A stretch of DNA of 33,321 nt, taken from Bacteroidaceae bacterium (GTDB lineage Bacteria; Bacteroidota; Bacteroidia; Bacteroidales; Bacteroidaceae). Shown here in pieces: positions 1-33,321 of this stretch. Under the pieces are notes generated by a model. It was not told the DNA's origin. It saw only the letters and a program-made list of their open reading frames with translations, and made no database searches. The stretch's first letter is position 1. Every line of letters begins with the position of its first letter. The DNA is taken from positions 1 to 33,321 of the forward strand of contig JAFNXM010000031.1 of NCBI GenBank assembly GCA_017383485.1, given 5' to 3'. The position numbers and the translations under genes are program-made.

Positions 1-86
<86 letters not shown>

Positions 87-93
87 CTATACG

Positions 94-140
94 AACCGCT
101 TGGAAAGACAAAATGATCTTTTCAAGCGGTTTTCGTTTTG
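94..140 (+). terminator. rRNA operon terminator
   Basis: AACCGCTTG (94-102) pairs with CAAGCGGTT (123-131), extended by an A-run/T-run on the loop side, and is followed by a T-rich tract. It sits directly after the 5S gene, as expected for the end of an rRNA operon. Confidence 0.85.
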
Positions 141-177
141 TGTAGACCTGGATATACTGGCTTGGTTCTCTATCCTT

Positions 178-267
178 TCTAGAGTTTCTAGATATTCTAG
201 AAGCTCTAGATGATCTAGGTAATCTAGAAAATCTAGACTCTCTTGAATATCTAGGAACTCTAGATAT
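178..267. repeat. 9-bp tandem repeat array, TCTAGANNN x10
   Basis: Ten head-to-tail 9-bp units start at 178, 187, 196, 205, 214, 223, 232, 241, 250 and 259. Seven units carry TCTAGA exactly, two carry TCTAGG, and the unit at 241 is TCTTGA. The last three bases of each unit (GTT, TAT, AGC, TGA, TAA, AAA, CTC, ATA, AAC, TAT) look unconstrained. The core is palindromic, so the array reads alike on both strands. One frame reads as Leu at every third residue, but it has no start codon and a stop shortly before the array. Confidence 0.9.
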
Positions 268-396
268 AATTTCTTTTTAGAAGGTTTTGTTAAAGTTCTC
301 TCTTCGGTGTGACTAGTTATTTCAGCGTCGTCTTAAGAAGGCACTCCTATATTGTTTGAAAGATAAAATATACGATCTAGATGCCAAATATACGCG

Positions 397-436
397 CACG
401 TGTACATGTACATGAATATTCATATGTATGCACGTG
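397..436. repeat. Imperfect 40-bp palindrome with CACGTG ends
   Basis: CACGTG at 397-402 and 431-436 bracket a palindrome centred on GAATATTC (414-421). The inner arms ATGAATATTCAT are perfect, and the outer arms match with a two-base bulge on the left. It could form a cruciform or bind a dimeric protein. It lies about 250 bp upstream of the panE-like gene, too far to assign a role. Confidence 0.6.
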
Positions 437-615
437 ATATTGCTAAATATTTTCCTTTTCTTTTTTATATAGATGTTATAGGGAGGACAGAGTTTATAGA
501 TACAATAGGTGGTATAGAGATTATTATAAGGTGATATAGATAGAGTTCATTGGAACAATAGAAATAATATTATCCTTTGTATGAAATAGAATGATTTAAA
601 TAATTATCAATACAA

Positions 616-647
616 TTGATACTTTTATAATTTTATCAGTATATTTG
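616..647 (+). promoter_or_regulatory. Candidate promoter for the panE-like gene
   Basis: TTG at 616-618 and TATATTTG at 640-647, spaced 21 bases apart, fit the Bacteroidetes pattern of a -33 TTTG and a -7 TAnnTTTG. Transcription would start near 654, giving a leader of about 38 nt. Confidence 0.55.
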
Positions 648-691
648 CGATTAAAGTAATATATTACAAAATACAAATAATTTTCTACATT

Positions 692-1699
692 ATGAGAGTT
701 GCTATATACGGAGCTGGTTCTTTGGGCACCATCCTTGGTGCCTATATTACGAAAGGGGGGCAGCAGATTGAATTGATCAATCGCAACAAAGCACACGTTG
801 AAGCTTTGCAATCCCATGGGGCTAAGATTGTGGGCACAGTGGATTTCACTCAGGCCGTCACTGCATATACTCCTGCGGAAATGAGCGGGACCTATGATAT
901 CATCTTCCTGATGACAAAGCAACAGTACAATGCTGAAGTGGTGCAAATGCTGAAACCTTTCTTGGCTGAAGATGGTGTGTTGGTCACCTTCCAAAACGGG
1001 TTACCCGAACTACAACTGGCTGAAGTCCTGGGCAAGGAGCGTGTGCTGGGTTGTACGGTGGCGTGGGGCGCGACAATGCAGGATGCCGGCGTCTGTGAAC
1101 TGACAAGTAGTCCCGATGCGCTTTCGTTCTCATTAGGCGTAATCTCGGAGAAACGCAACAAGCATTTCGACGAAGTCAAGACGTTGTTGGAGCTCATGGG
1201 TACGGTGGAAGTTGAGGAAAATTTTATCGGCACACGATGGAGTAAACTATTGATCAATGCCGCCTTTTCGGGCATGAGCGCTGTGCTAGGTTGTACATTT
1301 GGCGAAGCTGCTGGACCACGCGATTCGCGTCGCATCGTGCAAGCCTTGATAAAGGAATGTATCGATGTATGCAAGGCGGGCGGCATACGTATCGAACCCA
1401 TGCAGGGAAAAGATATAGTCAAATTGCTTGACTACAAGAATTGCGTCAAAAGAGCCTTTTCGTACTTCATCATCCCCATCGCCATACGCAAGCATGCTAA
1501 GCTAAAAGCGAGTATGTTGCAAGACTTGGAAAAAGGCAAGTTGACCGAGGTGGATGCCATCAACGGAGCAGTGAGCGATTATGGCAGGACGGTGGGATGT
1601 TCTACCCCAATGAATGATTGCGTAGTAGACATTGTTCACCGTATCGAACGCGGTGAATTGACACCGGGGCGCGAAAATCTGAAATATTTTAACCTATAA
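692..1699 (+). CDS. panE: 2-dehydropantoate 2-reductase family protein (PanE/ApbA)
   Basis: 335 residues. The N-terminus has a Rossmann NADP-binding motif GAGSLG (residues 7-12) within MRVAIYGAGSLGTILGAYI. The middle holds RWSKLLINAAF (about 182-192), which carries the conserved lysine of ketopantoate reductases followed by the family N. The C-terminal helical domain has TEVDAINGAV (about 284), matching the family's tEiDxinG signature. Known family members reduce ketopantoate to pantoate with NADPH in coenzyme A synthesis, in the cytoplasm. Length is slightly above the E. coli enzyme (about 300). The gene stands alone with its own promoter and terminator, and no other pantothenate gene is nearby, so the substrate could be a related 2-oxo acid. 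The ATG at 692 lies directly before the Rossmann strand. Confidence 0.88.
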   Translation: MRVAIYGAGSLGTILGAYITKGGQQIELINRNKAHVEALQSHGAKIVGTVDFTQAVTAYTPAEMSGTYDIIFLMTKQQYNAEVVQMLKPFLAEDGVLVTFQNGLPELQLAEVLGKERVLGCTVAWGATMQDAGVCELTSSPDALSFSLGVISEKRNKHFDEVKTLLELMGTVEVEENFIGTRWSKLLINAAFSGMSAVLGCTFGEAAGPRDSRRIVQALIKECIDVCKAGGIRIEPMQGKDIVKLLDYKNCVKRAFSYFIIPIAIRKHAKLKASMLQDLEKGKLTEVDAINGAVSDYGRTVGCSTPMNDCVVDIVHRIERGELTPGRENLKYFNL

Positions 1700-1723
1700 T
1701 ATCACCACATACGGGTATGAACC

Positions 1724-1750
1724 AGAGGGCACTTTGTGCCCTCTTTTTTA
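1724..1750 (+). terminator. Terminator after panE-like gene
   Basis: AGAGGGCAC (1724-1732), a TTT loop, GTGCCCTCT (1736-1744), then a T-tract. The stem is perfect at 9 bp and begins about 25 bases after the stop codon. Confidence 0.92.
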
Positions 1751-1835
1751 TATGTTTCACGCTGCTGAATTTTAGGTTTTTTTACGAAAATTTAAGGTTT
1801 TATAGCAACTGTATTTGGCTTGGTGAGAAAAAGAT

Positions 1836-1933
1836 AAGACTTTTTTCAAACAAACCTAAGGAAAATTTCAACAAACCCTTGACTTTTTTCAACGAGGCGT
1901 CGCGAAATTTTCAGAAAGTCTTGACTTTTTTCT
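1836..1933. repeat. Dispersed TCGCGACG repeat, copy A
   Basis: The core CGAGGCGTCGCGAAATTTTC (1893-1912) matches, in reverse orientation, the core of the copies near 17400 and 29290. CTTGACTTTTTTC flanks it as a direct repeat (1879-1891 and 1921-1933). An outer inverted pair AAGACTTT / AAAGTCTT is also visible. This is the least symmetric of the four copies. Confidence 0.7.
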
Positions 1934-1955
1934 GTTGAAAAATAGGCAAAATAAA

Positions 1956-1985
1956 GGGGAATTACCTGTGTTTTGGCAATTCCCC
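1956..1985 (-). terminator. Hairpin with T-rich tail on the minus strand
   Basis: GGGGAATT (1956-1963) pairs with AATTCCCC (1978-1985), with two more G-C pairs inside. On the minus strand it is followed by TTTATTTT. It could terminate the DUF4923 gene's transcript or that of the orphan promoter at 1998-2029. Confidence 0.5.
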
Positions 1986-1997
1986 ATATTTGTATTA

Positions 1998-2029
1998 CAA
2001 AGATACAAAATTTTTCGTCGAAATGCAAA
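1998..2029 (-). promoter_or_regulatory. Orphan minus-strand promoter
   Basis: Minus strand: TTTG (2026-2029), a 20-base spacer, TATCTTTG (1998-2005). This is a near-ideal Bacteroidetes promoter, yet the only thing downstream is the hairpin at 1956-1985 and repeat copy A, with no gene. Confidence 0.5.
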
Positions 2030-2088
2030 TCACTTTTTGCATTCGTTAACAAATGTTCCACGGGCTTTGTCGGCCCCAATTCGCTGTC

Positions 2089-2763
2089 TTACATTTGCAT
2101 TTGTATACCTACCAAGAGGCCATCGTACGAGTCGAGCAATTTTGAGAGTGAAGAGACTGCGCTACTCTTGCTCAAAAGGGGTACTTTCTTGATCATAGCC
2201 AACAGTTTGTCTGCTTCGAAAAGGAGGCTGAGTGAATTACCACTTTTCACCACGTGTGCAGTAGTCGTTGCCAAGCCATTGAGGTAGGTCATTGTGATAG
2301 TTTTGTTTTTAGCATCAAGCGTATATTCGCCAGCCAATTGGTAGGCACCGAGTGTAGCTGTATAAGTACCGTCGCTAGCAAATGCGTACGAGCAAGCGCC
2401 CTGCTTAATACCTACTTTCGCCAAATAAGTATCGAGTTGAGCCTCGATCTTGCCTGCTGCCAATTCACCACCAGCTTTCATCAACAGATTTTCACTTTCA
2501 AACACACAGTCGCTACCGCTGAAATACCATGTACCGACGAGGTCTGATTGCTTCAAAGTAGTCGCAGAATTCAACAAAGTGCCGAGAAGGCTTTGCAATG
2601 CTTCGCCTGTGACATTAGTATTACCTTGTTCTTGTTGACCTTGTGTCAAAGCGCCGAGTACAGAACCCAACATCGAACCAGTACTGCCGTTACCACCCAA
2701 CTGAGTACAGCTTGAAAACATCATTGTTGCCAAAAGTGCAACTGAAAGAAAAAACTTTTTCAT
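2089..2763 (-). CDS. DUF4923-type lipoprotein
   Basis: 224 residues. It starts MKKFFLSVALLATMMFSSC, a lipoprotein signal peptide with the lipidated Cys at residue 19. A Gly/Ser/Gln-rich stretch follows (about 22-55). The domain then contains DLVGTWYFSGSDCVFESENL (about 74-93) and the LMKAGGELAAGKIEAQLDTY stretch, the pattern I associate with DUF4923 of Bacteroidales. This is recall, not a search. The C-terminus resembles a lipocalin-like beta sheet (GTYTATLGAYQLAGEYTLD). Function is unknown, and the protein is presumably anchored to the outer membrane. It is a single gene, convergent with panE. Confidence 0.8.
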   Translation of the reverse strand: MKKFFLSVALLATMMFSSCTQLGGNGSTGSMLGSVLGALTQGQQEQGNTNVTGEALQSLLGTLLNSATTLKQSDLVGTWYFSGSDCVFESENLLMKAGGELAAGKIEAQLDTYLAKVGIKQGACSYAFASDGTYTATLGAYQLAGEYTLDAKNKTITMTYLNGLATTTAHVVKSGNSLSLLFEADKLLAMIKKVPLLSKSSAVSSLSKLLDSYDGLLVGIQMQM

Positions 2764-3114
2764 GTTAATCGTATTTTTAATATTGAATGATTTTTATTTG
2801 TTTTCTAATGGATGAAAATTGCTAAAAAGTGTTATCATCTCTGCAAATTTGCTTATTTTTTTTAAGATAATCAAGAAAAATCGACAAAAGAGTAAATTAT
2901 ATCTGCAATCTTCTTTTATTTTTCTCTGGGTGTAGCTTTTGTCGTTTCCATTTATCATTGATATACATTTTTTAACGTGCTAAAAGGAGGGGAAATGTTT
3001 GTGCCTATCTAAAAAAAAGTTTATTTTTGCATAGCTTTTTAAATTGGGAAGATTGTGTATCTCTGCATGTTGTCACCAATTAGCTAAGGATATTACTTCT
3101 ATAAAAAGATACCT
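2764..3114. other. Divergent intergenic region
   Basis: 351 AT-rich bases between the minus-strand DUF4923 gene and the plus-strand outer-membrane operon. It holds the operon promoter (2998-3029). A minus-strand AAATTTGC around 2845-2852 could be a weak -7 box for the lipoprotein, which I do not rely on. Confidence 0.5.
2998..3029 (+). promoter_or_regulatory. Promoter of the 3115-8616 outer-membrane operon
   Basis: TTTG (2998-3001), a 20-base spacer, TATTTTTG (3022-3029) matches the Bacteroidetes housekeeping promoter very well. Transcription would start near 3036, giving a leader of about 80 nt. Confidence 0.7.
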
Positions 3115-3666
3115 ATGAAACTCTATAAACCGCTCTGCAAGATAGGCCTCGCGCTGTTCTTTCTTGCCATTTCTCTGAATTGTTTCTCACAAAGGGTGGG
3201 GGTCAAAACCAACGTCTTGGGTTGGTCAACCCTATCGCCCAACATTGGCGTAGAGTTTCGTTTGTCACGCCACTTTACATTAAACGTCGAAGGTCTTGGA
3301 AATTTGGTAGGACAATACTATGGTCGCACACATACAGCCGCCTTGATGCCAGAAGCCAGATACTGGTTTAGCGCGCGTCCCCAAGCAGGGCATTTCATCG
3401 GCGTGATGGGTGCAGGTTGTATGTATCAATGGCGATTGTACGACACCTATTATCTGGGAGATGCCGTTGGTGCGGGTCTGACCTACGGGTATAGTTTTGT
3501 ACTCAATAAGAGGTGGAGTCTGGAAACTACCCTTGGAGCAGGATGGCTACACCTCCGAGAAAAAAGATATAACGAAGGCGATGAAATACCACAATTGGCC
3601 AACCGCAGCAAGGATATGTTTGCTCCGCTGAAACTTGGCGTAACATTTGTTTACCTTATTAAATAA
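3115..3666 (+). CDS. DUF3575-type small outer-membrane beta-barrel protein
   Basis: 183 residues. A signal peptide (about 1-25, ending LNCFSQ) is followed by alternating hydrophobic strands rich in aromatic residues and glycine. VGVKTNVLGWSTLSPNIGVE (about 28-47) is the typical DUF3575 opening. The size suits an 8-stranded barrel in the outer membrane. It is first in a three-gene operon, 56 bases before the next gene. In Bacteroidales, DUF3575 proteins often sit beside OmpA-like partners and fimbrial genes, but no fimbrillin is present here. Role inferred: assembly or anchoring of a surface structure. Assignment is from recalled family patterns. Confidence 0.75.
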   Translation: MKLYKPLCKIGLALFFLAISLNCFSQRVGVKTNVLGWSTLSPNIGVEFRLSRHFTLNVEGLGNLVGQYYGRTHTAALMPEARYWFSARPQAGHFIGVMGAGCMYQWRLYDTYYLGDAVGAGLTYGYSFVLNKRWSLETTLGAGWLHLREKRYNEGDEIPQLANRSKDMFAPLKLGVTFVYLIK

Positions 3667-3722
3667 ACCAGCTCACTTATAAGACCTCGCATCCCAGGAT
3701 GTCTTTTCACATTCCTTGATAT

Positions 3723-5789
3723 ATGAAATCATACTTCTCGAAAATATTCTGCGCCGCTACGACCAGAAGCAAACGTGCACTGACTCTGTGTCTGCTTTTA
3801 GTATTCGGCATTCAATTATCTATTGCCCAAGTCATCCGCATCAGCGGCAAAGTCACCTCGAAAAGCGAAGGGCAGCCACTGATCGGCGTCAATATTCAGG
3901 ATAGCAAGACAGGCCGACTATTGGCCACCACCGATGTCGACGGACGCTTTGCTATGAACGCACACGCCAACGCTACGCTGAAATTTACCATGGTTGGAGC
4001 AGAACCCGCTACCATCAAAGTGGACGGCAGAAACGTCATCGACGTAGCACTCGTCACAGAGGATGTATTCCTGGAAGAAGCGACCGTCGTAGCCAAGCGT
4101 ATTACGGACAAAGTTACTCCCGAACCGACAGAAATCGAGGTCAAGGGTAATTATTTCTACGTCCGAACCAGAGTACGTGTACCTAAGGAAATGTTTGATC
4201 ACGACACACGCCTGGTGGTCCAACCTTTCCTGAATAATGTCACTAAGCGACAACTCAAACCCATGCGTCCACTGGTTTATGACGCTTGGGAATACAATAC
4301 TACACAAGACCGCATGTACGATTTCGATATTGACCAAGATCCTCTGGCCAAATATGTCACAATAAAGACTGACAGCATGCGCGAGGCAGGTCGGGAAAAT
4401 GATATTATCGGTTACACAGATTCTATTTACGTAGAGAATGTAAATCACGAATATTCGTGCGACATTTACATGGCTATAGAAGATTATCGCAAGGTGCTCT
4501 ATCGCGACACCACAATCATTGCTCGCGGCACCGTCAACCCACTTCGCTTCCTGGAATATGCTTTTGCCGGACAAGACATCACTGACGAAGCGCTCTACCC
4601 CAAGGAGGAATTGCAACTACGCGACACCAGGGGAGAAATGAAATTAAGGTTTGAAAGGGCAAAAAGCAACCTTAATATGGACGATGCGCAGAATCGTGAG
4701 GAGATGGATAAGCTTCATGCAGAACTCTCAACGATTGAGCTAGACAAACATTCAGATTTACAAACCCTGACTATTATTGGTAGCGCATCGCCCGAGGGGA
4801 AATATGCATCAAATATGAAGTTGGCGAAAGAGCGTCTGAACTCGGCGCTGCAAGTCGTATTGTCAAAAGTCAGCGAGGAGCAAAAGGCGAAAGCAGACTT
4901 CACCACCGAGTCAAAAGTAATACCCTGGGAAGAAGTGGTCAGGTTGCTGGAAAAAGATAGTCTGAACAAGGAAGCAGAAGCAATAAGAAACATCATAGCA
5001 CGATACAAAAACATCGATCAGCAAGGTGCGCAAATCAAAAAGCTACCTTTCTTCAAAACGATACTCCTTAATGATTATCTGCCAGAACTGAGAAAAGTGG
5101 AATATCAGATGACCTATTCTGTATTTCGCAAATTGACATTCGAAGAAATCCGTGAACTCTACAATAAGGATTACCGACAATTGTCAAAATACGAGTTCTT
5201 CCGTCTTTATCGCGAGGAACAAGATAGCGTGATGCGTGAGAAATATTGTCGTCAAGCCTTGGAAATGTATCCAAGCCTTATGGTTGCAGCCAACGACCTT
5301 CAAGCTTTGCTCATTTCTCAGAACAGACCAGAGGTAGAACTCCTAGAAAAGTTTGCAGGTGCCAAAGCTCCTGCCACAGTTAATGCTAATCATACTGTCG
5401 CACTACTCAGTGCAGGAAAATATAATGAAGCCGTCGAGGTAGCACAATACTTGCCCGACACAGAAGATACCAAGTTTATCAAAGCGATCAGCCAGGCGTT
5501 GGGTGGAAAGTACGAAGAAGCTTACCCCATCGTAGCCGAAACGGGTTTACGCAACGAAGTGTTGATGCTTCTCACGATGAAGCGCAACGAAGAAGCCTGG
5601 AAGAAGGCACAAGGCCTTGACATAGCAGATGCTATGACTTATTACATCAGAGCCATTTGCTTGAATCGTTTGGAGAAGCCTAACGAAGCTTACGACGAAC
5701 TGAAGCATGCTTTCAAAATGGACCCCAATCTTATAGAAATTGCAAGACTCGATGGCGACGTCAATGACCTTTTGCCTGAAAACAACTAA
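3723..5789 (+). CDS. Exported CarboxypepD_reg-like / OmpA-like protein with helical C-terminus
   Basis: 688 residues. The signal peptide runs to about residue 36 (FGIQLSIAQ). Residues 38-125 form a carboxypeptidase-regulatory-like beta sandwich (SGKVTSKSEGQPLIGVNIQD, then DVDGRF), the domain usually found at the N-terminus of TonB-dependent receptors. No receptor barrel or plug follows. Around residues 345-380 the LTIIGSASPEGKYASNMKLA segment with a downstream ERLNSAL resembles the peptidoglycan-binding OmpA C-terminal domain. From about 495 to the end the chain is helical and TPR-like (KYNEAVEVAQYL, KYEEAYPIVAE, KPNEAYDELKHAFKMDPN). It may be a periplasmic scaffold linking the cell wall to the barrel proteins on either side. 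The next gene begins 7 bases after its stop. Confidence 0.75.
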   Translation: MKSYFSKIFCAATTRSKRALTLCLLLVFGIQLSIAQVIRISGKVTSKSEGQPLIGVNIQDSKTGRLLATTDVDGRFAMNAHANATLKFTMVGAEPATIKVDGRNVIDVALVTEDVFLEEATVVAKRITDKVTPEPTEIEVKGNYFYVRTRVRVPKEMFDHDTRLVVQPFLNNVTKRQLKPMRPLVYDAWEYNTTQDRMYDFDIDQDPLAKYVTIKTDSMREAGRENDIIGYTDSIYVENVNHEYSCDIYMAIEDYRKVLYRDTTIIARGTVNPLRFLEYAFAGQDITDEALYPKEELQLRDTRGEMKLRFERAKSNLNMDDAQNREEMDKLHAELSTIELDKHSDLQTLTIIGSASPEGKYASNMKLAKERLNSALQVVLSKVSEEQKAKADFTTESKVIPWEEVVRLLEKDSLNKEAEAIRNIIARYKNIDQQGAQIKKLPFFKTILLNDYLPELRKVEYQMTYSVFRKLTFEEIRELYNKDYRQLSKYEFFRLYREEQDSVMREKYCRQALEMYPSLMVAANDLQALLISQNRPEVELLEKFAGAKAPATVNANHTVALLSAGKYNEAVEVAQYLPDTEDTKFIKAISQALGGKYEEAYPIVAETGLRNEVLMLLTMKRNEEAWKKAQGLDIADAMTYYIRAICLNRLEKPNEAYDELKHAFKMDPNLIEIARLDGDVNDLLPENN

Positions 5790-5796
5790 TCTCAAG

Positions 5797-8616
5797 ATGT
5801 ACACTATGCACAATATTATACACAAAACGCTCTGCCTTGGACTTTTGCTGTGTTGCGCTCTCACCGCTCTGGGACAAAGTGACAGTAGCGCCCTCAATTA
5901 TTTGTTGCAACGTCCTCCCGTAGCCAAACACTACGACGACAAAAAGTTTGGCGACCACGTTTTCGTTGAAATCGGTATGGGAGCCAATTCTACAGCCAAA
6001 GGCGCCTGCCCCTATCTCGAAGTGCCAGGGATGCAAGCCGGCGGAGCGATTGGCGATTGGGTAACCCCCTTGCACGGATGGAGGATTGGCGTGAATGGAG
6101 GTACCAGAGTGTTGGGACGAAAGACCACAAAAACGCTCGGCGTAAGCGCAGACTATTTGCTAAATATCACTGCGCTCAGCCAGCGTCAATATAATATTCC
6201 ACGCACTTGGGAATTTATCGCGACAGCAGGCGTGGGATATTCACTGGCACACTGGTACACGGATACAAGATACGCCTTGCACACCAAACTCGGTCTGCGC
6301 GCTCAAGTCAACATACACGACTACACTTATATCTACTTGGAACCCCAACTGGGTTTGGTCTCAAATGATTTATACAACGTTTCCTCGTGGCGAGGTTATC
6401 GCATAGCGGGAAAAGTAAATGCCGGTTTAGGTTATAGGTTAGTCAAGGACACACGACGCCAAGACACCTTTGCAGGTAATTCTCATTTCCTCGACAATAC
6501 CTTTGCTCAAATTTCCGGAGGACCTGCTTTCCTGTTTACTTCATCTCCCAAGAACTGGGGTAGAACTCTCGGCGGACACATTCAGGGACACCTCGGTAAA
6601 TGGTGGGACCCTTATTCTGCTACGCGAATAGGTCTGGGCGTAGGTTTGCACCGTCGCGACGATAAAGCCAAAAACAAAAGTTTCAGTGCGTCATTGGGCT
6701 ACATGCTTAATATGCACAACGTCTTTGGCGGATATAAACCTGACAGAAAATACTGGGTGAATGGTGTGATTGATGTTACAGGAAATCTCTCCGCATCAAA
6801 CTATGGCAAACACTATACGGCGGGAATTGGAGCAGGTCTGCAGGGACATTTCAAAATCAGCAAGAACAATACTTTTTTCCTCGAACCTCGCGTGGATTTA
6901 ATGCACGGAGATTATATGCAGGGATATACCACTGTGCGCAATTGGGACTTGATTCCGGCGCTCCATGCTGGTTTTAATTTCATGGAGCAGGGGGATATCA
7001 AGACATTGCGAGCACGCAACCAAGATTTCAAGTCGCCTCATGCCTACGACCACCTGTTTGTCGAAGCAGGACTCGGCGCAGCGATGCCTATCACAGGGCA
7101 CACCGTGTCTCACATGGGATACCACCTTCGCCCGGTGGCTCATCTCGGTGTGGGCAAATGGTTTCATCCTACATCGGGGGTAAGACTCTGGAGCGAAGCT
7201 ACCCAATACATCAACACCGACACAAAGCGCTACAAGGCCATTGCCTTGGGTGCAGATTATTTGTGGCACATCACCAACACAATGATGGGCTACGAGCCTG
7301 GCCACCGCTTTGAAATGATTGCATCTGCCGGCATCAACACGGCAGTACGCCAATATCGTCGTCACGCCTTCTTTGGCGGAAACTTAGGACTCCGCGCACA
7401 GTGGAATGCTAATCAAATGTGGGGATTTTATATAGAACCCCAGGCAAGAATCTATGGCAACAATTTTCTGGAAAGAAGTCAGTTCTCGGCATTCGAAGTA
7501 GATGTCGTCGGACACCTCAGTGCTGGTGTGCAGGCCAACCTACGCCATTATGATGCTCAGCAAAGCAGACAAAATTATCAGCAATACGATAGACATGCCT
7601 TTGTCTCGGCTGCTGGTGGCGTGGAAACGAATGGCCTCGGTCTGAGAGCGCGTAGTCAATATGGTCCGTTGGGCCGTTTGAGCGTGGGTAATTGGTATTC
7701 GCCTATATCAGCATGGCGTGTCAATATCAGCGGATTTGAGAAGGAGAACAACAATCGTCGCTACGCACGCATCATGGCTGGTGCGGACTATATGCTGGAT
7801 TTGTCTACGATGGGTATGGGATACAATCCCGACCGCTATGTCACTTTGCGCGGTATCGCCGGCGTGGATTTTGGCGCAGACCTGGAATGTCGCGGCAGAG
7901 GGTATTTCTTGACAGAACTCCACGGCGGTGCGCAATTGGCAGTGAGAGCGGGTAAAGGATGCGAAATCTACGTCGAACCACAAATCGGTTACGAACTCTC
8001 CGGCAAGAACTACCGCGGTCGCATGCAGCACATCATTCCACGTGCATACGCTGGTGTCAATTGGAAACTTCACACCGCAGAAGGCAAGCACCGCAAAGAG
8101 GCTGCGCCCGAACGCAATCAGTTCGTCAGCCTCAATGTTGGTACGGGCTTTCATACAGGTACGCTCAATGCCAGCATGCCTTTTGGCCGCAAGCTGAATA
8201 TAGATGCGTCGGTGGCTTATGGTCGTTGGTATAATGCCGTATCGGGTTGGAGCGCGGGTATAACTAATACCACCATACTCACTCCTCGTCGCGACAACGC
8301 TAATATTACGTCACTGCACGGCGACTATTTGTTCAACATCCTCACTATCGCTGGCGGCAAGGCGCAATTGAATTCTCGCGCCATGCTCAATGGCTATGTC
8401 GGTGCTTCGCTTAACATTGCGGCTCGACCTGATCGTGAGACTCGCATAGCACCTGGTCTGCGTGCGGGTTTGCAAATTGGCGGCAACGTGGGAAAGAATT
8501 GGTCGATCTATGCTGAACCTCACGCCAATATCACGACTAAAAATATCTGGGTAGGATCTACTCACCCCGCCGATGGACAAGTGGGGCTGATGGTTGGTAC
8601 AAAGTATAGATTCTAA
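5797..8616 (+). CDS. Five-module tandem beta-barrel-like outer-membrane protein
   Basis: 939 residues from the ATG at 5797. That start gives a clean signal peptide (about 1-27, ending ALTALGQ), whereas an ATG at 5740 would lie inside the previous gene. The body is five repeats of about 180 residues. Each has a GxWxxP-type motif (near residues 85, 266, 452, 630, 808: GDWVTP, GKWWDP, GKWFHP, GNWYSP, GRWYNA). Each also has a YxLxxI-type strand (DYLLNI, GYMLNM, DYLWHI, DYMLDL, DYLFNI), and a YxEP-type strand near the module end (near 181, 362, 546, 726, 906: YLEPQ, FLEPR, YIEPQ, YVEPQ, YAEPH). Strands alternate and end in aromatics; the protein ends TKYRF, a typical outer-membrane C-terminus with Phe. 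Each module is the size of an 8-stranded barrel. Last gene of the operon. I do not know a named family; function unknown. Confidence 0.8.
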   Translation: MYTMHNIIHKTLCLGLLLCCALTALGQSDSSALNYLLQRPPVAKHYDDKKFGDHVFVEIGMGANSTAKGACPYLEVPGMQAGGAIGDWVTPLHGWRIGVNGGTRVLGRKTTKTLGVSADYLLNITALSQRQYNIPRTWEFIATAGVGYSLAHWYTDTRYALHTKLGLRAQVNIHDYTYIYLEPQLGLVSNDLYNVSSWRGYRIAGKVNAGLGYRLVKDTRRQDTFAGNSHFLDNTFAQISGGPAFLFTSSPKNWGRTLGGHIQGHLGKWWDPYSATRIGLGVGLHRRDDKAKNKSFSASLGYMLNMHNVFGGYKPDRKYWVNGVIDVTGNLSASNYGKHYTAGIGAGLQGHFKISKNNTFFLEPRVDLMHGDYMQGYTTVRNWDLIPALHAGFNFMEQGDIKTLRARNQDFKSPHAYDHLFVEAGLGAAMPITGHTVSHMGYHLRPVAHLGVGKWFHPTSGVRLWSEATQYINTDTKRYKAIALGADYLWHITNTMMGYEPGHRFEMIASAGINTAVRQYRRHAFFGGNLGLRAQWNANQMWGFYIEPQARIYGNNFLERSQFSAFEVDVVGHLSAGVQANLRHYDAQQSRQNYQQYDRHAFVSAAGGVETNGLGLRARSQYGPLGRLSVGNWYSPISAWRVNISGFEKENNNRRYARIMAGADYMLDLSTMGMGYNPDRYVTLRGIAGVDFGADLECRGRGYFLTELHGGAQLAVRAGKGCEIYVEPQIGYELSGKNYRGRMQHIIPRAYAGVNWKLHTAEGKHRKEAAPERNQFVSLNVGTGFHTGTLNASMPFGRKLNIDASVAYGRWYNAVSGWSAGITNTTILTPRRDNANITSLHGDYLFNILTIAGGKAQLNSRAMLNGYVGASLNIAARPDRETRIAPGLRAGLQIGGNVGKNWSIYAEPHANITTKNIWVGSTHPADGQVGLMVGTKYRF

Positions 8617-8675
8617 CTCGTCCCCGAGGATTTTAATCAGACAAAGTGTAATCTCCCCTTACATTATCAGATACG

Positions 8676-8714
8676 AAAATAGGATGCTCCATTCGCGGGG
8701 CATCCTATTTTTTT
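8676..8714. terminator. Bidirectional terminator between convergent genes
   Basis: AAAATAGGATGC (8676-8687) pairs perfectly with GCATCCTATTTT (8700-8711), with a T-run on the plus side and, through the A-run, on the minus side. It separates the plus-strand operon from the minus-strand lipoprotein and can serve both. Confidence 0.93.
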
Positions 8715-8736
8715 GATTTGTATCAAATATGCTGAA

Positions 8737-9096
8737 TTACTTGAACTCTACGATATTAGCTGTAGCGCTGCAAGTCACCTTTACATACAATGGAGTGATC
8801 ATCTTCACAGACATGTGAGTAGTGATGTTAGTCAAAGTTTGTGCGCCCTTCAGGTTTGCATTCCTTGACATTATATCGATGGCGTTGTTGCGAAGTGCTT
8901 TCTGAGAAAGCCCACCGATACCGCAGATATAAGTAGCAGTAGATTCGCCGTAAGCTTGACCTATTACTTTGAAGTTCTTTTCAGATAATACCACTTGAGT
9001 TTGTGTTAAATTGTTAGAAGCTGTAAAAGCTGTACCGCAACCTGTCAAACCCATTGTAGCAACTACGATAGCGAGAGTGGCAAATATTTTTTTCAT
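8737..9096 (-). CDS. Small lipoprotein, DUF6567-like
   Basis: 119 residues from the ATG at 9096. This start gives MKKIFATLAIVVATMGLTGC, a lipoprotein signal with Cys at residue 20; an upstream ATG at 9129 would add 11 residues before the signal and is less likely. The mature part contains TQVVLSEKNFKVIGQAYGE and IGGLSQKALRNNAIDIM, and ends as beta strands (TPLYVKVTCSATANIVEF). I associate this with small Bacteroidales lipoproteins of DUF6567 type, from memory only. Presumably surface- or periplasm-facing and outer-membrane anchored. Function unknown. A minus-strand -7 box lies upstream at 9242-9249. Confidence 0.75.
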   Translation of the reverse strand: MKKIFATLAIVVATMGLTGCGTAFTASNNLTQTQVVLSEKNFKVIGQAYGESTATYICGIGGLSQKALRNNAIDIMSRNANLKGAQTLTNITTHMSVKMITPLYVKVTCSATANIVEFK

Positions 9097-9241
9097 AATG
9101 TGTTTAATTTGCTTTTGACCCGAAAGCATCTCTAAATTATTAGTAAATAGGCATATGAGAAAAGGTGTGAGTCAATTTTCGCACGATCAATTACCAGCGA
9201 AACACTTTCCAAATATGTCGCAGCCTGATTTGACTACATCG

Positions 9242-9249
9242 CAAAGATA
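9242..9249 (-). promoter_or_regulatory. Minus-strand -7 box for the 8737-9096 lipoprotein
   Basis: CAAAGATA on the plus strand reads TATCTTTG on the minus strand, a perfect -7 element. A TTG lies upstream at 9265-9267, but the 15-base spacing is short. The implied leader is about 140 nt. Confidence 0.4.
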
Positions 9250-9420
9250 TAAAAGTTTTTTTAACAATGAATAAGTTTTCTTTTCATTTTGTCCATATTT
9301 TTACATTTAATGTTTTACGGCTTTTTTTGTGGTCCGCCGCAAGGGCAAAATCTTGCTTATTGCAAAGGTCTCACATCAGAGTAATGACCAACCTGCTACC
9401 ATCAATTTTTTCCTCCTCAA

Positions 9421-9446
9421 AAAATGCGAAAAATTTTGACAAATCA
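9421..9446. repeat. Direct repeat, first copy
   Basis: AAAAATGCGAAAAATTTTG followed by ACAAA recurs around 9750-9774, about 330 bp away in the same orientation. Both copies sit in the dxs upstream gap, flanking repeat copy B. Confidence 0.7.
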
Positions 9447-9493
9447 AGTTTGCATTCTAGAACGAGAAAATCATACGACATCAGACCTCGTGT

Positions 9494-9578
9494 GAAAAAG
9501 TCAAGGCTTTTTTGAAAAAAGGTCTAAGATAATTTTCACGAGCCGTCGCGAAATTTTCACAAAGCCTTGACTTTTTTC
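9494..9578. repeat. Dispersed TCGCGACG repeat, copy B
   Basis: AAAAAGTCAAGGCTTT (left, from about 9496) and AAAGCCTTGACTTTTT (right, 9561-9576) are perfect 16-bp inverted arms. Between them is the core CCGTCGCGAAATTTTC (9543-9558), in the same orientation as copy A. Just inside the left arm is GAAAAAAGGTCTAAG, which resembles the arm of copy C. Confidence 0.85.
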
Positions 9579-9749
9579 GATTATCCCGTCTCGGTTTTTT
9601 ACGAAATTATCCCACTTTTTCAGTGAAAACCCTGAAAAATCCTGGGGATTTGCAGAAAAAGTCCCAAAAAGCCTGTTTTTTGACCCTGTGAGAATCGCGT
9701 ATTTCCGACCAACAGATCTGGCGGTGAAAAATAAGCGCAAAATACCCCC

Positions 9750-9774
9750 TGAAAAATGCGAAAAATTTTGACAA
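9750..9774. repeat. Direct repeat, second copy
   Basis: This is the second occurrence of the AAAAATGCGAAAAATTTTG / ACAAA sequence described at 9421. After it the two copies diverge. Confidence 0.7.
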
Positions 9775-9889
9775 AAAATCCGCTGATACCTCATCTTTCT
9801 TGGCATAGGCAATACGCAAACTACAGAAATAGCATTGTAAAACATAAGAAAATCCCGAAAAAACCACCTACGATATTAGCAAAATTGTG

Positions 9890-9897
9890 TACCTTTG
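9890..9897 (+). promoter_or_regulatory. Candidate -7 box for dxs
   Basis: TACCTTTG is a perfect -7 element, but no good TTTG lies about 20 bases upstream. Transcription would begin near 9904 with a leader of about 105 nt. Confidence 0.45.
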
Positions 9898-10009
9898 CCT
9901 TTAGGTATGTACAAATGTCTGCGGCGCACCTGCCCTTTGGGCACTATTGCTGTAGGTACGAGCACAAACGATGCATTAACACCGAAACGTACAGCCGATA
10001 GTTTTTATC

Positions 10010-11920
10010 ATGGAAAAAGTAACAGAGTATAAATACTTATCGCAAATCAACTCGCCAGCCGATCTGAAGCAGTTGCCCATCGACGCACTGCCTGCGGTGT
10101 GCGACGAATTGCGCCAATATTTGATCGAAGTCTTGGCTGAAAATCCAGGACACTTTGCTTCGAGCCTCGGCACAGTGGAGCTGACCGTAGCATTGCACTA
10201 TGTCTACGACACGCCTGGTGACCTGTTGGTGTGGGACGTCGGCCATCAAGCCTATGGTCACAAGATTTTGACCGGACGCCGTGATGCCTTTCCCACAAAC
10301 CGTAAGTTTAAAGGCATTCGCCCCTTCCCTTCGCCCAAAGAAAGTGAATACGACACCTTCGCCTGTGGACATGCCAGCAACTCGATCTCGGCTGCGCTGG
10401 GCATGTCGGTAGCCTCGGTGAGGCAAGGCCTGACCGACAAGCACGTAGTAGCCGTCATCGGCGACGGAGCTATGAGCGGCGGCCTGGCATTCGAGGGTAT
10501 CAACAACGCTTCGGACACGCCCAACAATCTGCTCGTGATCCTGAACGACAACAATATGAGCATCGACAGCGCTGTGGGTGGTATGCGCGAATATTTGCAC
10601 CACCTGCACACCAGTTCGACCTACAACAAAATCCGTTTCCGCATTGCGCGTTGGCTCACCTCGTGGGGTTGCCTCAACGAGAAGAACCGCCAGCGCATCC
10701 TGCGCTTCAATAATTCGCTGAAATCCCTGCTCAACAATCAACAAAATATGTTCGAGGGGATGAATATCCGCTACTTTGGTCCCACAGATGGACACGATGT
10801 GAAGAGTTTGGTACGCGTGTTGCGTGAAATCAAGGAGATGAATGGCCCGCGCATGCTACACCTGAGCACAAAAAAAGGCAAGGGGTACACACCAGCCGAG
10901 AAAGAAGCCACAATATGGCATGCACCAGGCAAATTTGACGTAGAAAGCGGCACACGCGCTGAGGCTCAAAAAGAAAATCCGCCGAAGCGCTTCCAAGACA
11001 TCTTTGGCGAAGCACTCTTGGAATTGGCTAAGATGAACGACAAGGTGGTAGGTGTGACACCCGCTATGCCTACGGGATGCTCGATGAACATCCTGATGAA
11101 CGAGATGCCCGATCGTGCCTTCGACGTAGGTATTGCCGAGGGACATGCCGTGACCTTCTCTGCCGGAATGGCTAAGGAGGGGATGGTACCCTTCTGCAAT
11201 ATTTACTCGTCCTTTGCACAGCGCGCCTACGACAACGTGATACACGACGCAGCCCTGCTCAATCTGCCCGTAGTTCTGTGCCTGGACCGCGCAGGTATTG
11301 TGGGCGAGGACGGACCTACGCATCACGGTGTATTCGATTTGGCATCGTTGCGCCCCATCCCTAACCTCACAATCGCTTCGCCCTACGACGAAAACGAATT
11401 GCGAGACCTGATGTACACTGCACAACTGCCCGGCCAGGGCACATTTGTGATACGCTACCCACGCGGTTGCGGCAGAAACAATGCGCCTATCCGCCCGTTC
11501 ACAGAACTACCTGTGGGGCGCAGCAGATGCTTAAAAGAAGGTACAGATTTGGCCATCGTGACCCTTGGTCCTATCGGCCACACGGCGGCAGATGCTATCG
11601 CAAAATATGAAGCACAGAGCGGCCACAGCATAGCACACTACGACCTCAGATTCCTGAAACCTCTGGACGAGGAGATGCTACATGAAATCGGCAAGAAGTT
11701 CCAAAAAATCATCACACTGGAGGATGGTTGCATCATCGGTGGGATGGGTACAGCCGTCATGGAGTTCATGAACGATCATGGCTACACCGCACAGATACGC
11801 CGTCTGGGCATCCCCGATCATTTCGTAGAGCATGGCAAACCAGCCGAACTCTACCACCTACTAGGTATAGACGAAGAGGGTATTTGCAATACTATCGACG
11901 CCTTACTCCACAACAAATAG
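10010..11920 (+). CDS. dxs: 1-deoxy-D-xylulose-5-phosphate synthase
   Basis: 636 residues, the usual length. DXS condenses pyruvate and glyceraldehyde 3-phosphate to DXP, the first step of the MEP isoprenoid pathway, using thiamine diphosphate in the cytoplasm. Visible motifs: [15 protein letters not shown] (about 75-90); the ThDP/Mg motif GDGAMSGG (about 150-157) leading to NDNNMSID; the transketolase pyrimidine domain with [31 protein letters not shown] (about 423-440); and a C-terminal transketolase domain. It is the first gene of a dxs-trkA-trkH order seen in other Bacteroidales, with 40 bases to trkA, so co-transcription is likely. The upstream -7 box at 9890-9897 may drive the run. Confidence 0.98.
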
Positions 11921-11960
11921 TCTTCGCCCTAAAGGCATTTTCAACCACAATATATAGAAA

Positions 11961-13307
11961 ATGAAAATCATCATTGCCGGAGCTGGAGCCGTAGGTACTC
12001 ACCTGGCCAAACTCCTATCACGCGAACGACACGACATCACTCTGATTGACGAAAGCAAAGAGAGATTGTCGGACTTGAGCACCAATTTCGATCTGCTCAC
12101 TATCTGCGATTCACCATCCTCTATCGAAGTACTGAAAAACGCCGAGGTGGACGACGCAGACCTATTCATCGGCGTCACACCCGACGAGTCGCGCAATATG
12201 ACATGCTGCATGCTGGCGTCAAAGTTGGGCGCCAAGAAAACTGTAGCACGTGTCGACAACTACGAATATACACTTCCCGAAAACAGAGACTTCTTCAAAA
12301 CCATCGGCATAGACTCTATCATCTACCCCGAAATGCTGGCGGGCAAGGAAATCATCTCGAATATCAAAAAGAGTTGGGTGCGCCAGTGGATGGAGTTGAA
12401 GGGCGGCGAACTAGTAATGATCGGCGTGAAAATCCGCGAGAGTGCCAAGGTACTGGGTCAACCCCTGCGCAAATTGTTCGGCCCCGACGAGCCATGTCAT
12501 ATTGTGGCTATCAAACGCGGTGAAGACACGATTATCCCACATGGTAACGACTCAATCGAACTCGGCGACGTGGCTTTCTTTATGACCACGCCCGAATACA
12601 CATCCTACGTGCGCGAACTCACAGGCAAGACCAATTACCCCGACGTCAAGAACGTCTTCATCATGGGTGCCAGCAATACTGCCGTACATGCTATATGGAA
12701 TATGCCAGACGGGATGCACGCAAAAATATTCGAACCCGACGCGAAACGCTGCGAATGGTTGAACGAACACTTAGCACATCACAACAATGTACTCGTGATC
12801 AATGGCGACGGCAACGACCCCAACTTGCTGATAGACGAAGGTATTCAAAAAGCAGAAGCCTTTGCCGCACTGACAGGCAACTCCGAACAGAATATTCTGG
12901 CTTGCCTTAGCGCTCGCAGACTAGGCATCCGCAAGACTGTCGCTATGGTAGAAAACACAGACTATATCAAAGTGGCCGAAAACCTGGACATCGGGTACAT
13001 CATCAATAAGAAAACTTTTGCGGCAAGCCATATCTATCAAATGATGCTCAAGGCTGATATTACGACTATGAAGAACCTGGTCGTAGCAAACGCCGATGTC
13101 GCAGAATTTCACGTTCATCAGGGTGCAAAAATCACCAAAAAGGCAGTAAAAGACCTCGATTTACCCTCAACAGTTACTTTGGGGGGACTCGTCAGAAACG
13201 GCCGCGGACAATTGATCAACGGTCAAACGGTAATAGAACCCGAAGATACTGTCGTAGCCTTCTGTCTGGAGAACGAAGTCAAACGACTGGAGAGATATTT
13301 CAAATAG
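11961..13307 (+). CDS. trkA: Trk potassium uptake regulatory protein TrkA
   Basis: 448 residues, the full two-lobe TrkA form: RCK_N (GAGAVG at 7-12, acidic LIDES after beta-2), RCK_C (about 135-225), a second RCK_N (GASNTA near 236) and a second RCK_C (about 370-448). TrkA is a peripheral membrane protein that binds NAD(H)/ATP and gates the TrkH potassium channel; trkH follows 34 bases downstream. The second lobe's glycine motif is degenerate (GxSxxA, not GxGxxG), suggesting weaker nucleotide binding there. No further oddity was seen. Confidence 0.96.
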   Translation: MKIIIAGAGAVGTHLAKLLSRERHDITLIDESKERLSDLSTNFDLLTICDSPSSIEVLKNAEVDDADLFIGVTPDESRNMTCCMLASKLGAKKTVARVDNYEYTLPENRDFFKTIGIDSIIYPEMLAGKEIISNIKKSWVRQWMELKGGELVMIGVKIRESAKVLGQPLRKLFGPDEPCHIVAIKRGEDTIIPHGNDSIELGDVAFFMTTPEYTSYVRELTGKTNYPDVKNVFIMGASNTAVHAIWNMPDGMHAKIFEPDAKRCEWLNEHLAHHNNVLVINGDGNDPNLLIDEGIQKAEAFAALTGNSEQNILACLSARRLGIRKTVAMVENTDYIKVAENLDIGYIINKKTFAASHIYQMMLKADITTMKNLVVANADVAEFHVHQGAKITKKAVKDLDLPSTVTLGGLVRNGRGQLINGQTVIEPEDTVVAFCLENEVKRLERYFK

Positions 13308-13341
13308 TAGGGGAAGGAAAAATCAATAGTAAGTAGAAAAA

Positions 13342-14799
13342 ATGCTTAATCTGAAAATCATAGCAAAGATCCTGGGCACACTGCTCCTGCTCGAAGCATT
13401 GCTACTCCTGACATGTTTGGGCGTGGGTCTGCTCTACCACGAATCAGACTACGCCTCGTTCGTCTACCCCGCTCTGCTCTCTTTAGGACTGGCTGGCGGA
13501 TTGAAATACTTCGGCAGGAAGGCTGAAAACCGAATGGGACGGCGCGACGGCTATCTGATAGTGTCGCTCACATGGATTATCTTTTCGTTCATTGGGGCTT
13601 TGCCTTTTATGATAGGTGGTTACGAAGATCGCTTTGCTTGTGCTTTCTTTGAAAGTATGTCTGGCTTCACCACCACAGGAGCAAGTATATTCAATAATAT
13701 AGATGCTCTGCCACACAGCATCCTTTTCTGGCGTAGCATTAGCCATTGGTTTGGTGGCATGGGAATAGTATTCTTTACCATCGCCCTGCTCCCCCAGATT
13801 GGTATGGGCGACTTGAAATTGTTTTCAGCCGAAGCCACGGGTTTAAAAACTGGGAAATTGCACCCACGCATCAGCACCACGGCGCGCTGGCTATGGGGAC
13901 TGTATTTATTCCTGACCGCCGTGTGCTCAGCATCCCTATGGTTGGGCGGAATGAACCTATTCGACGCGATAAATCACGGCATGTCGACTGTTGCCACCGG
14001 CGGTTTCTCGACACACCAAGACAGTTTAGCATTCTTCCAGTCGCCCTCGTTGGAATATATCGTATCCTTCTTTATGATTTTGTCTGGTATCAATTTTACA
14101 TTGCTCTACCTTTTAATTGTGAAAAGAAGATGGCGTGAGGTCTTTGAAGACGGCGAATTGAAATATTACCTTGTATTGATTGCATTTTGTATCGTATATT
14201 GTACAGCGATCCTGTATTTCGTCGACGGATACGAATTGGAAAATGCTTTCCGCGCCGCCACGTTCCAAGTAAGTTCAATGGGAACGACTACAGGATTTAC
14301 TACCGAAAATTATATGAGTTGGCACCATTCCACTTGGTTCCTGATTCTGTTTATTTCCCTTGTTGGCGGATGCGCTGGGTCTACCAGTGGTGGTGTGAAG
14401 GCAGTAAGAATTTACACAGCATACAAGTATTTAGTCAACGAATTCAAACGTATTTTGCACCCCAGAGCGGTCATTCCGATTCGTCTTAATCATAGCGTCG
14501 TCAACCCAACGATTGTACAATCCATCTTCTCCTATTTCACCGCAATGTTCGTATTGCTGTTTATCGCAAGCGTAGCCATGATGTGCCTGGGAGTACCAAT
14601 GTTGGATGCGGTGTGCTTGGGAATTACAGCTTTCAGTAATACCGGTCCATCAATCGGTTGGCTTGTTGGCCCGCCAGACTCTTGGGGCGTACTTTCCGAC
14701 CCTGTATTATGGATTAACTCCTTCCTGATGTTGGCTGGACGTTTGGAAATTTTCTCACTCCTACTCCCATTTGCTCCGGCATTTTGGAAAGAACAATAA
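13342..14799 (+). CDS. trkH: Trk potassium transporter, membrane subunit TrkH
   Basis: 485 residues of polytopic inner-membrane protein. The four pore loops with filter glycines are visible in order: SGFTTTGAS (about 109), TVATGGFSTH (about 217), SMGTTTGFTT (about 313) and AFSNTGPSIG (about 431). Hydrophobic spans surround them. It conducts K+ inward with TrkA as the gating ring. It directly follows trkA, so the pair forms one system. The ATG at 13342 begins the first hydrophobic span. Confidence 0.96.
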   Translation: MLNLKIIAKILGTLLLLEALLLLTCLGVGLLYHESDYASFVYPALLSLGLAGGLKYFGRKAENRMGRRDGYLIVSLTWIIFSFIGALPFMIGGYEDRFACAFFESMSGFTTTGASIFNNIDALPHSILFWRSISHWFGGMGIVFFTIALLPQIGMGDLKLFSAEATGLKTGKLHPRISTTARWLWGLYLFLTAVCSASLWLGGMNLFDAINHGMSTVATGGFSTHQDSLAFFQSPSLEYIVSFFMILSGINFTLLYLLIVKRRWREVFEDGELKYYLVLIAFCIVYCTAILYFVDGYELENAFRAATFQVSSMGTTTGFTTENYMSWHHSTWFLILFISLVGGCAGSTSGGVKAVRIYTAYKYLVNEFKRILHPRAVIPIRLNHSVVNPTIVQSIFSYFTAMFVLLFIASVAMMCLGVPMLDAVCLGITAFSNTGPSIGWLVGPPDSWGVLSDPVLWINSFLMLAGRLEIFSLLLPFAPAFWKEQ

Positions 14800-14831
14800 A
14801 GGTATTTTGTCGTAACTAATAGAAAAGATAT

Positions 14832-15578
14832 ATGAAAAAGAATCGCACTTTCACTGACCGCATGGTCAAGTCTATTTCAATAATATCCATACTTATTTTA
14901 TCCTTCACGTCGTGTGAAAAGCGCGACATCCACCAAGTGATTCGCGAGATGGCGGAAATGCCAGTCGATACAGCTGGATTTGTGTCAACACATCTTGAAA
15001 CAAATGATTTTACATGGGTCGAAGTGGATTGTTTCGCCGATGTCACCTTCACACAACTGAAAGCCGGTGAACCAGCCTCCATTACGATAAAATCCAGCAA
15101 GGAGGTTTTGGAAAATGTCAAGACGAAGGTAGAAGATGGTAAGTTGAGAGTGACCGTAAACCGCCGATATCGTATGCCTGAGAAAGCGATTGTGGTGGCA
15201 GAGATTAAGGCTCCTGTGGTCAACAAGTTTGTGATGAACGGCACTAAGTGCTTGCGTATCGATACACTCAACCTTTCTTCGCCTTTGGAAGTAGAAATGG
15301 ACGGCGTGGGTTCACTTGTTGCAAATAGTATTACGGCTTACGAGAACAAGTTCCTGCTCAACGGCGACGGATGTATTGCTATTAAAGACATCAAGACTGG
15401 GCACTTGCAAACAGCCCTTAATGGCGGTGGAAGCATCGAAATTGCGGGAGCATGTACAGATATTGTCGCACTTTTAGTAGGAGAGGGAAAAATGAATTTC
15501 TCTCAACTAAAGAGTGAAACCCCTATTGCACAAACAATCAATGGTACTGGAACAATCATAGTATCTCAGCAAAAGTAA
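14832..15578 (+). CDS. Head-GIN domain (DUF2807) lipoprotein
   Basis: 248 residues. A longer-than-usual N-region (MKKNRTFTDRMVKSISI) leads to a lipobox LSFTSC (Cys about 28). The remainder is a parallel-beta-helix-like DUF2807 domain: WVEVDCFADVTFTQLKAGEP, then repeated short rungs such as EVEMDGVGSLVAN, KFLLNGDGCIAI and QTALNGGGSIEIAG. This is the 'putative auto-transporter adhesin, head GIN' family, common as lipoproteins in Bacteroidetes, probably surface or periplasmic. Function is not established. It starts 32 bases after trkH. Confidence 0.88.
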   Translation: MKKNRTFTDRMVKSISIISILILSFTSCEKRDIHQVIREMAEMPVDTAGFVSTHLETNDFTWVEVDCFADVTFTQLKAGEPASITIKSSKEVLENVKTKVEDGKLRVTVNRRYRMPEKAIVVAEIKAPVVNKFVMNGTKCLRIDTLNLSSPLEVEMDGVGSLVANSITAYENKFLLNGDGCIAIKDIKTGHLQTALNGGGSIEIAGACTDIVALLVGEGKMNFSQLKSETPIAQTINGTGTIIVSQQK

Positions 15579-15612
15579 ACAAATAGTAATCTCATTAAAA
15601 ATACATCTAAAT

Positions 15613-16587
15613 ATGAAACCAATCAAGTTTGAATTCCTCCTCAAACCTACTATCTGGGCAGGAGAAGAAATCACCAAAATGAAAAATATCGCCGACAAAA
15701 AAGGTATCGGCGAAAGTTGGGAAATCTCGGGTGTACCAGGCGACGAAACACGCGTAGTCGAGGGTGATGACCTCGGCGCTACTTTGCCCGAATTGATTGA
15801 GAAATATGGCGCAAAGTTTGTGGGTGAAAAGAATTTGCAACAGTACGGCACAACTTTCCCACTCCTTATTAAATTTATCTCTGCTGCCGAACCTCTCAGC
15901 ATTCAGGTTCACCCCGACGATGCTATGGCTAATCGCATGGGTCACCCCTACGGCAAGACAGAGATGTGGTATATCGTAGGCAGTGGCGAGGGTGCGAGCC
16001 TTTGTTCAGGATTTGCTCACGATTTCTCGGCGGAGGCTTATACCAACAGTTTGGAAGATGGTTCGTTGGAAGAACATTTGGCATACCACGATACTAAGGC
16101 GGGCGACTGCTTCTTTATCCCTGCCGGACGCATCCATAGTATTGGTGCAGACAATTTCCTGATCGAAATTCAACAAAGCAGCAATGATACATTCCGTGTG
16201 TACGACTTCAACCGCACCGACGCTCAGGGCAACCGCCGCGAACTGCACGTGGCACAAGCTCAGGAAGCGCTCGACTACAAGGCTTACGACGAATACCGCA
16301 GTCACTATACCGCCGAGCAAAATGCGGCTACGTTGATGGTAGAGTGCCCACAATTTACCACACGTCTGATTAAGGCTGACCAAGAGTTGGTGATGAACTA
16401 TGCAGACATCGATTCGTTTGTCATCCTGATAGCCTACGAAGGCAGCGCACAATTGACCGACAGCGAAGGCAACACCACGACTTTGGCAAAGGGCGAAAGC
16501 ATCCTGTTGCCCGCTTGCAACGAGAATTTGACCATCACTCCCGTCGGCGGAGAGCAATTCTCGTGTGTAGAAACCTTTGTTGTGTAA
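15613..16587 (+). CDS. manA: Mannose-6-phosphate isomerase, class I
   Basis: 324 residues, the short class I form of Firmicutes and Bacteroidetes. It interconverts mannose 6-phosphate and fructose 6-phosphate in the cytoplasm with one bound zinc. The expected zinc ligands are present: Gln and His in SIQVHPDD (about 97-103), Glu in KTEMWYIV (about 115-122) and His in PAGRIHSIG (about 171-178). DTFRVYDFNR (about 195) is another family signature. The C-terminus is a jelly-roll cupin extension. The GH92 mannosidase at 29765 would release mannose that could feed this enzyme after phosphorylation, but the two are 13 kb apart. Confidence 0.95.
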   Translation: MKPIKFEFLLKPTIWAGEEITKMKNIADKKGIGESWEISGVPGDETRVVEGDDLGATLPELIEKYGAKFVGEKNLQQYGTTFPLLIKFISAAEPLSIQVHPDDAMANRMGHPYGKTEMWYIVGSGEGASLCSGFAHDFSAEAYTNSLEDGSLEEHLAYHDTKAGDCFFIPAGRIHSIGADNFLIEIQQSSNDTFRVYDFNRTDAQGNRRELHVAQAQEALDYKAYDEYRSHYTAEQNAATLMVECPQFTTRLIKADQELVMNYADIDSFVILIAYEGSAQLTDSEGNTTTLAKGESILLPACNENLTITPVGGEQFSCVETFVV

Positions 16588-16602
16588 TTACGCCATAGGA
16601 CT

Positions 16603-17187
16603 ATGGACCAACAAGAATTGCACGAACAGGTACGCAATGTGAAGTTGCATCTGCGCGGTGTGATGAATGGCGTGACCAGCCAGTCTATGCGCGAAAAGGG
16701 GTTGACGTACAAGGTCAACTTCGGCGTCGAATTGCCACGACTGCGCGAGTTGGCTGAAGAGTTCCCCCACACGTCTGCTTTGGCCGGCGCCTTGTGGAAA
16801 GAGGATATTCGCGAATGCCGCATCCTGGCAGGGATCTTGCAACCAGCCGAGGACTTTTCGCCCGAGATGGCCGATTTGTGGGTCGAGCAAATGAGATTTC
16901 CAGAAGAAGCCGACTGCACCGTGATGCATCTGTTCGCCCGCTTGCCATACGCCTCCCAGAAGGTTTTCGAATGGATTGCCCGCGACGAAGAATACTTCCA
17001 ACTCTGCGGCTGGCAACTGCTCAATCGTCTGCTGGGCAAGGGTATGGTGCCATCAGAGCGCGATCTGAATGAACTGAACGACCAAGCGGAAGCCGCACTC
17101 CAATCCTCAAACCGATTCATCCAAAAGGCGGCGTATAATGCCCAAGGGCGCTTGTGGGAATGTACCGAGGAAAGGAGCGAAGATTAA
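16603..17187 (+). CDS. AlkD-like DNA alkylation repair protein
   Basis: 194 residues, almost all helical, with HEAT-like repeats. Signatures seen: YKVNFGVELPRLRELAEEF (about 36-54), ALAGALWKEDIRECRILAGI (about 60-79), and later AEAALQSSNRFIQKAAYN. This matches the short AlkD-related family of Bacteroidetes, about 40 residues shorter than classic AlkD. AlkD excises alkylated bases, but whether this short form is a glycosylase is not shown by sequence; it could be a non-catalytic HEAT protein. It starts 15 bases after manA and a strong terminator follows, so it ends this run. Confidence 0.75.
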   Translation: MDQQELHEQVRNVKLHLRGVMNGVTSQSMREKGLTYKVNFGVELPRLRELAEEFPHTSALAGALWKEDIRECRILAGILQPAEDFSPEMADLWVEQMRFPEEADCTVMHLFARLPYASQKVFEWIARDEEYFQLCGWQLLNRLLGKGMVPSERDLNELNDQAEAALQSSNRFIQKAAYNAQGRLWECTEERSED

Positions 17188-17229
17188 GGAGAAAGTGACG
17201 TCCAAGTAACTCCTGATATTGAAATCGTA

Positions 17230-17275
17230 AAACCGAGAGAATGCAGTTTCGCACTGTACTCTCTCGGTTTATTTT
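17230..17275 (+). terminator. Terminator after the AlkD-like gene
   Basis: AAACCGAGAGA (17230-17240) pairs perfectly with TCTCTCGGTTT (17260-17270), followed by ATTTTG. The stem begins 43 bases after the stop. Confidence 0.9.
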
Positions 17276-17393
17276 GTGGGCAAATTGCCTATTCCTGAAA
17301 CAATTTTTGTCGACCATCCATAGATATATAATGCTCCAAAATTCGTTCGCAGTAAATCTCATGAAAACCTGACGGCGCAGAATTTGAAAAAGC

Positions 17394-17461
17394 TTAGACC
17401 TTTTTTAAATTTCGCGACGCCTCGTTAAAATTTCGCGACGCCTCGTTGAAAAAAGGTCTAA
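17394..17461. repeat. Dispersed TCGCGACG repeat, copy C (tandem core)
   Basis: Perfect 13-bp inverted arms TTAGACCTTTTTT (17394-17406) and AAAAAAGGTCTAA (17449-17461). Between them the core AAATTTCGCGACGCCTCGTT occurs twice in a row (about 17407-17447), in the opposite orientation to copies A and B. Confidence 0.88.
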
Positions 17462-17469
17462 CCTTATTT

Positions 17470-17504
17470 TTTGCACGTAAAAATATGTTGTACAAATACT
17501 TTTG
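17470..17504 (+). promoter_or_regulatory. Candidate promoter for the 17563-18237 gene
   Basis: TTTG (17470-17473), a 23-base spacer, TACTTTTG (17497-17504). A second -7-like box TAAATTTG (17549-17556) lies too close to the start codon to give a normal leader. Confidence 0.5.
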
Positions 17505-17562
17505 GCAAAAAATACACTTGCTGATAGCCTGAAATATTTAAAAAACATTAAATTTGCGAAAA

Positions 17563-18237
17563 ATGGTTTTGATGCGACGATATTTGATATTGGCCCTGGC
17601 GACACTGATCCTGCTGACCATAGCTCTGGTCATGGGGCTAAGGAGTCAACGCAAGCAGCCATCGTCAAGCATCGTGATGCAAGTAGTCGTAGATACGACA
17701 CTGCTGCGCGAGGGAGATTTGCTCCTGAGAATGGGCGAGGGCTGGCAAAGTCGGATGGTGGCGCATTTGAGTGGAGAGGAATATTCGCACATCGCTTTGG
17801 CGCACCACGGCACTGAAGGGTGGATGGCCGTACATGCCGTGCCCGACGAAATAGAGCCTGGCGAGCAGCACGAATATCTGAAGGCCGAACCACTGAGTCA
17901 ATACTACGCCATACATCGCGCCGTCGGTGGAGCAATCGCCCGGATTGATTGCAGCGAAGCCTGCGCCAATCGTGCCGTGCAATACGCCCTGGACAAAGTG
18001 CAACGCCGATTTGAGTTTGACCATCAATACTCGCTGTCGGACAGTACTCAGTATTATTGCACAGAGTTAGTCTATCGCGCCTATCTCTCACAGGGCATAG
18101 ACTTTTTCCCAGACTTTGCAGGCACTGCGGCAAAACCTCAGAGCAACGAGACTTGGCTCTATCCCAACGCCTTCCTGAGGCATCCACGAGTAGCCTGGTA
18201 CAAAGTGCTCGATATCCGACCTGCGACAAAACAATGA
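17563..18237 (+). CDS. YiiX/YebB-like NlpC/P60 family cysteine hydrolase
   Basis: 224 residues from the ATG at 17563; an in-frame TTG at 17554 overlaps a -7-like box and is disfavoured. An N-terminal hydrophobic span (about 4-27) suggests a membrane anchor or uncleaved signal. The domain opens LREGDLLLRMG (about 48), as in YiiX-like proteins where R/G-D-hhh introduces the first strand. The His of EYSHIAL (about 73) and the Cys of YYCTELVYRAY (about 164) are the expected catalytic pair, and the order His-before-Cys is the permuted arrangement of this family. Substrates of YiiX-like enzymes may be peptidoglycan peptides or lipids; none can be assigned here. Followed by a hairpin and the DUF4878 gene. 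Confidence 0.82.
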   Translation: MVLMRRYLILALATLILLTIALVMGLRSQRKQPSSSIVMQVVVDTTLLREGDLLLRMGEGWQSRMVAHLSGEEYSHIALAHHGTEGWMAVHAVPDEIEPGEQHEYLKAEPLSQYYAIHRAVGGAIARIDCSEACANRAVQYALDKVQRRFEFDHQYSLSDSTQYYCTELVYRAYLSQGIDFFPDFAGTAAKPQSNETWLYPNAFLRHPRVAWYKVLDIRPATKQ

Positions 18238-18239
18238 AA

Positions 18240-18272
18240 GCATCGCGGCCCGCCAGTGTGGCGGTGCCATGC
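18240..18272. other. GC-rich imperfect hairpin after the YiiX-like gene
   Basis: CCGCCA (18250-18255), a GTG loop, TGGCGG (18259-18264), with GGC/GCC and GCAT/ATGC extensions. There is no T-run, so it is not a classic terminator. It may be an RNA-stabilising or attenuating hairpin just ahead of the DUF4878 gene. Confidence 0.55.
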
Positions 18273-18315
18273 TCAGATAACAAATATTTATTAACTCTTA
18301 AAACCTATTCCAACT

Positions 18316-18699
18316 ATGAAGAAGTTTTTTATGTATCTCATCGCATGTGTATTCACATTGAGTTTGGCTTCTTGTGGCGGTGGCAACGAACCATCTGCAG
18401 TAGCTAAGTCTTACTACGACGCAGTATTTGCAGGCGATTTCAAGGGCGCTGTTGAACAAATGCATTTCTCTACTGAATTGACAGCAGAAGACAAGGAACA
18501 ATTTGCAGGTTTGATGCAAGGTCTCTGGTCAGCAGCTAAGTATACAGGATATGAAATCACTGGTGAAGAAGTGGCTGAAGACGGCAAGACTGCAAAGGTG
18601 TTCTTGAAGATTACCGAAGAAGGCAAGGACGAGCCCAAGGAAGATTCAGTTAAGATGATCAATGTCGACGGCAAATGGCTTGTAGATTCAGGCAAATAA
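18316..18699 (+). CDS. DUF4878-type (SnoaL/NTF2-like) lipoprotein
   Basis: 127 residues. MKKFFMYLIACVFTLSLASC is a lipoprotein signal with Cys at residue 20, followed by GGG (no Asp at +2). The mature chain is an NTF2-like cone: SAVAKSYYDAVFAGDFKGAV (about 27-46), and a C-terminal sheet ending MINVDGKWLVDSGK, the typical DUF4878 ending. Lumazine-like small-ligand or protein binding is possible; function unknown. Codon choice is heavily biased to a small set, suggesting good expression. A terminator follows at 18733. Confidence 0.85.
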   Translation: MKKFFMYLIACVFTLSLASCGGGNEPSAVAKSYYDAVFAGDFKGAVEQMHFSTELTAEDKEQFAGLMQGLWSAAKYTGYEITGEEVAEDGKTAKVFLKITEEGKDEPKEDSVKMINVDGKWLVDSGK

Positions 18700-18732
18700 A
18701 GTATTGCGCTGAAGTCATATAAAGACATCATT

Positions 18733-18790
18733 GAAGCGGTGCATACGGCCCTCAACAACCAGTGTGCACCGCTTCCTTTTGTAATAGACA
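18733..18790 (+). terminator. Terminator after the DUF4878 gene
   Basis: GAAGCGGTGCA (18733-18743) and TGCACCGCTTC (18775-18785) are perfect 11-bp arms around a 31-base loop, followed by CTTTTG. Confidence 0.75.
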
Positions 18791-18885
18791 CACTGCATCC
18801 AGGCTATGCCTTGGCGGCAACAATGCCTACTGTGATGTCTACAGAAATAGGCCTCCCGAATCGCACAGCATTCATGCCACAAACA

Positions 18886-18930
18886 AACCGAGGACTTCGC
18901 AACACTGCGCGTCCTCGGTTTCTCATTTAT
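18886..18930. terminator. Second, bidirectional terminator
   Basis: AACCGAGGAC (18886-18895) pairs with GTCCTCGGTT (18911-18920), with a T-rich tail on the plus strand and TTTGTTTG on the minus strand. It lies 65 bases past the end of the minus-strand gene at 18995 and can terminate both sides. Confidence 0.8.
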
Positions 18931-18994
18931 TTATATATAATGTCTGCTTGGTGCTTGGGCGCACCAAATGGCCTTACGCTTTGTCCATCCAGCC

Positions 18995-21613
18995 TTACTC
19001 TCCAAACACCTTTTGGTAGTCTGTTTCGAGTGAGCGGTAAGCCTTGTTGAGCGACTCGATGGCTTGTTGTAGCGCATTCTGATCTTCTTTGTACCACTTG
19101 GCAGATGGATACCAATGCACGTCGTTGCGTTTCGGCGCCACCTTGAGTTTTGCACCCTGGAAGAGGTCTCCTGGCAATCCATTGTCGGTGGCTGTCATCA
19201 TGAAGCCTTTCTCTTTCTTCGCCAAACGCTTGTCATCAGAATTCAACCAACCCCATTCAGCCGAGAAGGTCTGCATTGCGCCGCAGGTGAATTCGCCTGT
19301 TTCTGCATTGTAGTCGAGCATTTCCAAGCGGTAGCGACGTGGCAAAATTTGGAAGTCGGTGTGATTATTAAGCGCCAGGAGCGCCGTGAAATACAAGCCC
19401 ATCATTCCGTTACCCTCGGGATGAACTTGCAAGTTGCCTATTGCATAAGCACCACCCTCAAGGACCATCCAGCGGCGATTAGTTTGCTGATCGAACTGAT
19501 AACCGCAAACTTCGAGCGGAGCAGTGAAGATGTGCGCGGTAAATTCAGGCATTTCCAATAGTTTGTCGGGGTCTACCATCGCCGTGATGAAACCGTAAGT
19601 CTTTTCGCCGTATGGTGAAGAAATGTTGGGCTCCTCGCTAATCTCGGCGTAGATCTCTGTATCCATCGACCAGTCTTCGTTCTGAATAAACTTGTGTCGT
19701 GTACCCTGCAGAGCGGTGGTGTGCTGCGGCGTTTCGGTAGTATCCTTTTCCAAGAAATGAACGGTTAAGGTCATATCTGTCGTTACAGCAAAGGTCTCAC
19801 CAATTTTAGGAACTTCATAGCCTATGGCATCGCTTGTCACACGAGATACAGCCCAATTCTTGTTGGCTTTTGCAGTGAGTGTAGCCATATCGCCATATTC
19901 GAATACTTTGGCAGGTGAGATGCTGGCACTTCCGCCCTTGGCAGGTTCACATTTCACTGTCACATTGTATTTTTGCTTTTGGCGTATCTTTGGCCCGACT
20001 GGTCCATCTTCTGGTGGGACAGGTTTGGGCATTCGCGGATCATTAAATCCCGCTGAATCTCTTGGCTCAGGTTCTGGATCTTCGGGCCAATCTCCCCAAT
20101 CCTTTGTATACTCTTCGGTCGAGAAGAGCCATTCCAACTCAGCTGTGGTGTTAATGATACCTTGATAGCGTTTGTTGTTCATCTGTATATTTGTCATCAC
20201 TGCATAGCCATCAGCCGTAAAGTTTCTGAACCCTGAAATTCGGTCGTACCCTTCGCCATCCCAAACAGAGATAAGCACATCGCCCTTGTTGTTGCGTATT
20301 GAGGCGTCGTTCATATCGCTGTATACCACGGTGCCAAGTGGCGAGAACTTCATTCTGTCGAGATTGTAGGCAACGAAATCATCAAAGGAGAAATGACGAA
20401 CGATTTCGCAATTGTTGTTGATAAGTTTCACACCATTGTTGTCGCCAGAATTGTCAACTTCAACAAAAGCATAGCCGTCGTAAAAAGGCATACCATTGTT
20501 GAATTCTGCCAATTTCTTGCCTGTGATATCGTAGTATTCCAGGTTGGCGCTGTTGGAGCGTTGGATATAGAATTTCCCATTCACTACGTCTGAATAATAG
20601 TCGTACTTTCCAGGTGCAAACACTACTTTACCCGTCTTGTCAATCAGTTGTGGCTCGCCCAATGTCTTAACCACCCAAGCATAACCTTCACTAAAGTTTG
20701 TCGCCTTCATATATGTGGCAGGAATCACCACTTTGCCGTTGGCGTCCATATATCCCCAGGCATACAGTGTGCGAAACTCCTGGCTCCATTCCTTGTATTC
20801 ACGAAAGGCGCGCAGCCCATCTTGCAACGGACGCATAGCATCGTCAGCGTCGCCGTTCAATCGGAGATTGGGAAAGGCCTTCTCGCCTCGCACATTGATA
20901 TAAAAATATTGGTCCTTGTAGTTCACCGTTTGCTTCACGATAGCCAGACCATCGCTGAAGTGTGTAATTTCCTTGTACGTCGGATCCAGTTCCTTCACGC
21001 TGCCGTCCAAATAGAGCAGGTGCCAGCGCTTTTTACCATCAGCAGCAGGTTTGCTGCTCACCATCGGACACACGCCGCTATTGAAATAGGGGAAAAAGTT
21101 ATACGACGACTCTGGGTGCTCCCACTCGTCGGCATAAAGTCGCTTGCCCGTCACACGCCAGAACTCATACCTATAATTCTTTTTCACGGAAAAGACGCCT
21201 TCATGCACATCGCCCACTGTATTGTCATAGAGGTCGGGCAATCGCAAATACTTCGTATTGGCTGAGATGAAGGGGGTGGGGTAGGTTGACTCCACGGTCT
21301 TCCACTTGCTTCGGTCGGGTGCAGTCGATGCCGCAGCAGTCGATGCCGTTGCCGTAGCAGGCGCCGCAGTTGAAGTGGTGGGTGCCGTGGTCGAAGTTTC
21401 AGTCTGTTTCTTCTGCGATTTAGGGGTCAGAGTAGGCAGTTCGCCATTCTTCATCTTGTCCAGTCCTTTATTTACCTTTTCCAGGCCCTTGTTCACCTTC
21501 TCCAACCCCTGTCCGAGTTTCTTCAGGAATTGTGCTTCGCTGGTCACAGGTACCGCAAAAAGCAACAAAGCGAGCCATAGTGGCAATGCAGATAGGATAC
21601 GTTTTGTTTTCAT
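18995..21613 (-). CDS. Exported WG-repeat protein with an InlB-type repeat
   Basis: 872 residues. Signal peptide about 1-28 (VPVTSEAQ). The early mature region has a short amphipathic repeat (GLEKVNKGLEKVNKGLDKMK), then a Ser/Thr/Ala low-complexity linker (about 70-100). Residues about 105-500 contain WG repeats, clearest in WGYMDANGKVVIPATYMKAT followed by FSEGYAWV. An acidic Pro-rich linker (about 508-545) leads to a beta domain (about 547-620) with VTVKCEPAKGGSASISP and MTLTVHF, like the InlB B-repeat/Listeria-Bacteroides repeat. The C-terminal 250 residues form a predicted beta-rich domain I do not recognise, then a helical tail. WG repeats are beta hairpins seen in many secreted proteins, with no fixed function. 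It has its own -7 box and lies downstream of two other WG genes. Confidence 0.82.
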   Translation of the reverse strand: MKTKRILSALPLWLALLLFAVPVTSEAQFLKKLGQGLEKVNKGLEKVNKGLDKMKNGELPTLTPKSQKKQTETSTTAPTTSTAAPATATASTAAASTAPDRSKWKTVESTYPTPFISANTKYLRLPDLYDNTVGDVHEGVFSVKKNYRYEFWRVTGKRLYADEWEHPESSYNFFPYFNSGVCPMVSSKPAADGKKRWHLLYLDGSVKELDPTYKEITHFSDGLAIVKQTVNYKDQYFYINVRGEKAFPNLRLNGDADDAMRPLQDGLRAFREYKEWSQEFRTLYAWGYMDANGKVVIPATYMKATNFSEGYAWVVKTLGEPQLIDKTGKVVFAPGKYDYYSDVVNGKFYIQRSNSANLEYYDITGKKLAEFNNGMPFYDGYAFVEVDNSGDNNGVKLINNNCEIVRHFSFDDFVAYNLDRMKFSPLGTVVYSDMNDASIRNNKGDVLISVWDGEGYDRISGFRNFTADGYAVMTNIQMNNKRYQGIINTTAELEWLFSTEEYTKDWGDWPEDPEPEPRDSAGFNDPRMPKPVPPEDGPVGPKIRQKQKYNVTVKCEPAKGGSASISPAKVFEYGDMATLTAKANKNWAVSRVTSDAIGYEVPKIGETFAVTTDMTLTVHFLEKDTTETPQHTTALQGTRHKFIQNEDWSMDTEIYAEISEEPNISSPYGEKTYGFITAMVDPDKLLEMPEFTAHIFTAPLEVCGYQFDQQTNRRWMVLEGGAYAIGNLQVHPEGNGMMGLYFTALLALNNHTDFQILPRRYRLEMLDYNAETGEFTCGAMQTFSAEWGWLNSDDKRLAKKEKGFMMTATDNGLPGDLFQGAKLKVAPKRNDVHWYPSAKWYKEDQNALQQAIESLNKAYRSLETDYQKVFGE

Positions 21614-21650
21614 AGTTGATATATTTAGAGGTGAAAGACTTTCTATTTTG

Positions 21651-21658
21651 CAAATATA
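21651..21658 (-). promoter_or_regulatory. Minus-strand -7 box for the 18995-21613 gene
   Basis: CAAATATA reads TATATTTG on the minus strand, giving a leader of about 30 nt. There is no clear TTTG at -33; that region is instead occupied by the inverted repeat at 21675-21699. Confidence 0.45.
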
Positions 21659-21674
21659 CGCATAAGCGAGCGAG

Positions 21675-21699
21675 AATTATGAAGTTCACTTCAATAATT
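21675..21699. repeat. Operator-like inverted repeat
   Basis: AATTATGAAGT (21675-21685) and ACTTCAATAATT (21688-21699) are inverted with one bulged base. GCGAGCG flanks it as a direct repeat at 21666-21672 and 21706-21712. It overlaps the expected -33 position of the promoter at 21651. Confidence 0.55.
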
Positions 21700-21782
21700 T
21701 TCACAGCGAGCGGAAGTATATTGGAGATATTTCTCAAATATAGATATTTTTTTCAAATAGAACACCTAATATGTCGTACACC

Positions 21783-24398
21783 TTATTTCAGCAGCGCTTC
21801 CACCTTCAGTTCTGTCTGACTGATGGGGATATTTCCACCGAGTTGTGCAGCACGGTTTCTGTAGCTTCGCATCATTTTTAGGCAACTGTCCTTCAGATAG
21901 GAGCGAGCTCTCGAGCGGCGTTGTTGTTCGTGTGTCCTGGTCATCTGACTGATGCCGGGCACTTTCAGTTTGGCATCAGCTTCGATATATTCTTTCATTT
22001 CTCGCTCAGCTCGTTGCACCCAATCGTTGTACAACTTTTTAGCGTGTCTCAATTCGTTGGCATTGATATTGCCGACTTGTTGATTGTAGTGCGCATTGTA
22101 ATTGCGGTTGGTGCTTACCTGGGGTTGACGGTACTGAGGGTTGTATCGTTGTTGTACAGCATTATTTATGCCTTGTGCCATGGTGGCCGCTGCAGCAGCT
22201 ACGTTTGCCCAAGCCTGTAGTTTCTGTTGGCGGCGCTCCTCGGCAGCACGTTGTTGAGCGGCATATTGGCGCTGGCGTTCATACTCTTCAAGCTGTCGGC
22301 GTTCCTCAGCCAATTGGCGTTCCCTCTCTCTTTCCAACTCTCTTTGCTCTCTTTCCCAGCGTTCCTTCTCAACCTTTTGTGCTTGCAGACCTTTTAGTTT
22401 TTCGATCAGCAGATCTATCTGCCCTTCAGCGTCGCCCAACTTACCCTTCACTGCAGTGTATTGCTTAATGGCTGTATAGTATTCGCCCTTCTTCACATTC
22501 CATCCTGCCAGTGCTAGCTCGTAGTGCGTTTGGATCATATTGTTTTTCAAGATGAAGGCCAGCGTCTTTATTTCATCCCTCAACCTCCAGTCGTCGCCAT
22601 ATTTCAAGGTCGTTGACAGAATATTGTGGTCCGTCACTTCCTTCCCATTCGAATTGATCTTCAGGTATTGGATGAAGTTGGTCATTTTTTGTGGCTTTAC
22701 ATTAAAATATGGACCTGACGAATTCGCGTCAAGGATATGGTACCAATCCTTGAAAGTCACTGCCACGGCACTATCTGTCAATACCACTTGGTCGAACATG
22801 GCGTTGAAGAAATAGTCGTTGCTGACCAATCCCTTTTTCGTGCCACGTGTGATGAGCAGGAAGTTTTTGAAGGCAGAATTTACGTCGGGTTTTACCTCAC
22901 CCAGCGTTTTCACTGTGGTGTAGTTGAGTGCTGTGGATGCCTTGGTCACTGTGTTGTATATGCCGTATGCATCCTTGTATTTCAGGATCTGGTATTTGCC
23001 TACTTTTTTCACCACTTTCGACATTTTTACCAAATCACTTACATCCTTGAACTGTACTACTGACGCACCATCGTGTGTGATAAAGGCGTGGCGAGCCACT
23101 CCATTCTTGTCCGTCACCGTAAAGACTTCGCTCAGTTGGTCAGGCAGTTCGATGGCTTTGTATTCTGCGGGCAGAATCATTTGGTCCGTCTTGCTGTTGT
23201 ACAATCCGACGGCGCCTTCTTCGTTTTCCATCAACCAATAGGTGTGCTTCTTGTCGGGCATTACGTCAAATGGATATTTAGGTAGCAATCCACCACGACA
23301 ATTCACCTGAATGCTATCGTCCAATAGGCGGAAGAACATTTTCTCGTCGTCTGCCGAAATGTAATAGATGTCGCCCAAGCCACTCAGCGCAAAGTCGAAA
23401 CCTCTGTCTTCACCTCTGCGCAACTTGTGTGCAAAAATTTCACGGTAATTGTTGTCCAAGATACAACGCATGCCATCTCGCTGCATGATGATGTGGCTTG
23501 CACCAGTGTTGGGGTTTATGTAGTCAACTTGGGTCAAGTATTTCTTCTTTCCAGCAGATTTTCCGCTATGTTGTCTTATAGTGAAAGAGGTAGAATCATA
23601 TTTTGTGGGTAATACAAATTTCTCTCCGTCAAATATCCCATATTTGCCATTCTTTCCAAGAACCTTCATACCAGACTCGTATTTCTTGGTGACCCATTTG
23701 GGAGTTGTGGCTTTTAGGTCTAATTTAGAGATAGAATCGATCTTCATTTCTGTATATTCACAGAGTAGAATACGGTCGAATTGTGTTTTCGCAGCGTTCC
23801 AGCGCACCTTGCCAATCTTGCCATCTATTTCAACAGTGATACCTGGTTCTTTTACTTTATAGTTGCCGCTATAACCATCTATTTTATCAAATTTAAAATT
23901 ATCGTATTCCCCATAAAGTTGTCTGACTATATGGTGGCATTTGTTGTGATATCTCTCCCCGTTTTGCCTTACATGATAAAGGTGCTCTTTGCCATTAGTC
24001 AGTTTGCCCCAAATAAAACAGTCGTTTTTCTTATTGAAATCGCAGAAACCAAAAGCATAATGCAAACTATATTCTTGATATAAACAAGGTATAATCACTT
24101 GTCCCTTTTGATTTATATATCCACAGCCTTCAGAGGTACTTACCTCAATAAGCGCCATGTCGGAAAATTCAATTTCCTTTGGATCCTTTTTATCCCAGTA
24201 TTTGTATGAACAGCTGTAGTCAGCATCAAAGATAAAATCCGTCACCTGCTGCCATTTTCCTTTATTATCCGGGCGATAGAGCAACGCCATCTTGTCACCC
24301 TTGCGTTTCCACTTGTTATAATAATACTTTTTCGCCTCAGCATCTGCTACCATAAATAGCAAGAGGCCTACCAATGTTAAGATTTTCCAGTGTTTCAT
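21783..24398 (-). CDS. Exported WG-repeat protein with coiled coil
   Basis: 871 residues. Signal peptide about 1-22 (MVADAEAK). WG-type repeats run through about 90-480: GCGYINQKGQVIIPCLYQEY, KYGIFDGEKFVLPTKYDS, VGLYNSKTDQMILPAEYKAI, YGIYNTVTKASTALNY. Around 655-740 is a highly charged Glu/Arg/Gln coiled coil (EKERWEREQRELERERERQ), then an Ala-rich segment, an Asn/Gln/Tyr-rich linker and a helical C-terminal domain (about 800-871). It is a diverged paralogue of the next gene upstream, sharing order and length but lacking the zinc finger. The 34 bases before and including the start nearly match those of that paralogue. Cell location is probably periplasm or surface; function unknown. Confidence 0.8.
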   Translation of the reverse strand: MKHWKILTLVGLLLFMVADAEAKKYYYNKWKRKGDKMALLYRPDNKGKWQQVTDFIFDADYSCSYKYWDKKDPKEIEFSDMALIEVSTSEGCGYINQKGQVIIPCLYQEYSLHYAFGFCDFNKKNDCFIWGKLTNGKEHLYHVRQNGERYHNKCHHIVRQLYGEYDNFKFDKIDGYSGNYKVKEPGITVEIDGKIGKVRWNAAKTQFDRILLCEYTEMKIDSISKLDLKATTPKWVTKKYESGMKVLGKNGKYGIFDGEKFVLPTKYDSTSFTIRQHSGKSAGKKKYLTQVDYINPNTGASHIIMQRDGMRCILDNNYREIFAHKLRRGEDRGFDFALSGLGDIYYISADDEKMFFRLLDDSIQVNCRGGLLPKYPFDVMPDKKHTYWLMENEEGAVGLYNSKTDQMILPAEYKAIELPDQLSEVFTVTDKNGVARHAFITHDGASVVQFKDVSDLVKMSKVVKKVGKYQILKYKDAYGIYNTVTKASTALNYTTVKTLGEVKPDVNSAFKNFLLITRGTKKGLVSNDYFFNAMFDQVVLTDSAVAVTFKDWYHILDANSSGPYFNVKPQKMTNFIQYLKINSNGKEVTDHNILSTTLKYGDDWRLRDEIKTLAFILKNNMIQTHYELALAGWNVKKGEYYTAIKQYTAVKGKLGDAEGQIDLLIEKLKGLQAQKVEKERWEREQRELERERERQLAEERRQLEEYERQRQYAAQQRAAEERRQQKLQAWANVAAAAATMAQGINNAVQQRYNPQYRQPQVSTNRNYNAHYNQQVGNINANELRHAKKLYNDWVQRAEREMKEYIEADAKLKVPGISQMTRTHEQQRRSRARSYLKDSCLKMMRSYRNRAAQLGGNIPISQTELKVEALLK

Positions 24399-24428
24399 GA
24401 CGATTATATTTTAAGAGTGAATAATGTT
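24394..24428 (-). repeat. Duplicated translation-start leader, copy 1
   Basis: 35 bases spanning the start codon of the 21783-24398 gene match positions 27025-27059 at 34 of 35 positions (G/A difference at 24419). The shared part contains TCTTAAAATATAATCGTC just before ATG on the minus strand. Confidence 0.9.
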
Positions 24429-24461
24429 GTACTGATTAATAAGTCTATAGATTAATGCTCA

Positions 24462-27029
24462 TTATTTCTTCATTTTACCTGTGCCATGACACTTGCTGCA
24501 TTTGCCAGTACCCTTGCAATGATAGCATTTTGCCGTGCCTTTGCAATAGGTACAAACGCGTGTGCCAAAGGATGTGGTGACCAGTCCGTCGATGCAATGT
24601 TGGCATTTGCCTGTGCCACGACAATGGCTCTTGAACAAGGTCATATTTGTATTGACACGTGTACATGTGCCACTTCCGCCACAATGGTCGCACCTCACAT
24701 AATTGGGTTCTGATTGGGCTGTGGTTTGAGTGTAAGTTCTCGCAGAAGTCGAGTGGTTGTTGTAGTGTTGCTTTTTCACTCTGCTTGCATTGACCGTAGC
24801 ATTGACATGGGCAACGCCATTGCTTACGGCAGCAAGTGCGTCTATCCAGGCCTGCTGGCGTTGTTGGCGTGCTTGTTCGGCAGCGATGCGTTGTTGGCGC
24901 AATTGTTCCTGACGTTGGCGTTCTTCCTCTTGTCGTTGGCGTTCTTCTTCCTCCTGCTGCGCTTGAATCTGCTGCCGCTTGTCAGAATAAACTGCATAGA
25001 GGTTTTTATAGGTGGATTGTAGGCTTTTTGAATATTCACTCATTTGCTCATAGTCCAAGTTGATAAAAGAGAAGAGGCACAGACTGCGCAATTGGTCGAA
25101 TTCCTCAATAAAAGACACGCCCCTTTCCGCATCTGCCCACATTTTGTTTTCCAGATTTTGTATGCGAGCATTGATGGTGGCTTCCAGCAGGGTGCGATTG
25201 CCCGTGATGATAGCAGTTTTGTATATTGATTCGAAGTAATTATTAAACTGTTCTTCAATAACATTGGCTAAATCGTGTTCCCAATCGTATTTGACACTTA
25301 TCACGCTGTCCTTTACGCTAATGGTCATATCATCAGAATGATATTGTCCGTTGTCCCGTAAACTGATACTACTACGATAAACACTAATATAGGGGAAATA
25401 GGGACTTGCCACAACTGCATCATGGGAAATCAGGCCTTTAAAATCCTTGTCATAATAAGTTACAAAAAACTTTCCTTTGAGATCGTCACTCACCTCTTTC
25501 TTTTGATCAAACTGTTCTATGGGTTTGATACTATCATAAATACAAGGTACAATCAACCCACTCTCGCTATTTGTGATGCCATACCCACCGTCCTTTTTTA
25601 CCAGGGAAAGGGTGCTGTCGATAGGCAAAAATTCAGCACCAGCATAAGCGTCCCTTTTGTCTTTGAGCAACACTACCGAGTCTCGAGCGTGGGTGATATA
25701 GGCATAACTACAGTCTGTAGAATCCCTTTCCACCAAGAAGAAACCATCTTGCAGATCAGTCTTCATGATTTTGGTATAGACAGGAGGCAAGAGTTCCTTT
25801 TTCAACTTGGCATTGTACAACCCCACCAATTTTTCGTCCTTAACATTCTTCACGATGAATATGTCTGAAGTAATGCTGGTGATTGGTAAAAAACATTCAA
25901 TGTCTTCACCATAGTGTGGGGGAATTGAGAATCCATTATCTATCACATAGCCCCAACCCTTGCCATTGTGGTATTGATAATAGATGTTTCTGTCGCATTG
26001 TGCAATGTGTTCGCTTTTGGCATCGTCCACAGGAATGATATTGCCGGTTTTCGTGTCATACCACACTTTCTTACCATCTTTCAGCAGGTAGAACAGGCGA
26101 TTTTGGATAGAAATCTTTTGAAACGCCTTGTTACTTCGATAGATGCTTTCGTCGAATATCAATCCATTTCTGAGGATATAGGTATTTTCACCCTTTTTCT
26201 GCAAGTCATGCGATTGGATGCTGAATGAAGCTTTGTCAAACAAGGGAGGGATGGACACTTCTCCAAATGCTATTGCGCCAAATTTGCCATCTTTTTCTAC
26301 AATGGTGTATGAGTCATAATGTGAATGCCTAAATCCAATATATTTTAAACTCACATTGGTGAGATTCCAATGATAGTCGCTGATATATTCTTGTGGTTTT
26401 TGAATAGTCAAATGATTATCAACACCACCACCTAATCTATGTGTATAGATACTGTCAAATTGAGGTTCTGTTATATTTGTATCATATCCTTCATTATAGT
26501 AAACCGAGCCCCATTTCCCATTATCGCCCTTTACGTGAAAATACGAAATCGTTGAGATATAGCCGCCTACACGATGGAATTCTTTATAATTGTACTCAGA
26601 ATTATTTTGTATATTTCCATAGTCGTCTTTCGCCGCGATATATTTACAAGGTACAACCTCGTGCCCCAATAAATTGATGATTCCAAACCTTCCATTACAT
26701 TCAACGAGCAAACTCAATCTATTAAGATATTCTGAGGAACTATTAATAAAATAAACCTTCTCCTTTGCTACCAACTTACACACGCTGTATTTATAGTCAG
26801 TCAGCACGATATCCTCCTTGCCTTCCTCTCTCAACGCCAAGGCGTATTTCCCTTTTTTCTTCTTCCACCAAAACGACATTTTATTGTCTAATCGAGGATA
26901 TTTTCCATAGCGTTTCTCTATTTCCGCTTGTGCCGCCTCTTGAATAGGAGACAAGGGTTGCTTTTGCTGCGCCATGATAGGGGATAGCAATAACAAATGG
27001 ATGATGATGATTGATAACAGACGCTTCAT
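24462..27029 (-). CDS. Exported WG-repeat protein with coiled coil and DnaJ-type zinc finger
   Basis: 855 residues. Signal peptide about 1-21 (LLLLSPIMAQ). WG-type repeats between about 110 and 510: FGIINLLGHEVVPCKYIAAK, FGAIAFGEVSIPPLFDKA, VGLYNAKLKKELLPPVYTKI, YGITNSESGLIVPCIYDSI. A Glu/Gln/Arg coiled coil (EEEERQRQEEERQRQEQLR) lies at about 680-730. The last ~80 residues are Cys-rich with CxxCxGxG-like units: CDHCGGSG, HCRGTGKCQHC, CTYCKGTAKCYHC, CKGTGKCSKCHGTG. These match the zinc-binding centre of DnaJ, but no J domain is present. It is unusual to find this on an exported protein. It lies 44 bases after the upstream BACON-type gene and 63 before its paralogue, so an operon is likely. 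Confidence 0.83.
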   Translation of the reverse strand: MKRLLSIIIIHLLLLSPIMAQQKQPLSPIQEAAQAEIEKRYGKYPRLDNKMSFWWKKKKGKYALALREEGKEDIVLTDYKYSVCKLVAKEKVYFINSSSEYLNRLSLLVECNGRFGIINLLGHEVVPCKYIAAKDDYGNIQNNSEYNYKEFHRVGGYISTISYFHVKGDNGKWGSVYYNEGYDTNITEPQFDSIYTHRLGGGVDNHLTIQKPQEYISDYHWNLTNVSLKYIGFRHSHYDSYTIVEKDGKFGAIAFGEVSIPPLFDKASFSIQSHDLQKKGENTYILRNGLIFDESIYRSNKAFQKISIQNRLFYLLKDGKKVWYDTKTGNIIPVDDAKSEHIAQCDRNIYYQYHNGKGWGYVIDNGFSIPPHYGEDIECFLPITSITSDIFIVKNVKDEKLVGLYNAKLKKELLPPVYTKIMKTDLQDGFFLVERDSTDCSYAYITHARDSVVLLKDKRDAYAGAEFLPIDSTLSLVKKDGGYGITNSESGLIVPCIYDSIKPIEQFDQKKEVSDDLKGKFFVTYYDKDFKGLISHDAVVASPYFPYISVYRSSISLRDNGQYHSDDMTISVKDSVISVKYDWEHDLANVIEEQFNNYFESIYKTAIITGNRTLLEATINARIQNLENKMWADAERGVSFIEEFDQLRSLCLFSFINLDYEQMSEYSKSLQSTYKNLYAVYSDKRQQIQAQQEEEERQRQEEERQRQEQLRQQRIAAEQARQQRQQAWIDALAAVSNGVAHVNATVNASRVKKQHYNNHSTSARTYTQTTAQSEPNYVRCDHCGGSGTCTRVNTNMTLFKSHCRGTGKCQHCIDGLVTTSFGTRVCTYCKGTAKCYHCKGTGKCSKCHGTGKMKK

Positions 27030-27059
27030 GACGATTATATTTTAAGAGTAAATAATGTT
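27025..27059 (-). repeat. Duplicated translation-start leader, copy 2
   Basis: This is the partner of the 35-base sequence at 24394-24428. It spans the start codon of the 24462-27029 gene and fills most of the gap after the preceding stop. Confidence 0.9.
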
Positions 27060-27073
27060 ATTGGTTGTATGTA

Positions 27074-28792
27074 TTAATATATAGTAAATTCAAGGATTAG
27101 CTTGTCGATACAAGTCTTCCAATATTTATAGACGCTGTCGTAGACGGAGTGTGCTTCGGTCTCCATCGTTATCTTGTTGTAACCCTTTTTGGCATTATAG
27201 AGTTTGCCGGCATAGGCTGCCTTGTAGGCGCCAGTATTCTTGTTCCTATAGACGGTGATGTCGGCAGATCTTGGATTGGCAGGCGTAGTTTTTCCTGTAT
27301 TGGGACAATAGTAATAGGGCAAATACCCTGGTGCTGTACCTTTCACCCATTCGGGACCAAGACTGCTTTCCTCGCTACTTCCACCGCCCGTGCCACCTCC
27401 GCCACCTGAACCGCTTGGGCCTTGTTGGTTGACGGTGACTCTGTGTGAATAGGTCTCGCCTTTGACGTCGGACACCGTGATATAGATATAACCCGTGCGT
27501 GCTGCTCCACTGTTTGCGCTATTGGCCCATAAGAGGTGCATACGTGTGTAATATTTGCTCTCAGCAGGTAGGACTGGCGCCAGTCGTGCCGTCCACAACC
27601 ACGAATCGGAGTAAGTGACGCTGATTTTGCTGACATCAAAATCTGGTTCATATACATAAAAGACATAGGAGCTTGTATAAGTCAATCCTGCCGCAGGCAC
27701 ATAACTAGAGCCTTTGGAACTGATATTGTAAGTTTCTTCAAGAAAGTCTACCCGCTCCAAAGTCGGCGTTTCTAATACTACCAATGTCTGATATTCTGTG
27801 CCATCAGAGGTGCTGCCGTAGACGAAAGATGTGCCCTTTGGAAATATCCACTTACCCTCATCACCGCTCCACGAATCCCTATTGTAATACCAAAGATTAT
27901 AAATATTGCAATTGATATTCGTACTGCCGGGCACAAGGAACGCCCCTTTGTCATTATAATATATAGCGCTGTCGTCGGGGCGCAAATAATAGTTCAAGCT
28001 CAGATGCTTATGCTGCGCCCAGCACTCCTTGTACTGGAAACCATAGGCTTCGGGTTCTGCAAGGACAAAGTCGGGGACGCGCTGTTCATCCTTTAAGTCG
28101 ATCAGTGGGCGGTCTGTTGATAGAATATAAGTCTTACCATTGCTATTAAACAGACAGCCCTCGCTCAATCTCCACGAATAGCCGCCGGTATCGAAAGTCA
28201 CGTTCTTCTGGTACTCGCATTTACGTATCACCGACTCCCCCTTGATGGCGAGCAGTTTCCTTTCCTTGTGGATATAAGCCACGTCCTGCACAATCCATTG
28301 ATCGTCCTGCCACTCCCATTTGGAGATCTCCTCGAAGTCATACCATTTCGGATGCGCAAAGAGGTCGGCTGGGATGGGATTTCCCTGCCACAAATCATAA
28401 TCAGACTGCATTGTGTAGGCCGTCCAGTTCGAACCGTTTGATAACCATATATTGGTGTCGTCATAGCGCGTCACCGTGTAGGTCTCCGTTTTGTTGATGT
28501 TGTCAAATTGCAGTGTCAATCTGCTCAGATTGCTTGCATAAGTCCAATTGAAGGTCTGCGTCTCAAGCACACGTCCATTGCCATAGCATCTATGCTTTTT
28601 GCCAGAGCCATTAGGCGTACCTATGGTCATACTGCTGAACTCATACACATACATTTCGCCACTGACTAGCGGTTCGGTGCACCACTCGCTGCGTGTCAGG
28701 TCTGATGGAAATGTGTCAACCTCTTCCTTTTCACAAGCGCACAATAATATACCCATGAAAAGCGTCGTGATAACATAATACATTTGTTTCAT
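27074..28792 (-). CDS. Lipoprotein with BACON-like domain and Gly-rich linker
   Basis: 572 residues. MKQMYYVITTLFMGILLCAC gives a lipoprotein signal (Cys about 20) followed by EKEEVD, an acidic +2 region compatible with surface export in Bacteroidetes. The first ~330 residues are beta-rich and contain DUF-like segments I do not recognise (LTLQFDNINKTETYTVTRYD). Residues about 344-457 resemble a BACON/Ig-like domain (TGYIYITVSDVKGETYSHRV, then TVNQQG). A Gly/Ser linker follows (GPSGSGGGGGTGGGSSEESS, about 458-477). The last 95 residues are a separate Tyr/Lys-rich domain, unknown. It heads the run into the two coiled-coil WG genes. It has a real Shine-Dalgarno sequence, unlike its neighbours. 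Confidence 0.75.
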   Translation of the reverse strand: MKQMYYVITTLFMGILLCACEKEEVDTFPSDLTRSEWCTEPLVSGEMYVYEFSSMTIGTPNGSGKKHRCYGNGRVLETQTFNWTYASNLSRLTLQFDNINKTETYTVTRYDDTNIWLSNGSNWTAYTMQSDYDLWQGNPIPADLFAHPKWYDFEEISKWEWQDDQWIVQDVAYIHKERKLLAIKGESVIRKCEYQKNVTFDTGGYSWRLSEGCLFNSNGKTYILSTDRPLIDLKDEQRVPDFVLAEPEAYGFQYKECWAQHKHLSLNYYLRPDDSAIYYNDKGAFLVPGSTNINCNIYNLWYYNRDSWSGDEGKWIFPKGTSFVYGSTSDGTEYQTLVVLETPTLERVDFLEETYNISSKGSSYVPAAGLTYTSSYVFYVYEPDFDVSKISVTYSDSWLWTARLAPVLPAESKYYTRMHLLWANSANSGAARTGYIYITVSDVKGETYSHRVTVNQQGPSGSGGGGGTGGGSSEESSLGPEWVKGTAPGYLPYYYCPNTGKTTPANPRSADITVYRNKNTGAYKAAYAGKLYNAKKGYNKITMETEAHSVYDSVYKYWKTCIDKLILEFTIY

Positions 28793-28809
28793 AAAAAGTC
28801 CTCCTTTTT
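28793..28809 (-). promoter_or_regulatory. Strong ribosome binding site in a small hairpin
   Basis: On the minus strand AAAAAGGAGGACTTTTT directly precedes the ATG. AGGAGG is a full Shine-Dalgarno sequence, rare in this window, and AAAAAG/CTTTTT arms would place GAGGA in the loop. This fixes the start at 28792. Confidence 0.7.
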
Positions 28810-29086
28810 AATATTAATACTGTCGACGCTTATTTAAAAGGGAAAACAAAAAAGGTGAAAGCTAAACTCTGTTGTCTATCAGAAGGTATCGCCAAACACC
28901 TATAACCATACAACAAAGCGATGCTAACACCTTTGAGGGTGCAGCATTCGCCTGCTTGCAGTTGATGGTTATATCTGATTGAAATTGGCGATTTCTCTGA
29001 TAACATCATGCAAGAAGCAAACACTTCTTTCCTATTTTACCAAGTCGTTACATACTTTTTCTTCACTTGTTTGTTTATAACATTTG

Positions 29087-29094
29087 CAAAAGTA
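29087..29094 (-). promoter_or_regulatory. Minus-strand -7 box for the 28792 start
   Basis: CAAAAGTA reads TACTTTTG on the minus strand. The nearest -33-like CAAA lies at 29120-29123, 25 bases away, longer than usual. The leader would be about 285 nt. Confidence 0.4.
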
Positions 29095-29148
29095 ACATTT
29101 TTTATGATACAATGCCTGCCAAAAGCTCCATTTTTCTCTACAATGATA

Positions 29149-29167
29149 CACTTTGTCCGACAAAGTG
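29149..29167. promoter_or_regulatory. 19-bp perfect palindrome, candidate operator
   Basis: CACTTTGTC and GACAAAGTG are perfect 9-bp arms around a single C. It lies about 55 bp upstream of the -7 box at 29087-29094, where an activator or repressor dimer could bind. The regulator is not known. Confidence 0.6.
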
Positions 29168-29269
29168 CGTATATCTCCTCTGCATATCCTGGCGGTGCTC
29201 TTTTGTACCACGCCTGATTTTTCAATACATTTAACGGCAAAAAAACTTTGCGACGGGGCGTTAAAAAAA

Positions 29270-29320
29270 GCCTAGACCTTTTTCAAATTTCGCGACGGCT
29301 AATTTAAAAAAGGTCTAGGC
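29270..29320 (-). terminator. Dispersed TCGCGACG repeat, copy D, acting as terminator
   Basis: Perfect 14-bp arms GCCTAGACCTTTTT (29270-29283) and AAAAAGGTCTAGGC (29307-29320) surround the core AAATTTCGCGACGGCT (29285-29300). On the minus strand the hairpin starts 15 bases after the stop of the gene at 29336 and ends in TTTTTTT, so it has the form of an intrinsic terminator for that gene. Confidence 0.8.
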
Positions 29321-29335
29321 TCGTGATTTTGGGGG

Positions 29336-29740
29336 TTATTGCTTGTTGAATTTTAGCGGCACATTGTGAAAAGTCAGACTTAGTTCGTTCATATTTGGAC
29401 CATCCGTATGCTCCGTTCTGAGGACGCCGTCCAATATGGCCGTAATACTGTTAATCTCGTCAAAATGCGCATGTATGCGTAGGTTGCCAATGGAGTAAGT
29501 ATAGTCAGGATAATTGCCAGAAGTGCTTATCTGTGTCCAAGCCCCGGCGTCATCCCCCTTTATGGTCGCATCAAATCTGATACATCGTCCGTCCTTGATC
29601 AATATTTCGGCAGCAAGGTCAAGGTTTTGCGCCCTATAGCATCCATCGATGTCCACAAGTTGTTCGTCGGGTGTACATGCCATAGCTAGACAAATACATA
29701 CCAGCAGGAACAGATGCTTTATTGCCAAATTCAACTTCAT
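29336..29740 (-). CDS. Small lipoprotein of unknown family
   Basis: 134 residues. Signal peptide with lipobox CLAMAC (Cys about 22), followed by TPDEQLVDIDGCY. The rest looks like a single beta-sandwich or lipocalin-like domain: AEILIKDGRCIRFDATIKGD, YTYSIGNLRIHAHFD, ITAILDGVLR. I do not recognise the family. It starts 24 bases after the GH92 gene and shares its promoter, so it may be an accessory lipoprotein of that enzyme, for example a surface glycan binder; this is inference only. Confidence 0.7.
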   Translation of the reverse strand: MKLNLAIKHLFLLVCICLAMACTPDEQLVDIDGCYRAQNLDLAAEILIKDGRCIRFDATIKGDDAGAWTQISTSGNYPDYTYSIGNLRIHAHFDEINSITAILDGVLRTEHTDGPNMNELSLTFHNVPLKFNKQ

Positions 29741-29764
29741 GAGTTTCTATTACAATGTGTCCTA

Positions 29765-32047
29765 TCATTTTCCCCACTGCGTAGGCACTTCGCTCATCAC
29801 GAGTTCGAGCGTGCCGCCTGCTTCGAGTTGCTTGTGGGTGAAGAATGGTTTCTTCAATGCCTTGCCATTGAGTTTGGCCGACTTGATGTATTTTGCCTTG
29901 CGGCTATTGCCCTTAGTCACGATGGTGAATTGCTTGCCATTTTCCAAATTGATGGTCACTTCGGGGAAGAGGGGACGACCGATGGAGTAAGTCGGATTAC
30001 CTGGGCAAACTTGGTAGAAACCCATTGCATTAAGGATATACCATGCAGACATTTGACCACAGTCTTCGTTGCCCGAGATACCTGCTGGCGCATTACGGTA
30101 TTGATTGATCAGGACGCTGTCCACCAACTCCTGAGTACGCCATGGACGGCCCACGTAGTTGTAGAGGTGAGTGGTGTGGTGACCGGGTTCGTTGCCGTGG
30201 GCATATTGTCCGATGAAACCAGATACGTCGGGAGAAACATCGTCGCCTGTCAAGCCCGAGGGTGCAGAAAAGAGACCATCAAGCTTGTTCGCAAATTTTT
30301 CCTTGCTGCCCATCAAAGCCACAAGTCCGTCTACATCGTGGGGTACAAACCATGTCCACTGCCATGCAGTACCTTCGCAATAGTCGTCGGCACGGTGGCG
30401 CGAACTGCGAGGGTCAAATGGCGTGCGCCAGTTGCCCTGTGCATCCTTTCCACGCATAAATTGTGTGGTTGGGTCGAAATAATGTTGATAAGCCTTGCCA
30501 AATTTATAGTACTTCTCAGCCACTGCCTTATTCTTCACACCATTTGCCAAAGTTGCAATACACCAGTCATTGTAAGCGTATTCCAATGCCTTTGCCACAG
30601 TCTCGTGGTCGCAATCGTAGGGGGCATAGCCCATCTCATTCTTATACTTACGTGCAGGAGGCATGATTTCGCTGGTCAACTTCCACTTGGGCAACGTCTG
30701 CGTAATGCCTGCGGTGTCATATTCAGCCATACGTACACCAGCAGCCAAGGCCTTCATGGCATCAAAATTGCGATGGCCCTTAGCATAAGCATCAGCCGCA
30801 AGAGAAGTAAAGTGGTAGCCTATCATACAGCCGGTATAGTTGGATGCCAATTCCCACTTGGGTACGATACCACCTTCCTCGCCCTTGCGAATCAGGTTGC
30901 GGATATAAGCTTGGTTTTGCTTAGGCGAAAGGATAGTAAGCAGTGGGTGCAATGCGCGGTGAGTGTCCCACAATGAATAAACGGTATAGTTGGGCGAAGC
31001 TGGGTCGGCTTGGTAGATCTTCAGGTCCATACCTTTGTAACGACCATCTACGTCTGTAGCCAAAGCGGGAGAGATATTAGCGTGGTAGAGGGCGGTATAG
31101 AACACTTGCTGATGTTCCTTCAGGAATTCACCTTCTACTTCAGGTATTTCGATTTTGCTCAATACCTTGTTCCACTTTTGCTTCGCTGCAGCACGCACGC
31201 CGTCGAAATCCCAACCAGGAATTTCTGCCATCAGGTTCTTCTTTGCACCTTCGTAGTCGACCATAGAAATAGAGGTCTTCACCATCACCTGTTCGCCTTC
31301 GTCGGTCGAGAACTTCAAGATTACTTTGCAACGAGGTTCTATGCGCTTGCTGGTCTTCACCGTATCGCGTACCACTTGTGCAGTGAAGGGCTTGGAGAAC
31401 TTTGCATAGAAATACAACTGCTGATTGTAAGCCCAACCCTGGCTTCTGCGGTAAGCACGAATCGTCTGGTTGTCGACAATTTCTACATCCATAGCATGCA
31501 TCACTTGGTCGTGGATGCCATAGTCCAGGTCGAGGATCATACCAGCCTCGGTAGCTTTGGGATAAGTATAACGATGCAGCGCAGCACGTTCGGTAGCTGT
31601 GAGTTCTGCCTTCACGCGATAGCGGTCCAACACCACAGTATAATAACCGGGTTCGGCACTTTCAGTAGACTTACAGAAAGGCGAAGCAAAAGCCACACGT
31701 TGGCCAAGAGGTTCCTTCTCGCCAATATATTGCAAGTCGGGACGGCCTACAATAGGCATCAACAAGAAATCGCCATAGTCTGCACAACCTGTACCACTCA
31801 AGCGTGTATGAGCAAAACCATTGATGCTTTGGTCCTCGTAGTAATAACCCGAACAAGCATCCCACTCGTGAAAACGTGTATCTGGCCCTGGTTGAATCAT
31901 ACCATTGGGCACCACTGCAGCAGGGTGTGTGTGACCGTGATCAGCAGTTCCCACAAAAAGATTTACGTACTTTGTAAAATCTCTCTCTTGCGCATTTGCC
32001 ATAAAGATAAAAGCACAGAGCAAACTTAAAATTCCTATTTTTTTCAT
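29765..32047 (-). CDS. GH92 family alpha-1,2-mannosidase
   Basis: 760 residues, the normal GH92 length. Signal peptide about 1-19 (FIFMANAQ), so exported to the periplasm or surface. The N-terminal beta domain has YVNLFVGTADHGHTHPAAVV (about 27-46). The catalytic (alpha/alpha)6 domain shows CDHETVAKALEYAYNDW (about 480), HGNEPGHH (about 616, with the Glu proposed as general acid in this family) and GNEDCGQMSAWYILNAMGFY (about 654, with the catalytic acidic pair and calcium site). GH92 enzymes are calcium-dependent exo-mannosidases acting on N-glycans or yeast mannan. No SusC/SusD pair is nearby, so it is not in a visible polysaccharide locus. It has its own promoter and is followed by a small lipoprotein. 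Confidence 0.95.
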   Translation of the reverse strand: MKKIGILSLLCAFIFMANAQERDFTKYVNLFVGTADHGHTHPAAVVPNGMIQPGPDTRFHEWDACSGYYYEDQSINGFAHTRLSGTGCADYGDFLLMPIVGRPDLQYIGEKEPLGQRVAFASPFCKSTESAEPGYYTVVLDRYRVKAELTATERAALHRYTYPKATEAGMILDLDYGIHDQVMHAMDVEIVDNQTIRAYRRSQGWAYNQQLYFYAKFSKPFTAQVVRDTVKTSKRIEPRCKVILKFSTDEGEQVMVKTSISMVDYEGAKKNLMAEIPGWDFDGVRAAAKQKWNKVLSKIEIPEVEGEFLKEHQQVFYTALYHANISPALATDVDGRYKGMDLKIYQADPASPNYTVYSLWDTHRALHPLLTILSPKQNQAYIRNLIRKGEEGGIVPKWELASNYTGCMIGYHFTSLAADAYAKGHRNFDAMKALAAGVRMAEYDTAGITQTLPKWKLTSEIMPPARKYKNEMGYAPYDCDHETVAKALEYAYNDWCIATLANGVKNKAVAEKYYKFGKAYQHYFDPTTQFMRGKDAQGNWRTPFDPRSSRHRADDYCEGTAWQWTWFVPHDVDGLVALMGSKEKFANKLDGLFSAPSGLTGDDVSPDVSGFIGQYAHGNEPGHHTTHLYNYVGRPWRTQELVDSVLINQYRNAPAGISGNEDCGQMSAWYILNAMGFYQVCPGNPTYSIGRPLFPEVTINLENGKQFTIVTKGNSRKAKYIKSAKLNGKALKKPFFTHKQLEAGGTLELVMSEVPTQWGK

Positions 32048-32079
32048 AGAATATAGAACGGTATTTGTTATTTTCCCTA

Positions 32080-32110
32080 CAAAAGTAGCAAAAGGGAAAC
32101 GGGTGACAAA
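32080..32110 (-). promoter_or_regulatory. Promoter of the GH92 gene
   Basis: On the minus strand TTTG (32107-32110), a 19-base spacer, TACTTTTG (32080-32087). Transcription would start near 32073, about 26 nt before the ATG. Confidence 0.65.
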
Positions 32111-32142
32111 AAAAACAGTTGGTTTTATGATGAATTGATAAT

Positions 32143-32331
32143 CTATTTCTTCAATTCATCGTATGAATGGAGAATATTCCAGTAATATATTTTCGGGTCA
32201 CACGACTTGTATCCACTAATGAACTGTTTGCCACAATCCTTGCACTTATGCATTTGTTTTGACCCTCTATGCCTATCCCTTACAACGTTTGAAGAGCCAC
32301 AAAAAGCATTTAAACCTATAAAAATATAAAA
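32143..32331 (-). pseudogene. Transposase N-terminal zinc-ribbon remnant
   Basis: The minus-strand open frame (62 codons plus stop, no early ATG) reads CGSSNVVRDRHRGSKQMHKC then KDCGKQF. This is the C-x(n)-YKCKDCGKQF zinc ribbon found at the N-terminus of IS1/IS1595-type transposases. The frame then continues briefly and stops at TAG (32143-32145), and no catalytic domain follows. It is too short for a working protein, so it is a decayed or truncated insertion-sequence fragment. The first ATG (32253) would give only 36 residues. Confidence 0.65.
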
Positions 32332-32342
32332 TTAAGTATAAC

Positions 32343-32372
32343 AAAAAAAGGAAGCTGAATTTCTCAACTTCC
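32343..32372 (-). terminator. Minus-strand terminator
   Basis: GGAAGCTGA (32350-32358) and TCAACTTCC (32364-32372) on the plus strand. One position pairs G-U only in the minus-strand RNA (it is a C-A mismatch in the plus-strand RNA), and the T-run is on the minus strand, so direction is clear. Confidence 0.75.
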
Positions 32373-32521
32373 CTTTCGAGTGGTGCCACCGGAAAATGAG
32401 TCTCATTTCTAAATGGGTCTATATGTTTGTGTTAAAGAATTACAATGAACGTAATCTCCCGCTATTGCTCCATCTAAATTCTGCACCATTCTGCAGTGTC
32501 TCGCAGAGTCGAGTTCCTACT
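32343..32521 (-). ncRNA. Candidate small RNA with promoter and terminator
   Basis: On the minus strand a -7 box TACCTTTG (32528-32535) is followed ~180 bases later by the hairpin GGAAGTTGA / TCAGCTTCC and a run of seven T. The stretch between has several short hairpins (CTGCA/TGCAG, CTCG/CGAG, GATTAC/GTAATT) and only a 26-codon ORF. I cannot assign it to a known RNA family; it may be a decayed gene's leader. Confidence 0.35.
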
Positions 32522-32527
32522 TTGATG

Positions 32528-32535
32528 CAAAGGTA
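32528..32535 (-). promoter_or_regulatory. Minus-strand -7 box ahead of the candidate small RNA
   Basis: CAAAGGTA reads TACCTTTG on the minus strand. The -33 element is weak (TTTCTG near 32552-32557 with short spacing). Confidence 0.4.
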
Positions 32536-32648
32536 ATGAAATAATTTGAAACAGAAATAGGTACACTAAAATTTTGCTCCACCTCAGTTCGGAATCCCTA
32601 ATATTCAAATTTTATCAGTTATGAAATTGCCATCTTTGAGCGAATATT

Positions 32649-32719
32649 GTGCTCGTCTTAATCTATCATATAATATGCAAAAACAGCACTTTTTCTTTAT
32701 TTTATGATAGGTTGAGCAC
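32649..32719. repeat. Long inverted repeat beside the phased array
   Basis: Left arm GTGCTC (32649-32654) plus AATCTATCATA (32660-32670); right arm TATGATAGGTT (32703-32713) plus GAGCAC (32714-32719). The arms match with one wobble and a 5-base bulge on the left. The right arm runs directly into the repeat array. Confidence 0.7.
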
Positions 32720-32905
32720 TTGCATGGTGACTTGCATAGTCACTTGCATGGTAGTATCATTAAATTAGCTTATACACAACTTATGCACTAACTTGTACAC
32801 CCTCACATCAACTGGGTGCCAACTTAGTTCTATCTTAGTGCCTACTTGGTGCCTACTTGGTGCCATCATGGGCACTATCATGAGCAGTTCATGAGCACTA
32901 AACTA
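32718..32905. repeat. Degenerate 11-12-bp phased repeat array
   Basis: Three 12-bp units ACTTGCATGGTG, ACTTGCATAGTC, ACTTGCATGGTA (32718-32753). Related units follow: TTATACACA, TTATGCACT, TTGTACACC spaced 11-12 bases (32770-32801), then TTAGTGCCTAC, TTGGTGCCTAC, TTGGTGCCATC at exactly 11-base steps (32835-32867), and ATGAGCAGTTC / ATGAGCACTAA at the end. The period is close to one DNA turn and is not a multiple of three, which argues against coding origin. Confidence 0.7.
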
Positions 32906-33168
32906 AGAAATATTTAAATGTTGTAGCTATTGTTTAAAACATATTAGAGAAAAGCAAAATTCTATTATCTATCTTCTACTGCATTATTGAAAAGTCTTTC
33001 GTTTGATAGTAAAATAAGATTGTATTCCTTAAAGTCATCGTGTAAAAAGCAAAATATCGTGTTTTAGAAAAAAAACAAATTTGACTATTTATAAATGGCG
33101 AGGTCAGGAATATGGGATAGGTCAAAAAACATATATAAACTTTATATCTCTATTGATACATTCTATCT

Positions 33169-33321
33169 CTACAAATCCTTTCCATGACATTTTTTAAATT
33201 TTTTCCCACTTCCACACGGACAGAGGTCATTTCGTCCAACTCCTGAAAATGTTGATTTAATTTTCTCGATTTTTCTTTTGTTGCCGTAATTATCTATACA
33301 CTTATCTATTTCCTTTTTCAA
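33169..33321 (-). CDS. SEC-C motif protein, C-terminal end (gene continues beyond window)
   Basis: The last 50 codons of a minus-strand gene. The C-terminus reads [19 protein letters not shown] followed by KDL and TAG (33169-33171). CxCxSGxKxKxCHG is the SEC-C zinc motif known from the SecA C-terminus and many unrelated proteins. A Lys-rich helical stretch precedes it. This is not enough to tell SecA from other SEC-C proteins, though the tail before the motif ([15 protein letters not shown]) does not look like SecA. The start lies outside the window. Confidence 0.85.

Follow-up and report, generated by a model that had tools for sequence, protein, structure and literature searches.

A putative chain of five OmpA-type barrels in a conserved three-gene unit of Bacteroidales

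A 939-residue protein encoded on a Bacteroidaceae contig contains five tandem repeats, every one of which is, by homology, an eight-stranded OmpA-type barrel. Its gene is the third of a conserved trio that encodes a putative DUF3575 barrel, a CarboxypepD/OmpA-like/TPR protein and the barrel chain. An anatomy of linked closed barrels within this three-gene unit is likely from the evidence below. The term window denotes the whole stretch of 33,321 nucleotides that was analysed (contig JAFNXM010000031.1), and its relevant features are collected in Table 1. A preliminary description of the same DNA had proposed an outer-membrane protein of five tandem barrel-like modules, an interpretation which is partly supported.

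Table 1. Features of the trio and of the chain in the window; barrels are assigned by homology.
Feature	Position	Strand	Basis
Trio gene 1: DUF3575 protein, putative barrel, 183 aa	3115..3666	+	PF12099 E 9.9e-46; at the locus in relatives
Trio gene 2: CarboxypepD_reg-like, OmpA-like block, TPR, 688 aa	3723..5789	+	Pfam scan, alignment
Barrel chain ORF, third gene of the trio	5797..8616	+	939-residue translation; five nearly full domains by independent profile; no Pfam/NCBIfam family
Signal peptide	5797..5874	+	sequence; putative mature start at Gln27
N-terminal segment with box SALNYLLQ directly ahead of barrel 1	5875..5952	+	pattern search
Barrel module 1	5944..6453	+	profile domains; edges padded by two residues
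Barrel module 2	6484..6999	+	profile domains
Barrel module 3	7039..7554	+	profile domains
Barrel module 4	7582..8082	+	profile domains
Barrel module 5, beta-signal-like end ...GTKYRF	8104..8613	+	translation, profile domains

The five tandem repeats are confirmed by motifs, shuffling and profiles. Three motifs had been reported to recur five times at a spacing of 175-186 residues, and the spacing was found to be 177-186. The GxWxxP motif is present at residues 86, 267, 453 and 631, that is, in four of the five modules, and the fifth has GRWYNA at 809. The strand motif YxLxxI, as it had been written, is absent from the protein; the strand motif which does recur in all five modules is [GD]Y[LM]x[NHD][ILM], at residues 119, 301, 487, 664 and 843. 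YxEPq was recovered five times in the form [YF]xEP[QRH] (residues 180, 361, 545, 725 and 905), and the C-terminal Phe is likewise there (...GTKYRF). All ten module pairs outscore each of their own 200 shuffles (z 7.1-22.8). Profiles specific for module 1, 2, 3, 4 or 5, derived from 23 other five-module proteins, each recover the whole set of five modules in the window protein, the weakest i-E being 1.1e-15. The translation begins with a signal-peptide-like N-terminus (...TALG followed by Q), and by the 'Q rule' of Bacteroidetes the mature protein would start at Gln27. Pfam and NCBIfam scans of the chain returned no family; a match to a single-barrel family as long as the whole protein, which the preliminary description had named as counting against it, was thus not found. 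NCBIfam scans of two other chains (L124 and L118) gave no family either, 17 complete chains scanned with Pfam showed scattered weak matches only, and a PDB sequence search with the chain yielded nothing useful (single match, E 0.4).

The identity of the modules was revealed by a profile made from 14 OmpA-type proteins with a single barrel. Run against the window protein, this profile gives five domains that are nearly complete, with i-E values from 2.2e-26 to 5.9e-17. The 14 single barrels were gathered by similarity to the barrel-chain family, which favours a match, though hardly one at E 6e-17 and below. Among 200 shuffled copies of the window protein, the best E was 0.08 with the module profile and 1.4 with the single-barrel profile. 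Conversely, the five-module profile detects a single copy apiece in further proteins of Bacteroidales, whose frames measure 371-433 residues except for L018 with 668. A Pfam scan of six of the 14 single-module relatives placed PF00691 C-terminal of the barrel in all six, and PF13505 exceeded its cut-off on the barrel part in two. Of 99 modules scanned individually, 14 have a PF13505 match within E 1, the best at 2e-6; module 3, the window module inspected, has none at that level. A PDB sequence search with the module alignment gave no useful match (best E 0.009, over 38 residues of EstA), and one with a single-module relative (L015) gave significant matches on the C-terminal OmpA domain only. 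An hhalign comparison of module and single-barrel columns was not used, as both had been fitted to the same profile and are non-independent. The nearly full recognition by the single-barrel profile makes each module an eight-stranded OmpA-type barrel by homology. The module length and outer-membrane type proposed in the preliminary description are thereby borne out, and soluble beta-repeat domains, the other outcome it had named against itself, are rejected because the modules match OmpA-type barrels.

An alignment of 294 modules displays eight alternating strands per module. Three of the connections are turns of near-constant length (4, 10 and 3 residues; sd 0.1, 0.9 and 0.1), and the other four are variable loops with medians of 10, 8, 5 and 11 residues, the longest being 32. 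The outer loops are the most variable parts, with a mean entropy of 3.6-3.8 bits versus 2.4-2.8 bits in the strands. This combination of four variable loops and three constant turns is that of a small barrel whose two ends lie on the periplasmic side. The DUF3575 protein of the window was also considered as a member of the same family; profile comparison gave no convincing full-length match, and the candidate was dropped. The single-barrel profile matches this protein weakly (E 1.6e-5), so that DUF3575 and the module may be distantly related.

The preliminary description had left two arrangements side by side, a string of linked barrels or one very large barrel. In the latter, the five modules would be arcs of a ring of about 40 strands, forming a very large pore or a secretion channel. 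Strand alternation does run through the whole chain, and known barrels formed by a single chain have up to 36 strands. Against a ring, every module is homologous to single barrels, and a one-module protein of only 206 aa (L115) was found. The 204 well-bounded linkers (20 of 224 were excluded as a module edge was not covered) span 7-42 residues with a median of 14, mostly 10-19, and in most cases exceed the periplasmic turns in length; the 40 inspected are hydrophilic. The beta-signal G-x-x-aromatic-x-hydrophobic closes 42 of 48 last modules and also 126 of 190 inner modules, the full signal being missing from the other 64; this count leaves out 25 of the 215 inner modules, which lack the last column. 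Rings would moreover have to be built from 16 to 64 strands to accommodate two to eight modules, and in one two-barrel chain (L129) a module is fused to a barrel of another family, DUF3575.

Covariation bears on the same question. Antiparallel ladders were obtained for all seven neighbouring strand pairs, and among the non-neighbours the top antiparallel ladder is beta1-beta8 (1.00). The parallel beta1-beta8 ladder is no lower (1.08), and two true neighbour pairs reach just 1.04-1.05 in the same scoring. A beta3-beta7 covariation, Arg47-Glu133 (z 7.7), again disfavours the ring. At register 170, which was taken from pooled data of the same family, beta1-beta8 covariation within modules has z 2.6 (0 of 200 permutations), is raised at registers 168-172 and is best at 168, and between neighbouring modules the value is z -0.8. 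With concatenated modules, where the test is weaker and less decisive, closure at a fixed register scores 0.91 and 1.15 within modules versus 0.43 between them. At a free register the best beta8-beta1 ladder between modules, at another register, is 0.88 and so close to the within-module values, a point for the ring. Taken together, homology, linkers, beta-signal and covariation favour the string of linked barrels over the single 40-strand ring, which we regard as very improbable. Closure inside each module is supported but not proven by these data.

We collected 56 different multi-module proteins, with two (1 protein), three (6), four (9), five (25), six (9), seven (3) or eight (3) modules; the counts are minima for L003, L023, L065 and L127, which meet contig or fetched-stretch ends, and for L079, which stops near a contig end. 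A tree was calculated for 109 modules, 95 from 19 chosen proteins plus the 14 single barrels, in which several rows are long or unplaced. In this tree, modules of the same position mostly fall together, whether they come from Prevotellaceae, Bacteroides, Barnesiella or Muribaculaceae records. Starred clades comprise first (100/95), fourth (99/81) and last modules (100/98), and unstarred ones second (94/84) and third modules (91/83). The last-module clade and the single barrels group together (93/86, unstarred). Clades by position that extend across these groups indicate that the chain of differentiated barrels is probably old. The extra modules look like copies of inner modules made by duplication: position 4 is amplified in L031, where modules 4 and 5 are 88.6% identical in DNA, position 2 is amplified in Barnesiella, and the 3-4 module pair has apparently been duplicated in one genome (G010). 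Ahead of the first module, a box of the form [NSD][AG][LMF]x[YH]x[LM][QE] occurs in 42 of the 56 chains, in none of the 224 inner linkers and in none of the 14 single OmpA-type barrels, with a pattern that was written after the segments had been inspected. The N-terminal segment which carries it is presumably a periplasmic docking segment.

The two partner genes lie close upstream of the chain gene, with gaps of 56 bp between the DUF3575 gene and the second gene and 7 bp between the second gene and the chain. Weak matches to Autotransporter and OMP_b-brl, below cut-off, suggest that the DUF3575 protein is a barrel as well. In the second protein PF13715 is above cut-off (E 1.3e-11), and PF00691 (E 0.09) and TPR_1 (E 0.002) are below it. 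Its OmpA-like block has a conserved [AS]SP[ED]G, and Ser occupies a position of the OmpA peptidoglycan motif in 19 of 19 aligned rows. The usual motif has Asp at this position, which makes peptidoglycan binding by the second protein doubtful.

Both partners accompany the chain in 26 of 27 distinct loci of one listing, which had 36 rows with nine repeats and lacked the short contig L010 and also L003, on the same contig as L047; the exception, L047, starts inside the second gene. Among 20 larger loci (L103-L122, with L112 repeating L067) both were found in 19, and in L118 (genome G350) the middle protein was not recognised. One further stretch (L099) is too short for a trio, and the same locus on a longer stretch, L132, carries both partners. 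In two loci (L056, L057) the order is second gene, chain, DUF3575. Genome scans gave the same picture from the side of the second gene. At E 1e-100 or below and with most of the gene covered, matches were found in 13 genomes of the genus, all 13 of which have a chain. By the same criterion in the order scan, 18 of 19 genomes have a chain (1e-30), and the 19th, G178, has the DUF3575 hybrid. The converse is looser: 5 of 18 chain genomes of the genus (G009, G010, G011, G071 and G021, the chain of the last sitting on a short contig) and 2 of 20 of the order (G350, G445) have a weaker, partial or no listed second-gene match or a contig end. The operon context lay outside the claims of the preliminary description.

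Some of the trios adjoin fimbrillin genes. Mfa_like_1 genes stand beside three of them above cut-off (L119, L129, L132) and beside L116 below it, and by annotation fimbrillins also adjoin the trio of a five-module chain in B. finegoldii (L124); trios so placed mostly have few modules. The neighbours scanned at L117 gave no fimbrillin match, and neither did the 17 window proteins scanned, so any link to fimbriae in the window is by descent only. Most trios, including that of the window, are without a recognised fimbrillin neighbour, among the neighbours that were scanned. Fimbria-type loci of Bacteroidales share with the window an operon with DUF3575 and an OmpA-like/TPR protein (OmpA and TPR being below the Pfam cut-off in the window). 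In L130, the gene after DUF3575 encodes a 479-aa homologue of the second protein, with DUF3868 and a TPR match below cut-off, and in L131 DUF3575 and a 485-aa homologue are followed by a gene with Fimbrillin_C. Neither locus yielded a barrel chain, whereas in the window the second protein starts with a CarboxypepD_reg-like domain and the chain comes next. Mfa1 fimbrillin, DUF3868 and DUF3575 are also listed for BT4227 to BT4236 of B. thetaiotaomicron in PMC10434189. Another known protein, PG1058/PorE of type IX secretion, is presented in PMC5053529 as having TPR, carboxypeptidase-regulatory-like and OmpA-like domains. These are the same kinds of parts as in the second gene, to which the resemblance is limited, and PG1058 differs by its domain order, a beta-propeller and its system.

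For membrane location, pore-lessness, docking and function of the chain, we infer the following working. The signal peptide would export the chain and the ordinary outer-membrane assembly machinery would fold it into five pore-less OmpA-type barrels of eight strands, each separate and closed on itself. The linkers between them and both chain ends would be periplasmic, and short loops (medians 5-11 residues) would be the sole outward-facing parts. The chain may form an envelope platform with its two partners, the DUF3575 barrel and the CarboxypepD/OmpA-like/TPR protein, the latter presumably in the periplasm; this would be a membrane raft of barrels held by a periplasmic scaffold, with docking perhaps via the conserved N-terminal ALxYxLQ-type box. 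The chainless loci with DUF3575 and a related second protein, along with the trios beside fimbrillins, led us to propose a platform related to fimbria loci. As some trios adjoin fimbrillin genes, its ancestral job would most likely have been to anchor or assemble surface filaments of type V (fimbrillin). A fimbria-platform function of the trio is a tentative reading, at somewhat less than an even chance. The full proposal is slightly more tentative: an unnamed Bacteroidales envelope machine of two to eight closed OmpA-type barrels, tunable in length and with distinct end barrels and duplicable inner ones, which with the DUF3575 barrel and the periplasmic OmpA-like/TPR scaffold would be an outer-membrane platform anchoring or assembling fimbrillin-type or other filaments.

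The trio might instead be a purely mechanical tether that, like OmpA, joins the outer membrane to the cell wall and involves no filament. The relation of the modules to OmpA-type barrels, the unstarred grouping of the last modules with single barrels (93/86), the PG1058-like parts of the second protein with its OmpA-like block and TPR, and the lack of a recognised fimbrillin at most loci are consistent with this. The barrel chain is without a PF00691 domain, however, the key Asp is missing from the second protein and some trios do adjoin fimbrillins, and we consider a tether rather unlikely. It is a little less probable that the chain is a multivalent surface receptor or adhesin, which would hold its outer loops side by side for avid ligand binding and tune avidity by array length. 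Loops that are the most variable parts (3.6-3.8 versus 2.4-2.8 bits in strands) and a module number that varies, as by the amplified position 4 of L031, would suit such an array. The loops are short (medians 5-11, longest 32), conservation resides in strands, turns and N-terminal box, and the regular pairing with two partner genes also argues against a receptor.

The barrel-chain family is probably new and without a name; multi-barrel outer-membrane proteins are already known as a class, published by Solan et al. 2021 in PNAS, as the citing papers PMC11494523 and PMC8592465 report. The statement of the preliminary description that no family with this layout had been described was therefore too strong. 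GfcD, a two-barrel chain of 12 + 13 strands in the account of these two papers, likewise has several barrel domains per chain, which in the window chain are assigned by sequence alone. By comparison with the class as described there, the present chains have two to eight homologous eight-stranded barrels in largely position-specific lineages, vary in number and belong to a conserved operon. Homology to the barrel of the OmpA family (PF13505 barrel plus PF00691) extends along almost the whole of every module; from this family the window chain differs in having five barrels, in ending at module 5 with no C-terminal PF00691, and in its operon with DUF3575 and the CarboxypepD/OmpA-like/TPR protein. 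In the open-licence literature no paper describing the barrel-chain family was among the matches listed, as judged by titles and the beginnings of abstracts. The family bears on the question of what a cell gains by carrying more than one outer-membrane barrel on a polypeptide. It is a natural series of two to eight homologous barrels, plus the 1+1 DUF3575 hybrid, with the same partner genes, which allows the number of barrels to be compared or altered while the rest of the system stays similar. It could also serve to test how the assembly machinery deals with more than one barrel per chain, and for the fimbria-type loci of gut bacteria it points to an outer-membrane component beside DUF3575.

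The closest relative found, with 76% identity, is a contig of Prevotellaceae bacterium cow7.9 (L046). Matches to the chain in a frame above 700 aa were present in 18 of 58 genomes of the genus, and matches at 1e-30 in 20 of 393 genomes of the order. In the phylum scan, which scores few candidates per genome and may therefore miss some, matches at 1e-20 were obtained in 6 of 395 sampled genomes, all from the order of the window; three of the six (L100-L102) have frames of just 374-393 aa with one module. One chain record (L063) bears the title Clostridium sp. (MAG). In named plasmid records the chain is annotated as 'hypothetical protein'.

The number of modules in the barrel chain varies among the relatives' loci (table). 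In the eight-module chain of L031, modules 4–7 cluster within the clade of fourth modules in the module tree, and the fourth and fifth modules share 88.6% identity at the DNA level; this is a recent tandem amplification. L115 encodes a stand-alone one-module protein, downstream of which sits a trio (DUF3575 barrel gene, second gene and chain gene) with a three-module chain. A four-module trio was also observed in L063, a metagenome-assembled record titled Clostridium sp., which is possibly a mislabelled bin.

The third gene of the trio in L129 is a hybrid, in which one OmpA-type module is joined to one DUF3575 barrel; next to it, on the downstream side, lie a DUF5119 gene and a pair of fimbrillin-like genes. 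In the case of the divergent chain of L118, the place of the second gene, upstream of the chain, is taken by a 1129-aa protein, for which homology to the trio's second gene was not recognised in the locus comparison.

Large secreted-looking genes immediately follow the chain in some relatives; a Pfam scan at 0.01 gave zero matches for those of L032 and L033. In the window, WG repeats (PF14903) were matched in all three adjacent large proteins, in the second one below the cut-off, and these genes may represent a paralogue array.

Features in the relatives' loci and in the window
Location	Strand	Feature	Match
L031:8210-12808	+	eight-module chain	
L115:8633-9250	-	one-module protein, 206 aa	
L129:5604-6881	-	OmpA-type module + DUF3575 barrel fusion	PF12099, E 2.8e-30
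L118:5539-9654	-	seven-module chain, 1372 aa	
L032:1964-4690	-	gene after chain, 909 aa	
L033:6993-9257	-	gene after chain, 755 aa	
L121:10022-12595	+	gene after chain, 858 aa	
window 18995-27029	-	three adjacent genes, 872, 871 and 855 aa	WG repeat
window 27074-28792	-	572-aa protein	BACON, sub-threshold, sole match
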